Below are positions 1 through 64,000 of a DNA stretch of 64,000 bases, one piece after another. The stretch is taken from assembly GCA_001596155.1 (NCBI GenBank), contig CP014771.1, positions 930,001 to 994,000 of the forward strand, given 5' to 3'. The notes beneath the pieces were generated by a model, which saw only the letters and a list, made by a program, of their open reading frames with translations, was not told where the DNA came from and did no database searches. The position numbers and the translations under genes are program-made. The stretch's first letter is position 1. The number at the start of each line of letters is the position of its first letter. Source of the DNA: Hymenobacter psoromatis. GTDB lineage: Bacteria > Bacteroidota > Bacteroidia > Cytophagales > Hymenobacteraceae.

Positions 1-2
1 AG

Positions 3-557
3 GGAGCTGAATTTACCTTTTTCAAACGCCTACCCCACCTGCGCACGCCCATCATCCGCGAGCCGTCATCGGCTATCGAAACCCTGGAGGCCCTTATGGC
101 TGGCGAATACCTTCGGAGGCGCGACTTACTAGAGCAGTATCAGTGCCTCAATATTCAGGACTACTACCAAATTCAGCCCCCCGAAACCATGCCCCTCATC
201 GCCGTGGTGGTTGATGAGTTGGAAACATTCCTGGGTTCCATGAACAAGGTTGACCGGGCAACCTTTGAAAACCTGCTTGGCAGTATTGCCCGGCTCACGC
301 GCTACGTCGGTATTCATCTGGTAGTGGCTACCCAACGGCCCGATAGCAAGGTAATCTATGGAAACCTCAAGAATAACCTGGAGTGCCGGGTTGCCTTTAA
401 GTTGGCTTCTAACGTTGATAGCCGGGTAGTACTTAACGAAGGCGGCGCGGAAAACCTAATGAAAAAGGGCGACATGCTACTGCAATTCGATAGCCACTTA
501 CAACGGTTGCAAGGCTTTTTCTTACATACTGAAGAACTACGTCAATTATTTAATTAA
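3..557 (+). CDS. FtsK/SpoIIIE-type ATPase, C-terminal part (5' end outside window)
   Basis: The reading frame is open from the first bases of the window, so only the C-terminal ~184 residues are present; the first in-window ATG (96) is probably internal. Visible motifs match the second half of the FtsK/HerA motor domain: a Walker B-like VVVDELETFL, then GIHLVVATQRPDS, the SR finger NVDSRVVLNEGGAE and GDMLL. FtsK-type motors are ring-shaped ATPases that pump DNA or protein. The protein stops about 30 residues after GDMLL, so it lacks the linker and winged-helix gamma domain of chromosomal FtsK. It is therefore more likely an accessory or mobile-element translocase. Base composition is clearly less GC-rich than the genes that follow, and the stop is followed by an AT-rich stretch (558-619), both suggesting an acquired region. 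The Walker A part lies upstream and cannot be checked. Confidence 0.75.
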   Translation, partial: GAEFTFFKRLPHLRTPIIREPSSAIETLEALMAGEYLRRRDLLEQYQCLNIQDYYQIQPPETMPLIAVVVDELETFLGSMNKVDRATFENLLGSIARLTRYVGIHLVVATQRPDSKVIYGNLKNNLECRVAFKLASNVDSRVVLNEGGAENLMKKGDMLLQFDSHLQRLQGFFLHTEELRQLFN

Positions 558-619
558 TTTAATTCTTATTTTCTATTTATCTAAAGATAAGCGTAAATTT
601 TAAATTATATATGTCTTAA

Positions 620-1924
620 TTATGATTTTTCCGCTTTTAGCTCATCCAGTGCTTCTTGCGCTTCCTTCCTCTTCTTACGGTTTTTGGCTGAGTCTTTCTG
701 CGCGTCTTCCGTAGCCTCCGTATAGCGGGCGGGCGGCGCGGAAGGCGGCGGGCCGGCGGCGAAGAACGCCAGGATATTGTGGCGCAGCGCGGGCGTCAGG
801 TGCTCGTACTTGTGTTTCTGCAGCTCGCGCAGGAGGCGGTCATAGGTTTGGTCGGCCAGGATGTAGTCGGTGGGGTGGGTAGGGCGGCCGGTGTCGAGGT
901 TGGTATTGGGCAGGTAGGCAGGGGCGGCGGTGGTGTCGGTGTGCTGCCGCAGGGCCAGCGTGCGGTAGCGGGCCAGCGCATCGCGGTAGCTGGCGCGAAA
1001 GCGGGCTTCATTGGCGGCGCTCGGCACCTGGAAAGCAAAAGGCTTGAGCGGGCCGATTTTGGGTAGAATACCCAGCACCGCCGATATGATGTGCGCGCCA
1101 AAGCCCGGCCGCTCGTGGTTGTTGCCAAACTCGCGCCGATACTGGCGGCGGCTCATGTGAAATATGTAGTCGCGGCGGCGCGCGCGCGGGCTGGTCTTGC
1201 GAATCTCCTTGCGCTTGTTGACCCAGGCGGCGCGCGCAGCAGCGGGCATTAGTTGATTGACGGTCAGCCGAAAAGCCGCTACCCCCGCATCCACATTGAA
1301 TAGTACCTGGCCCAGCTCCAGGCCATAAGTTTGTAAAAAGGCGCGCTCCAGCACCGACTTACTCACTTGGAAGCCAATATACTTGTGGTAATCCTGCGAG
1401 CGGTAGCGGCCAGCCGCAATCTGCACCACGTCGAAGGAAAAATCAACTTCGGTGTGGTTGATGGGCGCCTGTTCGTAGGTCACAACCGGGCCAAACTCGG
1501 CCCGGCGCTTGGGATACACTTCGGGCAGGATGACGTTGGTAGCTTCGGGGTGGCCCACGTTGTCGGAGGTGTAGTGCGCCAGCGCGCCCAGGGCGAAGGC
1601 ATATTCGTTGCGGTCGCGGGCCTCGCGCAGCAGATTGCGCACGAAATCGCCCGACCGCACGTAATGCGTGAGGTTGGTAAAAAACTCAGCACCAAGTGGG
1701 TAGTAGCCCATGTCCTGGATGATGGCGCCGCCGTAGGCGTAGCCTTTGGCTTCGTCCTGCTCGGCGGGGGTAGCGCCGGGGTAGCGCTGGCTGAGCAGCG
1801 GCAGCAGGGTTTTATTCCAGGTCGAGTCGATGACGGCCTGGTGAGTGAGCACCGAATAGGCCGCCGCCGGCACGGCCGGCGCGAGCAACGCGATGAAAAG
1901 GAGAGTTCGAAGAAAAGCACGCAT
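620..1924 (-). CDS. Zinc-dependent phospholipase C family protein, secreted
   Basis: A 434-residue protein beginning with a signal peptide (hydrophobic core up to PAVPAAA), followed by the YSVLTHQAVID start typical of zinc-dependent phospholipase C/S1-P1-like folds. Candidate zinc ligands are the histidine in LTHQ, GALAHYTSDNVGHPEA around residues 110-125 and further His/Asp residues downstream (NHTEVDF). These enzymes cleave phospholipid head groups and act outside the inner membrane. The last ~50 residues are charged and Lys/Glu-rich, probably a disordered or coiled tail. It is transcribed away from the pectin genes and appears monocistronic. Family assignment is from motif recognition; substrate is unknown. 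Confidence 0.7.
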   Translation of the reverse strand: MRAFLRTLLFIALLAPAVPAAAYSVLTHQAVIDSTWNKTLLPLLSQRYPGATPAEQDEAKGYAYGGAIIQDMGYYPLGAEFFTNLTHYVRSGDFVRNLLREARDRNEYAFALGALAHYTSDNVGHPEATNVILPEVYPKRRAEFGPVVTYEQAPINHTEVDFSFDVVQIAAGRYRSQDYHKYIGFQVSKSVLERAFLQTYGLELGQVLFNVDAGVAAFRLTVNQLMPAAARAAWVNKRKEIRKTSPRARRRDYIFHMSRRQYRREFGNNHERPGFGAHIISAVLGILPKIGPLKPFAFQVPSAANEARFRASYRDALARYRTLALRQHTDTTAAPAYLPNTNLDTGRPTHPTDYILADQTYDRLLRELQKHKYEHLTPALRHNILAFFAAGPPPSAPPARYTEATEDAQKDSAKNRKKRKEAQEALDELKAEKS

Positions 1925-2203
1925 GAAGTAGAAAGGCTCGGGGATGAAGCTGTGCCGTCAACGGAAAAAACGGCCGACCGTTTGGCTTAGGGGCGAATTA
2001 GGCAGGCGACCAAAGTCATTTTCCTACCCCTGCCTGAATGGACCGAGCGCAAGTAAGCCAGGTAGTTAGCGCGGCCGAAGGTCGGCAACGATTGCGTAGA
2101 AAAATCTGGTTCCGCGGCAGCCTGGCGAGTACGTTTGCCCCTTTCCGGGGCGGCCGCGAGTACGCGGCGCACTGGCGGCTACCTCTTTCCCCATCTTTTC
2201 CCA

Positions 2204-2989
2204 ATGCTATCCCGACTAACAGCCGCCGTGGCGGCGCTGAGCCTGGGGGCCCTGCTGGCATTTGTGCCGGCTGCCCCCGGCAAGCGCAACGTGTATTTGA
2301 TTGGCGATTCTACCATGTCGATAAAGCAGGTGAAAGCCTACCCCGAAACGGGTTGGGGAATGCCGTTTACGGCGTTTTTTGATGAATCGGTAACCGTGGA
2401 CAACCGGGCGCAGAACGGGCGCAGCACCAAGTCATTTATCGCCGAAAACCGCTGGCAGCCCGTGGCCAGCGCCCTGCGGCCGGGCGATTACGTGTTTATT
2501 CAATTTGGGCACAACGACGAGGTACCAACCAAAAAGACCTACACGCCCGAGGCCGAGTTCACGGCCAACCTCAAGCGCTTCGTGGCTGAGACGCGCGCTC
2601 ACCAGGCCCAACCGGTGCTGCTGACGCCGGTGGCCCGCCGCAAATTTGACGCCGCCGGCAAGGTGGAGGAAACCCACGCCGCCTACGCCGAGCTGGTGCG
2701 CGCCGTGGCCCGCGAAACTGCTACCCCCCTCATCGACCTCGACCGCAGCAGCCAGGCGCTGCTTCAGCAGTTTGGGCCGGAAAATTCCAAGCTCCTGTTC
2801 AACTACCTAGTGCCCGGCGAAAACCCCAATTACCCCGACGGCCGCGAGGATAACACGCACTTCAACGAGTTGGGCGCGCGCCGCATGGCCGAGCTGGTGC
2901 TGGCCGACATTCGGGCCTTGAAGCTGGGGCTGGCCGACCACATCGTGCAAGGCAAGGTGAAAGCTACCGTGGACGTGCAGGCCCGTTAG
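2204..2989 (+). CDS. Rhamnogalacturonan acetylesterase-like SGNH/GDSL hydrolase
   Basis: A 261-residue SGNH hydrolase. I chose the ATG at 2204 (MLSRLTAAVAALSLGALL) because it gives a clean signal peptide; the frame stays open upstream to 2135 but that part is not leader-like. Catalytic blocks are visible: block I IGDSTMS (nucleophile Ser), block II NRAQNGRSTKSF (Gly), block III FGHNDE (Asn), block V EDNTHFNELG (Asp and His). This block set and the length fit rhamnogalacturonan acetylesterases, which remove acetyl groups from rhamnogalacturonan I in pectin. The pectinesterase gene follows about 110 bases later on the same strand, so the two probably form a small pectin-modifying operon acting in the periplasm or outside. 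Confidence 0.85.
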   Translation: MLSRLTAAVAALSLGALLAFVPAAPGKRNVYLIGDSTMSIKQVKAYPETGWGMPFTAFFDESVTVDNRAQNGRSTKSFIAENRWQPVASALRPGDYVFIQFGHNDEVPTKKTYTPEAEFTANLKRFVAETRAHQAQPVLLTPVARRKFDAAGKVEETHAAYAELVRAVARETATPLIDLDRSSQALLQQFGPENSKLLFNYLVPGENPNYPDGREDNTHFNELGARRMAELVLADIRALKLGLADHIVQGKVKATVDVQAR

Positions 2990-3020
2990 TGCCTGGTTAC
3001 TACCTTCTTATTTTTATCCC

Positions 3021-3098
3021 ATGCTGACTTCTATACTGACTAAAGTCGCGCCGCTAGCCCTGTTGGGCTGGCTGGCCGTGGTGCCCCCTACCCCCTGA
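3021..3098 (+). CDS. 25-residue signal-peptide-like leader ORF overlapping the pectinesterase start
   Basis: ATG at 3021 opens a 25-codon frame (MLTSILTKVAPLALLGWLAV, then VPPTP and stop). Its TGA at 3096-3098 shares its last base with the ATG of the pectinesterase (TGATG), a classic translational-coupling arrangement. The peptide looks like a secretion signal with nothing attached. It could be a real leader peptide, a chance ORF, or the remnant signal peptide of a deleted secreted enzyme between the two pectin genes. No homologue is claimed. Confidence 0.35.
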   Translation: MLTSILTKVAPLALLGWLAVVPPTP

Positions 3099-4063
3099 TG
3101 AAAGCCTTATTCTTACTCCTCGGCCTGAGCAGCGGCGCGTTGTTCAGCCAGGCCCAAACCACCGCTGCTACCGGCCCGCTTGTGGTGGCGGCCGATGGCA
3201 GCGGGCAGTTCCGCACGGTGCAGGCGGCCATTGATGCCGCGCCCAATCAGTCGGAAAAGCCGGTCGTTATTCAGCTCAAGCCCGGCACATACCACGAGAA
3301 AGTGCTGGTGCCGACCCTGAAAACGCACCTCGTGCTGCGCGGTGCCGGCGACGCGGCCGGCACGGTTATTACGTACAGCGACCATGTGGGGACGCCCGGC
3401 ATCACTACCCCCTCCTCATACTCGGTGCTGGTGCAGGCCAATGATTTTACGGCGGAGAATGTGACCTTTGAGAATGCGGCGGGCTACGCGGCCGGCCAGG
3501 CGGTGGCGCTGAATGTGGAGGGCGACCGGGCCATTTTCCGGCGCTGCCGGCTGGTGGGCAACCAGGACGTGCTGCTGCTGGCCACCGGCGGCAGCCGGCA
3601 GTATTACCAGGATTGCTACATTGAGGGCACGACTGATTTTATTTTCGGGGCCGGCACCGGCGTGTTTGACCACTGCGTGATTAAGAGCAAGAAAAACTCG
3701 TTTGTGACGGCCGCTTCCACGCCGGCGGGGCAGGCGTTCGGCTTCGTGTTCATGGATTGCCAGCTGATAGCTGACACGGCGCTGGCCAAGAAAGTGTACC
3801 TGGGCCGGCCCTGGCGGCCCAATGCGCAGGTGGTGTACCTGCGCTGTGCGCTGGGCGGCCACATCGTGCCGGCCGGCTGGGACAACTGGAAAAACGCGGA
3901 GAACGAGAAAACCGCTTACTTCGCTGAGTATAAATCTAGCGGCCCCGGCGCCAACCCCGGTGCCCGCGTGCCGTGGAGCCATCAGCTCACGGCGCAGGAG
4001 GCCAAGAAATACACCTTGAAGCAAATTTTTGGGGGTAGGGAAGGCTGGGAGCCGAAGCGGTAG
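3098..4063 (+). CDS. Pectinesterase (pectin methylesterase), secreted
   Basis: A 321-residue carbohydrate esterase family 8 protein with signal peptide (MKALFLLLGLSSGALFSQAQ). Family hallmarks in order: VVAADGSGQFRTVQAAIDA near residue 30, PGTYHEKV near 63, QAVALNVEGD near 136 (first catalytic Gln region), GNQDVLLL near 154 (Gln/Asp), TTDFIFGAG near 178 (second catalytic Asp) and the arginine motif LGRPWRP near 230. The enzyme removes methyl esters from homogalacturonan. Length is normal for a single-domain bacterial enzyme. It is preceded by the acetylesterase gene, so both side groups of pectin can be stripped by this locus; no pectate lyase or uptake gene is seen nearby. Confidence 0.92.
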   Translation: MKALFLLLGLSSGALFSQAQTTAATGPLVVAADGSGQFRTVQAAIDAAPNQSEKPVVIQLKPGTYHEKVLVPTLKTHLVLRGAGDAAGTVITYSDHVGTPGITTPSSYSVLVQANDFTAENVTFENAAGYAAGQAVALNVEGDRAIFRRCRLVGNQDVLLLATGGSRQYYQDCYIEGTTDFIFGAGTGVFDHCVIKSKKNSFVTAASTPAGQAFGFVFMDCQLIADTALAKKVYLGRPWRPNAQVVYLRCALGGHIVPAGWDNWKNAENEKTAYFAEYKSSGPGANPGARVPWSHQLTAQEAKKYTLKQIFGGREGWEPKR

Positions 4064-4143
4064 CGCCGCTAAACCGGCCAGCCACTGCAACAGTTGGTAC
4101 CTTTGGGGGTCTTTAATGCTCTCCCTACCCTACCTCCTACCCC

Positions 4144-5403
4144 ATGCGTATTTCCCGGCTGGCCGACCAGATGAGCGGCTCCGAAATTATTCGAATTGGC
4201 AACGCCGTGAGCGAACAGATTCGCCAGGGCGAAACCATTTGCAACCTCACCATCGGCGATTTTGACCCGAAGCTGTTCCCCATTCCGGCCGAGCTACGCG
4301 AGGGGGTAGTGGCCGCCTACCAAGCCGGCCAGACTAATTATCCACCCGCCGCCGGCACCGCCGACCTGCGCCAGGCGGCCGCCGATTTTTTAAAGAAGCA
4401 GCTGGGCCTCAGCTACTCGCCGGCCGATGAGTTTCTCGTTGCCGGCGGCTCGCGCCCGCTCATCTACGCGGCTTACCTGGCCCTGGTGGACCCCGGCGAC
4501 CGCGTGGTATTCCCGGTGCCGTCGTGGAACAACAACCACTACTGCCACCTTTCGAGCGCCGAGGCGGTGATGGTGCCCACCCAGCCCGAAAACGACTTCA
4601 TGCCTACCGCCGCCGAGCTGGCCCCGCAACTAAAAGGCGCGACGCTGCTGGCGCTGTGCTCGCCGCTCAACCCCACGGGCACGGTGTTTTCGAAGCAGGT
4701 TTTAGAAGAAATCTGCGACCTCGTGCTGGCCGAAAACCAGCGTCGCGGGCCGGATGAGAAGCCGCTCTACATTCTCTACGACCAGATTTATTGGCTGTTG
4801 ACCTTCGGCCAGACCCAACATTTCGACCCGGTAAGCCTGCGGCCCGCCCTGCGTGACTACGTGGTGTATATCGACGGTATTTCGAAGTGCTTTGCCGCCA
4901 CCGGCGTGCGCGTGGGCTACGCCTTCGGCCCCAAGTTGGTGCTCGATAAGATGAAAGCGCTGCTGGGCCACGTTGGGGCTTGGGCTCCCAAGGCCGAGCA
5001 GGTAGCCACCGCCAAGCTCCTACCCCAGGAAACGACCGTGAATAACTACCTTACGGGCTTCAAGGCCGGCCTGCAAGCCAGCCTCGAAGGCGCTTACCAC
5101 GGCCTCAAGGACCTGCGCGCCCAGGGCTACCCCGTCGATGCCATCGTGCCGGCCGGCGCCATCTACCTCACCGCCAAAATCGACGTGCTGGGCCGCACCA
5201 CGGCCACCGGCGAGGTGCTGGCCACGACCAAAGAAATCACGTCTTATCTGCTCACCGAGGCCGGGCTGGCGGTGGTGCCGTTCAGCGCCTTCGGCGCGTC
5301 GTCGTCGGAACCGTGGTTTCGCCTGTCGGTGGGAGCCGAGTCGCTGGCTTCCATTCAGGCAGCGCTGCCGCGCCTAAAGGCGGCTTTGGATAAGCTGACG
5401 TAG
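4144..5403 (+). CDS. PLP-dependent class I/II aminotransferase
   Basis: A 419-residue fold-type I aminotransferase starting MRISRLADQMSGSEIIRIGN. Motifs: TIGDFDPKLFP near the N-terminus, NYPPAAGTADLRQAAADF (substrate/PLP loop), SPLNPTGTVFSK with the conserved Asn that contacts PLP, LYDQIYW with the Asp/Tyr of the pyridine pocket, the internal-aldimine lysine in DGISKCFAATGVRVGYAFGP, and the carboxylate-binding Arg in WFRLSVGAES. It transfers amino groups between an amino acid (probably aspartate or an aromatic) and a 2-oxo acid; the exact substrate cannot be read from sequence. It has its own strong bidirectional terminator just downstream. Confidence 0.88.
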   Translation: MRISRLADQMSGSEIIRIGNAVSEQIRQGETICNLTIGDFDPKLFPIPAELREGVVAAYQAGQTNYPPAAGTADLRQAAADFLKKQLGLSYSPADEFLVAGGSRPLIYAAYLALVDPGDRVVFPVPSWNNNHYCHLSSAEAVMVPTQPENDFMPTAAELAPQLKGATLLALCSPLNPTGTVFSKQVLEEICDLVLAENQRRGPDEKPLYILYDQIYWLLTFGQTQHFDPVSLRPALRDYVVYIDGISKCFAATGVRVGYAFGPKLVLDKMKALLGHVGAWAPKAEQVATAKLLPQETTVNNYLTGFKAGLQASLEGAYHGLKDLRAQGYPVDAIVPAGAIYLTAKIDVLGRTTATGEVLATTKEITSYLLTEAGLAVVPFSAFGASSSEPWFRLSVGAESLASIQAALPRLKAALDKLT

Positions 5404-5407
5404 GCGA

Positions 5408-5466
5408 TTTTATTCACTAAAAAGCCCCGATTGCGCCATGCAATCGGGGCTTTTTAGTGAATAAAA
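5408..5466. terminator. Bidirectional intrinsic terminator, 26-bp perfect inverted repeat
   Basis: 5408-5433 and 5441-5466 are perfect reverse complements separated by the 7-base loop CGCCATG. The GC core (AGCCCCGATTG) is flanked by A and T tracts on both sides, so it can terminate the aminotransferase gene from the left and the small secreted-protein gene from the right. Confidence 0.92.
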
Positions 5467-5478
5467 GCTGTCCGCTAC

Positions 5479-5760
5479 TTACATAGTAGAAGTAGATTGG
5501 CTTTTTACTTTCATCTTGTGGCTTTTGCGCTTTTCCATCTTGTCGTCGCGCATTCCTTTTTTCATACTTGCCCGGTCTGCGGGGTTTGTTTGTTTCGCGG
5601 CGATATTAGACTGCGTTTCGATGGTGGCATCGGGTTTGCGAGCCGAAGTCGAGCCAGCGGGCGGCATTGTTCCCGAGGGGGGCGTGCCAGTGGGAGTTTG
5701 GGCAGCAGCGACACTAGCAGTACTCAGTACTAAGGCGCAGGCGAACAATAGGTTTTTCAT
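5479..5760 (-). CDS. Small secreted protein of unknown function
   Basis: A 93-residue protein with a clear signal peptide (MKNLLFACALVLSTASVAAA). The mature part is Pro/Thr/Ser/Gly-rich at first and then strongly basic (KKGMRDDKMEKRKSHKMKVK), with no cysteines and no recognised domain. Base composition and a shared terminator with the aminotransferase gene support a real gene. It may be a disordered periplasmic protein; no function is proposed. Confidence 0.6.
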   Translation of the reverse strand: MKNLLFACALVLSTASVAAAQTPTGTPPSGTMPPAGSTSARKPDATIETQSNIAAKQTNPADRASMKKGMRDDKMEKRKSHKMKVKSQSTSTM

Positions 5761-5920
5761 GACGTGGAAAAATGACGTGAGGGTAGCGGTGCATTTGTTA
5801 AAGCATTTACTACCACCACGCTTTACGCAATTATTGGCGGCGAGTTAAACACAGAAACAAAATACTTGACAGCGCCCGCCATCAGGGCCTTAGCGCCCTA
5901 CACGCCCAGACAGGCATAAA

Positions 5921-6922
5921 CTATTTCCGACCCGTTAGCAACGCGATAGTGGCCCCCAGGCTGGCCGCCGCTATCACCCCCGCCACCACTGGGTGCAGGC
6001 GGGCGCGGGTGTAGAGGCTGGTTTGCATCACGTGGCCGGGGTTGTGGCCGTGCACTTTGGTGTGGGGGCCGTTGGGGCGGTGCAGCGAGCCGGCGGGGTC
6101 CACGGCGCGGGTACCGTCCTGCTTCTGCTGGGCCACGCCGGTTTTGGCCTCCATCCAGTCCATCACACCAGGAATATACTTATTGAGGCTGCTCATCACC
6201 TTGCCGCCGCCGCCCACGAAAATGTCGCGCATGGGCGTGGTGGCAGCGTGCAGGATGGCGTTGGCCACTTCCTCGGGCGCGTACACGGGCTGGGGCAGCT
6301 TGGGCTTTTCGGGCAGGTAGTTGCGGGCGTGCTCGGGAAAGGGTGTGTTGATGGCGGCGGGCTTGATGAGCGTGACCGACACGGGCGCTCGTTCATCGGC
6401 CAGCTCGATGCGTAGGGCATCGGTGAAGCCCTTCACGGCGTGCTTGCTGGAAGCGTACATGCCCTGGATGGGCACCGCCACGTCCGATACCACGCTGCCC
6501 AGGTTGATGAGCGCGCCGCCGTGCTTTTTGAGGTGCTTGATGGCTTCAAGCGACCCATTCACAATGCCCCAGAAGTTGGTGTCGTAGAGGCGCTTAAAGT
6601 CTTCGAGGTTACCTTGTTCGAGCTTGCCCCACATCCCTACCCCGGCATTATTGACCCACGTATCGAAGCCGCCAAAATGGGCGTGGGCCGCGTCGTGGAT
6701 GCGGCGCACGGCGGCGGGGTCGGCCACGTCGGCGACCACGGTGGCCACGTGGTGGTTGCCGAGCTGCCGGGCCACGGCGTCGAGGTCGGCCTGCGAGCGG
6801 GCGGCCAGCACGAGTCGGGCACCGGCCTTGGCAGCGGCCTTCGCGGTGGCGAGGCCAATGCCGCTGGTGGCCCCGGTAATGACGATTATCTGCTGGTCGA
6901 GCGGTTTGAGCTTGATGGACAT
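5921..6922 (-). CDS. Short-chain dehydrogenase/reductase with C-terminal membrane anchor
   Basis: A 333-residue classical SDR. The cofactor motif TGATSGIGLATAKAA lies near residues 17-31, followed by NNAGVGMWG near 90, a catalytic Ser in NLGSVVSD near 140 and the YASSKHAVKG catalytic Tyr/Lys motif near 157. It is about 80 residues longer than a minimal SDR. The extension ends in a hydrophobic segment (VVAGVIAAASLGATIALL) and TGRK, which looks like a C-terminal membrane anchor. It oxidises or reduces an unknown alcohol/ketone with NAD(P)(H). It is divergent from dxr, with about 140 bases between the starts. Confidence 0.87.
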   Translation of the reverse strand: MSIKLKPLDQQIIVITGATSGIGLATAKAAAKAGARLVLAARSQADLDAVARQLGNHHVATVVADVADPAAVRRIHDAAHAHFGGFDTWVNNAGVGMWGKLEQGNLEDFKRLYDTNFWGIVNGSLEAIKHLKKHGGALINLGSVVSDVAVPIQGMYASSKHAVKGFTDALRIELADERAPVSVTLIKPAAINTPFPEHARNYLPEKPKLPQPVYAPEEVANAILHAATTPMRDIFVGGGGKVMSSLNKYIPGVMDWMEAKTGVAQQKQDGTRAVDPAGSLHRPNGPHTKVHGHNPGHVMQTSLYTRARLHPVVAGVIAAASLGATIALLTGRK

Positions 6923-7063
6923 GGGGAAGGAACAGGGGGGTAGGAAGAAGAATAACCGGCAATGCCGGACTTGACTGTACGAACCAACTGCCCGAATGGA
7001 TAGGCACCGACTGGACCCACCGGGCCGGCCTTACCTTTACAACTCTATTCCCAACCCTGCTTG

Positions 7064-8239
7064 ATGACGGATTCTTTTTTACCTGATACTTCGCGAAAAT
7101 CACTGGCGCTGCTGGGCTCCACGGGCTCCATTGGCACGCAGGCGCTGGAAGTGGTGCGCGAGCAGCCGGCCCAATTTCGGGTGGCGGTGCTCACGGCCGG
7201 GCGGCAGTGGCAGCTGCTGGTGCGGCAGGCGCTGGAGTTTCGGCCGGCGGCCGTGGTTATCGGCGATGCGTTTTACCAGGAAGTAAAGGCCGCCCTGGCC
7301 GGCCAGCCCGAAACCCAGGTGCTGGCTGGCGATACCGCCCTGCTCGAAGTGGTGCAGCGCCCCGACGTGAACGTGGTGCTCACGGCGCTGGTCGGCTACG
7401 CCGGCCTACCCCCCACCGTGGCCGCCATCCGGGCCGGCAAAGACATTGCGCTGGCCAACAAGGAAACGCTGGTGGTGGCTGGCGAGCTGATTACCAAGCT
7501 GGTGCAGGAGCACGGCGTGCGGCTGCTGCCCGTCGATTCGGAGCACTCGGCCATTTTTCAGTGCCTGGCGGGCGAAGCGGTGAACCCAATTGAGAAGGTC
7601 ATTCTCACGGCCTCGGGCGGACCGTTTCGGGGGCGCAGCACCGCCGAGCTGGCCCACATTACCAAGGCACAGGCCCTGAAACACCCCAACTGGACGATGG
7701 GTACCAAAATCACCATCGACTCGGCCACGCTCATGAACAAGGGCCTGGAAGTGATTGAGGCTAAGTGGCTTTTTGACCTCACCAACGACCAAATCGACGT
7801 GGTGGTGCACCCCCAAAGCGTCGTGCACTCGCTGGTGCAGTTCCAGGATGGCTCGCTGAAGGCGCAGCTGGGCCTGCCTGATATGAAGCTGCCCATTCAG
7901 TACGCGCTGGGCTACCCGCGACGGCTGCGGAATGAATTTCCGCGATTTTCGTTTTTGGCCTACCCCACCCTCACCTTTGAAGCGCCCGACCTGGGCACGT
8001 TTCGCCACCTGCCGCTGGCTTTTGGGGCCATGCGGCGCGGCGGCACCGCGCCCTGCGTGCTCAACGCGGCCAACGAGGTGGCGGTGGCGGCATTTTTGCA
8101 GGATAAGGTGAGCTTCCTGGGCATGGCCGACGTGGTGGGCGAGTGCCTGGAAAGGGTGCCGTATCTTGCGGCCCCAACCCTGGCCGACTACGCCGCGACG
8201 GACGCCGAAGCGCGGCGCGTGGCGGCGGGGTTACTATAG
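7064..8239 (+). CDS. dxr: 1-deoxy-D-xylulose 5-phosphate reductoisomerase
   Basis: A 391-residue protein that converts DXP to 2-C-methyl-D-erythritol 4-phosphate with NADPH, the second step of the MEP isoprenoid pathway (cytoplasm). The NADPH fingerprint LLGSTGSIGTQALEV is near residue 15; ALANKETLVVAG near 130, the metal-ligand stretch DSEHSAIFQCL near 155, ASGGPFRG near 185 (active-site loop), and DSATLMNKGLEVIEA near 220 are all intact. The ATG at 7064 is preferred over the TTG immediately before it (7061). A 36-bp inverted repeat separates it from rseP, a common gene neighbour in Bacteroidota. Confidence 0.96.
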   Translation: MTDSFLPDTSRKSLALLGSTGSIGTQALEVVREQPAQFRVAVLTAGRQWQLLVRQALEFRPAAVVIGDAFYQEVKAALAGQPETQVLAGDTALLEVVQRPDVNVVLTALVGYAGLPPTVAAIRAGKDIALANKETLVVAGELITKLVQEHGVRLLPVDSEHSAIFQCLAGEAVNPIEKVILTASGGPFRGRSTAELAHITKAQALKHPNWTMGTKITIDSATLMNKGLEVIEAKWLFDLTNDQIDVVVHPQSVVHSLVQFQDGSLKAQLGLPDMKLPIQYALGYPRRLRNEFPRFSFLAYPTLTFEAPDLGTFRHLPLAFGAMRRGGTAPCVLNAANEVAVAAFLQDKVSFLGMADVVGECLERVPYLAAPTLADYAATDAEARRVAAGLL

Positions 8240-8243
8240 CAGG

Positions 8244-8354
8244 CTACCTGAACGTCATGCTGAGCTTGCCGAAGCATCTTGCTCGCCTCGTTCAACGATT
8301 AGTTTACTACCCCACGCGAGATGCTTCGGCAAGCTCAGCATGACGTTCAGGTAG
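8244..8354. repeat. Long hairpin repeat, GTCATGCTGAGC family
   Basis: 8244-8279 and 8319-8354 are perfect 36-bp inverted repeats (CTACCTGAACGTCATGCTGA... / ...CAGGTAG) around a 39-base loop. It fills most of the dxr-rseP gap. The same GAACGTCATGCTGA core recurs at 23388-23502 and 25926-26051. Confidence 0.9.
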
Positions 8355-8409
8355 GGCGCGACGTACTTGTTTTTTCATTCCTCCTTTTTCTACTTTGGAA
8401 ATTCTCATT

Positions 8410-9738
8410 ATGATTGCTCAGCTAGTGCTGGGACTTTCGCTACTGGTTGGTTTACACGAGTTTGGGCACTTTGCCTTCGCGAAGCTGTTCAAGATAAAAG
8501 TCACGAAGTTTTACATCTTTTTTGACTTCCTCTTTCCCCTACCCCACGTCTGGAACTTCAGCCTGCTCAAGAAGAAAATAGGCGAGACGGAGTACGGCAT
8601 TGGCTGGTTTCCGCTGGGTGGCTACGTGGCCATTCACGGCATGGTGGACGAAACGCAGGACGCCGACGCGCTGGCCGGCCCGCCGCAGCCCGACGAGTTT
8701 CGGGCCAAGCCGGCCTGGCAGCGCCTGTTGGTGATGCTGGGCGGCATTATCATGAACGTGATTACGGGCATCGTTATCTTCGCGGCGCTCACTTATAAGC
8801 TGGGCGAGAGCTACTTACCCGCCTCAGAAGCGCGCTACGGCGTGGTAACGACCAAGCTGGGCCGCGACATCGGTTTCCGCGACGGCGACCAGATTGTGAA
8901 AATCAACGGCCGGCCGTTCACTGAGTTCAATGAGGTGTACAATCCCGACGTGCTGCTCGGCAACGAGAGCTACTACACCGTGGAGCGCGGCGGGCAGCTC
9001 ATCGACCTGCCCAAGCTGCCACGTACGTTTTTTGACCAGCTTAACCACCAGGGCGACAGCCTGTTCGTGGAGGCGCGCTCGCCCTTTACGCTGGCCGAGG
9101 TAGTGTCCGGCAACCCGGCCGCCAAGGCGGGCATCAAGGCCGGCGACCGCATTACCCAGATTGGCAGCGTGCCCATCAAGTACTACGACCAGCTGCTGCG
9201 CACCCTACCCCGCTTCAAGGGCCAGACGGTGCCCATCACGATTGAGCGCGACGGCCAGGCCCAGACGCTGCCCGTGGCGGTGAGCGCAGCCGGCAAAATC
9301 GGCGTGCGCCCCAAGCCGGAGCTGAATTTCAGCACCCGCTACTTCAACCTGGGCCAGTCGGTGCCGCAGGGTACCAAGCAGGCGTTCAGCGTTATCTCGC
9401 TGCAAGCCAAGGCGTTTGGCAAGATTTTGAAGCGCGAGGCGTCGGCGTCGGAAAGCCTGGGCGGCCCGGTCGAGATTGCCCAGCAGTTTGGCGGCGTTTG
9501 GAACTGGCCGCACTTCTGGAGCCTGGTGGGCACGCTGAGCATGGTGCTGGCGTTTATGAACCTGCTGCCCATCCCGGCTCTCGACGGCGGGCACGTGCTG
9601 TTCCTGCTCTACGAGATGATTTTGCGCCGCAAGCCGTCGGAGAAATTCCTCGAAGGCGCGCAACGCGTGGGTACGGTTCTTATTCTGGCTTTGATGGTGT
9701 ATGTCATTGTCATCAAGCAAGTGATGAAGCTGTTCTAA
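8410..9738 (+). CDS. rseP: RIP metalloprotease RseP (site-2 protease)
   Basis: A 442-residue intramembrane zinc protease. The ATG at 8410 puts the HEFGH zinc motif at residues 16-20 inside the first membrane helix, as in the family; an in-frame TTG lies five codons upstream. A second helix follows near 115-135 (GGIIMNVITGIVIFAAL), then one or two PDZ domains (PAAKAGIKAGDRITQIGS near 235), and the C-terminal LLPIPALDGGHVLF near 385-398 supplies the third zinc ligand Asp. RseP cleaves transmembrane segments of anti-sigma factors and remnant signal peptides. The downstream gene is separated by another hairpin repeat. Confidence 0.95.
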   Translation: MIAQLVLGLSLLVGLHEFGHFAFAKLFKIKVTKFYIFFDFLFPLPHVWNFSLLKKKIGETEYGIGWFPLGGYVAIHGMVDETQDADALAGPPQPDEFRAKPAWQRLLVMLGGIIMNVITGIVIFAALTYKLGESYLPASEARYGVVTTKLGRDIGFRDGDQIVKINGRPFTEFNEVYNPDVLLGNESYYTVERGGQLIDLPKLPRTFFDQLNHQGDSLFVEARSPFTLAEVVSGNPAAKAGIKAGDRITQIGSVPIKYYDQLLRTLPRFKGQTVPITIERDGQAQTLPVAVSAAGKIGVRPKPELNFSTRYFNLGQSVPQGTKQAFSVISLQAKAFGKILKREASASESLGGPVEIAQQFGGVWNWPHFWSLVGTLSMVLAFMNLLPIPALDGGHVLFLLYEMILRRKPSEKFLEGAQRVGTVLILALMVYVIVIKQVMKLF

Positions 9739-9763
9739 GACTATTTTTGAGTAGATAATCGGC

Positions 9764-9879
9764 TGTCATTGCGAGCGTAACGAAGTGGAGCGCGGCAATC
9801 CTTCCTTCTTCGTTTGGAGTAGTAACCCTAACGTGAAGGAAAGATTGCCGCGCTTCACTTCGTTGCGCTCGCAATGACA
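9764..9879. repeat. Long hairpin repeat, GTCATTGCGAGC family
   Basis: 9764-9808 and 9835-9879 form a 45-bp inverted repeat with three mismatches, starting TGTCATTGCGAGCG and containing GCGCGGCAATC. It lies between rseP and the DUF6702 gene. Related cores occur at 24878-24965 and 48802-48900. Confidence 0.88.
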
Positions 9880-9913
9880 ACTGACTTTTGAGACTATCCT
9901 CTTATCAAGTACG

Positions 9914-10420
9914 ATGCGACACTTAACCCTTCTCTTCTGTATGCTACTGGGGCTGCCGGGCGCAGCGGGCACGCGCCACGCCTACCACACCAGCATCCTG
10001 GAGCTGCGCCTCAACCCGCAGAAGCAGCAGGTGGAGCTGGCGCTGAAGGTATTTACCGACGACTTTACCCGCGCCCTCTCCCAAGGCCGGCCCAAGGCCG
10101 TGGACTTGCAGCAGCCCAGCGCCCTGCCCCTGACCGAGTTGTATCTGCACCAGCACCTCAAGCTCAGCATTCCGGCGGGGCCGCACCAGCCGCGCCTACC
10201 CCTCGATGTGCAGTTTATGGGCCTGCAAGCTGAAAAGGATGCTTACTGGCTCTACGCCAAAGTGCCCCTACCCCGCCCGACCAAGGAAATCCTCATCAAC
10301 CAGGGAATGCTGCTGGAGCTGTTTTCGGACCAGATGAATATCGTGAACGCTGAGGGCAACGGCAAGAAAATCAGCGCGCTGCTGCGCAACGGCCACGAAG
10401 AAGAAGTGCTGAATTTTTAA
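9914..10420 (+). CDS. DUF6702 family secreted protein
   Basis: A 168-residue protein with signal peptide (MRHLTLLFCMLLGLPGAAG) followed by HAYHTSILELRLN and VELALKVFTDDFTRAL, the N-terminal pattern I associate with DUF6702, a Bacteroidota family of periplasmic proteins of unknown role. The rest is beta-rich (YWLYAKVPL, EILINQGMLLELFSDQMNIVN). No catalytic motif is visible. It is on the same strand as rseP but separated by the hairpin repeat, so co-transcription is uncertain. Confidence 0.7.
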   Translation: MRHLTLLFCMLLGLPGAAGTRHAYHTSILELRLNPQKQQVELALKVFTDDFTRALSQGRPKAVDLQQPSALPLTELYLHQHLKLSIPAGPHQPRLPLDVQFMGLQAEKDAYWLYAKVPLPRPTKEILINQGMLLELFSDQMNIVNAEGNGKKISALLRNGHEEEVLNF

Positions 10421-10430
10421 TAATTGCTGT

Positions 10431-10461
10431 TCCCTGGTTGTTGGTTGAGTTACCCCAGGGA
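10431..10461. terminator. Weak hairpin between converging genes
   Basis: TCCCTGG (10431-10437) pairs with CCAGGGA (10455-10461) between the convergent DUF6702 and TonB-receptor genes. There is no long T tract, so termination activity is uncertain. Confidence 0.3.
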
Positions 10462-10512
10462 TGTGAAAATCATGCGCCAGGAGTAATCAGGGCAGCCTGT
10501 TAATATGCTTCC

Positions 10513-13020
10513 TCAAAACCGCGCGATGGCCCGCAGATTCACCACGCGCTGCGAGAGGTAGCTGGGCACGGCGTAGGTGCGGCCGCTCACGTCCTGCAGG
10601 TAGCTATAGCTAGCCACGTTGTTGGCTCCCAGGATGTTGAGGATTTCCAGGCTCAGCCACAGGCTTTCGAGCGAGCTCAGGTGCGGCTTGGGGGTAGCAC
10701 GCAGGCTCACGACTTTTGAAAAGCCAATATCGACGCGCTGGTAGGGGGTAGTGAGCGCGCCCGCGCCGCGGTACTGGGGTAGGCCGGGCGGGCTGAAGGG
10801 CAGGCCGGTGCCAAACACCAGGTTCACGTAGCCGCGCACCGAGGGGTTGTCGGGCAGGTGGTCCTGGAAGAAGATGCTGGCCGTGACGCGCTGGTCCTGC
10901 GGGCGGCGGACGTAGCCCAGCGTTTCGTAGCCGGTGCGCTTGCCGTTGGTGTCGTACGTGGCGGTGGTGTCGCCCTTTTCCTGGGTCGTGAGCAAGCTAA
11001 TGCTCAGCCACGATTCCACGCCCTTCACAAACTCGCCGCTCAGGCGCGTCTCGAAGCCGGCGGCGTAGGCCTTGTCACTGTTGGTGGCGTAGTAGCGCAG
11101 GCGCACGTTATCGACCTCGTAGGGAATGACGTCAGTCAGGTATTTATAATACGCCTCGGTATTGAGCCGGAACGGCCGGTTCATCAGATTCACCTGAATT
11201 TCGCGGCCCAGCACGAAGTGCAGCGACTTTTGGGCCCGCAGTTCGGGGTTGAGCTGGCCGCGCATATCGCGCAATTCGCGGTAAAAGGGCGGCTGGGCGT
11301 AGAGGCCGGCGGCCACTTTCCACACGCGTTCGGGGTGGCGGCGGCTGCGGGTGGCAAACTGGGCCCGCGGGCTGAGCACGAACTGCTTGTTCTCCGTCCA
11401 GTAGTGGCCGCGCAGGCCGTAGGTGAGGGTCGTGAGGCTATCGATTTGCCAGGTGTGTTGCACGTAGCCCTGGGTGCGGGTCGTGAGCAGGCTTAGGTCG
11501 GCGGCGAGGCGAGTGCGGCGGGCATCGGGCACGTAGTCGGCCGAGTCGGCGAAGCTGTACTCATCGAGCTGGTCGTGAATACTTTCGCGGCCCATCTTCA
11601 CGCCCCAGCGAATTTGGTGCGGGCCCAGCGGGTCGCCGCCGGGGTTCCAGCGGCCGCGCAGCTCAGCCGTGAACACGCGGGCCGTGAGGTCGTTGCGGGC
11701 GTGATTGAAGCTGGAGCCGATGTTGCGCTGGCGCACCGCCTGGTTGAAATCGGGGCTGGTGGGGTCGGTATTAACGTCGGCGAAAGTATAGGCCGCCTCC
11801 ACGTCGCGGAACTCAAACTCGCGGGTGCTCAGCGCCGACGCCAGCAGCTCAACTTGCAGGCCGGGGTGAAAATTATGCTTTAAATCGAGCCCCGCCTGGT
11901 AGGTGTCGTACTGCATGCGCTCGCGCCCATCGTAGTAGATATTGACCCGCGAAAACTGGTTGGTACCCGTCGAAAACGTCACTTGCCCACTCACCGGCAC
12001 AAAGCGGTAGTCGTTGTGGGCCATCACACCCAGGATGCCCAGGCTGGTCTTTTGCAGGTCGCCGCCCTTCTTACCCAGCCCGATATTCACGTAAGCCTGG
12101 CCGTCGTAGAAGGTCGGATTGTAAGTACCCTGGTTTTGCTTGAGGGCGTTGAAGACGTACTGCGCATTCTTGTAGCGCACGCCGGCCAGGTAGCTCACCC
12201 GCTCGTCCGCCGAGCGCGCCTCCACGTGGGCCGCGCCGCCCACCAGACTGGCCGTGGCCGAGGCCGCGAACTTGGCCGGCTCCTTATACTGGATATCTAG
12301 CACCGATGAAAGCTTGTCGCCGTACTTGGGCTGCCAGCCGCCGGTGCTGAAATCGACCTTCTGCACCAAATCGGGGTTGATAAAGCTGAGGCCCTCCTGC
12401 TGCGCCTGCGTCACCAGAAACGGCCGGTACACCTCCATCCCGTTGACGTAGAGCAGGTTCTCATCGTAGTTGCCGCCGCGCACGTTGTAGGTGCTCGTCA
12501 GCTCGTTGTTGCTCACTACCCCCGGCAGCGTCTTCAGAATGGCACTGAAGTCGCCGAAGGGCGACGGGATGACCTTGGCCGTTTGCGGGTCGAGTTGAAT
12601 GAGGCTGGCCTGCTCACGCTGGTCGGCCCCGGCGGCGCGGCCCCGCACAGTCACGCCGCCCAGCGCCTTGGTATCTACTTGTAAAACCAGGCTAAACGGC
12701 CCGATGGCGGGCAGCTGCACCACCTGGCGCAAGGGCTGATAGCCCAGGCGGCGGGCCACCAGCGCCACGGTGGCGTTGGGCCGCAGAAGGGGGGGTAGGC
12801 GCAACGCGAAGGTGCCCTGCGCGGTGGTCGTGGCACCGCCGGGCTGGCCTTCCAGGCTCACCACCACCAGCTCCAGGGGCTGGCCCTGGGCATCGCGCAC
12901 GGTGCCGGTGAGCACGGCCGACAGGGCGGCAGCGGCCGGCGCGCCCGGCACCGACTGGGCCACCACGGGCCGCGCCAGCGGCAGAATACTTAAGACAAGG
13001 AGTAGTGGTAGAGGCTTCAA
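10513..13020 (-). CDS. TonB-dependent outer membrane receptor
   Basis: An 835-residue outer membrane protein. Order of parts: signal peptide (cleaved near PVVAQ, ~22); CarboxypepD-regulatory-like beta sandwich at ~35-115 (GTVRDAQGQPLELVVVSLEG); plug domain at ~145-245 (LKTLPGVVSNNELTSTYNVR, NLLYVNGMEVYRP, FSTGGWQPKYGDKLSSVLDI); and a long beta-barrel ending in a C-terminal Phe (LRAIARF), as expected for BAM insertion. It takes up an unknown ligand powered by TonB-ExbBD; the ExbBD-TonB set at 25-27 kb could serve it. There is no SusD partner, so it is probably not a standard polysaccharide-utilisation receptor. Confidence 0.9.
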   Translation of the reverse strand: MKPLPLLLVLSILPLARPVVAQSVPGAPAAAALSAVLTGTVRDAQGQPLELVVVSLEGQPGGATTTAQGTFALRLPPLLRPNATVALVARRLGYQPLRQVVQLPAIGPFSLVLQVDTKALGGVTVRGRAAGADQREQASLIQLDPQTAKVIPSPFGDFSAILKTLPGVVSNNELTSTYNVRGGNYDENLLYVNGMEVYRPFLVTQAQQEGLSFINPDLVQKVDFSTGGWQPKYGDKLSSVLDIQYKEPAKFAASATASLVGGAAHVEARSADERVSYLAGVRYKNAQYVFNALKQNQGTYNPTFYDGQAYVNIGLGKKGGDLQKTSLGILGVMAHNDYRFVPVSGQVTFSTGTNQFSRVNIYYDGRERMQYDTYQAGLDLKHNFHPGLQVELLASALSTREFEFRDVEAAYTFADVNTDPTSPDFNQAVRQRNIGSSFNHARNDLTARVFTAELRGRWNPGGDPLGPHQIRWGVKMGRESIHDQLDEYSFADSADYVPDARRTRLAADLSLLTTRTQGYVQHTWQIDSLTTLTYGLRGHYWTENKQFVLSPRAQFATRSRRHPERVWKVAAGLYAQPPFYRELRDMRGQLNPELRAQKSLHFVLGREIQVNLMNRPFRLNTEAYYKYLTDVIPYEVDNVRLRYYATNSDKAYAAGFETRLSGEFVKGVESWLSISLLTTQEKGDTTATYDTNGKRTGYETLGYVRRPQDQRVTASIFFQDHLPDNPSVRGYVNLVFGTGLPFSPPGLPQYRGAGALTTPYQRVDIGFSKVVSLRATPKPHLSSLESLWLSLEILNILGANNVASYSYLQDVSGRTYAVPSYLSQRVVNLRAIARF

Positions 13021-13119
13021 AGGCAGAGGCGGCGGAAACGAAAGTTAAAGCTACGCCACCGGCGCGGCGGGGCGTAGCTCGTCAACTCATCGGGGCGCGG
13101 TCGCAGTATTCGGCCGGGG

Positions 13120-13863
13120 CTATTTTTTGGCCTTTTTGTCTTTCGCCTGCTCTGGCCCGCGCAGCTGCGCCCGCAGGCCGGCCAGCGCCGCCACCGGTCC
13201 GCCCGGCGACTTAAACACGAAGCTGCCGGCCACCAGCACGTCGGCGCCGGCTTCTACCAGCGGGCCGGCGTTGGCCTGGGTCACGCCGCCATCAACCTCA
13301 ATCAGGGCCGCCGAACCCGTATCGACCAGCATAGCTTTCAGGTCGGCTACTTTCTGCAACGTGTGCGGAATGAAGGACTGCCCGCCAAAGCCGGGGTTGA
13401 CGGACATTACCAGCACCACATCGAGCTCCGTAATAATGTCCTGGAGCAGGATTATGGGCGTGGCCGGGTTCAGGGCTACCCCCGCCGTGCAGCCCAGGCT
13501 GCGAATTTGCTCCACCACCCGGTGCAGGTGCCGGCAGGCCTCGTAATGCACGGTAATATTGGTAGCGCCCGCTTCGCGGAAGGCCGTGAGATAGCGCTCG
13601 GGCTCCTCAATCATGAGGTGCACGTCGATGGGCTGGCGGGCATGAGGACGCAGGGCCTCCAGCACGGGCAGCCCGAAAGAGATATTAGGCACGAACCGCC
13701 CGTCCATTACATCAAAGTGCAGCCAGTCGGCTTCGGCCGTTGACAGAAGCTCGGCCGTGGCTTGCAGATTGGCCAGGTCGCTGGCCAGCAGCGAGGGAGC
13801 CAACAGGGGCTCGTGACGGGCCGCCCCGGCCGTCAAATAGGAAGTAGGCATCGAAGAACTCAT
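13120..13863 (-). CDS. rpe: Ribulose-phosphate 3-epimerase
   Basis: A 247-residue TIM barrel that interconverts ribulose 5-phosphate and xylulose 5-phosphate in the pentose phosphate pathway. Hallmarks: APSLLASDLANL, HFDVMDGRFVPNISFG (metal His and catalytic Asp), DVHLMIEEPERYL (metal His), VMSVNPGFGGQSF (phosphate loop) and EVDGGVTQANAG (second catalytic Asp). The frame is open 22 codons further upstream, but that stretch is not rpe-like; I prefer the ATG at 13863 (MSSSMPTSY), or the one at 13851. The C-terminus carries a lysine-rich tail (EQAKDKKAKK). Confidence 0.95.
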   Translation of the reverse strand: MSSSMPTSYLTAGAARHEPLLAPSLLASDLANLQATAELLSTAEADWLHFDVMDGRFVPNISFGLPVLEALRPHARQPIDVHLMIEEPERYLTAFREAGATNITVHYEACRHLHRVVEQIRSLGCTAGVALNPATPIILLQDIITELDVVLVMSVNPGFGGQSFIPHTLQKVADLKAMLVDTGSAALIEVDGGVTQANAGPLVEAGADVLVAGSFVFKSPGGPVAALAGLRAQLRGPEQAKDKKAKK

Positions 13864-14039
13864 CTTGGCAAAAGTACGAAGCCAAGCCGTCGGGTTCCAT
13901 TCCGACACGTCATCGGTAGAAGAAATCATAGGTAAGCACTCCTAATCGGCACATCCTGCTTAGGGATGGCGGCGATAATACAATTAATAGGCCAGTTATG
14001 AGCCCATTACCTGTTATTATTACCATTTCGAAAAATGTG

Positions 14040-14363
14040 CTACTCGGCTTTTTTCTCAAACGCTCGCCAGTCCAGCTCGCCCGTGTCTTTGCGGCGCAAA
14101 AAGTAGCTTTGGTCATCGTCCTTGTTCTTGCCAAACGTGAGGTCGCCACGACACGACAGGCACTTAACGGAAGTATACTTGAACTTACCCTGAGCCACGC
14201 GGCTGGTCAGGTCGAGGTTATCGGAGCCGCACAGGCCGCAGGCCGCCACGTCGGGGAAGCTCAGGCGGTCGTACTCGGCCACGGTTTCGTGGAGGTTGCT
14301 ACCCTGCACCGTGAAGTGAAACTGGCGGCGCCCGATGCGCTTGGTGGTCATCATCTGTAACAT
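14040..14363 (-). CDS. Small putative zinc-ribbon protein, unknown function
   Basis: A protein of up to 107 residues (alternative ATGs at 14354 and 14351 are nearly as good). Two CxxC pairs, CGLC near residue 42 and CLSC near 74, are spaced as in a zinc ribbon. Between and after them are SRVAQGKFKYTSVKC and FGKNKDDDQSYFLRR, an arrangement reminiscent of small phage and Bacteroidota proteins associated with single-stranded DNA binding. That resemblance is from memory and weak. It stands alone on the minus strand between rpe and the subtilase. Confidence 0.6.
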   Translation of the reverse strand: MLQMMTTKRIGRRQFHFTVQGSNLHETVAEYDRLSFPDVAACGLCGSDNLDLTSRVAQGKFKYTSVKCLSCRGDLTFGKNKDDDQSYFLRRKDTGELDWRAFEKKAE

Positions 14364-14457
14364 AAAAAAGAGCGTCTGTTTGACGGCTTAAAGGTACGAC
14401 AACTGCACCGAATACCCAATTATATTAGCTGAGTTTCGCCAAATTTATTAGCAATAG

Positions 14458-16155
14458 TTACTGCCGCACGAAGCGCACGGTTTGCACCGCGCCCCCGGCC
14501 ACGGGCTGCACCTGGCACAGGTAGGTGCCGGGTGCCAGGTGCGCGGCGGGCAGCCGCAAGGCCACCGTGGCGGCCGCGCTGGCGGGCACCAGCTGTTCGC
14601 TCAGCGTGGCACCGCGCACGTCGAGCAGGCGCACGCGCAGCGCTTGCCCGCACAGGCGGGGGGGTAGGGACAACATCAGCTCATCGAGGTGGCTGGGGTT
14701 GGGGAAAATAGCCAGGTCGGCACCAGCCGCGCTGGCCGGCACGGCGGCCAGCGGCGTGCCGGGGTGCAACAGATTATAAGCGGCGGCAAAATTGACGATG
14801 CCGTAGCCCAGCGTGTTATCCGGGCTTTGGGCCTGGGAAGCGCCATTTTTGAGCGCCGCGATAACCTGCTGAGCGCTCAGCGTGGGGTTGGCCTGCCAGA
14901 AACCGGCTACGAGGCCGGCCAGCTCGGGACAGGCGTAGGAGGTGCCGCTGCCACGCACCACTACCCCGGCCGGCGTGAGCACGGCCGAGACGACGCCCAT
15001 CGCGGCAAGCGTGGGCTTGATGCGGCCGTCGGCGGTGGGGCCGTAGGAGCTGAAGCCAGCGTGATTGCGCAGCGAATCGACGGCCCCGACCGAGATAATG
15101 CTGTCGGCATCGGCCGGCACGCCGATGTAGTGCCAGTTGTTGTTACCGTCGTTGCCGGCCGAGTTCACGACCACCATGCCCGCGCGGGCCGCCCCGAGCG
15201 CGGCCCGGCTGCTGATGGCCGTGCGCCCGTTGAGGTCGGCGTAGGTGTGCGACAGGGCCATATCGTCGAAGGTATTATAGCCCAGCGATGAGCTGATGAC
15301 GTCCACCCCTACCGAGTCGGCGTACTCGGCGGCGGCCAGCCAGTTGGCTTCTTCCACCGGCGATTCGCTGCTCACGTCCTCCGTAATGCAGAGGTGGAAA
15401 GTGGCGTGCGGGGCCGTACCCACGTAGTAGCCCGGCAGCTCGCCCGCGATAAGGCCCAGGGTGGCCGTGCCGTGGCCGTTGCGCAGGTACACGCTGCGGC
15501 CGCCATCCACGAAGTTGCGGGTGCTGGCCACGCGGCCCTGCTGCTGCACGGCTTGCAGCGCCGCGAGCCGGTCGGCCCCCGGAAAGCCGGCATCGAACAC
15601 GGCAATCTGCATGCCCTCGCCGCGGTAGCCGGCGTCGTGCATGGCCACGGCCCCAATAAGCTGGTTCTGGGCGTAGGCCGGGCCGTAGGTAGCGCGGGGC
15701 GTGAGGGGGGTAGGCGGCGTGGCAACGGTGGCCACCGCGCCGGCCGCCGCCGGGGCCTGGGGCGGCACCAGGCTCAGCAGCTGGGTGCTGGCCACGGCGG
15801 GCAATTCCCGCACCCGCACCAGGGTGAGCGAGTCGCAGGCCAGCACCGCGCCGTTGAGCCAGCGCGAGGCGTAGAGAACTTGCGGGCTGCCGCTCACGGC
15901 GCGCACCTGGGCCAGGTAGGCGGGGCTCACGGGCAGGTCGCGGGCGCGCACCGCGATGCCCTGGCGCGAGCGCCGGGCCAGCGCCCGCGCCGACAAAAAC
16001 TGCTGCGGCTGGCTCACGGTGAAGGGCGTGCCGGCCTTATCCTTGAAAAAAACGAAGTAGCGGTGAACGCCAGCCGTTTGAGCCTGGGCCACCGGCGCGG
16101 CACCCAGCAGAAGAGCCAGCAGCGCGGCAGCCGGCCAGAAGAGGATTTTCATCAT
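14458..16155 (-). CDS. Subtilisin-like S8 peptidase exported by the type IX secretion system
   Basis: A 565-residue secreted serine protease. A signal peptide (ends near APVAQAQ) is followed by a propeptide-like region, then the catalytic domain: Asp in IAVFDAGF near 185, His in RNGHGTATLG near 225, oxyanion Asn in VVNSAGNDGN near 333 and Ser in GSGTSYACPELAGL near 405. The last ~80 residues form a T9SS type A sorting domain: FPNPSHLDELMLSLP, a central VRLLDVRG strand, LAPGTYLCQV and the terminal VRFVRQ. This implies a Por/Gld secretion machinery elsewhere in the genome and cell-surface attachment or release. The physiological substrate is unknown. Confidence 0.92.
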   Translation of the reverse strand: MMKILFWPAAALLALLLGAAPVAQAQTAGVHRYFVFFKDKAGTPFTVSQPQQFLSARALARRSRQGIAVRARDLPVSPAYLAQVRAVSGSPQVLYASRWLNGAVLACDSLTLVRVRELPAVASTQLLSLVPPQAPAAAGAVATVATPPTPLTPRATYGPAYAQNQLIGAVAMHDAGYRGEGMQIAVFDAGFPGADRLAALQAVQQQGRVASTRNFVDGGRSVYLRNGHGTATLGLIAGELPGYYVGTAPHATFHLCITEDVSSESPVEEANWLAAAEYADSVGVDVISSSLGYNTFDDMALSHTYADLNGRTAISSRAALGAARAGMVVVNSAGNDGNNNWHYIGVPADADSIISVGAVDSLRNHAGFSSYGPTADGRIKPTLAAMGVVSAVLTPAGVVVRGSGTSYACPELAGLVAGFWQANPTLSAQQVIAALKNGASQAQSPDNTLGYGIVNFAAAYNLLHPGTPLAAVPASAAGADLAIFPNPSHLDELMLSLPPRLCGQALRVRLLDVRGATLSEQLVPASAAATVALRLPAAHLAPGTYLCQVQPVAGGAVQTVRFVRQ

Positions 16156-16267
16156 GTAAAAGCAAGGACGGCGAACGCAAGCAGCCGGGCCCTACCCCAC
16201 CCTTTTGCGACGAAGGGGCCCCGGAAAATTCGACCGGCGACTGATTCGCACCTGACACCCGCGGGGC

Positions 16268-17044
16268 TTAAATCGTGCCCGTCTCAATGAGCGTTTCGCG
16301 GCGGGAAGCCCCCATCTGAATAATGCCGAGTGTCTGGGTTTGCGACCCATCCGGGTTGGTAATGTTGGTATAGTAGCTGTAGCGCCGCCGCAGTATCCGG
16401 CCTATACCCTGCGCATATACTTGCAAGTAGCCACTGCTACGTAGCCTGCCATCATTATCCTGAGCCGAAAATAAATCATACGCCCCCACTGTGACAGGAT
16501 ACGTTTTAGCCGCCTGGCTGCCCGTCGCCGCGGTAGTATACGGCACCCCAACGGCCGCCGTGTAGAAGCGCGAGAGGCTGATAATGGTATCAGGAGAAGC
16601 GTTAAAGGCGTTTTTATTCCAACCTTTATTGGCCCTGGGCGGATAGATAAGCTCCACGGTACGCAGATTGCTAGCGGTTTGCAGCACAGCCTGGGGCAGT
16701 ACCTGCACCACCAGCACGCTATCGTCAACCCAAGCGGCGCTAGCATCCGCGCGTTTGGAGCGCACCAAGCGGTAAGCCGGCTGGCCCGCCGCGTCAGCAT
16801 ACTGCTCCGTCACGCGCTCGCGAAACTGATAATTATTGACTGTCACTACCCGATTCGTCCAGCTTGAATCGGCCACGGCGTAGGTGCGGTACGTGCCCAC
16901 GACCACCGGGAAATAATCGGTGAGGGGCACCGGCACCACCGAATCGTGGCGGCAGCCCGCTAAAAATAACAGTCCCAGGGCCGCGGCGGCGGTGAGAGAG
17001 CGGTAGTCCTTTAACAACTTAGCGGAGCGAAAACGTAGATTCAT
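16268..17044 (-). CDS. Lipoprotein of unknown function
   Basis: Start chosen at the ATG at 17044 (MNLRFRSAKLLKDYRSL), giving a 258-residue protein with a lipobox LLFLAGC; the longer frame to 17101 adds non-leader sequence. The mature part is beta-rich with many Tyr/Thr/Ser residues (VVGTYRTYAVADSSW, YPVTVGAYDLF, YLQVYAQGIGRILRRRYSYY). It resembles the loosely conserved Bacteroidota surface or periplasmic lipoproteins but I do not recognise a named family. Position between the subtilase and mnmA gives no functional clue. Confidence 0.7.
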   Translation of the reverse strand: MNLRFRSAKLLKDYRSLTAAAALGLLFLAGCRHDSVVPVPLTDYFPVVVGTYRTYAVADSSWTNRVVTVNNYQFRERVTEQYADAAGQPAYRLVRSKRADASAAWVDDSVLVVQVLPQAVLQTASNLRTVELIYPPRANKGWNKNAFNASPDTIISLSRFYTAAVGVPYTTAATGSQAAKTYPVTVGAYDLFSAQDNDGRLRSSGYLQVYAQGIGRILRRRYSYYTNITNPDGSQTQTLGIIQMGASRRETLIETGTI

Positions 17045-17139
17045 ATAAGAAAAACCAGCCAAACAGCTACCTTGCCGGCAGCGCGGCGCGGCTGCCAGCA
17101 AGGTACTAACGGTCAGAGATAATTACCTGGTAGGCGGGC

Positions 17140-18297
17140 TTAGGCTGCCGCCGTGGCCAGGGCCGGCTCCGGCACTTCGCCGATGACGTGGCGGGTAATC
17201 CAGCCGCCGCCCAACACGTCGTCGCCGTCGTAGAACACGGCCGCCTGGCCGGGCGTGATGGCGTGGACCGGCTCGGTGAAGTAGATGTTAATCGTATCGC
17301 CGACTTGCTCCAGAAAGGCCGGGGAGCCGGCGTGGTGGTAGCGCACCTTCACTACGGCCGGCACCAGGCCGCGGCCTTCGAGGCCGGCCAGTTTGCCCAT
17401 GTTGAGCTTGTGGACGGTGGTGCGGGTGCTGGCCAGCTCGTCGTAATTCCCCAAAACCACCTCGTTCGTATCGGGCCGGATGGCCGTGACGTAGGCCGGG
17501 AAGCCCAGCGCGATGCCCAGCCCCTTGCGCTGCCCAATGGTGTAGAAGGGGTAGCCTTCGTGCGCGCCCAGGTCGAGGCCGTCGCGGTCCACGAAGCGGC
17601 CGCCGGCCACGCGCGCCTCCAGGCCCGGCACGCGCCGACGCAGAAAGCCCCGGTAGTCGTTGTCCGGAATAAAGCAGATTTCGTAGCTCTCGGGCTTGTT
17701 GACCAGGGCGGTGAAGCCGCGGCGGCGCGCCTCGTCGTAAATCTCGGTTTTGCGCATGGCGCCCAGAGGAAACAGCGTGCGGCTCAGGCTCTGCTGCGTC
17801 ACGCCCCAGAGAGCATAGCTCTGGTCCTTGTTTTCGTCGAGGCCTTTGCTCACGATGAAGCGGCCGGAGTCGGCATCCTGGCGGATTTGGGCGTAGTGGC
17901 CGGTGGCGATGAACTCGCAGCCGAGCTGGTCGGCGCGGCGCAGCAGGGCATCCCATTTGATGTGGGTGTTGCAGAGCACGCAGGGGTTCGGGGTGCGGCC
18001 AGCCAGGTATTCTTCGGTGAAATTGTCGATGACAAAATCGCCAAATTCTTCCCTAATGTCGATAATGTAGTGCGGGAAGCCGAGGCGCACGGCAATGTCG
18101 CGGGCATCGTTAATAGAGTCCAGCGAGCAGCAGCCGGTTTCTTTTTTGGAGCCGCCGGCCGTGGCGTAGTCCCAGGTTTTCATCGTCATGCCGACGACTT
18201 CGTAGCCGGCTTCGTGCAGCAGCACGGCGGCCACCGACGAGTCGATGCCGCCGCTCATGGCCACGAGTACGCGGCCCTTGGTGGGGGTAGGGTTCAT
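17140..18297 (-). CDS. mnmA: tRNA-specific 2-thiouridylase MnmA
   Basis: A 385-residue enzyme that thiolates U34 in the wobble position of Lys, Glu and Gln tRNAs. It has the PP-loop MSGGIDSSVAAVLL at residues 14-27 (adenylation), GCCSLDSINDAR near 57, the first catalytic cysteine region GRTPNPCVLCNTHIKW near 100, AtGHYAQI near 130, and the second catalytic cysteine in SYEICFIPDNDYRGF near 205. The C-terminal beta-barrel (YTIGQRKGLGIALG, TPGQAAVFYDGDDVLGGGWI) is complete. The upstream region contains AT-rich heptad repeats. Confidence 0.96.
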   Translation of the reverse strand: MNPTPTKGRVLVAMSGGIDSSVAAVLLHEAGYEVVGMTMKTWDYATAGGSKKETGCCSLDSINDARDIAVRLGFPHYIIDIREEFGDFVIDNFTEEYLAGRTPNPCVLCNTHIKWDALLRRADQLGCEFIATGHYAQIRQDADSGRFIVSKGLDENKDQSYALWGVTQQSLSRTLFPLGAMRKTEIYDEARRRGFTALVNKPESYEICFIPDNDYRGFLRRRVPGLEARVAGGRFVDRDGLDLGAHEGYPFYTIGQRKGLGIALGFPAYVTAIRPDTNEVVLGNYDELASTRTTVHKLNMGKLAGLEGRGLVPAVVKVRYHHAGSPAFLEQVGDTINIYFTEPVHAITPGQAAVFYDGDDVLGGGWITRHVIGEVPEPALATAAA

Positions 18298-18348
18298 TAT
18301 AGCGGCATACCACCTAGAGAGTGAATGTTCTAGCTGGTGCTAATGACA

Positions 18349-18493
18349 AAGTTAAGAGTTAAAAATTATGAGTTAAGAGTTGGGACTATCAGCGCGACCT
18401 TTGCTGCACTACCTCTTAACTGATGTTACGCGGAGGGGGCGATGCCAGCTGCGTAACATCAACTCTTAACTCAGCACTTTTAATTCTTAACTT
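18349..18493. repeat. AT-rich heptad inverted-repeat element
   Basis: 18349-18381 (AAGTTAAGAGTTAAAAATTA...) and 18461-18493 are imperfect inverted repeats built from AGTTAAG heptads. An inner perfect pair TGATGTTACGC / GCGTAACATCA (18421-18431 and 18450-18460) sits inside. It occupies the gap between the divergent mnmA and TrpF-like genes. Related heptad elements lie at 26488-26560 and 27276-27380. Confidence 0.75.
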
Positions 18494-18496
18494 ATA

Positions 18497-19120
18497 ATGC
18501 TTGCTCTTCCCGTGCTCGTGCGCGGCATCAATAACCTGTCCGACGCCCGCTACTGCGCCGGCATGGGCGCTCAAGGCCTCATTTTCACGCTCGATGCCAA
18601 CCTGCCCGGTGCCGTGGATGCGGCCACGGCTCGCGAATTGGCCGGCTGGGTGGCCGGCGTCGATATCATTGGCGAGTTTGGCCACGTGGCGGGCCCCGAA
18701 ATCAACCGCCTGGTCGAAGAATGCGGCCTGACGGGCGTGCTGTTGCGCCTCGACCGCGACCGCCAGGCCTGGCCCGAGGGCCTGGCCGTGCCCGCGCTGG
18801 TGGAGGTGCCCCAAACCGTCGTTATCAATCAAGCGCACTACGCGGCCGCCGTGGCCGACCTCACCGCCTCCCTACCCCAGGGTTTCGCTTTGTTTACGCT
18901 GGCACCCCGCCCCTACCCCGCCGACTACGCCTACTGGCACAACCTGGCGCGCCAGGTGCCGCTGTGGCTGGCCGGCCCCACCGACCCCACCGAGGCGGCC
19001 GACCTGGCCCAGCAGGTGCATCCGGCCGGCCTCATCCTGGCCGGGGGCGACGAAATAAAGCCCGGCCTGCGCGACTTCACCGAACTGGAAGCCGTGTTTG
19101 AGGCGCTGGAGGAGGTGTAA
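18497..19120 (+). CDS. TrpF-like (phosphoribosylanthranilate isomerase fold) protein lacking catalytic residues
   Basis: A 207-residue protein. The N-terminus PVLVRGINNLSDARYCAGMG aligns by eye with the KICGITNLEDA...GADALGF start of TrpF, and GDEIKPGLRDF near the C-terminus matches the TrpF phosphate-site/SGVE..PG.KD ending. However, the TrpF catalytic cysteine position (KxCG) is arginine here, and the general-acid LxDT motif is absent. The middle of the barrel (VQLHGxE in TrpF) reads VLLRLDRD. It is probably a divergent paralogue that does not catalyse tryptophan biosynthesis. No other trp gene is nearby. Its last ~45 bases are duplicated at 20301. Confidence 0.65.
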   Translation: MLALPVLVRGINNLSDARYCAGMGAQGLIFTLDANLPGAVDAATARELAGWVAGVDIIGEFGHVAGPEINRLVEECGLTGVLLRLDRDRQAWPEGLAVPALVEVPQTVVINQAHYAAAVADLTASLPQGFALFTLAPRPYPADYAYWHNLARQVPLWLAGPTDPTEAADLAQQVHPAGLILAGGDEIKPGLRDFTELEAVFEALEEV

Positions 19121-19440
19121 AAAGACGTGGCCATACTGTGTTGACTATCAGCTACTTATTTCGGATACTGCGCTTAAACTCGGATGAAATTTTCCGGATT
19201 AAATCCTGCTGTTTTTTCGGTTGACTAAACCCAGCATGCTTAGGCAATCGTTTCCTAACTGCCTGAATTATGGCTTCTTTCAAATAGACTTTCGCTCAGT
19301 TCACCCATTGCTGGGCTGCGTTGGGCGAGCGCCAGGCCATTTGCGGGGGGTAGGGGCAAACCGACGGCCGAACGCCAGGCGTAGGTCGGCGGCATTCTTG
19401 CCGGTAGAGTCACCTTTCAGCTGGCAAGCCTGCGTTTCCT
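19121..19440. other. 320-base gap between TrpF-like and peroxiredoxin genes
   Basis: The left half is AT-rich relative to its surroundings and contains only a weak minus-strand ORF (listed separately). The right half is GC-rich and holds CGCCAGGC-type short repeats and TTGCC/GGCAA arms near 19400-19430, but no convincing gene. A promoter for the peroxiredoxin gene must lie here; I cannot place it. Confidence 0.5.
19152..19283 (-). CDS. Possible 43-residue basic small protein (TTG start)
   Basis: A minus-strand frame from TTG at 19283 to TAG at 19152 encodes a 43-residue lysine/arginine-rich peptide containing QAVRKRLPKHAGFSQPKKQQ and SSEFKRSIRNK. It is written in noticeably lower-GC codons than its neighbours. 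There is no ATG and no ribosome-binding signal, and an in-frame stop lies just upstream. It may be a decayed gene tail or chance. Confidence 0.22.
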   Translation of the reverse strand: MKEAIIQAVRKRLPKHAGFSQPKKQQDLIRKISSEFKRSIRNK

Positions 19441-20301
19441 ATGCGCTATTTCTTTACGCTGCTGCTGCCTTGCGTGGCTACCCTGGCCGGGCAGGCCCAG
19501 GCTTCTAAACCTAGCCAAGCTGCTCCCTTGCTGGCCATGCAGCTGCCGCCGGCTGCCCCGGCCGCGCCCAACGTTTATCACCTCACGGGCCGCGTATTCG
19601 ACCCGCTGGGCCGCCCGCTGCCGGGCGCTACGCTTACCGTTAAAGGGGCCGCGGCCACCACGGTGAGCACCGATGCCAATGGTCGCTTTACGCTCGACCT
19701 GCCCGCCAAAAGCACTAACATCCTGGTGGTTGGCTACGCCGGCTACGCCGACCAAACCATTAAGCTCACGCCCAACCAGCCGGCGCTCACCGTGAGCCTG
19801 CGCCCGGTTTCGACCTATAACACGAAGGCGGCCAAGGGCACGACGCACGCCCTGCAAACCGGCGACCTGGCCCCCGATTTTGCCCTGCCCACCACGACGG
19901 GCAGCATGTTCAAGCTCAGCGAGCACCGGGGCCACCCGGTGGTGCTGTATTTTTATCCGAAGGATGGCTCCTCGGGCTGCACCAAGGAAGCCTGCTCGTT
20001 TCGGGACCAGTACCAGGATTTTACTGACCTCGGGGCGGAAGTCATCGGCATCAGCTCCGACGATGAGCAGTCGCACCAGCAGTTCACCCAGAAGTATCAA
20101 CTGCCCTTCCCGCTGCTGAGCGATGCCAACGGCCAACTGCGCAAGCAATACGCCGTGCCCCGCGCCGTGCTGGGCCTCATTCCGGGCCGCGTCACCTACG
20201 TGCTCGACGGCGAAGGCCGCGTGCGCTACGTGTTCAACTCCCTCAACGAAGCCACCAGCCACGTGCTGAATGCCAGGGATATCCTGCGCGACATGAAGTA
20301 G
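19441..20301 (+). CDS. Peroxiredoxin (BCP/PrxQ type) fused to an N-terminal CarboxypepD-like domain, secreted
   Basis: A 286-residue protein. Signal peptide to about LAGQAQA (residue 20); a CarboxypepD-regulatory-like beta-sandwich at ~45-125 (HLTGRVFDPLGRPLPGATLT, VSTDANGRFTLDLP); then a full AhpC/TSA peroxiredoxin at ~140-285 (GDLAPDFALPTTTG, VVLYFYPKDGSSGCTKEAC). Cys180 and Cys185 are spaced C-x4-C as in atypical 2-Cys PrxQ. It should reduce peroxides outside the cytoplasm using an unknown thiol donor. The N-terminal domain is normally seen in TonB receptors and surface proteins, so the fusion is unusual. A 45-base copy of the upstream gene's 3' end follows its stop codon. Confidence 0.85.
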   Translation: MRYFFTLLLPCVATLAGQAQASKPSQAAPLLAMQLPPAAPAAPNVYHLTGRVFDPLGRPLPGATLTVKGAAATTVSTDANGRFTLDLPAKSTNILVVGYAGYADQTIKLTPNQPALTVSLRPVSTYNTKAAKGTTHALQTGDLAPDFALPTTTGSMFKLSEHRGHPVVLYFYPKDGSSGCTKEACSFRDQYQDFTDLGAEVIGISSDDEQSHQQFTQKYQLPFPLLSDANGQLRKQYAVPRAVLGLIPGRVTYVLDGEGRVRYVFNSLNEATSHVLNARDILRDMK

Positions 20302-20346
20302 GCTGCGCGACTTCACCGGGCTGGAAGCCGTGTTTGGAGGCGCTGG
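20301..20346 (+). repeat. Partial duplicate of the TrpF-like gene 3' end
   Basis: 20301-20346 (GCTGCGCGACTTCACC...CTGGAAGCCGTGTTT...GAGGCGCTGG) repeats 19066-19111, the last coding bases of the TrpF-like gene, with a few substitutions and one inserted G. The two copies bracket the intergenic gap and the peroxiredoxin gene. Confidence 0.8.
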
Positions 20347-20488
20347 CAGCGGAATAGAACGGAAGGATTGCTTGCCGTGAGCTTAAAGCTACTAGTTTTG
20401 CTGACAGCAAAGTACCGCGAACTACACTACAGGTTGTTGCTCACTGCCAGCCGACTGCGTTCCAGTTTTCTGGCTTGCTACCCTTGCC

Positions 20489-21282
20489 ATGCGTCTGCGC
20501 CTGCTCTGACTCTTTTTGGGGCTGCTTTTTTCCCGGTCGGGCTTCGGCCAGATTAACGAGGCCGATACTACCCGCTGGCAGTATCGGGTGGCGGCGACGG
20601 GCATTTTGCTCAGCGGCAACGTGAATGACTTTATCACGTCGGCGCGGGCCGAGGTAGCGGAGAACGGCCCGCGCTGGGCCTGTTCTCGGGCACTTCCTAC
20701 GTGTATAAACGGCGTGAAGATGAGCTGGTTACCAGCGATGTGACCTCGCGCAACATTCTCTACTACGGGCAGCGGCACCGAGTGTACCCGTTTCTGGAAG
20801 GGGCCGTGGCCAAGAGCCTGCAACGCGGCATTGCCTTTCGCTACCAGGTGGGGCCGGGGGTAGCGTATCGCATTTATGCCAACCGGCGCAGCTACCTGCG
20901 CCTGGGCGCGGCTACCCTTTATGAACAAAGCCGCTTTGAGGGCCACGAGTTTGAGAACTACGCCGGCACTTCGGCGGTCATCACCAAGTGGCGGGAGCAG
21001 CTGTTTCTGGCCGGCACCCAGGTGGTGCCCGATGGCCGCCTGCGCCTCAACTACGAGCTGAATTACCAGCCGGCTTTTCAGGGCCATAATCTGCTGCTGG
21101 CCGCCGTGGGGGGCCTAGAGCTGCCGGTAGGCCGCTACGTGGCCCTGCGCACCAATTTCCAGTATTCTTACGAAACCGTGGTGCTAACCGGGAAGCAGCA
21201 GGGCGACCTGCTGGTTACCTTCGGCTTTACTATTACCAATATATTCAAGCCCGAAAAAGAAGCCAGCGAAGATGAAGACTGA
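20489..21282 (+). pseudogene. DUF481-like outer membrane protein gene, broken by a nonsense codon and a frameshift
   Basis: Read from ATG at 20489 the frame gives MRLRLL, then a TGA at 20507, then LFLGLLFSRSGFGQINEADT, i.e. a signal peptide interrupted by one stop. The frame continues to about 20680 (VAATGILLSGNVNDFITSAR, GPRW) and then shifts by one base into the frame that runs to 21282 (LFSGTSYVYKRREDELVT ... NFQYSYETVVLTGKQQGDLL). Restoring one G to the GGG at about 20676-20679 would read GPRWGLFSGTSYVYK. Intact, it would be a ~263-residue secreted beta-barrel resembling DUF481 proteins. Two independent lesions argue for decay, though sequencing error in the homopolymer is possible for the second. 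Confidence 0.8.
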
Positions 21283-21907
21283 CGAACCCGCCGCGCCCGT
21301 GCTGGAAGAAGGCACCGGCCGCCTGGAAGCCTTTAGCGACGGCATTTTTGGCGTGGCCATCACCCTGCTGGCCATCGACCTCAAGGCCCCGGCCCTGGCC
21401 CCCGTATCTAACCATAACCTGCTGGCGGCCCTGCTGGAGCGGTGGCCCGACTACCTGGCCGTGCTCAACAGCTTCGCCTCGGTGCTGCTGATATGGATGG
21501 CGCACCACGCCATGTTTCGGCTGCTGCGCAAAACCGACGTGCCCGTGATGCTGGCCAACGGCCTGCTGCTGCTGGTGGTGGGAGTGCCCTACCCGGCCAG
21601 CGTGCTGGCCCGCTACATGCTGTCGCCGGCCGCGTCCTACGGGGTGATTTTTTACTGCGGCTATTTCGTGGCCGTCAACCTGAGCTTCAATCTGCTCTGG
21701 CTCGTTATCCGCCACCGGGGCCACCGCCAGAAGAGCGGGATAACGCCGACCATGCTCGCGCCTTTCAACTACCTCTGGGTGTCGGCGTTGCTCTACATAG
21801 GCATTGCAGCCGTGGCCCTGGTATCGCCCTTCGGGGCCGTTTTCCTCACCAATGCCATGTGGATTTACTGGGGCGTAACTTCCGTGAAGATGCACCGGCC
21901 GGCCTGA
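21272..21907 (+). CDS. TMEM175-like (DUF1211) potassium channel family protein
   Basis: A 211-residue integral membrane protein. The family signature RLEAFSDGIFGVAITLLAID sits in the first transmembrane helix (residues ~14-33); four or five further hydrophobic helices follow. Bacterial TMEM175 proteins form tetrameric K+-permeable channels. The start codon lies 11 bases inside the end of the preceding broken outer membrane gene, so the two were probably translationally coupled. It converges with trmB. Confidence 0.85.
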   Translation: MKTDEPAAPVLEEGTGRLEAFSDGIFGVAITLLAIDLKAPALAPVSNHNLLAALLERWPDYLAVLNSFASVLLIWMAHHAMFRLLRKTDVPVMLANGLLLLVVGVPYPASVLARYMLSPAASYGVIFYCGYFVAVNLSFNLLWLVIRHRGHRQKSGITPTMLAPFNYLWVSALLYIGIAAVALVSPFGAVFLTNAMWIYWGVTSVKMHRPA

Positions 21908-21927
21908 GCGTCCCTACCCCTACCCCC

Positions 21928-22593
21928 TCAGCCCAGCCGGAAGCGCACGTACTTAATCGGCACGCCCTGGGCGCGGTACTTACCCTCGAAGTGCGTCTGG
22001 ATGGCCTGGGCGGCGGCAAAGGCGGGGTCGGTTTCGGCGTAAAGGTCGCGGGTCAGCACCTCGACGTGCGCGCCGGGCCGGGCGGCCAGCGTTTCGAGCG
22101 TGTAGTCGAAGAGGTCCGCGCTGTCGGTTTTGAGCTGGGCTACCCCCCCGGCGGCCAGCAGCGTTTGGTACATGTTGAGGAAGCGCGGCGAGGTGAGGCG
22201 GCGCTTGATGTCGCGGTCGCGGGGGCGCGGGTCGGGAAAGGTTATCCAGATTTCGCTCAGCTCGCCGGGCGCGAAATGCTCGGTGAGTTGGTGGGCCATG
22301 AGACGCAGGAAGCCCACGTTGGCGAGGCCTAACGCCTCGGCGCGGGTGCTGCCGCGCCAAATACGCTCACCCTTGATGTCGAGGCCCAGGAAGTTCTGGT
22401 CGGGCTGCCGTTGGGCCAGGCCCACGGTGTATTCGCCCTTGCCGCAGCCCACTTCGAGCACGAGCGGATTATCCTGCTGAAAGAAATCGGTCCGCCAGCG
22501 ACCGGCTAGGTGGCCGAAAGCAGGTTTGCCCGGCTCCACGATGTCGGGGCGGGTAGCGTTGTCGGCGAAGCGGTGGAGTTTGACGCGGGGCAC
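21928..22593 (-). CDS. trmB: tRNA (guanine-N7-)-methyltransferase
   Basis: A 221-residue SAM-dependent enzyme that makes m7G46 in the tRNA variable loop. The SAM-binding motif LEVGCGKGEYTVGLA is at ~48-62, followed by FLGLDIKGERIWRG, and the family-specific IWITFPDPRPRDRDIKRRL near 118-136. Length and order match bacterial TrmB. It ends about 20 bases from the convergent TMEM175-like gene. Confidence 0.95.
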   Translation of the reverse strand: MPRVKLHRFADNATRPDIVEPGKPAFGHLAGRWRTDFFQQDNPLVLEVGCGKGEYTVGLAQRQPDQNFLGLDIKGERIWRGSTRAEALGLANVGFLRLMAHQLTEHFAPGELSEIWITFPDPRPRDRDIKRRLTSPRFLNMYQTLLAAGGVAQLKTDSADLFDYTLETLAARPGAHVEVLTRDLYAETDPAFAAAQAIQTHFEGKYRAQGVPIKYVRFRLG

Positions 22594-22677
22594 GGGTTTT
22601 CACTTAACAGGTAACAAGCCGTCGTTATCACGCGGCTTGCCTTTGGGGGTAAAGGGCCGCAAAACTACGGCCGTGCC

Positions 22678-23361
22678 CTACTTTTTCGGCAGGTTATCCT
22701 CTACTTCCTGTATCGCGCCGCCGATATATTTACCCACGATGACACTGATAACGAACACGTCGTAGAAGTGGCCCAGCAGCCCGAGCAGGATGGTGGCTTT
22801 GCGGGCCACATTGCTCAGGGGCACGATGTCGCCGTAGCCCACGGTGAGCAGCGTTACGAAGCTGAAGTAGTTGAGGCTCTGTAAGCTGCCCGCGCCCGGC
22901 GGCACATTAGCAAACGCGCCCGGCCACACCAAATCAATAATCACGAATACGAAAGTGCCCACCATGCCCAGCAGCACGAAGCCGCACATGGTGGCCGCCA
23001 GCAGCTCCGTAGTGACGCGCCCGGCCCCCAACACCTTGCGCAGAATCCGCAGCGTGATGGCAAAGCAAAACACGCTGTACACTACCCCCGTGTAGCCGCG
23101 CACCGTGTCCCAGCTCCAGATTTGGGCCGCGCCTTCCAGCCCCAGCACGGCCAGCCCGCAGGCCAGCAGCAGCAGCGGCCGCTCTTCCCAAAACACGAGA
23201 ACGCCTACCGCCATATTTTGCAGCAGCAGCGCCGCGAACAGGCGCGGGTCGGCGGCCGCCGGCGCGAAGCCCGAACCCAGCACCAGCATCAGCAGGCTGC
23301 CCAGCAGCAGTGTGTAACGGTGCCGGACCAGCTTCGGGTAGTGGCGGCTCAGGTAGCTCAT
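22678..23361 (-). CDS. Two-pore-segment-type potassium channel protein
   Basis: A 227-residue membrane protein with about six hydrophobic segments. The K+ selectivity filter TVGYGD occurs near residue 175, between a pore helix (SLQSLNYFSFVTLL) and the last transmembrane helix (FYDVFVISVIVGKYI). It fits the ion-channel 2 (PF07885-type) family with extra N-terminal helices and no cytoplasmic RCK domain. Likely a K+ efflux or uptake channel in the inner membrane. It is followed upstream on the same strand by folC across a hairpin repeat. Confidence 0.88.
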   Translation of the reverse strand: MSYLSRHYPKLVRHRYTLLLGSLLMLVLGSGFAPAAADPRLFAALLLQNMAVGVLVFWEERPLLLLACGLAVLGLEGAAQIWSWDTVRGYTGVVYSVFCFAITLRILRKVLGAGRVTTELLAATMCGFVLLGMVGTFVFVIIDLVWPGAFANVPPGAGSLQSLNYFSFVTLLTVGYGDIVPLSNVARKATILLGLLGHFYDVFVISVIVGKYIGGAIQEVEDNLPKK

Positions 23362-23387
23362 GCGGTGAGTGATTGAAATGGTAAGTG

Positions 23388-23502
23388 AAAGAGAACGTCA
23401 TGCTGAGCGCAGTGAAGCATCTCTACCGCATTACTCACTCCAAGCGTCAGGATTACTTACGCGGCAAAGATGCTTCGCTGCGTTCAGCATGACGTTCTCT
23501 TT
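23388..23502. repeat. Long hairpin repeat, GTCATGCTGAGC family
   Basis: 23388-23429 and 23461-23502 are 42-bp inverted repeats with four mismatches (AAAGAGAACGTCATGCTGAG...). It lies in the gap between folC and the potassium channel gene. Confidence 0.88.
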
Positions 23503-23532
23503 TGTTCTTCAATCCACTTAATCACTAGCTCG

Positions 23533-24855
23533 CTAACTTACATATAGTTCATCTACCTCGGCCACCACGAAGGTGCTACCGCCGATAAATACTACGTCGT
23601 CGGGGCCGCCCGCCGCCCGCGCCGCCGCCACGGCCGCCGGCACCGGCCCGTAGGCCCGGCCCGTGAGCCCGGCCGCCGTGGCCTGGGCGGCCAGCTCTTC
23701 GGCGGGTAGGGCCCGCAGAATGCTGGCCTGGCAGAAATAATAGGTGGCCGCACGTGGCAGCAGGGCCAGCACTTGGGTCACGTCCTTGTCATTTACTACC
23801 CCCAGCACGAAGTGCAGGTGCTGGTGCGGCACCCGCGCCAACTGGGCCAGCACCAGGCGCAGGCCGGCCTCGTTGTGGGCCGTGTCGGCTACCACTAGCG
23901 GGTGATGGCCGATGATGCTCCAGCGCCCGCGCAGGCCGGTGAGGCGCGTTACGTCACGCAGGCCTGCCCGCAAGGCGGCTTCGGGCACGTCGAAGCCTTG
24001 GCTCCCCAGCTTTTCCAGCACCGATAGCACCCCAGGCAGATTCAGGCGCTGATAGTCGCCGGGCAGCCCTAAGTCCACGGCCTTCATCCAGGGCCGGTGC
24101 TCGCGGGTGATGTCCACTACCTGGCTGGCCGCGCCGGTCAGGGCCGGGTCGGGCTGGGTAGGACTGAGCGTGGCTTCCCAGCTCAGGTCGGCAAAAACCA
24201 GCGGGCTGCCCTCCTGCCGGGCTTTTTGCTTGAAAACATCGGCCACTTCAGGCTGGCTCTGGCTGACGACCACCAGCACGCCCGGCTTAATAATGCCCGC
24301 TTTTTCGGCCGCGATTTCGGGCAGCGTGTTGCCCAGCAGCGCCTGGTGGTCGTAGCTGATGTTGGTGATGAGCGAGACGAACGGCGTGATGATATTGGTG
24401 GAGTCGAGCCGGCCGCCCAGGCCCACTTCCACCACGGCCACGTCCACGCGCTCGGCGGCGAAGTAGTCGAAGGCCAGCGCCACGCACATCTCAAAAAACG
24501 AGGGCTCGATGGTAGCAAACAGATTTTGGTGCTTTGCCACCCAACTCACCAGGTAGTCGGGGGCCAGCTCCTGACCGTTCACCCGGATGCGCTCGGTGAA
24601 CTCGCGCAGGTGCGGCGAGGTGTAGAGGCCCACTTTGTAGCCCGCGCTTTGCAGCACCGCCGCCAGCAGGTGCGAGCTGCTACCCTTGCCGTTGGTGCCC
24701 GCCACGTGGACGCTGCGGAACCGGGTTTCGGGATGGCCCAGGGCCGCCGCCAGCGCCTCCGTATTACCTAAGCCTTTCTTGAAGCCCGCTGCCCCTACCC
24801 GCTGATACATGGGCAGTTGTGCATAAAGCCAGGCGAGCGTTTCGGGATAAGTCAT
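23533..24855 (-). CDS. folC: Folylpolyglutamate synthase / dihydrofolate synthase
   Basis: A 440-residue Mur-ligase-family enzyme that adds glutamate to dihydropteroate and folates. Start set at the ATG at 24855 (MTYPETLAWLYAQLPMYQRV), matching the family N-terminus; an in-frame ATG lies 12 codons upstream. It has the P-loop HVAGTNGKGSSSHLLA near 50, SPHLREFTERIRVNG near 80, the Mur-ligase motif VEVGLGGRLDSTN near 140, ITNISYDHQALLG near 160, and the C-terminal DTAHNEAGLRL near 325. It is the last gene of the apparent TonB/Exb block. Confidence 0.95.
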   Translation of the reverse strand: MTYPETLAWLYAQLPMYQRVGAAGFKKGLGNTEALAAALGHPETRFRSVHVAGTNGKGSSSHLLAAVLQSAGYKVGLYTSPHLREFTERIRVNGQELAPDYLVSWVAKHQNLFATIEPSFFEMCVALAFDYFAAERVDVAVVEVGLGGRLDSTNIITPFVSLITNISYDHQALLGNTLPEIAAEKAGIIKPGVLVVVSQSQPEVADVFKQKARQEGSPLVFADLSWEATLSPTQPDPALTGAASQVVDITREHRPWMKAVDLGLPGDYQRLNLPGVLSVLEKLGSQGFDVPEAALRAGLRDVTRLTGLRGRWSIIGHHPLVVADTAHNEAGLRLVLAQLARVPHQHLHFVLGVVNDKDVTQVLALLPRAATYYFCQASILRALPAEELAAQATAAGLTGRAYGPVPAAVAAARAAGGPDDVVFIGGSTFVVAEVDELYVS

Positions 24856-24877
24856 TTTCTTAGGAAGAAATGAATTC

Positions 24878-24965
24878 GTCAGTGCGAGCAACGTGAAGCA
24901 ATCGCACCCGAACGATTCAACAACGAGTTGTTCGGGTGCGATTGCTTCGCGTTGCTCGCCCTGAC
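24878..24965. repeat. Long hairpin repeat, GTCAnTGCGAGC family
   Basis: 24878-24913 and 24930-24965 form a 36-bp inverted repeat with two mismatches (GTCAGTGCGAGCAACGTGAA...) and a 16-base loop, between tonB and folC. Confidence 0.88.
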
Positions 24966-24985
24966 AAGTTTGCTTTTTTGCTTTT

Positions 24986-25906
24986 TTACTTCACTGTGAA
25001 GCGGAAGGTATAGAAGCCCGTGGCACCGCCCGCGCCGGCGTTGGTCTTCACGAAATTAGCGTTGAGCAGCTTGTCGCGACAAAGCTTTTCCTGCGACGGC
25101 GACACGTTGCCCGACACCTTGCTGACGGACTCGACCTCGCCATCATCGGAGATTTTAATCTTGAAGCGAATCACGCCGGGGTTGTCGTCCAGGGCTTCCA
25201 CCACGGGCGTGTTGTCGAAGCGCCAACCGCTCATTTCGAGGCCGCCGCCGCCGCCACTGCCGGGGCGCGAGCCGCTGCCGCCGCTGCCCGGCTCGCCGTA
25301 GAGGGCCTTGGCGTTGAGCGAGCCGCGGGGGTCGCCCTGGTCGCCCACGGTGCCGGGGTGGTCGCCGTTGCTGTTGCCGGTGGGCGCGCTGCTGGTGCCG
25401 TTGGTGCCATTGCCGCCGGCCACGCCGCTGGCACTGCCCTTGGGCGTGTAGAGCGTGCGGGGCTGTTCGCGGGGCTTAGGGGGGGTAGGCGTCTCGCGCA
25501 CGGGCTCCACTATTTTGGGGGTAGGCTTGGTTACGGGCGGGATGGTGGTGCCGGCGTCTTCCGCGTCGCTGGTAATCACCTTCGCCTGGGCTTGGGGCTG
25601 GGGCGCGGGGGTAGGCTCCGGGCGCGGCTGGGTGGGCTGGGGCGTGGGCCGCGGCTGGGTGGCGGCGGGCGGGCGCGAATCCTCGCGGTTTTTCGAAGCG
25701 TTGGCGGTAGCCATCGTCTGGATGTCGCCCCCGCCGGCCGCGTCGAGGCCGTAGTTCAGCTCCACGCCGTCGCCGCCCAGGGTGGTCAGGGGTGGGTTGG
25801 GGCCGTTGAATTTCAGAAAGAAACACACGAGCGCCAGCAGCAGCACGATGGCCGCCGTAATGGCCAGGGCTTCGCGCCGGTGCTCTTCGGGATAGTCGAG
25901 GGCCAT
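24986..25906 (-). CDS. Energy transducer TonB family protein
   Basis: A 306-residue protein: short cytoplasmic N-terminus, one membrane helix at ~14-33 (ALAITAAIVLLLALVCFFL), a long Pro/Thr/Gly-rich periplasmic spacer (PRPTPQPTQPRPEPTPAPQP) and a C-terminal TonB-like domain (residues ~225-306; NPGVIRFKIKISDDGEVESV, LLNANFVKTNAGAGG, YTFRFTVK). It transmits the proton-motive force from ExbBD to outer membrane receptors. It follows exbB and exbD on the same strand, with a 48-bp perfect inverted repeat in the exbD-tonB gap. Confidence 0.9.
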   Translation of the reverse strand: MALDYPEEHRREALAITAAIVLLLALVCFFLKFNGPNPPLTTLGGDGVELNYGLDAAGGGDIQTMATANASKNREDSRPPAATQPRPTPQPTQPRPEPTPAPQPQAQAKVITSDAEDAGTTIPPVTKPTPKIVEPVRETPTPPKPREQPRTLYTPKGSASGVAGGNGTNGTSSAPTGNSNGDHPGTVGDQGDPRGSLNAKALYGEPGSGGSGSRPGSGGGGGLEMSGWRFDNTPVVEALDDNPGVIRFKIKISDDGEVESVSKVSGNVSPSQEKLCRDKLLNANFVKTNAGAGGATGFYTFRFTVK

Positions 25907-25925
25907 TGTTTTTGAGTTAAGAGTT

Positions 25926-26051
25926 AAGAGTTAACAAGAACGTCATGCTGACGAAGGAAGCATCTCTACCGCGTAACTAACCTTAAAATGTCAGATTTAC
26001 TTGCGCGGTAGAGATGCTTCCTTCGTCAGCATGACGTTCTTGTTAACTCTT
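25926..26051. repeat. Long perfect hairpin repeat between exbD and tonB
   Basis: 25926-25973 and 26004-26051 are perfect 48-bp inverted repeats around a 30-base loop, containing AACAAGAACGTCATGCTGA and GAAGCATCTCTACCGCG. AGTTAAG heptads flank the left arm. This is the longest perfect hairpin in the window and lies inside the exb-tonB transcription unit. Confidence 0.92.
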
Positions 26052-26061
26052 CAACTTGAAA

Positions 26062-26472
26062 TTATTTCTGCGACTGGGTGGCCATTACCATCTTCATTTT
26101 GAGGCGGTTGCCGATTTCCAGCACATCTACCAGCTTCTGCACGTTCAGGCCCGCATCGACGCGCAGCACCACGGTAGGCTGGCTTTCGGGGGTAGCGCCG
26201 GCGGGCAGTAGCGCCCGCAACTCGGGCTCCAGGGTGGCGGCCGTGACGGGCTTTTTATTTACAAAATACTCGCCCGCCGCGTTGATACTCACGGTAATGG
26301 GCTGCTTCATTACTTGCTTGCTGCTCTTGGCATTGGGCAATAAGAGCTTGATAACGTTGGGGTTCACCATCGTGGACACAATCAGGAAGAACAGCATCAG
26401 GAAGAACATGATGTCGTTCATCGAGCTGGTCTCGACGTGCGAAGAGGCGTGGCGGCGGCGGGAGAGGTTCAC
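26062..26472 (-). CDS. exbD: ExbD/TolR family biopolymer transport protein
   Basis: A 136-residue protein with one N-terminal membrane helix (NDIMFFLMLFFLIVSTMVNP). The essential helix aspartate is the Asp of SSMNDIMFFL near residue 19. The periplasmic domain (ITVSINAAGEYFVNKKPV, TVVLRVDAGLNVQKLVDVLE) is complete. With ExbB it forms the proton channel that energises TonB. Its start is preceded by an AT-rich heptad element. Confidence 0.92.
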   Translation of the reverse strand: MNLSRRRHASSHVETSSMNDIMFFLMLFFLIVSTMVNPNVIKLLLPNAKSSKQVMKQPITVSINAAGEYFVNKKPVTAATLEPELRALLPAGATPESQPTVVLRVDAGLNVQKLVDVLEIGNRLKMKMVMATQSQK

Positions 26473-26487
26473 TACGTTTGAATTATG

Positions 26488-26560
26488 AATTAAAAATTAT
26501 GAATTATGAATTGAGCCCGCCGTTACGACAGAACCAATTCATAATTCATAATTCTTAATT
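26488..26560. repeat. AT-rich heptad inverted repeat between exbB and exbD
   Basis: 26488-26513 (containing AATTATGAATTATGAATTG at its end) and 26535-26560 are 26-bp inverted repeats with one mismatch, built from AATTATG heptads. The exbB stop codon (26555-26557) lies inside the right arm. Confidence 0.85.
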
Positions 26561-27262
26561 ATCCTGGAGGATATCCATGAACTCGATGGCCGAGTTTTCC
26601 ATGCGGAACACCATACGCTCGACCAGAATGCTGAGCCAGTGATAGCCGATGTGGGCGATGATGCCCACGATGAGGCCGGCCGCCGAGGTCACCATCTTAG
26701 TGTAGAGACCGCCGGCAATCTGGGTAATGCCAAACTCGCCGCTGCTGGAAATGGCGTAGAAGATTTTGATAACGCCGATAATCGTACCTACGAAGCCCAG
26801 CATGGGCGCAATGCCGGCGATGATGCCCAGGATGCTGATGTTTTTTTCGAGGCGCGCAATCTCAATCTTGCCCACGTTTTCGACGCTGGCCTCAATCTCG
26901 GTGATGGGCAGGCCGATGCGGCGCAGGCCTTTTTCGACCATGCGGGCCAGCGGCGAGGGGTTTTGGGCGCAGTAGAGCTTGGCCCCCTGCAAGTCGCCCT
27001 TCACCATGAGCGCCCGGATGCCGGTCATGAAGCTCTCGGGGTTGCCGCCTGCGCTGCGGATGGTGAGGTAGCGCTCGGCGATGATGTAAATCGAGACGAT
27101 GAGCAGCAGAAAGATGGGGAGCATTACCCAGCCGCCTTTCAGAATCAGGTCGATAAGGGAAAGGCCGGGCGCGGCGTTGGCTATCGCGTTGGCGTGGGCG
27201 GCGGCCGTATCAGTGGCCAACTCTGTAACGGCGGGGCCGACTTGCAGCAGGAAAACGAACAT
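26555..27262 (-). CDS. exbB: MotA/TolQ/ExbB proton channel family protein
   Basis: A 235-residue membrane protein with three hydrophobic segments: GGWVMLPIFLLLIVSIYII at ~44-62, SILGIIAGIAPMLGFVGTII near 145-165 and AAGLIVGIIAHIGYHWLSIL near 195-215. The central ISILGIIAGIAPMLGFVGTI motif is diagnostic. It is the channel partner of ExbD. It lies directly upstream of exbD, and downstream of the HU/SPOR gene on the same strand. Confidence 0.93.
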   Translation of the reverse strand: MFVFLLQVGPAVTELATDTAAAHANAIANAAPGLSLIDLILKGGWVMLPIFLLLIVSIYIIAERYLTIRSAGGNPESFMTGIRALMVKGDLQGAKLYCAQNPSPLARMVEKGLRRIGLPITEIEASVENVGKIEIARLEKNISILGIIAGIAPMLGFVGTIIGVIKIFYAISSSGEFGITQIAGGLYTKMVTSAAGLIVGIIAHIGYHWLSILVERMVFRMENSAIEFMDILQDN

Positions 27263-27275
27263 TCAGCGGGAAGAG

Positions 27276-27380
27276 AGTTGAGAGTTAAGAGTTGAGGGTT
27301 AAGAGTTAAGGGTTGGTAAAACCTCCGCGAGTTGGCAGACAGTTTTCAACTTTTAACTCGTAACTCTTACTGCTTAACTT
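27276..27380. repeat. AT-rich heptad element upstream of exbB
   Basis: 27276-27314 is a run of AGTTAAG/AGTTGAG heptads on the plus strand. 27346-27380 contains reverse-complement copies (AACTCGTAACTCTTACTGC). The arms pair imperfectly. It separates exbB from the HU/SPOR gene. Confidence 0.65.
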
Positions 27381-29064
27381 AATAAGGAAAAACTGTCAGG
27401 CCGTTGTCAACGCGCGGGTTTTTGCGCAGTTGAGTGGCCGCTAGCTGGGCCGCGGGGCGGTCGGCATAATCGGCGGCCGACAGGCGGTAGTGGCGGGTGC
27501 CGGGGTAGGGCATGATAATCTTGGCGTTGGCGTGGCCGGCATGCAGTAGGTTGCGCCGACCCTGCTCGGCGCGAGCCCTGGAATCATAGGCGGCCACCAC
27601 TACGTAGTAACGACCCGTGCGCGCATTAATTGCCCCTTCCACAGCGAGCGCGGCTGGTGCCACCACTTTTTTGGCCGCCATCGGTGCCAACGTTTTGGCT
27701 TTAGCTACAATAGGTGCGGCGGGTTTGGCTTTGGCAGCCACGGTCCAGGTAGCGCGGGCCGGTTTTTTGGCCGGGGCTACCCACTTTACTTTGGCCGGAG
27801 CTACTACTTTAGACGCAATTGCTTTGGGGGCAACGACCACTTTCGGCGCGGCGGCCACCGGAGCTGAGTGGGCGGGCGCGGCGGCCGGGCTGGCCGGGGC
27901 GGGCAGCGGGGCCGCGTTGCGGGCCGCCGCGTAGGACGTAGTTACCATTGTGGGCGTGCCCGCCTTGCGCAGCGCCATTGGGATGGGCCGGGCAATATTG
28001 CTTTCATTGGCAACCGCGATGGCGGCGGCGGCGGGCAGCTTGCGCGCCCGGCCCCGCGCCCGTGGAGCAATCGGGCTGGGCAGGGGGGCACGCTGGCTCA
28101 GCATGGCATTCACGGGGTCCACGGTCCGGGGAGGTGCCGTTTGCAAGGGCGTGGCCGCGAGGGCTACGGACGTGGGTGCCAGGGCAGTCAGGTCAGCCGG
28201 CGCAGGGACTTCGGCTAGCTGCTCAAACGGCTGGGCTTGGGCGGGGGTAGTAGCTAGTTCCTTAGCGGGGGCGCTGGCTGGAGCTACGGGGGCAGCATCC
28301 CAGCTAGCATCAGCTGCTACCGACTCCTTTACTGCTACTACTTCGGCCGGGGGCACAGCGGGCGCAGCGGTGGGCAGCGTGAAGCTGGGCTGGGCCAGCG
28401 CCGCCTGTTGCGGGGCGGCCGAGCGGCTGGTTTGCTCCCAGCGCGGCACGTGGCTTTGCCAGGCGGCGGGCAGCATAGTCGGGTGCAGATTAAATAAATA
28501 GAGGCCGGCCACGGTCAGGCCGGCCAGCAGGCCGATGGCCGTAGCCGGCACCACGCGCCGCAACCGCAGGCCGCGCCCCGCCGAGCGCAGGCGCGGCCCC
28601 AGCTGCGCCTGCTGTTCGCGGGCCAGCCGGGCATCGATAACCGACACAGGCAGCACCGTCAGCTCGGGCAGGCCAAACACGGCGGGCAGCAGGTCGTTGG
28701 CCCCGGTGTACTCAAACTGCAGGCCCCGGCCGGCCAGCTGCCGAAACACGCCAATGCCAGGCAGCTCCGTGCGCTGCTGGTCGTGGAGGTCGTGGTAGAG
28801 GGCGGCTACGGCCTGGCGCAGGGCCTCGCGGGCCTCGGCGGCGGGCAGGCCGAGGTGCTGGCACAGCGCATCGACGAGCAGGCCGTCGTTGCGCGTAAGG
28901 GCCTGGTTGAAAGCCACCTGCCGGGTGGGCGGACTCAAGTGGTGCCTACCCCCCGGCTGCACCCTGGCGGGCACATACGCGGCCACCAGGCCCCCGAAAT
29001 CCGGAATTATCACGCAATCGTGGTCGCGGAGTAACGGGCGTAGGTGGTCAGCTAGATTCATCAC
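27379..29064 (-). CDS. HU-like N-terminal domain protein with membrane helix and C-terminal SPOR domain
   Basis: A 561-residue protein. Residues ~5-130 match the CCDC81-like prokaryotic HU domains of Bacteroidota (LRDHDCVIIPDFGGLVAAYV, QVAFNQALTRNDGLLVDAL, LPGIGVFRQL). A single membrane helix follows near 175-195 (VVPATAIGLLAGLTVAGLYL), then ~280 residues of Ala/Pro/Lys-rich low-complexity linker, and a SPOR domain at the end (GRYYVVVAAYDSRARAEQGR, residues ~485-561) that binds denuded peptidoglycan glycans. The topology suggests cytoplasmic HU domain and periplasmic SPOR, perhaps tethering nucleoid or division machinery to the wall. It precedes exbB-exbD-tonB on the same strand. Confidence 0.85.
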   Translation of the reverse strand: MMNLADHLRPLLRDHDCVIIPDFGGLVAAYVPARVQPGGRHHLSPPTRQVAFNQALTRNDGLLVDALCQHLGLPAAEAREALRQAVAALYHDLHDQQRTELPGIGVFRQLAGRGLQFEYTGANDLLPAVFGLPELTVLPVSVIDARLAREQQAQLGPRLRSAGRGLRLRRVVPATAIGLLAGLTVAGLYLFNLHPTMLPAAWQSHVPRWEQTSRSAAPQQAALAQPSFTLPTAAPAVPPAEVVAVKESVAADASWDAAPVAPASAPAKELATTPAQAQPFEQLAEVPAPADLTALAPTSVALAATPLQTAPPRTVDPVNAMLSQRAPLPSPIAPRARGRARKLPAAAAIAVANESNIARPIPMALRKAGTPTMVTTSYAAARNAAPLPAPASPAAAPAHSAPVAAAPKVVVAPKAIASKVVAPAKVKWVAPAKKPARATWTVAAKAKPAAPIVAKAKTLAPMAAKKVVAPAALAVEGAINARTGRYYVVVAAYDSRARAEQGRRNLLHAGHANAKIIMPYPGTRHYRLSAADYADRPAAQLAATQLRKNPRVDNGLTVFPY

Positions 29065-29181
29065 GGAGAGATAGTTGGGCGGGCAGGCAGTTAAGTAGTT
29101 ATGCGGCTAAAGTTAGGGCAGGAAAAAGCCAATTTCGGCATCCCTACCCCACTCATTCGCGCCCATCACTTTCTCAGCTGC

Positions 29182-30939
29182 TTAGAATGAGTAAGTTAAC
29201 CCGCCAATAACATTGATTCCCTGGCTTTGATAATTCAGGTAGCGCTGGTAATGGCGGTTGGTCAGGTTGTTCCCCATCGCAAAGATGCTGAATTTTGGGG
29301 TAAGACGGTAATCGGCCCGCAAGCTGAGGTCAATTACGGAATTGGTCTGGCGGTCAATTTCTACGCGCGGTGCCGGTACGGGTAGTGTAAGCCCTTGTGC
29401 ATAGCCTACCCCATAATTGGCCGAGTAGTAGTACAGATTAGCGCCCAGCAGCAGCTTGTCAAACACATTATACGTGGCGTAAAGCGTACCCAGGAACGCC
29501 GGCCGGCCGTAGGCCTGCGCCAACGACTTGACACCGTAGTGGTTGTAATCAGCCTTTAAGCCGACCCGCACCTTTTCCGAAGCACTGTACAGCGCTTCGG
29601 CGTGCACGTTCACCACGTTGATGGTGGTGCTGTCATACACGAGGTCAAACTTGCTGGTATCGGCCCGCGAGTTGCGGTAGAAGTACAAATTGCGCGCCCG
29701 GCCGAAGGTGGCGCGGGCGGCCAGTTCCAGCCCGCTCACCGGCGTCGAGGTAAAGCCGCCATATATAGTGGGGCCGGCGTGGGTATCGAGCACGGTCTGG
29801 CCCGCGCCCAGCCAGGGATTTTCCTGGCTCAAATCGTAGCGCGTGACGCGCTGAATGGCGCCGCCCAGGCCGCCGTACACCACGAATTTTTCGGGCACCA
29901 CAGCGTAGCCCAGCCGCACGGCGGGGTTAATCATGCCCTTGCCAGCCCCGTAAAAGGCATCGCTGCTGTAACCCAACGTAGCGCCTAGCGTGAGGGTGAG
30001 GCCGGTTTTGCCGGTCAGCACGTAGGCGGGGGTAGCCTGAAAGAAATTGCGGGTGCGGGCAGTGCCTATCGGCTGCTTATCTGAAATAAGCGAACCTTGC
30101 GCGTCGAGGGTGATGCGGCTGGTTTCGCTCAGCGCGTAGCCGGCTTTGGCATCGAGCAACAGGTTGTTCTCGCTCACGCCGAAGTAGTCGCTAAAGCGCC
30201 GGTACCCTACCCCCACCTCGTAGGTCAGCGGCGCGTCGGGGGCGCGGTTGCGGGCGTAGGCCCGCAAGCCGAAGCGGTTGAACGTTTGCTTGAGGGCATC
30301 GCTTTCGGGCGTGGCGGCCAGCTTGCTGGCGTCGTAGCCGTAGAAATTATAGCGGTCGTGGGCGTAGTCGAGGCTGGCCCCGAGGGCAGTGGCACCCAGG
30401 TAATACTCGCCGGTGAGGGCGGCGCTGGTCTGGCTGGCCCCCGAATTCCGGCCATCGACGGGGCCGGTGCGCGAGCTGTTTTGGCGCACGTCGAGACCGT
30501 AGCTGTACTGCTCGTTGCGCACCGAGTGCAGATGGGCGCGGCCATACACGCTGCCGTAGTTGCCGAAACCCAGCTTGAGGTAGTTGCCGGTGAGGGGCTC
30601 CAATTCTTCCTGCGCCACGGTCAGCACCTGCACCGAAGGGCTGAGGCGGGTGGCGGGCAGCCGGAAATCGGGGTAGGTATAGGTGACCTGGCGGGTGGGC
30701 TTGGGCGGCGGCGCGAGCCGGATTTTCTCGAAGTTGCGGGTGGCCTCGGGCAGCGTGTTCACCCGGTCCTTCACAATCTCAATCTCGGCATCCTGGATGG
30801 TGCCGCGCGCCTTGCCCTTGCCGGGCTGGCCCTGCGCGTGGGCACCCAATGCCAGCGCGCCACTCAGGCCGGCGGCCAGCAGCAGCGGCCGCCTAACAAC
30901 GGTAGTAAAGCTTGATTTTATCACCTGTAAACGATTCAT
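29182..30939 (-). CDS. TonB-dependent receptor-like outer membrane beta-barrel protein
   Basis: A 585-residue protein with an N-terminal signal peptide (VRRPLLLAAGLSGALALGAH) and a repetitive beta-strand pattern to a C-terminal Phe (NVIGGLTYSF). There is no clear plug domain: the region after the signal peptide is short (TIQDAEIEIVKDRVNTLPEA). It is therefore a plugless barrel of the kind annotated TonB-dependent receptor or porin in Bacteroidota. It lies 35 bases downstream of the large TPR gene on the same strand, so the two are almost certainly co-transcribed and may work together. Confidence 0.8.
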   Translation of the reverse strand: MNRLQVIKSSFTTVVRRPLLLAAGLSGALALGAHAQGQPGKGKARGTIQDAEIEIVKDRVNTLPEATRNFEKIRLAPPPKPTRQVTYTYPDFRLPATRLSPSVQVLTVAQEELEPLTGNYLKLGFGNYGSVYGRAHLHSVRNEQYSYGLDVRQNSSRTGPVDGRNSGASQTSAALTGEYYLGATALGASLDYAHDRYNFYGYDASKLAATPESDALKQTFNRFGLRAYARNRAPDAPLTYEVGVGYRRFSDYFGVSENNLLLDAKAGYALSETSRITLDAQGSLISDKQPIGTARTRNFFQATPAYVLTGKTGLTLTLGATLGYSSDAFYGAGKGMINPAVRLGYAVVPEKFVVYGGLGGAIQRVTRYDLSQENPWLGAGQTVLDTHAGPTIYGGFTSTPVSGLELAARATFGRARNLYFYRNSRADTSKFDLVYDSTTINVVNVHAEALYSASEKVRVGLKADYNHYGVKSLAQAYGRPAFLGTLYATYNVFDKLLLGANLYYYSANYGVGYAQGLTLPVPAPRVEIDRQTNSVIDLSLRADYRLTPKFSIFAMGNNLTNRHYQRYLNYQSQGINVIGGLTYSF

Positions 30940-30974
30940 TGCAACGAGATTATAGCAGCAGACTACTAAGCGTA

Positions 30975-33900
30975 CTAGGGACGAGCGGCCGGCTTGCGTA
31001 CGGGCGTAGGTCGGGCGGGCGCGGCTTTGGCCGGGGCCGGGGGGGTAGGCTTAGGAGCGGTGGCCGGCTTGCCTTTGGCCGGAACCTCGGCGGCCGGGGC
31101 GGGCGCGTCGTCGTTAGCGGGCAGGGCCTTGAGGCGCTGGCGGGCACCCTCCACCACTTCGGCCACCGGGAATTTGTTGTCGATAATCGAGTTGAGGGTA
31201 GCGCGGGCCTGGAAGATATCGCGCTGGGCCGTGTACACATCAGCCAGCAGCAAAAAGGCCCGGCCCTGCCACTGCTCGTAGGCACTGTAATTGGAGTTAA
31301 CCTTGAAGGCTTCGGCGATGGCCTCGTCGTATTTCTTCTGCTTGAAAAGCACCTCGGCCAGCGTGTACTGGGCCTCGGCACCGTTCACGTCGCTGGGCGC
31401 GGCGGCCACGGTGGCGGCCAATTCGGTAGCGGCCTGGTCGAGGTTGCCGAGCTGGAAATCGGCCTTGCCCTGGTAGAGCAGCGCGGTGTTGGTGGCGTTG
31501 GCGGTGGCCCCGGCCAGGGTGCTGAGGTCGGTGGCGGTGGCGCGCGCCTTGGCGTAGTCGCCGCCCTCATAATACGCCTTGAGCAGGCCCAGCGTGGCGG
31601 TGGCTACCTCGCGGCGGTTGCTGGAGGCTTGGCGCAGGCGGTCGTAATACTTAGCGGCCTCAGAGTAGTTCTTGTTTTCCAGCTCCAGGTCGGCGACGCG
31701 GCCCACGGCGCGGTTCACGAATTCGCTCTTGTTTTCGACCACCACAGCTTTGAGCAGGGGTAGGGATTTGGCTTTGTCACCGGTACGCAAATAAGAATCG
31801 GCCAAGATGAAGCGGGCGTCCGGGGCCAGGGCATTATCGGGGTACTGCTGCAAATAGGCCTGCACGCGGGGCAGGGCCTGGGCGTATTTCTCGGCCAGGT
31901 ACAGCGACTTGGCGGCCTCAAACTCGACGCTCTCGGTGGCCTTGCTGTTCGGATTTTGGGCCTTGAAATTGGCCAATGCCTGGTCAAACTCCTCGTTGCG
32001 GCCCAGGGCGGCGAGGCTTTCCTGCAAGCCGTAGAGCGCCCGCTGCGCGGCGGGCGTGCGGGGGTAGTCGGCCAGTACTTTCTGGAAATCGAGCACGGCC
32101 TTGTCCTGCTGCTCCAAGTTGGCGTAAGCCACGCCGCGGCGCTGGTAGGCGTCGGGCAGCAGGCTGGACGTGGGCCGGTTCTGGATGAGGCGGGTGTAGC
32201 CATCCACGGCGGGCTGGTAGTCGCCGGCCTGGAAAGCCAGCTGCGCCTGCTGAAACACCGCCTGCTCGGCATAGCGCGAGTTGGGGTTGCTCTGGAGCAG
32301 CGTAGCCAGCGTCTGGTCGGCCTCGGCCTGGCGGCCGAGCAGGCCCAGCGTCACGCCCTTCTGGTAGTAAGCGTAGTCCTTGTCGGGCGCGTTGGCCTGA
32401 ATCACCTTGTCGTACTGCGCCAGGGCCAGGTTATAGTCCTTGGCCACGTAGTAGGTATCGCCAAGGCGCAGCGCGGCGTCGTAGTAGTTTGGGTCTGAGG
32501 GCTTGGCCGCCGCATCATTCAAGTAAGCCTGAAACTGCGGCTGGGCCTTGGTGTACTGCTGGGTATTATAATAAGCGTAGCCCAGGCCGTAGCGGGCTAG
32601 CTGCACGTACTGCGTTTCCTCGTCGCTGACGCCGCCTTGCCGGGCCGAGCGCGCGGCGGCGGCGTAGGCCGTAATAGCCTCGGGGTACTGCTGACCCACG
32701 GAGTAGATTTCGCCGCGCAGCACCTGGGCGGCGGCGCGCAGGCCATCGTCCTGGGGGTAGCGCAACGACTTGTCGAGCAGGGGTAGGGCCTGGCTATACT
32801 GCCCGTCGTTGTAGAGCGTCGCGGCCTGGGCGTAGGCCACGCGCTGGTAGGTGCCATTAAGAGTAGTGCCGCGGTCGTCGCCAAGGCCGTCGAGGTAAGT
32901 GAGCGCCTGCTGGTAGTCGGTGCTCGACAGGAAGCCGTCGCTGAGCAGCTGGTCCACCACCGGCTGGCTTTTCGAGCGCGGATACTTGCGGCGGAAGTCG
33001 CGCAGGGCAGCAATCACCTCCGGCATATTACCCAATTCGTATTCGACCTGGGCATACTTGAGGGTCGCGTTTTCCGACAGGTTTTTCTCAATAGTGCTCT
33101 GGCGGGCGGCGTCGAAGGCGGCCAGCGCCTGGGGCTTCTGGCCGGCCTGCAAGTAGCTCAGGCCGAGGTGATAAGCGGCATTCTGGCCCAGCGAGTCGCG
33201 GCGGGTGGCCACGTTGCGCAGGTTGGTGATGGCGCTGGCGTAGTCGCCCTGCTTGTAATTAGCAAAGCCGATTTTATACTGCAAGCTGGGCTCAATCTTG
33301 CCCTTGTGCGCAGCGGCGTACTTGTCGAAGTAGGTGCCGGCCTGCTTATAGTCCTGCTTCTGGTAGTAGGCGTCGCCGGTCAGCAGCTGAATTTCGTCGG
33401 CGCTCTGGGGCGGCGGGGTTTGCTGCAAGGCCTTGGTGGCGTAGGCGATAAGGCCATCGTAGTCGCCCTCCTTGTAGTAAATCTGGGTCATCACGGCCGG
33501 CACTACCCCCCGGTAGGCGTCGTTTTCAGCGGCCACGGTCAAATCCTGGCGGGCGGCGGCGTAGTCCCCGGCGCGGTAGGCCAGGTAGCCGGCGTAGTAG
33601 GAGCTGGCGTAGCGGTACTGGCTGTTTTCCTTCTTATTACGGTCGAATAAAATGCGGGCCGGCTCGTATTCTTTCAGCTCGAAGTGACTGTAACCCAGCT
33701 TGAAATCGGACTCGGCCCGCTGACTGGCGTTGAGATTAGCCGGGGCTACCTTCTGGAAATAAGTACTGGCCTGGGCGTAGTTCTGCCGGTCGAAGTAAAA
33801 CTTGGCCAGCTCGAAGTAGGCCACGGCGGCGCGCGGGTGGGCCGGGTGGCGCGCGGCAAAATCCAGGATGAGCCCCTCGGCATCGGGGTGCAACAGGTAG

Positions 33901-34190
33901 AGGCCACTCACGGCGTAGTAGTATTCGGCATCGGCCAGGCGCTCCTGCCGGCCCGTGATGGCGGCCGGCCCGCTCTGCTCGCCCACGCGGGCGGGAGCCG
34001 CTTGTATATACTGCTGCATGGCCTGCTGGGCCGCGCCATACTGCTTTTTATCAAACAGGTCGAGGCCTTCCTGGTAGTAGCGCTCGGCGGCGGTATTGGT
34101 CTGGGTGAGCTGAGCGTGGGCAAGCTGGGGCGCGGCGGCGGCCGGGCCCAGCAGGGCGGCGGCCAGCGTGAGCCGGGGGGGTAGCTTCAT
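30975..34190 (-). CDS. Large periplasmic tetratricopeptide repeat protein
   Basis: A 1071-residue secreted protein with signal peptide (cleaved near AAPQLAHAQ). Nearly the whole length is TPR helical hairpins, e.g. AERYYQEGLDLFDKKQYGAA, AVAYFELAKFYFDRQNYAQA, AAYHLGLSYLQAGQKPQALA and AQYTLAEVLFKQKKYDEAIA. Tyr and Ala occupy the usual TPR positions. The last ~50 residues are Pro/Lys/Ala-rich and probably disordered. TPR superhelices are protein-interaction scaffolds; here the probable partner is the outer membrane barrel encoded immediately downstream. It is the first gene of the minus-strand envelope block. Confidence 0.9.
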   Translation of the reverse strand: MKLPPRLTLAAALLGPAAAAPQLAHAQLTQTNTAAERYYQEGLDLFDKKQYGAAQQAMQQYIQAAPARVGEQSGPAAITGRQERLADAEYYYAVSGLYLLHPDAEGLILDFAARHPAHPRAAVAYFELAKFYFDRQNYAQASTYFQKVAPANLNASQRAESDFKLGYSHFELKEYEPARILFDRNKKENSQYRYASSYYAGYLAYRAGDYAAARQDLTVAAENDAYRGVVPAVMTQIYYKEGDYDGLIAYATKALQQTPPPQSADEIQLLTGDAYYQKQDYKQAGTYFDKYAAAHKGKIEPSLQYKIGFANYKQGDYASAITNLRNVATRRDSLGQNAAYHLGLSYLQAGQKPQALAAFDAARQSTIEKNLSENATLKYAQVEYELGNMPEVIAALRDFRRKYPRSKSQPVVDQLLSDGFLSSTDYQQALTYLDGLGDDRGTTLNGTYQRVAYAQAATLYNDGQYSQALPLLDKSLRYPQDDGLRAAAQVLRGEIYSVGQQYPEAITAYAAAARSARQGGVSDEETQYVQLARYGLGYAYYNTQQYTKAQPQFQAYLNDAAAKPSDPNYYDAALRLGDTYYVAKDYNLALAQYDKVIQANAPDKDYAYYQKGVTLGLLGRQAEADQTLATLLQSNPNSRYAEQAVFQQAQLAFQAGDYQPAVDGYTRLIQNRPTSSLLPDAYQRRGVAYANLEQQDKAVLDFQKVLADYPRTPAAQRALYGLQESLAALGRNEEFDQALANFKAQNPNSKATESVEFEAAKSLYLAEKYAQALPRVQAYLQQYPDNALAPDARFILADSYLRTGDKAKSLPLLKAVVVENKSEFVNRAVGRVADLELENKNYSEAAKYYDRLRQASSNRREVATATLGLLKAYYEGGDYAKARATATDLSTLAGATANATNTALLYQGKADFQLGNLDQAATELAATVAAAPSDVNGAEAQYTLAEVLFKQKKYDEAIAEAFKVNSNYSAYEQWQGRAFLLLADVYTAQRDIFQARATLNSIIDNKFPVAEVVEGARQRLKALPANDDAPAPAAEVPAKGKPATAPKPTPPAPAKAAPARPTPVRKPAARP

Positions 34191-34338
34191 GGAGGGCGGC
34201 GGTTCGGTGGGCAGGCGGGCCAGTTGCGGACGCGCCCGAATTCGGTCAAAAGTAGCGAGAAAACGCGGGTTGGGGCATTTGGCCCGCCGGGTGGGGGGTA
34301 GGGAACGCGGGCCGGGGTGGGTTTGGTACGTGGCGGGG

Positions 34339-34358
34339 GGAAGCGGCCAGCCGCTTCC
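34339..34358. repeat. Short perfect hairpin upstream of the TPR gene
   Basis: GGAAGCGG (34339-34346) pairs perfectly with CCGCTTCC (34351-34358) across a CCAG loop, in the 270-base gap between the AraC gene end and the TPR gene start. No T tract; function unknown. Confidence 0.5.
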
Positions 34359-34462
34359 GCGTTGGTCGCCGGGCGTGCGCGTCAGGCAGGAGCTTGCCCT
34401 ACCTGCTTTTCCCTTGCCACTGAGGCCAACTGCTACTTTCCGACTGCCCCTACCCCCACCCG

Positions 34463-35383
34463 CTAGGCCGACTGCCGGAATTCGGCCGGAGTAAGCCCGA
34501 TTTTATCCTTGAACAAGCGGCTGAAGTATGACGGGTGCTCGAAGCCCAGGTGAAAGGCGGTCTCGCGAATGCTCCAGGACGTGCTCAGCAGCAGTTGCTT
34601 AGCTTTTTCCAGGAGCGCGTAGTGCAGGTGCTGCTGCGCGCTCTGGCCGGTGTGGGTGCGCAGTATTTCGCCCAGGTAGGCCGGCGACACGTGCAGGGCC
34701 TCGGCAAAGTGCTGCACGCTGGGCAGCGGCTGCTCGGCGGCGCGGTCCAGGTAGGCGGCCAGCAGCTCTTCGAAGCGGCTAAGCAGGTCGGGGCCGCTGG
34801 CCGGCAACGCGGGAAATTGCCGGTGGTAGGCCCGGCGGGCGTGTTGAAGCAGTACGTCGAGCTGCGTGCTCAGCAGCTCCTGGCTGAAAGCGTCGGCGGG
34901 CTGCTCGCTTTCCTGCCGCAGGCTGGCTACGGCGGTGGTCAGCCGCTGCTCTTCGCCGGCCGAGAGAGCCAGGGCTTGCTGCACGCGGTAAGCAAAAAAC
35001 GGGTAATTGCCCGGAAACGGGCCGGCCGGGCGGCGGGCCAGCAAATCGGGGTGAAACACAACCAGCCAGCCCTGCGGCGCGGCCGGCGCGGGGCCTTCGG
35101 CCGCCGGGCAAAACCGCACGGGCTGGCCGGGTGCGAAAAACCCCAGGGTGCCCTGCCGGTAGTCGTACTGCTGCTGCCCGTAGGGAAGCTGCCCGTGAAA
35201 GTGCCGCTTCAGCAAAATAAGGTAGAGGTGGCGCAGGGCGGGCTTCTGCGGAAAGTCGGCCACCGGATACTGCGCCAAATCAATAACGGCCAGCAGCGGG
35301 TGGGTAGGCGCGGCAAAGCCGTAGTGCCGCGTAAAATCGGCGACGGTATCCAGGACGGCGAAGGGGGTGGCGGCAGGTTTCAT
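34463..35383 (-). CDS. AraC family transcriptional regulator
   Basis: A 306-residue regulator. Start set at the ATG at 35383 (MKPAATPFAVLDTVADFTRH); the frame is open 16 codons upstream but that part is not family-like. The N-terminal half is a cupin-like sensor domain. The C-terminal ~100 residues hold two helix-turn-helix motifs: FAEALHVSPAYLGEILRT and IRETAFHLGFEHPSYFSRLF, ending KIGLTPAEFRQSA. It is divergent from a second AraC gene with a 101-base shared intergenic region containing a direct repeat. Likely regulates neighbouring oxidoreductase genes in response to an unknown effector. Confidence 0.9.
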   Translation of the reverse strand: MKPAATPFAVLDTVADFTRHYGFAAPTHPLLAVIDLAQYPVADFPQKPALRHLYLILLKRHFHGQLPYGQQQYDYRQGTLGFFAPGQPVRFCPAAEGPAPAAPQGWLVVFHPDLLARRPAGPFPGNYPFFAYRVQQALALSAGEEQRLTTAVASLRQESEQPADAFSQELLSTQLDVLLQHARRAYHRQFPALPASGPDLLSRFEELLAAYLDRAAEQPLPSVQHFAEALHVSPAYLGEILRTHTGQSAQQHLHYALLEKAKQLLLSTSWSIRETAFHLGFEHPSYFSRLFKDKIGLTPAEFRQSA

Positions 35384-35427
35384 CGTGCGCGGATAAGCCG
35401 GAAAGCCCCTGCCTTGTTTGCGGCCGG

Positions 35428-35474
35428 GCAAACCCTCCCCTTCCGCCGTGGTTGTAGGAGCAAACTCTCCCCTA
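35428..35474 (+). promoter_or_regulatory. Candidate AraC operator: direct repeat between divergent regulators
   Basis: GCAAACCCTCCCCTT (35428-35442) and GCAAACTCTCCCCTA (35460-35474) match at 13 of 15 positions with a 32-base start-to-start distance, about three helical turns. AraC-family proteins typically bind such direct half-sites. The second copy ends ten bases before the ATG at 35485, which would suit autorepression. Confidence 0.45.
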
Positions 35475-35484
35475 CTTCTTGCTC

Positions 35485-36417
35485 ATGCCCACGCTCCTTC
35501 GGCAGCCCCTGGTCCCTACCCACCCCTTTGAGCCCGACGCGGCGGCGGGCTTCGGGGCCTTCACGCTGGCCCGCTACGAAGGGAACCTGAGCTACGAGGC
35601 CGACGTGCTGCTGCCGCACCGCAAGGCGTACTTTATGCTGATATTCGTGCAACACAGCCAGGGCCGGCACTGGGTGGATGGGCGGCCCTACGACCGGCAG
35701 GACAACCACCTGTATTTCAGCACGCCGGGCCAGGTGCTGGTGAAGGAAGAGCCGACGCCGTTCTGGGGCACCCGCCTCTCGTTTACCAGCGAGCTGCTGG
35801 CCCTGGAGCAACACGCGGCCCTGCGCCAGCTGCCCCTCATCGCCAACCCGCAAAATGAGCACGCGCTGCGCCTGGACGCGGCCGACACGGCGCTGGTAGA
35901 CGAGCAGCTGGCCCGGCTGGCCGCCGAGTACCACCGCCCCGGCCCGTGGCAGCTGCCCCTGCTGAGTGCCCACCTCACGGTGCTGCTCACGTACCTGAGC
36001 CGGCTCTACACGGAGCAGTTTCCGGCCGCCGTGCCCTCGGCCGATAAGCTGCTGCTCCGCGCCTACCAGGCCCGGATTGAAGCGTGCTTCCGCGAGCAGC
36101 ACGAGGTAGGCGCGTATGCGGCGCAGCTGCACCTCTCGGCGGGGCACCTGAGCGAGGTGGTGAAGGCGCAGAGCGGCAAGCCGGCCATCAAGCACCTGCA
36201 CGAGCGCCTGGTGCTGGAAGCCCGCCGCCTGCTGGTATACACCCCGCTCTCGCACAAGGAAATAGCCTTCGACCTGGGCTTTGCCGAGCCGTCTTATTTC
36301 AGCCGCTTCTTCAAGCGCGAAACCGGCCTGTCGCCGGCGCAGTACCGCCGCCGCAGCCGCGAAATGTACCTGACAGACCGGGAAATGGATACCAATGGCG
36401 CTCCCTACGCCCGGTAA
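35485..36417 (+). CDS. AraC family transcriptional regulator
   Basis: A 310-residue regulator starting at ATG 35485 (a TTG lies two codons upstream in frame). N-terminal sensor half: LPHRKAYFMLIFVQHSQGRH, NHLYFSTPGQVLVKEE. C-terminal AraC DNA-binding domain: YAAQLHLSAGHLSEVVKAQS and KEIAFDLGFAEPSYFSRFFK, ending GLSPAQYRRRSREMYLTDRE. This type commonly controls an adjacent oxidoreductase gene; here an SDR gene begins 9 bases after its stop and is probably co-transcribed. Confidence 0.92.
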   Translation: MPTLLRQPLVPTHPFEPDAAAGFGAFTLARYEGNLSYEADVLLPHRKAYFMLIFVQHSQGRHWVDGRPYDRQDNHLYFSTPGQVLVKEEPTPFWGTRLSFTSELLALEQHAALRQLPLIANPQNEHALRLDAADTALVDEQLARLAAEYHRPGPWQLPLLSAHLTVLLTYLSRLYTEQFPAAVPSADKLLLRAYQARIEACFREQHEVGAYAAQLHLSAGHLSEVVKAQSGKPAIKHLHERLVLEARRLLVYTPLSHKEIAFDLGFAEPSYFSRFFKRETGLSPAQYRRRSREMYLTDREMDTNGAPYAR

Positions 36418-36426
36418 TTTTGCCTG

Positions 36427-37164
36427 ATGAAAAAAGCCCTCATCACGGGTGCCAATAAAAGCATTGGCCTCGAAACCGCCCGGCAACTCTTACGCCTCGG
36501 CTACTACGTGTACCTGGGCAGCCGCGACCTGCCAAACGGCCAGCGGGCCGCCGACCAGCTCCGGGCCGAAGGGCTCGACCAGGTAGAACCCCTTCAGTTG
36601 GACGTAACGGACCACGCCTCCATCGCGGCCGCCCGGCAGGCGCTGGGCCAGCGCACCGACGTGCTGGACGTGCTCATCAACAACGCCGGCATCAGCGGCG
36701 GCTACCCGCAGCCGGCCCTCACCACCGATATCAGCGTGATTAAGGAGGTATTTGAAACCAACGTGTTTGGGGTAATTGCAGTAACGCAGGCGTTTATCGA
36801 CCTGCTGCGGCCGTCGCCGGAGCCCCGGATTGTCAACGTCACTTCGGGCCTGGGCTCGCTGACGCTGCACAATGACCCGTCCTGGAAATATTACGCCGTT
36901 AAGCAAGCCGCTTATCCGGCGTCCAAAGCAGCGCTGAATGCCTATACCATTATGCTGGCCTACGAGCTGCGCGACACGCCCTTCAAAGTGAACGCCGTGG
37001 ACCCCGGCTACACCGCCACCGACTTTAATCACCACAGCGGCCCCGGCAGCTTGCCCGATGCCGCCGCCCGCGTCGTAAAAGCCGCCGTACTCGGCTCCAA
37101 TGGCCCCACCAGCCAGTTTTTCAGCGATGATAATGCCCCCGAAACGGGCATCAGCCCCTGGTAA
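36427..37164 (+). CDS. Short-chain dehydrogenase/reductase
   Basis: A 245-residue classical SDR: ALITGANKSIGLETARQL (cofactor) at 4-21, LDVTDHASI near 62, INNAGISGG near 87, catalytic Ser in VNVTSGLGSL near 138, and YPASKAALNAYTIML (catalytic Tyr/Lys) near 160. The TxxxxxIG cofactor motif reads TGANKSIG, with a Lys at a usually small position, seen in many carbonyl-reductase-like SDRs. It immediately follows the AraC gene. Substrate unknown. Confidence 0.92.
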   Translation: MKKALITGANKSIGLETARQLLRLGYYVYLGSRDLPNGQRAADQLRAEGLDQVEPLQLDVTDHASIAAARQALGQRTDVLDVLINNAGISGGYPQPALTTDISVIKEVFETNVFGVIAVTQAFIDLLRPSPEPRIVNVTSGLGSLTLHNDPSWKYYAVKQAAYPASKAALNAYTIMLAYELRDTPFKVNAVDPGYTATDFNHHSGPGSLPDAAARVVKAAVLGSNGPTSQFFSDDNAPETGISPW

Positions 37165-37209
37165 ATCCGGCCGGCCGGGCATTTTAGCAACTTGCAACCA
37201 AAAACACCC

Positions 37210-38085
37210 ATGAAAATTATCCTCACCGGCTCCCTGGGCCACATCAGCCAGCCGCTGGCCCGCACGCTCGTGGGGCAGGGCCACGCGGTTACGGTTATCA
37301 GCAGCAGCCCCGGCCGCCGAGCCGCCATCGAGGCGCTGGGGGCCACGGCCGCCATCGGCTCCGTGGCTGACGCGGGCTTTCTGGCCGCTGCCTTCGCCGG
37401 GGCCGACGCCGTGTACGCGATGGTGCCGCCCAATATGGCCGCGCCCGACGTGCTGGCCTACTACCAGGGGGTAGGCCGTAGCTACGCCCAGGCCATCGGG
37501 CAGGCCGGGGTGCGCCGGGTAGTGCACCTCAGCAGCTGGGGGGCCGACCTCGACCACGGCACCGGCCCCATTCTGGGCTCGCACCAAGTCGAAGGCATAT
37601 TAAATGAGCTGCCCAATGTGGCCCTCACGCACTTGCGGCCCGGCTCGTTCTACTACAACCTCTACGGCTTCGCGGGCCTGATAAAGCACCAGGGCATTAT
37701 TGGCTCGAACTACGGCGGCGACGACGTGGTGGTGCTGTCGGCCCCCGCCGACATTGCCGCCGCCGCCGCCCAGGAGCTGACGGCCCCCACCGGCCCGGCC
37801 GTGCGCTACCTGGCCAGCGACGTGCGCACCTGCACCGAAATCGCACGGGCCCTGGGCACCGCCCTCGGCCGCCCCGAGCTGCCGTGGCTGACTTTCAGTG
37901 ATGAGCAAACTCAGCAGGGCCTGGAGCAAAACGGCATCCCGGCCAGCGTGGCCGCGTTGCTGGTTGAGATAGGAGCCAGCATTCACAACGACTCCATGCG
38001 GCAGGGCTACCTGCAAAATCCGCCTTTGGCCCTGGGCCAGGTGAAAGTAGCCGATTTCGCCCGCGAGTTTGCGGCGGCGTTTTAG
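37210..38085 (+). CDS. NmrA-like NAD(P)-binding protein
   Basis: A 291-residue atypical SDR starting at ATG 37210 (a TTG lies six codons upstream). The Rossmann start KIILTGSLGHISQPLARTLV carries a TGxxGxI motif; DAVYAMVPPNMAAPDVLAYY near 67 and HLRPGSFYYNL near 145 are typical of NmrA/quinone-oxidoreductase-2-like proteins. The classical YxxxK pair is absent, so it may be a redox sensor or a quinone reductase. It is 45 bases downstream of the SDR gene on the same strand. Confidence 0.88.
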   Translation: MKIILTGSLGHISQPLARTLVGQGHAVTVISSSPGRRAAIEALGATAAIGSVADAGFLAAAFAGADAVYAMVPPNMAAPDVLAYYQGVGRSYAQAIGQAGVRRVVHLSSWGADLDHGTGPILGSHQVEGILNELPNVALTHLRPGSFYYNLYGFAGLIKHQGIIGSNYGGDDVVVLSAPADIAAAAAQELTAPTGPAVRYLASDVRTCTEIARALGTALGRPELPWLTFSDEQTQQGLEQNGIPASVAALLVEIGASIHNDSMRQGYLQNPPLALGQVKVADFAREFAAAF

Positions 38086-38132
38086 GCCCCACCGCGTTAC
38101 GTATTTCCTACCCCTCCCTTATTCTCCTGCCC

Positions 38133-38573
38133 ATGACTCTCGCTGAAAAAGGCCCCCTGGCCCCGGTGCCCACGCTGGGCGCGCTGCTCGAACCCGTTTC
38201 CCAGGCCGTGCAGGGCTGGCCCGGCATCGTGGCCGCCACGCACTGGGACTTATTTCGGGTGGGTGAAAAAGTGGACGGGGCCGATTTTTACGTCGGTGAC
38301 TACGAGTTGGGCCACCTGCACCTCGACGGCGAGGCGCACCTGGCCACCAGCCCGGCGCTGGGGCGGGCGCTGGTGGCCCACGGCCTGGCCCGGCCGCTGC
38401 GCTGGGGCGGCGCGGCCTACCGGGGCTGGACGGAGTTCAGCATCCGCACCGCCGCCGACGCGGCGCACGCCGCCTGGCTCTTCCGGCTGAACTACCAGCG
38501 CCTGAAAGGCCGCCCCGAAGCCGAACTGGTGGCGGAAATAGCCAGCCGCCACCCAGCGCAGGCGGCTGCTTAA
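38133..38573 (+). CDS. Luciferase-domain (DUF5519-type) protein
   Basis: A 146-residue protein with the pattern GHLHLDGEAHLATSPALGRA near residues 62-80, GWTEFSIRT and LFRLNYQRLKGR near the end, which I associate with the small domain found in fungal luciferase and many bacterial proteins (PF17648, formerly DUF5519). Despite the name, the bacterial versions are not known to emit light and their function is unsettled. It closes the AraC-SDR-NmrA gene run and is followed by a strong terminator. Confidence 0.75.
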   Translation: MTLAEKGPLAPVPTLGALLEPVSQAVQGWPGIVAATHWDLFRVGEKVDGADFYVGDYELGHLHLDGEAHLATSPALGRALVAHGLARPLRWGGAAYRGWTEFSIRTAADAAHAAWLFRLNYQRLKGRPEAELVAEIASRHPAQAAA

Positions 38574-38607
38574 GGGGCCGGGGGTGAAAGCTGGTGGCGA
38601 AAGCTAA

Positions 38608-38637
38608 AAAAGGCGGTTTCTTGTGAAACCGCCTTTT
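38608..38637. terminator. Intrinsic terminator between luciferase-domain and aldo/keto reductase genes
   Basis: AAAAGGCGGTTTC (38608-38620) and GAAACCGCCTTTT (38625-38637) are perfect complements around TTGT. A/T tracts on both sides allow termination of both convergent genes. Confidence 0.9.
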
Positions 38638-38642
38638 CCGTT

Positions 38643-39503
38643 TTAGCTCAGCGCGTTCAGCTCCTGCATGTCCTGGGTGGTCAGGCGCACGGCGGCCGCC
38701 TGCACATTTTCTTCGAGATGCGCCAGGCTGGCCGTGCCCGGAATGGGCAGGATATTGGGCGCGTGGTGCAGCAGCCAGCTCAGGGCCACCTGCCTCGCCG
38801 ACACCTGGTGCCGCGCCGCTACCTGCTCCATGTGGTTCATATCCTGCACCAGGCCCCCGCCGATGGGAAACCACGGAATAAAGGCAATGCCCTGCGCCCG
38901 GCAGTAGTCCAGCACGGGCTCGTGCTCGCGGTCGAAGAGGCTGTAGCGGTTCTGTACCGAGGCCACCGGGAAGTGCTGCTGCGCCAGCTTAATGTCATCT
39001 ACCGACACTTCCGACAAGCCCAGGTGCCGCACCAGGCCCTGCTGCCGGGCCTCGGCCAGAAAAGCAAACGTGCGCTCGGCGGGCACGCGGGGGTCAATGC
39101 GGTGCAGCTGGTAGAGGTCGAAGCGCGCCAGCCGGAGGCGGCGCAGGCTGCCGTGCAGGGCGTCGTGCAGATGCTGCGGCGTGCCGTCGAGCAGCACGCC
39201 CTCGCGGCCGGGGCCGAAGCTCACGGCCCCGCCCTTGGTGCCAATCACCAGCCCGGCGGCGTAGGGATGCAGGGCCTCGGCAATCAGCTCTTCCGACACG
39301 AAGGGGCCGTACATGTCGGCCGTATCAATAAAATTGACGCCCAGCTCTACCACCCGGCGCAGCAGCGCGAGCATGGCCGGGCGGTCGGTGGGCGGCCCAA
39401 AAATGCCGGGGCCGGTCAGGCGCATCGCGCCAAAGCCCAGGCGGTTGACGGGCAAATCGCCGCCCAGCAAGAAAGCGGTTTCCATTGGCAATTCGTTGGC
39501 CAT
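38643..39503 (-). CDS. Aldo/keto reductase
   Basis: A 286-residue TIM-barrel oxidoreductase. Start at ATG 39503 (MANELPMETAFLLGGDLPVN); 18 further in-frame codons upstream look non-coding. Motifs: LGFGAMRLTG, FIDTADMYGPFVSEELIAEA (catalytic Asp and Tyr), IGTKGG (catalytic Lys), DLYQLHRIDP (catalytic His), then QNRYSLFDRE and IPGTASLAHLEENV (NADPH-binding end). It reduces aldehydes or ketones with NADPH. It faces the preceding genes across a bidirectional terminator. Confidence 0.93.
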   Translation of the reverse strand: MANELPMETAFLLGGDLPVNRLGFGAMRLTGPGIFGPPTDRPAMLALLRRVVELGVNFIDTADMYGPFVSEELIAEALHPYAAGLVIGTKGGAVSFGPGREGVLLDGTPQHLHDALHGSLRRLRLARFDLYQLHRIDPRVPAERTFAFLAEARQQGLVRHLGLSEVSVDDIKLAQQHFPVASVQNRYSLFDREHEPVLDYCRAQGIAFIPWFPIGGGLVQDMNHMEQVAARHQVSARQVALSWLLHHAPNILPIPGTASLAHLEENVQAAAVRLTTQDMQELNALS

Positions 39504-39660
39504 GAGTGAAATATATTTAGTAATGAGTCGCCGTCCCAACCGGGTAGCGGGCAGCACAAAGGTCCGCCGCCCGGCCGCCGGCCGCGTTACACGAATTCCG
39601 GTTTGTGTGCCACAAATCGCGGAACCGGCCTGCTAAAACAGTTTGACCGCCCGGCGCGGG

Positions 39661-39748
39661 GTAGGGTGCGGGGCTTGCCCCCGCCCGTCGTTGAACAAAA
39701 GCAGCCCGAGTCGTTCAACGACGGGCGGGGACAAGCCCCGCACCCTAC
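39661..39748. repeat. Long hairpin repeat, GTAGGGTGCGGGGCTTG family
   Basis: 39661-39696 and 39713-39748 are 36-bp inverted repeats with one mismatch, beginning GTAGGGTGCGGGGCTTGC and ending in ACCCTAC, with a 16-base loop. It lies 37 bases upstream of the ABC transporter ATPase start. The element at 41531-41688 has the same GTAGGGT...ACCCTAC ends. Confidence 0.9.
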
Positions 39749-39785
39749 AAATGACAAGCCGTACATTGCCGCCCCTTTCGCCCTG

Positions 39786-40754
39786 ATGCCCGCCCCTACC
39801 CCCCCGCCTGCCCTGCGCGTCGCGCACCTCACCAAGCGCTACGGCGCGCAGCTCATCCTGAACGATATAAGCTTTGAGGTGGCCGCGGGCGAAACCCTGG
39901 TGCTGCTCGGCCCCAGCGGCTGCGGCAAAACCACGCTGCTCAAAACCCTAAACCGCCTCATCGAGCCCGACGGCGGCACCATTGAAATCAACGGCCGCGA
40001 CGTGCGCCAGCAAGCGCCCGAGGCGCTGCGGCGCGGCATCGGCTACGTCATTCAGCAGGTGGGCTTGCTTCCTCATTACACGGTGGCCCAAAATGTGGGG
40101 GTAGTGCCCGGCCTGCTGGGCCGCCCGGCCGCCGAAACGGCCGCCCGCACCACCGAATTATTGGCGCGCCTGCACCTGCCGGCCGCCCGCTTTGCCCATA
40201 TGCTGCCGGCCCAGCTCTCGGGCGGGCAGGCCCAGCGCGTGGGGCTGGCCCGCGCCCTGGCCGCCGACCCGCCCGTGATTCTGCTCGATGAGCCCTTCGG
40301 CGCGCTCGACCCCCTCACGCGGGCCGCCGTGCGCCGCGACTTCCGCGAGCTGGATGAGCTGCGCCGCAAAACGATGGTGCTCGTGACCCACGACGTGCAG
40401 GAAGCCTTCGAGCTGGCCGACCGCATCATGCTACTTCACGAGGGGCGGATTCAGCAGCTGGGGCCGCCGCGCGAGTTGCTGCTGCGGCCCGCCAACGACT
40501 TCGTGCGCAGCTTCTTCCGGGCCGAGCGCCTGGCCTTGCAGCTGCGCGTAACCACGCTGGCCGAGGTAGCACCCTTCCTGGTTTTTGAGCAGGAGGGCGC
40601 GCCGCCCGGCACGCCTTCCCTACGCCCCACCGCCAGCGTGCAGGCGGCCATAGACCTGCTGGCCGCCACGCCCGCCGGGCGCTTTTGCCTGGCCGGCGCG
40701 CCGCAGCCGGTGGCGCTGGGGCCGCTGCTGGCGGCTTTCGGACAAGCGGTGTGA
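39786..40754 (+). CDS. Osmoprotectant-type ABC transporter ATP-binding protein
   Basis: A 322-residue ABC ATPase. ATG 39786 (MPAPTPPPALRVAHLTKRYG) is preferred; the open frame upstream runs through the hairpin repeat and is not protein-like. Walker A GPSGCGKTTLLKTL near 41, Q-loop VIQQVGLLPHYTV near 88, signature LSGGQAQRVGLARAL near 142, Walker B VILLDEPFGALDPLT near 163 and H-loop VLVTHDVQEAFEL. The C-terminal ~70 residues look like one degenerate CBS-type segment. By family and context it energises the OpuC-like permease encoded at 41697. Confidence 0.9.
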   Translation: MPAPTPPPALRVAHLTKRYGAQLILNDISFEVAAGETLVLLGPSGCGKTTLLKTLNRLIEPDGGTIEINGRDVRQQAPEALRRGIGYVIQQVGLLPHYTVAQNVGVVPGLLGRPAAETAARTTELLARLHLPAARFAHMLPAQLSGGQAQRVGLARALAADPPVILLDEPFGALDPLTRAAVRRDFRELDELRRKTMVLVTHDVQEAFELADRIMLLHEGRIQQLGPPRELLLRPANDFVRSFFRAERLALQLRVTTLAEVAPFLVFEQEGAPPGTPSLRPTASVQAAIDLLAATPAGRFCLAGAPQPVALGPLLAAFGQAV

Positions 40755-40904
40755 GGGAATCCGGAGTTAGGAATTTCAACAAGCCAGGACCTGCCTAAAC
40801 GGGATTTCGCGTACCGTGCGCAAGTCCTGCAAACGTGATTTTTCATTCCAGCCAAGGCGGCTCCGCACCGGAGCCAAGCCCCGAAAGCCCCGAACTTGCA
40901 GCCC

Positions 40905-41534
40905 ATGAAGCAGCTGATTGACCTGGCCACCTGGCCCCGCCGCGAACATTTCGAGTTTTTTTCCGCCTTTGAGGAGCCCTTTTTTGGCCTCGTGGCCGAG
41001 GTGGACTGCACCCACGCCCAGGCCGAGGCCAAGCGGCTGGGGGTGTCGTTCTTCCTCTACTACCTGCACCACGCGCTGCAGGCTGCCAACCAGGTCGAGG
41101 CCTTCCGCTACCGCATCGAGGCGGGGCAGGTGTACTGCTACGACCACGTGCACGCCTCGGCCACCATCGGGCGGCCCGACCACACGTTCAGCTTTTCCTT
41201 CCTCGAGCAGCACGCCGACCTGGCCGAGTTCGTGGCCGGGGCTGAGGTTGAAATCGCGGCCGTGCGCCAGACCAGCGGCCTGGGCCTGAGCGAACGCACC
41301 GGCCGGCCCGACGTCCTTCACTGCTCGGCCATTCCGTGGGTGCGCTTCACGGGCCTGACCCACGCCCGCAGCTTCCGGCACCCCGACAGCTGCCCCAAAA
41401 TCTCCTTTGGCCAGGTGTACCACGACGGTGCCGCCCGGCGCATGGCCGTGTCCGTCAACGTGCACCACGGCCTGGCCGATGGCTACCATGTGGGCCAGTT
41501 TCTGGACATTTTCCAGCAACGCCTTGGAGCGTAG
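40905..41534 (+). CDS. Chloramphenicol acetyltransferase (CatA-like) family protein
   Basis: A 209-residue CoA-dependent acyltransferase starting at ATG 40905 (a TTG lies three codons upstream in frame). The catalytic motif VNVHHGLADGYHVGQFLD near 185-200 keeps the HHxxxDG core of type A CATs. SFFLYYLHHALQAANQVEAF near 46 and CSAIPWVRFTGLTHAR near 140 also fit. The trimeric family includes chloramphenicol resistance enzymes and many housekeeping homologues with unknown acceptors. Its place between the two genes of one ABC transporter suggests a role linked to the transported solute rather than a mobile resistance cassette. The stop codon lies inside the first arm of the next hairpin repeat. 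Confidence 0.85.
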   Translation: MKQLIDLATWPRREHFEFFSAFEEPFFGLVAEVDCTHAQAEAKRLGVSFFLYYLHHALQAANQVEAFRYRIEAGQVYCYDHVHASATIGRPDHTFSFSFLEQHADLAEFVAGAEVEIAAVRQTSGLGLSERTGRPDVLHCSAIPWVRFTGLTHARSFRHPDSCPKISFGQVYHDGAARRMAVSVNVHHGLADGYHVGQFLDIFQQRLGA

Positions 41535-41688
41535 GGTAAGCTTCAGCTTGCCGGGGAAAATGTGCGGTAAGTTTTAGCCTGCCGTTTTAGCATTTGCGAA
41601 CTACTGCCGGCAAGCCTACCCCCCCCCTATTCCCGGCAAGCTGAAGCTTACCGCATATTCTCCCCCGGCAAGCTAAAGCTTACCCTAC
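41531..41688. repeat. Long hairpin repeat, GTAGGGTAAGCTTCAGCTTG family
   Basis: 41531-41571 (GTAGGGTAAGCTTCAGCTTG...GCGGTAAG) and 41647-41688 (CTTACCGC...AAGCTTACCCTAC) form an imperfect ~41-bp inverted repeat. Internal copies of CCGGCAAGCTGAAGCTTACC lie in the loop. It fills the gap between the CatA-like and permease genes. Confidence 0.85.
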
Positions 41689-41696
41689 GCGCTTTT

Positions 41697-43268
41697 ATGC
41701 AGCTTCTTACCGAACTCTTCGCCTTCTGGCACGCGCAGGCCGGCAAGCTGGGCCAGCAAACCCTTCAGCACATCGCCCTCACGGCCGCCGCGCTGCTGCT
41801 GGGCGTGGCTGTGGGCGTGCCGGTGGGGCTGTGGCTCACGCGCCGGCCGCGCTACGCGCCGGCGGTGCTGGGGGCGGCGGGCATATTGCAAACCGTGCCC
41901 AGCATTGCGCTGCTAGGCTTTCTGATTCCGGTGATGGGCATTGGGGCCGCGCCGGCCATCCTGGCGCTGCTGCTGTACTCGCTGCTGCCCATTATTCGCA
42001 ACACGGTGGCCGGCATCCAGGGCGTGCCGCCGGCCGTGGTGGAGGCGGCTAAAGGGCTGGGCTTCACCGATGGCCAAATTCTGCGGCGGGTCGAATTGCC
42101 GCTGGCCCTACCCGTGCTCATGGCCGGCATCCGCACGGCTACGGTCATCAATGTGGGGGTGGCCACGCTGGCGGCCTACGTGGCGGCGGGCGGCCTGGGT
42201 GAGTTCATCTTCGGCGGCATCGCCCTCAATAACCCGGTGATGATACTGGCCGGGGCCATTCCGGCCGCCGGGCTGGCGCTGACGTTCGATTTTGGCCTGG
42301 GCTTCGTGGAGAAGCTTTCGGCGCGGCGGCTACGCCAGGTGGGCGGCGGGCTGCTGCTGGCCCTGCCCCTGCTGGCGGCCGGCTACTGGCTGCCGCAGGC
42401 CAGCGGGCGGCTGCGGGCGGGTTTCAGCCCCGAGTTTATCGGGCGGGCCGACTGCCTGCCGGGCCTCACCCAGGCCTACGGCCTCACGCATTTGCCCAAC
42501 GTGGTGCTGGCCCCGGCGCTCGTGTACGAGGCCGCCCGCAACGGCCACGTCGATGTCATCGACGGCTACTCGACCGATGGGCGCATCCGGGCCTATGGCC
42601 TGCGCGTGCTGCGCGACGACCGCCACGCCCTACCCCCCTACTTTGCCGCGCCCGTGCTGCGGCCCGCCCTGCTGCGCGCCCACCCCGAACTGGGGCCGGT
42701 GCTCGACCAGCTCAGCGGCCAGCTCTCTGATTCGGCCATGACCACCCTCAACTACCAGGTCGATTATCTGCACCGCGAGCCGAAAGAGGTGGCCCTGGCC
42801 TGGCTGCGCCGCAAGCACTTATGGAAGTCCCCGCGCCCCCTACCCCCCGGCGCGGCCACGGTGCGGCTGGGCTCCAAAATTTTTGCCGAGCAATATATTT
42901 TAGTAGAGATGTACGCCGCCCTCATTCGGGGTAATACGGACCTGGCGGTGACCACCAAAACCGGCCTGGGCGGCACCACCATTTGCTTCGAGGCCCTGCG
43001 CGGCGGGCAGATTGACATGTATCCCGAATATACGGGCACCGGCTTGCAGGTGCTTTTGCAGCCCTCGGCGGCGGTGCTCGACTCGCTGGGCGGCCGCCCG
43101 GCGGCGGTTTATCAGTATGTGCGTCAGCAGTTTGCGCGGCGCTACGGCCTGGAGTGGCGCGCGCCGCTGGGCTTCAACAATGCCTATTGCCTGCTCATGC
43201 GCCAGCGCCAGGCCAGGCAGCTGGGCATCGCCAGCATCTCGCAGTTGGGGCACTATTTAGAACGCTGA
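41697..43268 (+). CDS. Osmoprotectant ABC permease fused to a circularly permuted substrate-binding domain
   Basis: A 523-residue fusion. Residues ~15-215 are an OpuCB/OpuBB-type permease with five or six helices and the EAA-like loop VVEAAKGLGFTDGQILRRVE. Residues ~235-376 match the C-terminal half of OpuCC/OsmF-type binding proteins (GFSPEFIGRADCLPGLTQAY, VIDGYSTDGRIRAYGLRVL, YFAAPVLR, LNYQVDYLHREPKEVA). After a Pro-rich linker (WKSPRPLPPGAA), residues ~389-523 match the N-terminal half (VRLGSKIFAEQYILVEMY, LGGTTICFEAL, GQIDMYPEYTGTGLQVLL, LGFNNAYCLLMR). The halves are therefore in reverse order, as in a circular permutation. It should import a quaternary amine or similar solute together with the ATPase at 39786. 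Confidence 0.9.
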   Translation: MQLLTELFAFWHAQAGKLGQQTLQHIALTAAALLLGVAVGVPVGLWLTRRPRYAPAVLGAAGILQTVPSIALLGFLIPVMGIGAAPAILALLLYSLLPIIRNTVAGIQGVPPAVVEAAKGLGFTDGQILRRVELPLALPVLMAGIRTATVINVGVATLAAYVAAGGLGEFIFGGIALNNPVMILAGAIPAAGLALTFDFGLGFVEKLSARRLRQVGGGLLLALPLLAAGYWLPQASGRLRAGFSPEFIGRADCLPGLTQAYGLTHLPNVVLAPALVYEAARNGHVDVIDGYSTDGRIRAYGLRVLRDDRHALPPYFAAPVLRPALLRAHPELGPVLDQLSGQLSDSAMTTLNYQVDYLHREPKEVALAWLRRKHLWKSPRPLPPGAATVRLGSKIFAEQYILVEMYAALIRGNTDLAVTTKTGLGGTTICFEALRGGQIDMYPEYTGTGLQVLLQPSAAVLDSLGGRPAAVYQYVRQQFARRYGLEWRAPLGFNNAYCLLMRQRQARQLGIASISQLGHYLER

Positions 43269-43314
43269 GCTTATGCTGACTTGCCGCGCCTATTAGTTAA
43301 ATTATCCGCTACCC

Positions 43315-43331
43315 TTATCGATTATCGATAA
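43315..43331. promoter_or_regulatory. Perfect palindrome, candidate operator of the DUF2975-HTH pair
   Basis: TTATCGATTATCGATAA is a perfect 8-1-8 palindrome 46 bases upstream of the DUF2975 ATG. A TATCTTCG sequence (43339-43346) close to the Bacteroidota -7 box TAnnTTTG follows, so a bound repressor would overlap the promoter. The HTH protein of the same operon is the obvious candidate ligand. Confidence 0.55.
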
Positions 43332-43376
43332 GACTTGCTATCTTCGGCGCATCACAACTAGTTAGCCATAAATAGT

Positions 43377-44024
43377 ATGTCTTCCTCCCCACTTTACCCT
43401 GTGGCCAGCCCTGCCTTTAACGCGCAATCCATCCGCCGTATTTCTGCCATGCTACTATGGATGGGCCTGGGGCAGCTGGGGCTATGGCTATATTACTGCC
43501 TCACGAATTTTTACGGCGGTGCGCGCGCAATTTTGCTACCCGTGCACGCCGGGCTGAAATTTGGGATGGCTCACCCCCAGATTGGCCAGATGCTGGCCTC
43601 GCCGGCGGGCTACTTCTCGACAAGCAGCCGGGGCGAGCTACTCTACCACACGGCTTCGCTGTGGGATTATTTGCTGTTTTTCACTATTGGCGACCTCACC
43701 ATCGCAGATGCGCTGTTTTTGGCCGGGCTGGGCTACTTCCTATACCGGGCCCTGCGCCGGCTGCCGGCGGGCCGCGAGTTTACCCCGGCCGCCAGCCGGG
43801 TTATTGAGGGCTCAGGCATAGCTTTATCCTGCATGTTTGTGCTGAAAATGATGTTTAGTGCCTGCGCCGTTGAAGTTTTCAAGGCCAAAACCCAGGGCTT
43901 GTTTCAGTTGGCTTACCCCGCTAACAGTACCCTCTATGTAGTGGCCGGGCTGCTGCTGACGCTGTGCGCCAATTTTCTTCGCCGGGGCCAGCAGCTGCAA
44001 CAAGAGGCTGACCTGACTATCTGA
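43377..44024 (+). CDS. DUF2975 family membrane protein
   Basis: A 215-residue integral membrane protein with about four helices (AMLLWMGLGQLGLWLYYCL; LYHTASLWDYLLFFTIGDL; IALSCMFVLKMMFSACAVEV; ANSTLYVVAGLLLTLCANFL). The family (as in Bacillus YoaS-type proteins) is usually encoded next to a tiny Cro/CI-type regulator, exactly as here. No function is established. The HTH gene starts 11 bases after its stop. Confidence 0.8.
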   Translation: MSSSPLYPVASPAFNAQSIRRISAMLLWMGLGQLGLWLYYCLTNFYGGARAILLPVHAGLKFGMAHPQIGQMLASPAGYFSTSSRGELLYHTASLWDYLLFFTIGDLTIADALFLAGLGYFLYRALRRLPAGREFTPAASRVIEGSGIALSCMFVLKMMFSACAVEVFKAKTQGLFQLAYPANSTLYVVAGLLLTLCANFLRRGQQLQQEADLTI

Positions 44025-44035
44025 GGCCAGTTATC

Positions 44036-44233
44036 GTGCGCCTGGATGCGCTGCTGGCCCAGCGCAACCTGAACCCAACCGAACTTAGCGAACGGGTCGG
44101 CAGCACCATTGCCAACCTGAGCGTCTTGAAAAGCGGCCGGGCGCGGGCTATTCGCTTCTCCACGCTGGCGGCGCTGTGTCAGGCGCTGGCCAGCCAGCCG
44201 GGCAAGCTATTAGCCTACGTGCCCGATAGTTAG
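44036..44233 (+). CDS. Cro/CI-type HTH transcriptional regulator
   Basis: A 65-residue regulator read from GTG at 44036. It is a single helix-turn-helix domain: LDALLAQRNLNPTELSERVG, NLSVLKSGRARAIRFSTL, LCQALASQPGKLLAYV. Homologues typically begin MIIVxLD; the codons just upstream (GTT ATC) would extend the protein as VIV, but lack an ATG. It is co-transcribed with the DUF2975 gene and probably autoregulates through the palindrome at 43315. Its 3' end overlaps the converging deacetylase gene by four bases. Confidence 0.8.
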   Translation: MRLDALLAQRNLNPTELSERVGSTIANLSVLKSGRARAIRFSTLAALCQALASQPGKLLAYVPDS

Positions 44234-45060
44234 TGAGAGCGCCGTCGGCCCAGCCCCAGCAGTATATCTTTTATCAGCGGCACGCGGTAGGCGAAGTTGC
44301 GCAGCCCGGCCCGCACCCGCGCCCCTTGAGAGGGATAGCCCGTTGCCACGAGCCGCTGAAACTCCTCCAGCCCGCAGGCGGCCGTGAGTTCCAGCCGGGG
44401 TAGGCGGCGCGGGTCGCAGGCCGAAGTAGCCGGGCCGCCGTGCACCGAAAAGCCCGCCTCATACCCCGCCGGGGCCAGCGCGCGCAGCGTGTGGCGGTCG
44501 TAGCTGCCGTAGGGAAACGCCACGTAGCGCGCCGCGCATCCCAAATGCTGCGCAATGGCGGCGCGGCTGCTCCGCAGCTCCTTGGCCAGCGCGGCGGGGG
44601 GTAGGCCGGCCAGCGCCCGGTGGCTGGCCCCGTGCGCCTCGATGGTCCAATCGGCGGCTTGCAGCGCCCGCAGCTCGGGCCAGTTCAGGGGGCGGTCGCC
44701 GGCCGGGGCCGATTGGGCAAACTCGCCCTGGCCGGCGTAGCTGGGCTCGCCCACCGCGTCGGTAGTGAGAAACAGCGTAGCGGCAAAGCCGTAGCGCTGC
44801 AAAATGGGCCGGGCCTGGGCGTAGAGGGAATAGTAGCCGTCGTCGAACGTAATTGCCACGGCGGGCAGCGCGCCGCTGGCGGAGGTGCCGGCCAGCACGG
44901 CCGGCACCTCCGCCAGCGCGACAACCCGGTGCCCGGAGGCCGCCAGCCACGCCATTTGCTCGGCAAAACGGGCGGCCTCCACGTGCACGGCGGCCATGTA
45001 GGGCTCGTGCCGCTCAACCAGCGCGTGATACATCAGAATATGAACTTGCGGACGCGCCAT
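44230..45060 (-). CDS. Polysaccharide deacetylase (NodB domain) family protein
   Basis: A 276-residue carbohydrate esterase family 4 protein; ATG 45060 (MARPQVHILMYHALVERHEP) chosen, with an alternative eight codons upstream. The NodB motifs are ITFDDGYYSLYAQA near 80 (catalytic base and metal Asp) and IEAHGASHRAL near 130 (metal His pair), then YVAFPYGSYDRHTLRAL near 175. No signal peptide is evident. It removes N-acetyl groups from a polysaccharide or glycolipid. It lies directly downstream of a glycosyltransferase gene on the same strand, suggesting a shared glycan-synthesis role. Confidence 0.9.
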   Translation of the reverse strand: MARPQVHILMYHALVERHEPYMAAVHVEAARFAEQMAWLAASGHRVVALAEVPAVLAGTSASGALPAVAITFDDGYYSLYAQARPILQRYGFAATLFLTTDAVGEPSYAGQGEFAQSAPAGDRPLNWPELRALQAADWTIEAHGASHRALAGLPPAALAKELRSSRAAIAQHLGCAARYVAFPYGSYDRHTLRALAPAGYEAGFSVHGGPATSACDPRRLPRLELTAACGLEEFQRLVATGYPSQGARVRAGLRNFAYRVPLIKDILLGLGRRRSH

Positions 45061-45081
45061 AGGGGCAAATGAAGCGGGTAG

Positions 45082-45129
45082 CACGCTAGCCGTGCGTCTC
45101 GGTCGATGCGGCGCACGGGCTAGCGCGTG
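45082..45129. repeat. Hairpin between glycosyltransferase and deacetylase genes
   Basis: CACGCTAGCCGTGCG (from 45082) pairs with CGCACGGGCTAGCG (to ~45126) with one bulge. The glycosyltransferase stop codon (45120-45122) is inside the right arm. There is no T tract. Confidence 0.55.
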
Positions 45130-46364
45130 GCCTTCCAGTCCTTCTCCTTATAGCCAACTAAAATCAGCATGACGGACCTGGCCACGTCGGCCACCAGCCG
45201 GGCACCGGAAAACAGCGCCAGAAAGTGCCGCGGCGCGGCACCGACCAGTTTCAGCCCCAAGGCACCGTAGGCCAGCAGGCAAGTAGCCAGGCCTAGCCAT
45301 ACCCACATACTTACCAAGGACCAGCTACCCGCCAATCCGGCCACGGCCCCAAAAATTACCGCGGCTATCAACAGGCACGAGCGTGGCGGCTGGAGCAGGT
45401 CGCAGGCAAAATCGAGCTGCGACAGGCGGCCCCGCCGCAGGCCCTGGGCCAGCATGAGCAGCCCGTGGGCCCGCGCCGAGGCAAACTGCCCCGCCAGCCA
45501 CCGCTGCCGCTGCCGGCGAAAGGCGGCCCCGTCGCTCACCGTTTGGTAGCTCACGCTAGCCGTGGCGCAATAGGCCACCGGCACCTCGGCAGCCGCCAGA
45601 TAAGCCTTCCATTCCTTGTCCTCGGCCAGCGAGATAATGGGCTGGGCCATCAGGTGGGCAAAAACCTCGGCCCGCAGGCAGCAGCCCAGGCCGTAGATAA
45701 AGGCCTCCAGGCCCAGGAGCTGGCGAGTCCCCAGCAGCACCTGCTGGCGCATGGCCTCGGCAGCGGCATCGAGCACGGTCACGTCCGACTCGAACGCGTT
45801 GGCTACCCGCCGGTTGCACTGCACCACGGGGGCCGCGCCGGGTTGGGCAAAATGGCAGTCGAGCTCGGCCAGAAACTGCGGGTCGAGGCGGCAATCGGCG
45901 TCGAGCACGCACACTACGGCGGCCGGGCAGGGTAGCCCAAAGCCCGGCTGCCCGGCGGCGTGGCGCAAGGCCTGCGACTTATTGGAGGGGTAGGCGGTGG
46001 TGCGTTCCAAGCACTCGGCACCAGCCTGCCGGGCTAGCAGCGCCGTGCTATCGGTGCAGTTGTCGGCCACCACTATCGTCCGAAACCGGCCCGCTGGGTA
46101 GTTGAGCCGCCCAATGCTGGCCAGCAGACCAGGCAACAGCTCGGCTTCATTGTGGGCCGGCACCAGCAAAATAAAATCGGTTTGGGCCGCCCCCCCGGCC
46201 GTGGCCCGTGGCCGGAACAATTGCCGAATGCGAGCAGCAAAAAACAGGTAAAAAATAACCGGCACGAACACGTACACGCAAAATAACAGCACGTAAGCCT
46301 GCAACGCAAGGCATCCTCCTAAAGCCAATCGGCCAATAAAATCTGCATTGAATAGATTAGACAT
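45120..46364 (-). CDS. Family 2 glycosyltransferase, membrane-bound
   Basis: A 414-residue protein starting at ATG 46364 (MSNLFNADFIGRLALGG). An N-terminal helix (LALQAYVLLFCVYVFVPVIF) precedes a GT-A domain: LVPAHNEAELLPGLLASI near 63, VVADNCTDSTALLARQAGAE, the DxD-type VCVLDADCRLDP near 150, EDKEWKAYLAA near 250 and QRQRWLAGQ near 293. C-terminal membrane helices follow. This arrangement is typical of processive cellulose/hyaluronan-synthase-like enzymes making or exporting a surface glycan. The deacetylase gene 60 bases downstream may act on the product. Confidence 0.9.
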   Translation of the reverse strand: MSNLFNADFIGRLALGGCLALQAYVLLFCVYVFVPVIFYLFFAARIRQLFRPRATAGGAAQTDFILLVPAHNEAELLPGLLASIGRLNYPAGRFRTIVVADNCTDSTALLARQAGAECLERTTAYPSNKSQALRHAAGQPGFGLPCPAAVVCVLDADCRLDPQFLAELDCHFAQPGAAPVVQCNRRVANAFESDVTVLDAAAEAMRQQVLLGTRQLLGLEAFIYGLGCCLRAEVFAHLMAQPIISLAEDKEWKAYLAAAEVPVAYCATASVSYQTVSDGAAFRRQRQRWLAGQFASARAHGLLMLAQGLRRGRLSQLDFACDLLQPPRSCLLIAAVIFGAVAGLAGSWSLVSMWVWLGLATCLLAYGALGLKLVGAAPRHFLALFSGARLVADVARSVMLILVGYKEKDWKATR

Positions 46365-46756
46365 TATACTCAAATAATTATTATAACAACGCAGAAATGA
46401 TGGCGCTGACCATTGGTACACCTTGGCAAGTTCGCTAGCGGAAAGGATATTTTTTATCGGAAATCATTTTTTTATCTAATTTTTCAATTTATTCTCTTCT
46501 TAAAACAATTTGAGAGGCTGCGCCTTAGCAAAGCAATCATACTGCTTGGCCCCAACTTCTCTCATTAGCTGCACCCATCACCTGGATTACCCAACTGCCC
46601 AGCTTTCTATCTAAAGTCCTTTTTATAGGTTGTAGAGGCAGCTTTCACTTAGCCGTTGGGTAGCCGGAGTAGCGCAGCCGTGTTTCTACCCCTTGTAGCG
46701 AGGGCTGTTCCGGCGGCCACATCCTTTTTTAATTTATTTTTTCCTGTTCTGCCTTG
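46365..46756. other. 392-base intergenic region between divergent glycosyltransferase and sugar permease genes
   Basis: The left 150 bases are very AT-rich with A/T runs (46445-46510), the right part is mixed and ends with an AT-rich stretch just before the permease start (46728-46745). Promoters for both divergent genes must lie here, but I do not see a convincing TAnnTTTG box, repeat or small gene. Confidence 0.5.
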
Positions 46757-48106
46757 ATGCAAACTGCTACTACCCGGCCCCTGGCCCCTACCCCCCCACC
46801 CTTCACCGAACGACGCTACGTACTCACGCTTTGCTTTGTGGTGTCGCTATTTATGCTCTGGGGCCTGGGCGTGACGATGGCCGACGTGCTCAACAAGCAC
46901 TTTCAGGAGGTGCTGCATATAAGCAAGGCCAACTCGGCCTACGTGCAGGCCGCCACATTCGGGGCCTACTTCGTGATGGGCCTGCCCGCTGGCTGGTTCA
47001 TGAAGCGTTTTGGCTACCAGAAAGGCGTTATCCTAGGTCTAAGTCTGTATGCCACCGGGGCGTTTTTGATGATACCGGCGGCCAACGCGGCTTCGTTCAC
47101 GCTCCTGCTCGGGGCCTTGTTTGTGCTGGCCTGCGGCCTGGGCACGCTGGAGGCCGTGGCGCACCCGTTTCTGGATGGCCTGGGCGACCCCGGCAGCTCC
47201 GACCGGCGCATCACTTTTTCGCACGCCATCAACGGTATCGGGGCGGTGTCGGGGCCGCTGGTGGGGGGCTATTTTATCCTGCGGGGTACGCACGCGGCCG
47301 GCGACTTGTCCTCGATAAAGGTGCTCTACGCCATCATCGGCACAGTGGTGGGTAGCGTGGGGCTGGCTTTCGCCTTCGTTAAAGTGCCGCCGCTCAACGC
47401 CGAGCACACGCCCGAAACGCGCCTGGGCGCGCCCAATGAGTCGCCCACCGACCTGGCGGCCGACAAAAGCCTGTTTCAACACAAGCATTTTGTGTGGGCC
47501 TGCGTGGCGCAGCTCTTCAACACGGCGGCGCAGGGCGGCACCTGGGCCTATTTCATCAACTATGGCACCGACTACATGGCCTTGCGGCCGGGGCCGGCCA
47601 TCCAGGGGTTCTGGCAGGTGGGAACGCTCCTCAGCCGCACCGTGGGCCTGGTGCCGGGGCTGCCGCACCTGGCCAACGACGTAGCGGCTTACTTCTTCTC
47701 CCTGAGCCTGGTGGGCATGATGCTGGGTCGTTTTCTGGGCACCTACCTCATGCAGTTCATTGCCCCCAACCGGCTGCTGGCCTTCGCCGCCCTGGCCAAC
47801 ATCGGCATGTGCCTTATCGTGGCGCAGCACTGGGGCTGGGTGTCGTTCGGGGCGCTTATTGGCCTCAATTTCTTCTTCAGTATTATGTTTCCCACCATTT
47901 ATAGCTTGGGACTCAAGGATTTGGGCAGGCACAAGCAGCTGGCTTCGTCGTTCATCGTGATGGGCGTGGTGGGCGCGGCGCTGTTTCCGCGCTTCGTGAT
48001 GGGGCAGGTGGCCAATACCAGCGTGGCGCACGCTTATTATTTGCCCATTATCTGCTACGCGGTAGTATTTCTATACGGGATAAGGTTTTACAAAGTGCAG
48101 CGGTAG
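46757..48106 (+). CDS. Sugar MFS transporter, FucP family
   Basis: A 449-residue major facilitator permease with 12 predicted helices; ATG at 46757 (a TTG precedes it directly). N-terminal VLTLCFVVSLFMLWGLGVTM and MADVLNKHFQEVLHISKANS match L-fucose/glucose/galactose H+ symporters of Bacteroidota (FucP/GluP). ATFGAYFVMGLPAGWFMKRF and LGLSLYATGAFLMIPAA cover helices 2-3. It imports a monosaccharide. Located two genes upstream of GH92 mannosidase on the same strand, mannose or a related hexose is a reasonable substrate guess. Confidence 0.92.
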   Translation: MQTATTRPLAPTPPPFTERRYVLTLCFVVSLFMLWGLGVTMADVLNKHFQEVLHISKANSAYVQAATFGAYFVMGLPAGWFMKRFGYQKGVILGLSLYATGAFLMIPAANAASFTLLLGALFVLACGLGTLEAVAHPFLDGLGDPGSSDRRITFSHAINGIGAVSGPLVGGYFILRGTHAAGDLSSIKVLYAIIGTVVGSVGLAFAFVKVPPLNAEHTPETRLGAPNESPTDLAADKSLFQHKHFVWACVAQLFNTAAQGGTWAYFINYGTDYMALRPGPAIQGFWQVGTLLSRTVGLVPGLPHLANDVAAYFFSLSLVGMMLGRFLGTYLMQFIAPNRLLAFAALANIGMCLIVAQHWGWVSFGALIGLNFFFSIMFPTIYSLGLKDLGRHKQLASSFIVMGVVGAALFPRFVMGQVANTSVAHAYYLPIICYAVVFLYGIRFYKVQR

Positions 48107-48189
48107 CTGAAAAGGTCAGCGCGCAACTAGCCCCGCGCCGGGGCGTACAGTCAGTACCTTTCTATAACTGGCTTATTTCTCTGCGCGTC

Positions 48190-48783
48190 ATGAACAGCCC
48201 TGCCAATTCTTCTGCTCCCGCCCTACCCCCCCGGCTGGGCATCGCCGCGGCCAACTGGTGGATTTTCGCCCTCACCGGCCTGCTGCTCATCGGACTGAGC
48301 CTGTGGGCGTTCCGTAATCCCGGCGAGGCGTTTTTGGGGCTGACCATCTATTTCGCCGCCATCATTCTGTTCAACGGGGTCGGCGGCCTCATCTTCGCCC
48401 TCACCAACCGCGCCCACCTGCCCGGCTGGGGCTGGCTGGCTGGCATCGGCATAATGGAAATCGTTTTCGGGTTTTACCTGCTCAACTCGCCTCTTATCGC
48501 GGCCGAGGCGCTGATTTTCTTCATCGGCATCTGGCTGCTGCTGCGCGGCGGCGCGACCGTTGCCAACGCTTTCGTGCTTCGCCACCTGGGCTACCGCAGC
48601 TGGGGCTGGACGCTGGCGCTGGGACTGCTGGGCTTCGCGCTGGCCGCCCTGGTGCTAGCCGACCCTACCGTGATGGCCCTGACCACCACCGTGTGGCTGG
48701 CGCTGGCCCTGCTGGTGTTGGGTGCTGCCTTGCTCTGGCTGGGCCTGCGCCTGCGCCGCGCCGCGCCGGCGAGGGTTGAGTAG
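48190..48783 (+). CDS. HdeD/DUF308 family membrane protein
   Basis: A 197-residue protein with six hydrophobic segments in three similar pairs (WWIFALTGLLLIGLSLWAF; IYFAAIILFNGVGGLIFAL; GWLAGIGIMEIVFGFYLL; LIFFIGIWLLLRGGATVAN; GWTLALGLLGFALAALVLA; WLALALLVLGAALLWLGL). This is the HdeD/DUF308 pattern. E. coli HdeD is linked to acid resistance; the role in Bacteroidota is unknown. It follows the sugar permease by ~80 bases and is followed by a hairpin repeat. Confidence 0.85.
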   Translation: MNSPANSSAPALPPRLGIAAANWWIFALTGLLLIGLSLWAFRNPGEAFLGLTIYFAAIILFNGVGGLIFALTNRAHLPGWGWLAGIGIMEIVFGFYLLNSPLIAAEALIFFIGIWLLLRGGATVANAFVLRHLGYRSWGWTLALGLLGFALAALVLADPTVMALTTTVWLALALLVLGAALLWLGLRLRRAAPARVE

Positions 48784-48801
48784 GCTTACGTAAAGTTATT
48801 T

Positions 48802-48900
48802 GTCATGGCGAGCGCAGCGCGGCAATCGCACCTAAACGACAGACGAACGACTAGCGTAGGTATCGTTCAAGTGCGATTGCCGCGCTGCGCTCGCCATGAC
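48802..48900. repeat. Long hairpin repeat, GTCATGGCGAGC family
   Basis: 48802-48831 and 48871-48900 are perfect 30-bp inverted repeats (GTCATGGCGAGCGCAGCGCG...) with a 39-base loop, between the HdeD-like and GH92 genes. Confidence 0.9.
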
Positions 48901-48948
48901 GAACGGTGCGTTCCGTAAATCCCTTCCCCCGGCGGCTTACTTTGCCGC

Positions 48949-51252
48949 ATGAAGCATTTGCTGTGCGCCCTACCCCTGCTGCCGCTGCTGGCGGCGGCCC
49001 AATCCGCTGCCCCCACCGAAAACCTGGTGCAGTACGCCCACCCGCTGGTGGGCACCGCCAAGATGGGCCATACCTATCCGGGGGCAACGGTGCCCTTCGG
49101 CTCGGTGCAGCTCTCGCCCGATACGGATACCATCAGCTACGAGCAAAACGGCAAGTACAACCCCGAAGTGTACTCGTACTGCGCGGGTTACCGCTACCAG
49201 GACCCGACTATCGTGGGCTTCTCGCACACCCACTTCAGCGGGACGGGCCACTCCGATTTGGGCGATTTTCTGGTAATGCCCACCACCGGGCCGCTCCAGC
49301 TGAACCCCGGTACGGCCGATAAGCCGCTGAGCGGCTACCGTTCGGCCTATTCGCACGCCACGGAAGTGGCCGAGCCGGCTTATTATAAAGTGCGGCTGGC
49401 CGATAACGATATTCTGGCCGAGCTGACGGCCACGACCAGGGTAGGGATTCACCAGTACACGTTTCCTAAAGCGGACGAGTCGCACGTTATCCTGGATATG
49501 ATGGCCGGGATTTATAACTATCCCGATAAGAACGTGTGGACGTTCGTAAGGGTCGAAAACGACTCGCTCGTGACCGGCTACCGCCAAACCAACGGCTGGG
49601 GCCGCACCCGCACGGTGTATTTCGCGCTGAGTTTTTCCAGGCCCTTCAAGACCTACGGCAGCCGGAATTACGATAAAAAGGAAGTGTACCACGGCTTCTG
49701 GGGCCGCTTCGACCAGCAGCACAACTGGCCCGACCTGGCCGCCCACCAGCTACGCCTGCACTTCGACTTCGGCCCTACCACAGCCGGCGAGCAAGTCAAG
49801 CTAAAAATGGCTATTTCGCCGGTGAGCACGGCCGGCGCGCTGGCCAACCTGCGGGCCGAAGCGCCGGGCTGGAACTTCGCCGACTACCGGCAACGGGGCC
49901 AGGCGCAGTGGCAGCAGGAGCTGAGCAAAATCGTGATTCAGTCGCCGCGCCGGGTGGATAAGGAGAACTTCTACACGGCCATGTACCACGCCTTTATCGG
50001 CGTGACCACCTACCAGGACGTGGACGGGCAGTTTCGCGGCCTCGACCAGAACAACCACCTGGCCAAGGACTTCACCCACTACACCACCTTCTCGCTCTGG
50101 GATACCTACCGGGCCTTGCACCCGCTCTACAACCTGGTGCAGCCGCAGCGAAATGCGGATATGGCCCGGAGTATGCTCACGCACTTCGACCTCAGCGCCG
50201 AGCACATGCTGCCCGTGTGGGTCCACTACGCCAACGAAAACTGGTGCATGATTGGCTACCACGCGGTGCCGGTACTCTGCGATGCCATCGTGCTCGGTAA
50301 CGCGCCTTTCGACCAGAACCACGCCCTCGATGCCTGCGTAACCACCGCCCGCCAGCGCTGGTACGACGGCCTGGGCGACTACATCGACAAGGGCTACGTG
50401 CCGGAGGACAAAAGCGGGGCCTCGGTGTCGAAGACCCTGGAGTATGCTTTCGATGACTACTGCATCGCGCAGGCCGCGCAGAAGCTGGGCCGGAAGGATA
50501 TTGAGCAGGAATTCCGGCAGCGGGCCACCAACTGGCAGCACGTGTATGATGCCCGCATCGGCTTCATGCGCCCGCGCCTGAGCAGCGGCCAGTTCCGCGA
50601 CAAGTTCGACGTGCTCACCACCAGCGACCCAGCCTACATCGAGGGCAACGCCTGGAACTACAGCCTCTACGTGCCGCAGGACCCGGCCGGCCTCATCGCC
50701 AAAATGGGGGGTAGTAAAAAGTTCGTGCCGCACCTCGATTCGCTCTTCACGATGCCTCTGCCCGACCGGTTCTTCGCCGAAACCGAGGACATCACCCGCG
50801 AGGGCATCATCGGCAACTACGTGCACGGCAACGAGCCGGCCCACCACGTGGCCTACCTCTACAACTGGACCGACCAGCCCTGGAAAACGCAGCCCCGCAT
50901 CCGCATGATTCTCAATAAGATGTATCACCAGGGCGCGGACGGCCTCGGCGGCAACGACGACTGCGGCCAGATGTCGGCCTGGTACATCTTCTCGGCGCTG
51001 GGCTTCTACCCCGTCGCCCCCGCCTCGGGCGAGTACGCCCTCGGCAGCCCGGCGGTGTACGGCGCAACGCTGCAAGTGGGCGGGGGCAAAACCTTCGTGG
51101 TAACCGTTAAAAATCAGTCTGATAAGAACGTTTACGTGCAGTCGGCCCGCCTGAACGGGCAGCTGCTGACGCGCCCGTTTCTGCCGGTGCAGGCGGTGCG
51201 GCAGGGCGGCACGCTGGAATTTGTGATGGGGGGTAGGCCGGCGCGGAAATAG
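48949..51252 (+). CDS. GH92 family alpha-mannosidase, secreted
   Basis: A 767-residue glycoside hydrolase with signal peptide (MKHLLCALPLLPLLAAAQ). Family 92 hallmarks: YAHPLVGTAKMGHTYPGA and VPFGSVQLSPDTD near 30-55, YRYQDPTIVGFSHTHFSG near 80, the general-acid region TFSLWDTYRALHPL near 380, NEPAHHVAYLYNW near 626 and GGNDDCGQMSAWYIFSALGF near 665-685, where the Asp residues act as base in these Ca2+-dependent inverting exo-mannosidases. Length is normal. It releases mannose from glycans in the periplasm or at the surface; the FucP-type permease upstream may take up the product. Confidence 0.95.
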   Translation: MKHLLCALPLLPLLAAAQSAAPTENLVQYAHPLVGTAKMGHTYPGATVPFGSVQLSPDTDTISYEQNGKYNPEVYSYCAGYRYQDPTIVGFSHTHFSGTGHSDLGDFLVMPTTGPLQLNPGTADKPLSGYRSAYSHATEVAEPAYYKVRLADNDILAELTATTRVGIHQYTFPKADESHVILDMMAGIYNYPDKNVWTFVRVENDSLVTGYRQTNGWGRTRTVYFALSFSRPFKTYGSRNYDKKEVYHGFWGRFDQQHNWPDLAAHQLRLHFDFGPTTAGEQVKLKMAISPVSTAGALANLRAEAPGWNFADYRQRGQAQWQQELSKIVIQSPRRVDKENFYTAMYHAFIGVTTYQDVDGQFRGLDQNNHLAKDFTHYTTFSLWDTYRALHPLYNLVQPQRNADMARSMLTHFDLSAEHMLPVWVHYANENWCMIGYHAVPVLCDAIVLGNAPFDQNHALDACVTTARQRWYDGLGDYIDKGYVPEDKSGASVSKTLEYAFDDYCIAQAAQKLGRKDIEQEFRQRATNWQHVYDARIGFMRPRLSSGQFRDKFDVLTTSDPAYIEGNAWNYSLYVPQDPAGLIAKMGGSKKFVPHLDSLFTMPLPDRFFAETEDITREGIIGNYVHGNEPAHHVAYLYNWTDQPWKTQPRIRMILNKMYHQGADGLGGNDDCGQMSAWYIFSALGFYPVAPASGEYALGSPAVYGATLQVGGGKTFVVTVKNQSDKNVYVQSARLNGQLLTRPFLPVQAVRQGGTLEFVMGGRPARK

Positions 51253-51282
51253 GTTGCGCCTATATTTGCCGCAACGCACGGT

Positions 51283-51363
51283 TAAACCACCTCACCTCGG
51301 CTGTCTTGAAAAAGATGAAGCCCCGGTCGGTTGGAACGGCCAGGGCTTCAAGAAGCAGGTGGT
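51283..51363 (+). ncRNA. Structured leader RNA ahead of a small peptide gene
   Basis: An outer pair CCACCT (about 51283-51288) / AGGTGG (51358-51363) encloses a stronger stem TGAAGCCC (51316-51323) / GGGCTTCA (51343-51350), with a possible GGTC/GGCC extension. The fold sits 25 bases before the ATG of the 40-residue ORF and could control its translation. Structure is inferred from complementarity only. Confidence 0.4.
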
Positions 51364-51387
51364 AAGAACACCTAACTTCTCCCTCAA

Positions 51388-51510
51388 ATGAGAAATAAGC
51401 GTGTGCTAAAACTATTACGGGCAGTCGCAGAGGCTGTTTTGTTGGGTTTAGCGAGTGGTGCAGCGAAGGCCGGTGGCCTGCTGCTGTTTACTCGCTTCTT
51501 CCAGCGATAG
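51388..51510 (+). CDS. 40-residue cationic hydrophobic peptide
   Basis: ATG at 51388 opens a 40-codon frame ending TAG at 51510. The peptide starts MRNKRVLKLLRAVAEAVLLG, continues LASGAAKAGGLLLFTRFF and ends QR: a basic N-terminus, one hydrophobic helix of membrane-spanning length and a basic end. It is followed after six bases by a terminator, and a structured leader precedes it, so it looks like a dedicated short transcript. Such a layout is shared by type I toxin peptides and by small membrane regulators; neither is proven. I do not recognise a family. Confidence 0.5.
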   Translation: MRNKRVLKLLRAVAEAVLLGLASGAAKAGGLLLFTRFFQR

Positions 51511-51516
51511 TTTGGT

Positions 51517-51553
51517 AAGGGGCCGGGCCGATAGGTTCGGTCCCTTATTTTTT
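51517..51553 (+). terminator. Intrinsic terminator of the small peptide transcript
   Basis: AAGGGGCCG (51517-51525) pairs with CGGTCCCTT (51538-51546) with one G-T pair, followed by ATTTTTTC. A normal Rho-independent terminator. Confidence 0.8.
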
Positions 51554-51586
51554 CACGTTAACGCCGCAAACTTACGCTAAGTTGAG

Positions 51587-51696
51587 CACTTTTCATGAAA
51601 ATCCGCGAACGCAACGCGCACTTTTCGTGAAAATTCGTGAACGCAACGTGCATTCTCTGTGACAATTCGCGAACTTGACGTGCATTTCTGTGAGCC
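51587..51696 (+). repeat. Three and a half 32-bp tandem repeats
   Basis: Units at 51587-51618, 51619-51650 and 51651-51682, each about 32 bases, share the frame CACTTTTCGTGAAAATTCGT followed by GAACGCAACGTG; a partial fourth unit (CATTTCTGTGAG) follows. The first two differ at four positions, the third is more diverged. The TTTTCGTGAAAA core is itself near-palindromic. There are no spacers, so this is not CRISPR; iteron-like protein-binding sites are possible. Confidence 0.8.
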
Positions 51697-51769
51697 AGCG
51701 AAATAGCAGCTTTTAGCGCCACTATACGAATGACTTACCAGATAGACACCACCACAGAATTATTTTTTT

Positions 51770-51812
51770 GGTAACAAAATTTCTGTTTTGGTAATTTTGT
51801 TACCTATTTTTG
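51770..51812 (+). promoter_or_regulatory. Candidate higBA promoter and operator
   Basis: GGTAACAAAATT (51770-51781) and AATTTTGTTACC (51793-51804) are perfect 12-bp inverted repeats. TATTTTTG directly after (51805-51812) fits the Bacteroidota -7 box TAnnTTTG. An antitoxin bound to the repeat would block this promoter, as expected for HigA autoregulation. The higB ATG is about 100 bases downstream. Confidence 0.6.
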
Positions 51813-51909
51813 ATGTATAAAATCTGTAAGGAGGAAGCACGGGCACATGCTTACCAGCCCCTACCCGCTAGTTTTGGTGTGCGTAACTTAATCGCCAGTA
51901 GCTACTTAA

Positions 51910-52218
51910 ATGAGGATTTTTAGCCGAAGCGCGATTACTGAGTACGGAAAAAGCAATGCCCAAGCCCGTGAAGAACTAGCTATCTGGTACGCTAAAGCGG
52001 AAGCTGCCGACTGGATTGATTTCAATCAGCTGAAGGCCGATATGCCCGCTACGGATTACGTAGGAAACGACAGGTTCGTGTTCAACATAAAGGGTAATCA
52101 CTACCGCTTGATTGCCATGCTATTCTTTACTACTAAACGTCTTTATATCCGGGGAATTTTTACCCACGCCGAATACAGCAAGTTAAGTAAAAACCAAAAG
52201 AAGCTGCTGAATTTATAG
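51910..52218 (+). CDS. higB: HigB-type mRNA interferase toxin
   Basis: A 102-residue protein matching the HigB_toxin family (PF09907 type): RSAITEYGKSNAQAREELAI near the N-terminus, then FVFNIKGNHYRLIAMLFFTT and LYIRGIFTHAEYSKL at the C-terminal end. Members are RelE-fold ribonucleases that cut mRNA at the ribosome. It precedes its HTH antitoxin by 43 bases, the reversed toxin-first order typical of hig loci. Confidence 0.88.
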   Translation: MRIFSRSAITEYGKSNAQAREELAIWYAKAEAADWIDFNQLKADMPATDYVGNDRFVFNIKGNHYRLIAMLFFTTKRLYIRGIFTHAEYSKLSKNQKKLLNL

Positions 52219-52261
52219 CTCCTATCTCGTCGCTGGCCGCGTTACAGCTATCCAAGCTATT

Positions 52262-52669
52262 ATGACTTTATTAAAGAAGCCGGCATCTGTCGAAGCACCC
52301 ATTGCCCAGCCTTCAATAGCTATCACCAACGCTGCTGAACACGCAGCAGCTATCGACCAAATGATAAGTTGGGAGCAGCAGCCTGGTGCCGCTACGAATA
52401 AGAATCTGGATGCGCTGGCCGCTGCCGTTGAGGCATACGAACTAGCTGCTGGTCATACCCCAAGCCCACCAAGTACCCTTCGGGGCATCCTGGAAGTGGA
52501 GATGTTCCGGCTCCGAATGCGCCAGAAGCAGTTTGCCAAGCTACTGGGCGTGAGCGAGTCGCGCCTGAGCGAAATCATGAACGGCCGCCGCGCACCCAAC
52601 CTGGATTTTATCAAGCGCCTGCATTCGACCCTGCACGTCTCGGGCGACAAGCTGCTGGAACTGGTGTAG
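52262..52669 (+). CDS. higA: HigA-type antitoxin with XRE helix-turn-helix
   Basis: A 135-residue protein. The C-terminal half is an XRE-type HTH (RMRQKQFAKLLGVSESRLSE, NGRRAPNLDFIKRLHSTLHV); the N-terminal half (AAIDQMISWEQQPGAATNKN, ALAAAVEAYELAAGHTPSPP) is the longer toxin-facing part usual for HigA partners of this toxin family. It neutralises HigB and represses the operon. Confidence 0.88.
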   Translation: MTLLKKPASVEAPIAQPSIAITNAAEHAAAIDQMISWEQQPGAATNKNLDALAAAVEAYELAAGHTPSPPSTLRGILEVEMFRLRMRQKQFAKLLGVSESRLSEIMNGRRAPNLDFIKRLHSTLHVSGDKLLELV

Positions 52670-52859
52670 CAGCAGTTTCCTTCGAGAAATAGGCAAAGCT
52701 CCGGCCGGTTAACTGAAGCTTTTTTCGTTACTTGTAGCCACGAATTCCGGCTCCGTCTCACCTGCCCGCCCTACTACCCCCCACCGCCGCCCTGCTCCAA
52801 CGGACGCAAGGGGCGCTTAGGTTGCAGGGGTAGTAGCAGTCTGGTTAGAACTGCACTTC

Positions 52860-54677
52860 TTAAGCCTTGATTTTATCGAAAAACTTTTGATATACACCAG
52901 ATTCATCCACAACAATAAGGTTTTTACGTGCTCGCGTTAATGCTGTGTAAACAAGCTCATCGCCATTTGCATTAGTAGAATCCCGAATAATGAGTACGAG
53001 AGTATTAGTTTCCCATCCCTTAAACGAGTGTATTGTTGAAAACTTTATTGTTCCAGCATTAGCCCAAAAGTGAAGTTTTCGTCCACGACGAATGTGATTT
53101 ATAGCCTGCATGAAAAGCAAGTTACTTTCCGGCTTTTCTACAGCCTCTAACTCATACTCTTTTAAAAGCCGAGAGTATTCTTGTTGTGTTTCGCCTGCAA
53201 GTGTAGTTAGTTCGTGAGCAACATACCTAAACCGATGCTCTAAGCCTCTAATAATATCGTAATTAGGTGCAAGTACTACAACATCGTTAGGATGGACTTG
53301 TAGGTTAATAATTTCACGTCGAATGAGATTATAGAGAAATATTTGGTCATTAACAGATTCTTTATAATACACTATTTGTCCAGGAGTTTCAAATAAATCT
53401 CCTTGCTGCAACTCTACGTCTGCATCAATCTGATATTTACCCTCGAAATAGAAACTTTGAAATGTTTGCGCCACTTTCAGAGTACCCGCATTCATTCGAA
53501 ATGAATCTTTCAACTCATTCCACCTTCCAGGAACATTTGGAATACCTATTAACTTATCAGCCCCAATCGAGCGATTATAAATGTTTTGTTTTTCGTCGCC
53601 GAAGACAACAAACTCTCCATCATTCAGTAAAAAATAACGTTGCAGCATCCTTAACCATTCTGGTTCATAGTCCTGAACTTCATCTACTAAAATCGCTCCG
53701 TAACGGGTAATACTATTTTTAACAGACTCAAAGAAGTGCTCGTCGTTAGCATCAACAATAAGGGTATCGTATTCCAAGCCGTAGTTATTAGCTTGAATTT
53801 TGAAAAAATGATGATAATTTAGAATCTCAAATTTTGCCCACGGAAAATTCGCTCGAACCTCACTAATTTTATCGTGAATATAATTTCTTAAGGTAATATT
53901 GAATGTAAGTACTAAAATTTGACCTTTAGTACGTTCATAGGCATTTACAGCCCTTTTTGCAAGCACCTTTGTTTTACCACAGCCCGCAACTCCCCGTACT
54001 TTCTGGCGAATATTTGCGCGGCTTTCAATAAGCTCCTGCTGGCGCTTCGTATATTTGATAGGTTTTCCCATATCCATAGCATGGTCTGGAGGACGAAGAA
54101 AACGCAAGAAACTTTGGTACAGTCTTACGTCAAAATGGTAGGATGGCTTATTAAGGCGCGCTTTTTTCAGAATTTCATCCAATCCGTTTTCGTTTAACTT
54201 GTCACGACCAAATACATGAGTAAAATGTACATTATGGCAAAATTCATGCGCTCTTAATGTCGTTTCCTCATGAAAATAGACAGCTAATTGGACAGCCGAA
54301 AAATATCGTTTATCACGTATATTATATTCAAAAAGTTGGTCTATCTGCAATGAGTATAAGTTACTTTTATACTCTTCTACCTGTGCTATCGGTGAGCGAA
54401 TAAAAGCGTTATTTTTATTAAGTATCCAAGCGGAAAGTCCTCCCTTAGCATTTGAGTAATGACGAAGATGCCAATCCTTAACTTCAATAATTAGAACTCC
54501 CGCATCGGGACGAACAATTACAATGTCTGGCCTATCACCGTTGAGGAAAGGCTGCACATAGATTTCATAATCATCACTCAAGTTCCCGACCAAGAAATCT
54601 ACGAGGAAGCGCTCACCAGGCTCAAGTGGCACGGGAAGCCTTTCTATCTGTTCGAGCGGGGGAAAAAGTAATGCCAT
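52860..54677 (-). CDS. NERD-domain superfamily I helicase (putative defence gene)
   Basis: A 605-residue protein in strikingly AT-rich DNA. Residues ~20-130 form a NERD nuclease-related domain (ERFLVDFLVGNLSDDYEIYV, RPDIVIVRPDAG, LIIEVKDWHLRHY: the D and ExK of the PD-(D/E)XK-like core). A UvrD-type helicase follows: Walker A VAGCGKTKVLAKRA near 237, LVLTFNITLRNYI, Walker B ILVDEVQDYEPEWLRML near 320, FGDEKQNIYNR, SFRMNAGTLKVAQTF, TIHSFKGWETNTLVLI and VYTALTRARKNLIVVDE at the end. It could process foreign or damaged DNA. Composition, isolation and the truncated gene at its 5' border point to recent horizontal arrival. Confidence 0.88.
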   Translation of the reverse strand: MALLFPPLEQIERLPVPLEPGERFLVDFLVGNLSDDYEIYVQPFLNGDRPDIVIVRPDAGVLIIEVKDWHLRHYSNAKGGLSAWILNKNNAFIRSPIAQVEEYKSNLYSLQIDQLFEYNIRDKRYFSAVQLAVYFHEETTLRAHEFCHNVHFTHVFGRDKLNENGLDEILKKARLNKPSYHFDVRLYQSFLRFLRPPDHAMDMGKPIKYTKRQQELIESRANIRQKVRGVAGCGKTKVLAKRAVNAYERTKGQILVLTFNITLRNYIHDKISEVRANFPWAKFEILNYHHFFKIQANNYGLEYDTLIVDANDEHFFESVKNSITRYGAILVDEVQDYEPEWLRMLQRYFLLNDGEFVVFGDEKQNIYNRSIGADKLIGIPNVPGRWNELKDSFRMNAGTLKVAQTFQSFYFEGKYQIDADVELQQGDLFETPGQIVYYKESVNDQIFLYNLIRREIINLQVHPNDVVVLAPNYDIIRGLEHRFRYVAHELTTLAGETQQEYSRLLKEYELEAVEKPESNLLFMQAINHIRRGRKLHFWANAGTIKFSTIHSFKGWETNTLVLIIRDSTNANGDELVYTALTRARKNLIVVDESGVYQKFFDKIKA

Positions 54678-54692
54678 TAGACTATTTGTTAA

Positions 54693-55979
54693 CGCCTTGA
54701 TTTCGTCTGCAATCTAGGCTATTTCATACTGACGCGCGACGAGCACCACATCAATTTTCAGCCGGGCGGGCTGCCCTTTGCCGAGCTGGAAGCGGCCGGC
54801 GGGCGCGTGACGGTGGTCGCCGACCGGCTGATGCACCACAAGTTCTGCGTCCTCGACGGGCGCGACGTGCTCACCGGCTCCTACAACTGGACGCACCGCG
54901 CCGCCTACCACAACGAGGAAAACCTGGTGCTCACCACCGGCGATGCCGAGCTGGCCCGGCACTTCCTGCGCGAGTTTGCCCGCCTCACCGGGCAGCCCGA
55001 CGCGCCGGCCGCCGACCCCTCCGTGCAGCGGGTTCTCAAGCGGCTGGCCGTCATCGAGTCGCTGTTGACGCTCTCCGAAACCGAAGACCTGCCCAAGCAC
55101 CTCGACCGCCTCGCCGCCGAGCCGCTGGCCGACCCGCGCCTGGCCGCCGTGCTGGCCGCCCTGCGCGCCCACCGCTACGCCGAGGGCACGGCGCTGCTGC
55201 GTGCCTTCGTGGCCGCTCACGCGCAGGTGCGCCGTTGGGAAGACCCGCAGCTGGCGGCCTTGCAGCTCGAAATCCGCCGTCTCGAAGCGGAGCTGCTGGC
55301 CCTCGAAGCCGAGCGCGCCGAAGCCGGCCGCCTGCTCCTGGCCTTTGAGCAGTGGCACCAGCGCGAGCTGGGCGCGCTGCTGCAAGCCGTGCTGGCCCTG
55401 CGCCGCGACGTGGCCCGCTGCCACCGCCAGGAGTCGGCCTATTCGGAAAGCGAGTACCAGCGCGCCGAGCAGCGCTACCAGCAGCAGGCCCACGCCCGCG
55501 AGCAGGCCCAAACCACGGCCGCCCACACCTTCGCGCTCGATGCCGACGGCCGCGCCACCCTCAAAAAGCTCTACCGCGAAGCCGCCCAGCTTTGCCACCC
55601 CGACCGGATAGCGCCCGCGCACCAACGCGCCGCTACCGAGGCATTTCAGCAGGTACTCAGCGCCTACCAGCGCCAGGACGTGGCCGGGTTGCGGGCCCAA
55701 TTACTGGATTTGCGGCGCGGCATTTTTACGGCCGATACTACTGCCCCTACCTCCTTGGAAATGCTGCAAGCCCGCCGCGACGCGCTGGCCGCCACACACG
55801 CCGCGCTGCTGCACGAGCTGGCCGAACTGCGCGGTAGTGAGGCGTTTGCGTTGGCCCAGGCTGATGAGGCGACGCGCGCAACGTATCTCGCTACCAACCG
55901 CGCCGCGCTGCTGGCCGAGCTTCACCGGCTGCAAAGGCAGTACGCGCAGCTCACGCCGCAAGCTGAGGCGGCCGCATGA
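54693..55979 (+). pseudogene. Phospholipase D-like / J-domain gene lacking its 5' end
   Basis: The frame is open from 54693, but homologous sequence seems to begin at about 54717 (GYFILTRDEHHINFQPGGLP). It has one HKD motif (LMHHKFCVLDGRDVLTGSYN, then NEENLVL), a long Arg/Glu-rich coiled coil (~residues 100-260), a J-domain-like segment with the HPD motif (LKKLYREAAQLCHPDRIAPA) and more coiled coil. PLD-like single-HKD proteins usually have ~60 more residues before this point, including the start. No ATG fits; GTG at 54807 would give 390 residues. High GC resumes abruptly at ~54717, so the helicase-side DNA replaced the 5' part. Confidence 0.7.
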
Positions 55980-55996
55980 TAACCGGGCGGCGATAA

Positions 55997-56106
55997 GTAG
56001 CGCGAACTTTCCAGTTCATGCGCGAGCGCCAGCGAGCAGGCGGAACTGCGTGGCGCGAACGCCCCTGCTCGCTTCGCTCGCGCACGAACTGGAAAGTTCG
56101 CGCTAC
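55997..56106. repeat. Long hairpin repeat, GTAGCGCGAACTTTCCAGTT family
   Basis: 55997-56028 and 56075-56106 are 32-bp inverted repeats with one mismatch. A further inner pair (AGCGAGCAGG / CCTGCTCGCT) extends the stem. It separates the broken PLD/J gene from the YiaAB gene. Confidence 0.88.
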
Positions 56107-56131
56107 TACCCCCTCATTTTCTGAGCAGCGT

Positions 56132-56569
56132 TTAAACAGCCTCCGCAGGTCCGACTGCTTCGCTCGGCATCAGGCGCGTATCGCGCGTATTCTTCTGCAC
56201 GGCGATGGCCCCGAACAAACTCAGCAGGAAGGACATGGCATAGAAGCCTTTTTCGCTGAGCGTGAGGACAGCATTCCAGAGCCCCACGAGCAGCAGCAGG
56301 ACGGTCAGCAGCGTGGCAAACCACGCCAAGCCGTAGTAGAGCCCCGTGACGGGGATTTTTTCCAGCTGGTCACGCACGGTTTTTTGCAGGGAGATGACGG
56401 CGAACAGGCCGAATGTAAGCACGGTGAAGTAGTAGCCTTTTTCATTGAGCGCCATCGTGGCGTTCCAAAGGCCTACTAAAAAGCCGCCCATGCCCGCGAG
56501 CAGGGCAAACCAGGAGGCGGCAATGAAGGCGGCGGAAGGACGGGAGGTAGTAATGGGAGTAGGTGACAT
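56132..56569 (-). CDS. YiaA/YiaB family inner membrane protein
   Basis: A 145-residue protein made of two copies of a two-helix YiaAB unit: ASWFALLAGMGGFLVGLWNA with LNEKGYYFTVLTFGLFAVIS, and LYYGLAWFATLLTVLLLLVG with LSEKGFYAMSFLLSLFGAIA. The repeated LxEKGxY motif between helices is characteristic. Function of the family is unknown. Confidence 0.85.
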   Translation of the reverse strand: MSPTPITTSRPSAAFIAASWFALLAGMGGFLVGLWNATMALNEKGYYFTVLTFGLFAVISLQKTVRDQLEKIPVTGLYYGLAWFATLLTVLLLLVGLWNAVLTLSEKGFYAMSFLLSLFGAIAVQKNTRDTRLMPSEAVGPAEAV

Positions 56570-56728
56570 GGTTGGAGAGGAGTGAAGTATGGGCCAAAAG
56601 TACTAGGCCATCTCACATGGCTGAAAACCAATTTTTTACCTTGTCGGACTTTACAATCGACAAAAAAGCTCTCTTTTTACGACACAAATCCTTATAAACC
56701 AACGATAAAACTAAAGTTAACATCTGAC

Positions 56729-56783
56729 ATTACAAAGCCCTGCTGCAGCTGGTACGATAACCAGCCACAACAAGGCTTGTAAT
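56729..56783. repeat. Hairpin in AT-rich gap
   Basis: ATTACAAAGCC (56729-56739) pairs with GGCTTGTAAT (56774-56783), and GCTGGT / ACCAGC lie inside. It sits in the 230-base AT-rich gap upstream of the YiaAB gene and downstream of the next small gene. No T tract; no gene is otherwise seen in this gap. Confidence 0.45.
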
Positions 56784-56801
56784 TTGGGTGGCTTGCGCCA
56801 C

Positions 56802-56996
56802 TTAACTTCCGAGAGAAGCTTGCTTATTTTTGCTGCGCTTGTAGAGGTAGGCGACACCGGCGGCTAACAGCGCGCCGCTCAGTACTTTATGCGTGGAAGT
56901 GAAGCCGCCGCTGGTGGTGCCGTCGTCGTTGGTTTTGCTGCGGAACAGGCTGGACAGCATGCCGCCCAGGGTGCCGCTTGGTTGGTTATCGCTCAT
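56802..56996 (-). CDS. Small protein with C-terminal hydrophobic helix, unknown function
   Basis: A 64-residue protein, start at ATG 56996 (MSDNQPSGTLGGMLSSLFRS); the longer open frame upstream is not plausible. A short glycine/serine-rich N-terminus is followed by a hydrophobic helix (VLSGALLAAGVAYLYKRSKN). The same VxGALLxAGxAYL helix appears in the LEA/DUF2383 protein at 58995-59732, so the two may share a membrane-associated role. Confidence 0.6.
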   Translation of the reverse strand: MSDNQPSGTLGGMLSSLFRSKTNDDGTTSGGFTSTHKVLSGALLAAGVAYLYKRSKNKQASLGS

Positions 56997-57192
56997 GAGT
57001 GAAATCAGGTTGAAGGTGAATACCCGCTTTTTACGGGGGTAGGACGGGCGGTGTTTCCTCACCTACTGCATAAGAAGCCGCAGTGGCTGGCGCAAAAAAC
57101 CTGCTGCCAAGCGGGCGAGGCTCAGACTTTCACCACTTTTTGCGCCCTACTTTCGCGGGCGCACCCGTTGCGTTTCACTTTAGCTGTTTCCT

Positions 57193-58911
57193 ATGCGTTT
57201 TTCCTCCCTACCCCCCTGGCTGGCACCGGTCGCGGCCGGTCTGCTGCTGGCTAGCTGCCAGAGCCATTCTACCTCTTCCGAGACCGCTGCCACTGGCCAG
57301 CCCACCGAGGCCGCCCCCACTGACACGGCCAGCGTGCCCACGCCGAATGATGGCATCACGCCGGCCCTTATTGCCCAGCATATCAAGGTTTTGGCCTCGG
57401 ATGAATACCAGGGCCGGCGGCCATTTACGGCGGGCGAGGAAAAAGCTACTACCTACCTGGCGGGCGAGTTTAAGAAGCTGGGGCTGAAACCGGGTGATAA
57501 CGGCAGCTACTTCCAGCCGGTGCCGCTGGTGGAGATTACCGGCCGGCCTGACTCCACGGCCACCATTGCCGGCCACGGCAAAAGCCTGACGCTGCACTAC
57601 CGCACCGACTACATGTTTCTGACCGAGCAGGAAAAGCCGACGGTCGAAATAAAGAATTCGCCGCTGGTATTTGCCGGCTACGGCGTAACGGCCCCCGAGT
57701 ATAAATGGGACGACTACGCCGGCCTCGACGTGAAGGGAAAAACGGTGGTCGTGCTCATCAACGACCCCGGCAACGCGGGCAACGACACGACGATGTTCAA
57801 GGGCAAGGCCATGACTTATTACGGCCGCTGGATGTATAAATACGAGGAAGCGGCCCGCCACGGGGCCACTGGCCTGGTCATCATCCACGACACCAAGCCG
57901 GCCTCCTACCCCTGGTCGGTGGTGCAGAGCAGCAACGGCGGCAGCAAGCTGCACCCGCAAACGCCCGACCACGGCGCGGGCAAAGTGGCCCTCGAAGGCT
58001 GGATGACCCTCGACGCGGCCAAGCGCATGTTTGAGGCCGCCGGCCAGAACTATGACGCCTTATACGCCGCCGCCAACAAGCCCGGCTTCAAGGGTAAGGA
58101 CCTGGGTCTGAGCCTGACGACGACGCTGCACAATAAAATCACCTACAAAACTTCCAAGAATGTGGTGGCCGTGCTACCCGGCACCACCCGGCCCCAGGAG
58201 TACATTATTTACTCGGCGCACTGGGACCACCTCGGCATTGGCCCGGCCATTGCGGGCGACTCTATCTACAACGGCGCGCTCGACAACGCCAGCGGTTGCG
58301 CCGGCCTGCTGGCCATCGCCACGGCTTTCAAGCAGGCCAAGGAGCAGCCCCAGCGCAGCATCGTGTTTCTGGCCGTGACGGGCGAGGAGCAGGGTTTGCT
58401 GGGCTCGGACTATTACGCCCAACACCCGATTTTTCCGCTCAAAAACACGGTGGCCGACATTAACATGGATGAGCTGCTGGCCTTTGGGCCGATGCGCGAC
58501 GTAACCATCACCGGCTACGGGCAGTCGGAGCTGGACGACTACGCCCGCGCCGCCGCCAAGGAGCAGAACCGCTACGTCATCCCCTACCAGCACCCCGAAA
58601 CGGGCAGCTTCTACCGCTCCGACCACTTCAGCTTTGCCAAGGTGGGCGTGCCCGCGCTCTACGCCAGCGGCTCGTTCGATAGCCGCCTGCACGGCAAGGC
58701 TTTCGCCGAAAAAGAGCGTGAAGAATTTGAGGCCAAAAATTACCACCAGCCCTCCGACCAGTTCAACCCCAAATGGGACCTGCGCGGCGCGGCCCAGGAT
58801 GCCCGCCTGCTCTTCCGCATCGGCCAGAAGCTGGCCGCCGAAACCACCTTTCCGCAGTGGAAACCCGGCTCGGAGTTTCTGGCCGTGCGCCTAAAAAGCC
58901 GGCCCCAGTAA
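57193..58911 (+). CDS. M28 family aminopeptidase, lipoprotein
   Basis: A 572-residue protein with lipoprotein signal (VAAGLLLASC). A PA insert domain lies at ~145-290 (PLVFAGYGVTAPEYKWDDYA, GKTVVVLINDPGNAG, GATGLVIIHD). The di-zinc M28 catalytic domain carries SAHWDHLG (His), GALDNASGCAG (Asp), TGEEQGLLGSDYYA (Glu pair), ADINMDELLAFG (Asp) and RSDHFSFAKVGVPAL (His), all present. It removes N-terminal residues from peptides in the periplasm or at the surface. A strong terminator follows. Confidence 0.95.
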   Translation: MRFSSLPPWLAPVAAGLLLASCQSHSTSSETAATGQPTEAAPTDTASVPTPNDGITPALIAQHIKVLASDEYQGRRPFTAGEEKATTYLAGEFKKLGLKPGDNGSYFQPVPLVEITGRPDSTATIAGHGKSLTLHYRTDYMFLTEQEKPTVEIKNSPLVFAGYGVTAPEYKWDDYAGLDVKGKTVVVLINDPGNAGNDTTMFKGKAMTYYGRWMYKYEEAARHGATGLVIIHDTKPASYPWSVVQSSNGGSKLHPQTPDHGAGKVALEGWMTLDAAKRMFEAAGQNYDALYAAANKPGFKGKDLGLSLTTTLHNKITYKTSKNVVAVLPGTTRPQEYIIYSAHWDHLGIGPAIAGDSIYNGALDNASGCAGLLAIATAFKQAKEQPQRSIVFLAVTGEEQGLLGSDYYAQHPIFPLKNTVADINMDELLAFGPMRDVTITGYGQSELDDYARAAAKEQNRYVIPYQHPETGSFYRSDHFSFAKVGVPALYASGSFDSRLHGKAFAEKEREEFEAKNYHQPSDQFNPKWDLRGAAQDARLLFRIGQKLAAETTFPQWKPGSEFLAVRLKSRPQ

Positions 58912-58926
58912 AAGCCAGCCCCACGC

Positions 58927-58972
58927 AAAAGAGCCCCCGGCGAAATCCAGAGATTACGCCGGGGGCTCTTTT
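58927..58972. terminator. Bidirectional intrinsic terminator
   Basis: AAAAGAGCCCCCGGCG (58927-58942) and CGCCGGGGGCTCTTTT (58957-58972) are perfect complements, with a T run after the stem. It serves the M28 gene and the converging LEA/DUF2383 gene. Confidence 0.92.
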
Positions 58973-58994
58973 TTGAGTCTAACTCCCTACCCCC

Positions 58995-59732
58995 TTATTT
59001 TTGGGCAGCCGTCAGTTCCTTGAGCTTCTTGTAGGTCTTCTTCGACTCGGCAAACTGCTTCTCCACGGCCTTGCGGATGTCGCCTTTTAGGGCTTTGCGG
59101 CGCAGGGCTTTTTTGTAGGCCTTAATGGCCCACCGCTCGCCATAGACGTTGGCCGCCAGGATGGTTTTTTCGTCGCGGGCCGTTACCACGGCCTGCGCAT
59201 CCATCAGCTTGCGGTAGAGTTTGCCTTTCAGCGTAGTACCGGTTTCGCGCTCGCCCCCTTTTTTGGTCAGGTAGTCGTTGAGGGTGCCGGCAAATTCCTT
59301 GCTTTGGGCCACCAGCTTCTGGTAGTAGCTTTTGAGCTGGGCGTCTTTGCTTTCAGCCACGGCGCGCTTATAGCCCTCGATGCGGTCATTGACGAAGAGT
59401 AGCAACTCGTCCAGCGCTTTGGCAGCGCGCTTGGCCTGGCCTTTTTTCTTGGGGGCTATGAGGTAGGCCAGGCCGGCAGTCAGCAGTGCACCACCCACTA
59501 CTTTTTGCGTGGTAGTGAGGTTGTTGAAAGCCTGGGTCGTTTTGACACCGGCATCTTTGACGGGGGTAGGCACCTTGTCGAGCAGGTCTTTGCTTTTGTC
59601 GGCCGCCTCCTCATAAAGGTCTTTTACTTTATCGGAAGCATTGCCATACAGGTCTTTTGCTTTGTCAGAAGCATTGCCATACAGGTCTTTCGCCTTGTCG
59701 GCAGCATCGGATGTAGGTTCGGGCAAGTTCAT
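58995..59732 (-). CDS. LEA-like repeat protein with DUF2383 (PA2169-type) four-helix domain
   Basis: A 245-residue protein. The N-terminus has 11-residue repeats (DKAKDLYGNAS twice, then DKVKDLYEEAA, DKSKDLLDKV) like late-embryogenesis-abundant or apolipoprotein helices. A hydrophobic helix follows (QKVVGGALLTAGLAYLIAP, ~75-95), then a C-terminal ferritin-like DUF2383/PA2169 domain (LDELLLFVNDRIEGYKRAVA, GTLNDYLTKKGGERETGTTL, YGERWAIKAYKKALRR). The 33-base DNA copies encoding the repeats are nearly identical (59640-59705), so the number may vary. Stress protection is plausible but unproven. Confidence 0.8.
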   Translation of the reverse strand: MNLPEPTSDAADKAKDLYGNASDKAKDLYGNASDKVKDLYEEAADKSKDLLDKVPTPVKDAGVKTTQAFNNLTTTQKVVGGALLTAGLAYLIAPKKKGQAKRAAKALDELLLFVNDRIEGYKRAVAESKDAQLKSYYQKLVAQSKEFAGTLNDYLTKKGGERETGTTLKGKLYRKLMDAQAVVTARDEKTILAANVYGERWAIKAYKKALRRKALKGDIRKAVEKQFAESKKTYKKLKELTAAQK

Positions 59733-59948
59733 TGCGTTGGAGTCGAATTAATGGAAAACAGGTGTTTTACGGTAATTCTACCCAATGTGTTAGGCCACCG
59801 GTACGACAAGCGTAGTGTTTTAGGCCTTATTCGGTCGTAGAGCGCCGTTTTCAGACTCAAAAATCACCCTGGCCTTCCGCATCGTTCATCTGCGACCGGC
59901 GCGCGAACTTCCAGCTTTGCAGTTGTTTAACAACGTAGGGGGCGGCCC

Positions 59949-60998
59949 CTACCCCACCGCCGCCACTGGCACGGGGTGCAAAATAAGCCACACCAGCTCG
60001 CGCAGAATTTCGCCCTCGTCCATGCTGCCGCTTTCGATGCCTTTGCTCTGCGCGTCGGCCCTTCGAATGAGGTGGATGAGGTCGATGGTGCGCTCGGGGC
60101 TGAACTGGCGCTGGGCCAGTTGGTATTCCTTTTGGGCAAATTTATTGATGCCCATTTTCTGCAGGTCGGTGTCCGAAGGGTTCGTGGCCTGGTGCAGCAT
60201 CAGCAGGCGCGTGAAAAAGTTGAAGAGCAGCGTGAGGTTGGGAATCAGCGGGTTGGCCTTGGGGTTGGCGGCGAAGTGCGTGAGAATGCGGTTGGCCTTC
60301 AGCACGTCGCGCTGCACCAGGGCCCGTTGCAGCTCAAAAATGTTGTATTCTTTGCTGATGCCCACCAACCGCTGCACCAGGTCCTCATCAATGGCCTGGC
60401 CAGCTTTCACATTGAGCAGCAGCTTATTGACCTCGTTGGCCAGCCGGCTTAGGTCCGCTCCAATGTATTCGGCCAGCAGGGCCGTGGCGCCGGGCGTAAT
60501 CTGCTGCTTGCGGCTGCGCACGTAGCCGCCCAGCCACTGCGGCACCTGGTTGTCGTAGAGCTTTTTGCTCGTCATCAGGGCCACGCCGGGCGCGGTGGCC
60601 AGCAGTTTGCCCAGCTTCTTGCGCGAGTCAAGGGTTTTGTGCTTGTAGCAGAAAACCAGCACGGTGCTGGCGGGCGGGTTTTTGAGGTAGGCTTCCAGAA
60701 ACGGCCAGGCCCGCTCGCTCTCCAGGTCGGCCACGGCCTGCGCCTCCTTCACGATGACGACCGTGTGGGCGCTCATCATCGGGAAGCGCTTGGCCTGGCC
60801 CAGCACGCCCGTCACGTCGGTATCCTTGCCGTAGAGCACCGTCTGGTTGAAGCTGCGCTCACTCTCGGGCAGTACCGTAGCTTCGAGCGAATCGGCCACC
60901 AGGTCAATGAAATACGGCTCCTCGCCCTGCAAAAAATACACCGGCTGAAACTGCCGCTGCGCCACGGCTTTGAGAATGGTATCGGTATCTTGCTGCAA
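59949..60998 (-). CDS. holA: DNA polymerase III subunit delta
   Basis: A 349-residue clamp-loader subunit. VYFLQGEEPYFIDLVADSLE near 20 is the degenerate P-loop region; RFPMMSAHTVVIVKEAQAV near 70, STVLVFCYKHKTLDSRKKLG near 115, LLAEYIGADLSRLANEVNKL near 180 and NIFELQRALVQRDVLKANRI near 215 match the HolA domains. With delta-prime and DnaX it loads the beta clamp onto primed DNA. It stands alone on the minus strand. Confidence 0.92.
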   Translation of the reverse strand: MQQDTDTILKAVAQRQFQPVYFLQGEEPYFIDLVADSLEATVLPESERSFNQTVLYGKDTDVTGVLGQAKRFPMMSAHTVVIVKEAQAVADLESERAWPFLEAYLKNPPASTVLVFCYKHKTLDSRKKLGKLLATAPGVALMTSKKLYDNQVPQWLGGYVRSRKQQITPGATALLAEYIGADLSRLANEVNKLLLNVKAGQAIDEDLVQRLVGISKEYNIFELQRALVQRDVLKANRILTHFAANPKANPLIPNLTLLFNFFTRLLMLHQATNPSDTDLQKMGINKFAQKEYQLAQRQFSPERTIDLIHLIRRADAQSKGIESGSMDEGEILRELVWLILHPVPVAAVG

Positions 60999-61212
60999 GA
61001 GGGGTAGGGGGCTGCGTGAAGGGGCGGCTGACGCCAGGGGTCAGGGGTCAGGCCCCCGTCAGCAAAGATAAAACCGCTCGGCAGCAGACCTGCGTGCCGG
61101 AGGTCCGGGCGCTGGCGCTGGCGGCGGGTAACGTTTCGACCTGGGCGACGGTATAGCGAGCCACCCGACCAGGTTCGCGCCACCGCGAGACCCGTCGGCT
61201 CTTGTCTATCCT

Positions 61213-63384
61213 ATGGCTAATTCCTTGTTTTCCCGCGCGCTGGCCGTAGCCCTGGCGGCCCTTACGGGGGCGTGCGGCAGCCCGGACGCCCCCGCTGCGC
61301 GGGCCACTACGGCCGGCCGGCCGCAACCGGCGCGGGGCAATCCGTTGCTGGCTGCCAGCTCCCTACCCTACCAGGCCCCGGATTTTGCGCACCTGACGGA
61401 CCGCGATTTTCGGCCCGCGCTCGCCGCGGGGCTCCGGCAGCAACGGGCCGAGCTGGCGCGGCTGGTGGACAATCCCGCCGCCCCGACTTTCGACAATACC
61501 TTGGTCGCCCTGGAGCGCAGTGGCCGCTTGCTAAACCGGGTAACGCTGATTTTCAACCAACTGCTCGATGCCCAAAGCACCCCTACCCTGCGCCGGACGC
61601 AGGAAGTGATGGCCCCGAAACTGGCGGCTAGCCAGGACGCTATTTACTTGAATCCTAAGCTATTTCAGCGGGTAGAAGCCGTCTACGCCCGGCGCGGCGA
61701 GCTGGCCCTGGACTCCGAGTCGGCGTTCCTGCTCACGTATTATCACCAGCAGTTTATGCTGGCCGGAGCCGCCCTGCCCGCCCCGGCCCGGCAGCAGCTC
61801 CAACAACTCAACCAGCAGGAAGCCCGCCTGATGGCCCGCTTCTCCCAGAAAGTAAGCGCGGCCTCGGCGGCGGGCGCGGTGCGGCTGCGCGACTCGGCCA
61901 GCCTCGCGGGCTTGTCTGCCAGCGAGCGGCGGGCGGCGGCGCGGCCGGCCCGCGCCCCCCAGGCGGCGGGCACCTGGCTGCTACCCCTGGAAAACTTCAC
62001 GCAGCAGTCCGTATTGCAGTCGCTCACCAATCGGGCCGTCCGGCAGCGGGTATTTGCTGCCTCCTGGACCCGCGCCGAGCGGGGAGATTCCAACGACACG
62101 CGGACCACGATTGCCCGCCTGGCTGCGTTGCGGGCGGCCCAGGCTCACTTGGTGGGGTTTAAAAACTACGCCACCTGGAAGCTGCGCACCCAAATGGCGC
62201 AGAATCCCGCCGCCGTCGCTGCCTTTCTGGGGCAGCTGGTGCCGGCCGCCACGGCTAAAGCCCGCCAGGAAGCCACCGCGCTTCAGGCCCTGGTCAGGCA
62301 GCAAAGAGGGGGCTTCCCGCTCCAGCCCTGGGACTGGCAGTTTTACGCGCGCCAGCTGCGCCAGCGGCAAGCGGCCGGCCTGTCGGACGACGCGCTAAAA
62401 CCCTATTTGGAATTAAATAACGTGCTGCGGAATGGCTTGTTCTACGCGGCCAATCAGCTGTACGGCATTACTTTCCGCGAGCGCCCCGACTTGCCCGTGT
62501 ACCAGCCCGACGTGCGCGTATTTGAGGTCCGGGAGGCGGACGGCCGGGGCCTGGGACTTTTCTACTGCGATTTATTTCAACGCGACAATAAGCGCGGGGG
62601 CGGCTGGTCCAACAGCTTTGTTGACCAATCGACCCTCTGGGGCACCAGGCCGGTCGTCTACATCTCGTGTAATTTCCCCAAGCCCCCGCCCGGCCAGCCG
62701 GCTTTGCTGACCCCGGACAACATCACGACCCTGTTTCACGAGACGGGACACGCGCTGCACCGGCTGTTTTCCAACCAGCGCTACCGCAGCCTGTCGGCAG
62801 CCAACGTAGCCAGCGACTTCGTGGAATTTCCGTCGCAGTTCAATGAGCACTGGGCCTTTTACCCCGCGGTAGTCCGGCACTACGCCGTTCATTTCCAAAC
62901 CAAAGCCGCCCTACCCCCCGCCCTGCTGGCGCGGCTCACGCGGCCCCCGACGTTCGGCCAGGGCTACGCCTTCACGGAAGCCCTCGCCGACGATGAGTTG
63001 GATATGCAGTGGCACACGCTGGCCGCCGGCCAGCCAGTCCAGCCCGTGGATAGCTTCGAGGCGGCCGCCTTGCGCAACACGCACGTTTACCTGCCCCAGG
63101 TGCCGCCCCGCTACCGCTCCAGCTACTTCCGCCACATCTGGGCCGATGGCTACGCCGCGGGTTACTACGCCTACGCCTGGTCCGAAATGCTGGACGACGA
63201 CGCCTACGCCTGGTTTCGGGCGCACGGCGGCCTGACCCGCGCCAACGGGCAACGCTTCCGCGACTTGATTCTGGCGCGCGGCCACACCCGGCCCTACGGC
63301 GAGCTGTTCCGCGCCTTCTGCGGCCACGCCCCCACCCTTGCGCCGCTGCTGGCAAACCGGGGGCTAGCCGGCGGTTCGCGGTAG
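61213..63384 (+). CDS. M3 family metallopeptidase (Dcp/OpdA-like), lipoprotein
   Basis: A 723-residue zinc oligopeptidase with a lipobox (LAALTGACGS). The M3 zinc motif FHETGHALHRLFS sits near residue 516, followed by YRSLSAANVASDFVEFPSQF with the third ligand Glu. Upstream pieces RDFRPALAAGLRQQRAELAR and AFLLTYYHQQFMLAG match the Dcp/thimet oligopeptidase helices; downstream YFRHIWADGYAAGYYAYAWS carries the substrate-binding Tyr residues. The lipid anchor would place it in the periplasm, where it degrades short peptides. Length is normal. Confidence 0.93.
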   Translation: MANSLFSRALAVALAALTGACGSPDAPAARATTAGRPQPARGNPLLAASSLPYQAPDFAHLTDRDFRPALAAGLRQQRAELARLVDNPAAPTFDNTLVALERSGRLLNRVTLIFNQLLDAQSTPTLRRTQEVMAPKLAASQDAIYLNPKLFQRVEAVYARRGELALDSESAFLLTYYHQQFMLAGAALPAPARQQLQQLNQQEARLMARFSQKVSAASAAGAVRLRDSASLAGLSASERRAAARPARAPQAAGTWLLPLENFTQQSVLQSLTNRAVRQRVFAASWTRAERGDSNDTRTTIARLAALRAAQAHLVGFKNYATWKLRTQMAQNPAAVAAFLGQLVPAATAKARQEATALQALVRQQRGGFPLQPWDWQFYARQLRQRQAAGLSDDALKPYLELNNVLRNGLFYAANQLYGITFRERPDLPVYQPDVRVFEVREADGRGLGLFYCDLFQRDNKRGGGWSNSFVDQSTLWGTRPVVYISCNFPKPPPGQPALLTPDNITTLFHETGHALHRLFSNQRYRSLSAANVASDFVEFPSQFNEHWAFYPAVVRHYAVHFQTKAALPPALLARLTRPPTFGQGYAFTEALADDELDMQWHTLAAGQPVQPVDSFEAAALRNTHVYLPQVPPRYRSSYFRHIWADGYAAGYYAYAWSEMLDDDAYAWFRAHGGLTRANGQRFRDLILARGHTRPYGELFRAFCGHAPTLAPLLANRGLAGGSR

Positions 63385-63506
63385 GGCTTGCCAGAGTTTA
63401 GTAGCCAGCCAGCAAGTTTAGGAGCTGGCCTACCTTTGCCCTTTCGCCGCGTAGCCACTAAGCTGGCCGAGCGCAGCTTTTCACCCTTTTGCCGGCTATT
63501 TTCCGC

Positions 63507-64000
63507 TTGAACCTCCTTGAAGAACTCTCCTGGCGCGGTATCCTCCACGACGCCATGCCGGGCACGGCCGAGCACCTGGCCACCGCCCGGCCCGTATCGG
63601 GCTACGTGGGCTTCGACCCCACCGCCCCCTCGCTGCACATCGGCAACCTGGCCGGCATTATGCTGCTGGTGCATTTGCAGCGTGCCGGCCACCGCCCTGT
63701 GGCCCTGGTGGGCGGGGCCACCGGCATGATTGGCGACCCCAGCGGCAAGAGCGCCGAGCGCAACCTGCTCGACGAGCCTACCCTGCGCGCCAACCAGGAA
63801 GGCATCCGGGCACAGCTCGAAAAATTTCTGGAATTCAACGACTCGCCCACCGGCGCGGTGCTGGTCAATAACTACGACTGGTTCAAAGACTTTGGGTATT
63901 TGCACTTTCTGCGCGACGTGGGCAAGCACCTAACGGTGAACTACATGATGGCCAAGGACTCGGTGAAGCGCCGGGTGGGCGGCAACGAGGAGACGGGCGC
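63507..64000 (+). CDS. tyrS: Tyrosyl-tRNA synthetase (3' end outside window)
   Basis: The first 164 codons of TyrRS, read from TTG at 63507 ([20 protein letters not shown]), which matches the family N-terminus; no ATG is available in frame. It contains [20 protein letters not shown] with the class I HIGH-like motif, the [20 protein letters not shown] loop, and [20 protein letters not shown]. It charges tRNA-Tyr. The KMSKS loop and S4 domain are beyond the window. Confidence 0.92.

Follow-up and report, generated by a model that had tools for sequence, protein, structure and literature searches.

ProX of Archaeoglobus fulgidus (AfProX; 1sw1, 3mam) and OpuCC/OpuBC are free, normally ordered binding proteins of the same subfamily as the domain reported here, with which they share the aromatic cage residues and the AfProX-type F/Y/F pocket residues. 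EgtUBC of Streptococcus pneumoniae carries a permease followed by an F-III binding domain in one chain and has a separate ATPase (PMC9732360); its order is T-N-C, where T denotes the permease and C and N the C- and N-terminal halves of the binding domain. In the description of EgtUC, lobe D1 comprises residues 233-331 and 445-506 and lobe D2 residues 341-432, and three pocket positions are given as G244, F293 and Y337 in EgtU versus F, Y and F in AfProX (PMC9732360). OpuABC of Lactococcus lactis (7ahc, 3l6g) also has its betaine-binding domain fused behind the permease, the domain being of normal order with a Trp prism as its pocket. L. lactis OpuA is described with two tethered binding domains and an ATPase with CBS domains (PMC2861598). 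OpuAC of Bacillus subtilis (2b4l, 2b4m), described as a free, lipid-anchored protein (PMC2861598), has a permuted C-N topology and likewise a Trp-prism pocket. A Niallia homologue of OpuAC (L153:1135-1998, minus strand) has C before N by sequence, with PF04069 matching in two swapped stretches. Permutation of a betaine-binding domain is therefore already known from B. subtilis OpuAC, and so is the fusion of an unpermuted domain. No description of a permuted domain of this kind in one chain with a permease was found in the titles and abstract openings of the open-licence papers listed.

A gene with this combination was found in the window, a stretch of 64,000 nucleotides from Hymenobacter psoromatis. 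The initial annotation, in which the OpuAC precedent was absent, had proposed an ABC permease fused to a circularly permuted substrate-binding domain at 41697..43268, and these are the exact limits of a 523-residue open reading frame on the plus strand with an ATG start and an intact frame. The features of the locus are as follows.

39786..40754, plus strand: ABC ATPase, the likely partner; 322 residues from the ATG at 39786; Pfam ABC_tran, E 1.8e-38
40896-41534: chloramphenicol-acetyltransferase-like gene, between the ATPase gene and the T-C-N gene
41697..42335, plus strand: permease module T, residues 1-213; Pfam BPD_transp_1 at residues 40-213, E 2e-18; helical in the full-length model
42321..42389, plus strand: last membrane helix, residues 209-231 in the full-length model, running straight into the binding domain
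42408..42821, plus strand: binding domain, C half (first in the chain), residues 238-375; its new N-terminus lies in lobe D2; OpuAC profile 114-256, EgtUC chain 133-276
42822..42860, plus strand: linker that connects the former termini of the domain, residues 376-388; outside the Pfam and EgtUC matches beyond residue 377
42861..43265, plus strand: binding domain, N half (last in the chain), residues 389-523; OpuAC profile 1-113, EgtUC chain 10-132
43266-43268, plus strand: stop codon of the permease-binding-domain gene

The protein was matched by PF04069 (OpuAC) in two stretches (Pfam, E 9e-54). The better of the two placed residues 238-371 on profile positions 114-256, and a genome profile search located profile positions 1-113 further downstream in the same gene (G000:C3:972855-973262). 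EgtUC was the first match among PDB sequences (phmmer, E 1.2e-53), and AfProX (E 2.7e-39) was also matched in two stretches. Residues 391-517 aligned to EgtUC chain 10-132 and residues 233-377 to chain 133-276. These alignments bore out the proposed order of C half, linker and N half, and the EgtUC alignment covered each segment a single time, in agreement with the claim that all pieces of a complete binding protein are present once. The two halves each aligned once to normally ordered domains and in exchanged order. The proposed linker WKSPRPLPPGAA was found at residues 376-387, and the protein stops, as had been claimed, where EgtUC continues into its C half, six residues past 517 (SISQL). 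Homology to F-III domains (AfProX/OpuCC/EgtUC) was present in both halves by phmmer and by profile search; judged by its sequence, the domain is a member of this kind of quaternary-amine binding domains (subcluster F-III). The host genome (5.45 Mb, 3 contigs) contains a single copy of the gene, whose two halves account for both PF04069 matches of the genome (4/4 candidates scored). The best-matching proteins, 90% identical, were from Hymenobacter.

AlphaFold2 prediction of residues 234-523 with 50 sequences gave one bilobed fold with a pLDDT of 94.2 and a pTM of 0.90. A failure of the predicted domain to close had been named as evidence against permutation, and no such failure was seen. The full-length chain was predicted less well (49 sequences, pLDDT 86.3, pTM 0.75; residues 164-178 below 50); in this model a helix at 209-231 precedes the binding domain, whose first strand is at 241-243. 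Sequence, single bilobed model and conserved order agree on a true circular permutation, and the alignments and the model support a naturally permuted protein in which the segments are exchanged and the overall fold is predicted to be the same. Truncation was rejected, since both halves are present, one confident fold is predicted and the order is conserved. A domain-swapped dimer, in which the C half pairs with the N half of the partner chain and the covalent order matters less, could be considered because a dimeric transporter is expected. This is very improbable, as the single chain closes at a pLDDT of 94 (residues 234-523) and the old termini are joined within the chain by a median of only 14 residues (stretch 375-391). 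The full-length model carries no information on the dimer.

The order of the segments was followed in related proteins with T, C and N profiles, which were built from 14 sequences of one alignment and used to classify open reading frames at collected loci. The classes were 110 T-C-N, 27 N-C-T, 6 T-N-C, 4 T alone and 3 N-C alone, many of the loci having been chosen by their resemblance to the permuted protein. All 80 loci from named genome records (L002-L081, the best 80 of 577) were T-C-N. The C half preceded the N half in 309/309 proteins from three listings of the best 120 per query, which favour the T-C-N order; these were 306 T-C-N proteins, the window's own included, and three T-T-C-N proteins. 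The latter (P0102, P0127 and P0133; 779-805 residues) have two permease modules ahead of the permuted domain. A fairer sample, drawn evenly from the window's phylum (395 genomes, with usually three or fewer candidates scored per genome), gave some match in 177 and a full-length collinear match in 22, the window's own included. The N-C-T form was seen by match coordinates in 31 of these genomes, its order being profile-checked for 26, and among the matches listed none of the 395 genomes had T-C-N and N-C-T together. The search of Bacteroidota genomes that the annotation had proposed thus found full-length collinear matches in 22 of the 395 genomes.

An assembly error or a decayed gene has next to no probability as an explanation: the same order occurs in 80/80 best loci and 309/309 listed proteins, the frame is intact and the pocket is conserved. 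Because C comes before N in all 309 listed proteins, the gene reflects neither truncation nor misassembly. Relatives of normal order combined with an assembly rearrangement had been named as grounds for refutation; the T-N-C and N-C-T relatives are separate groups and not assembly-rearranged copies. The N-C-T fusions (L103-L110 and L129-L146 of the window's phylum, L122 of Gemmatirosa) contain the same two modules with mostly AfProX-type pocket letters, but the binding domain comes first and in normal order.

Sources of T-C-N proteins included Hymenobacter, Spirosoma, Fibrella, Flexithrix and Fulvivirgaceae, to which the genome records added Chitinophaga, Mucilaginibacter, Pedobacter, Sphingobacterium, Dyadobacter and Chryseobacterium. 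They also included Geitlerinema, Myxosarcina and Melainabacteria, together with MAGs named KSB1, Aminicenantes, Scalinduaceae and Thermodesulfobacteriota, whose labels may be wrong. Two Hymenobacter-like proteins (P0021 and P0025, 83 and 80% identity) labelled as a Janthinobacterium lividum MAG are probably mislabelled. The source names thus span Bacteroidota, Cyanobacteriota and MAGs of other phyla, and the T-C-N arrangement is real, widespread and conserved.

The site of the permutation determines how the domain is attached. EgtUC chain position i corresponds to residue i+229 (from K242 at chain 13). The cut lies between chain positions 132 and 133, that is between residues 361 and 362, and therefore in lobe D2 of the canonical domain, directly past the SI-x-DL helix. 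Consequently the membrane helix enters D2 in the permuted protein, whereas it enters D1 in EgtUBC, and the permutation changes which lobe is tethered. The initial annotation had pointed to the new N-terminus beside the membrane; this position fits the full-length model but is not distinctive, as the N-terminus of the T-N-C domain likewise follows a membrane helix. The basic KLSARRLR before the last helix and the relatives suggest that the binding domain is periplasmic. At the old termini, the stretch corresponding to residues 375-391 was 12-27 residues long in 302/306 relatives and 72-78 residues in 4/306; such variation in length would be expected of a weakly constrained join. The four long linkers (P0267, P0276, P0279 and P0282, about residues 370-445) are rich in Asn, Ser, His and Pro and repeat-like.

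The EgtUC pocket was mapped onto the protein through the phmmer alignment, and residues were counted over the 306 T-C-N relatives, with the three T-T-C-N proteins left out. All five residues of the aromatic cage with its Asn base are present (Y291, Y315, Y445, N495 and Y497). K394, T427, Y445, T448, E246 and Y315 were invariant in 306/306; F396 and R250 were found in 305, N495 in 304 and F493 in 300. Position 291 was Y in 159 and F in 143, position 497 (EgtUC Y341) was Y in 248, F in 21, T in 19, H in 10 and W in 4, and position 395 was N in 163 and I in 111. Other row sets had S instead of Y291 in 7/49 and Q instead of F396 in 2/47. Ligands may differ within parts of the T-C-N family, because positions 497, 395, 291 and 396 vary.

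An ergothioneine importer, that is an EgtU ortholog with a permuted domain, might be suggested by EgtUC being the best PDB sequence match and by a fusion of the same kind, likewise accompanied by a separate ATPase. However, F396, Y445 and F493 replace G244, F293 and Y337 of EgtU. All three of F, Y and F were found in 299/306 T-C-N relatives, and G, F and Y in 4/6 T-N-C rows. Ergothioneine import is improbable on these grounds, and identity with EgtU itself was rejected, as neither its pocket letters nor its T-N-C order were found. The AfProX-type F, Y, F and the conservation of the pocket point to a small betaine, the predicted ligand being glycine betaine, proline betaine or a similar compound.

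The BPD_transp_1 permease and the adjoining ATPase gene characterize the protein as part of an ABC importer. The ATPase probably starts at 39786, the reading frame otherwise opening at TTG 39603. No CBS domain was detected in it at E 0.001 (Pfam), a difference from the L. lactis OpuA ATPase. In 77/80 permuted loci (best 80 of 577) an ATPase homologue precedes the gene on the same strand, and in 71/80 it lies no more than 100 bp from where the T profile match begins. Among the three loci without an ATPase match, the upstream DNA is shorter than 1 kb in L026 and L033 and 6 kb long in L069. The chloramphenicol-acetyltransferase-like gene was rejected as a member of the system; its homologue is beside the transporter in just 2/80 other loci (L002 and L003), which suggests that it was inserted locally into the operon.

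Taken together, it is probable that the protein is a subunit of a small-betaine importer consisting of two T-C-N chains and two ATPases, arisen by a single permutation apart from that of OpuAC. This reading extrapolates from the observed segment order, predicted fold, conservation, pocket residues and ATPase neighbour to ligand, stoichiometry, membrane orientation, the effect of the swapped tether and an independent origin. Two T-C-N chains would assemble with two molecules of the upstream ATPase into a transporter with two tethered binding domains. The periplasmic domain would fold as an ordinary two-lobed binding protein, in which a Tyr/Phe cage from both halves of the chain would trap the trimethylammonium group between the lobes, and the betaine would be handed to the protein's own tethered permease. 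The old ends would be joined by about 14 residues, and D2 rather than D1 would hang on the last membrane helix. Owing to the pseudo-symmetry of the fold, the permutant would again be a valid type II binding fold.

Trees were calculated for the rotated binding domain and for the permease. In the later binding-domain tree, the 34 T-C-N rows, which carry six or seven phylum labels, were on one side of a moderately supported branch (86/82). A first tree, made by a quick method from other rows, also had T-C-N on one side, with a support of only 25. The later tree was made by a careful method with 15 proteins added, 13 T-C-N and 11 N-C-T rows dropped to thin the set, and the long-branched archaeal L125 rows left out; in both trees, 32 of the 110 T-C-N loci stood for the whole set. 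The N-C-T fusions were separate from T-C-N in the binding-domain tree. Both permease trees required two changes for T-C-N, a single T-C-N clade not being rejected in the later one (p-AU 0.412), which split T-C-N, T-N-C and free T from N-C-T with 99/97. Most likely the permutation arose once within the AfProX/OpuCC/EgtUC subfamily. In a usual route to a permutation, a domain is duplicated and its outer halves are then lost. A duplicated intermediate, T-N-C-N-C, was absent from the 309 listed proteins (best 120 per query), and a stand-alone permuted C-N protein of the F-III subfamily was absent from the matches listed for the 395 genomes, with usually three or fewer candidates scored in each; both are weak negatives.

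Structure comparison aligned one half of the model to EgtUC and, from one terminus to the other, the whole of it to OpuAC, which has the same topology (model 3-286 on 2b4m 9-272). By Foldseek, some normally ordered chains also aligned over more than 300 columns, but with a TM of about 0.4 and at 7.6-10 A. Such a match could be due to one shared permutation, OpuAC and T-C-N having one permuted ancestor in common, after which OpuAC diverged into a free lipoprotein with a Trp cage. The identities make this unlikely: the window domain is only 12-13% identical to B. subtilis OpuAC and lacks close sequence kinship with it, against 32-45% to unpermuted T-N-C, N-C-T and N-C domains (36 rows). B. subtilis OpuAC is in turn reported as 44% identical to OpuAC of L. 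lactis (PMC2861598), whose domain is unpermuted. Each permutant therefore has its own close unpermuted kin. A profile search found F-III chains and only weakly matched 3l6g and 7ahc (E 0.028 and 0.14), and B. subtilis OpuAC was absent at E up to 1. Independent permutation is thus the most likely reading for T-C-N and OpuAC, as judged from the identities and not from a shared tree.

As far as could be looked, the fusion of a permuted domain to a permease and the repeat of a permutation at one site are new. There is about an even chance that T-C-N represents a second permutation at the site used in OpuAC and an unrecognised, widespread class of betaine importers tethered through D2, with the pseudo-symmetry of the fold creating a hot spot and with docking and opening altered. 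Domain annotation shows both domains of the protein yet hides their rearrangement, and PF04069, though named OpuAC, runs opposite to the order of B. subtilis-type OpuAC. With T-N-C, N-C-T and T-C-N in one domain family, the tethered lobe already differs among natural transporters. Together with the unpermuted relatives, which are 32-45% identical, this makes the role of lobe identity in docking testable, and likewise the repeated permutation of one fold at one predictable site.
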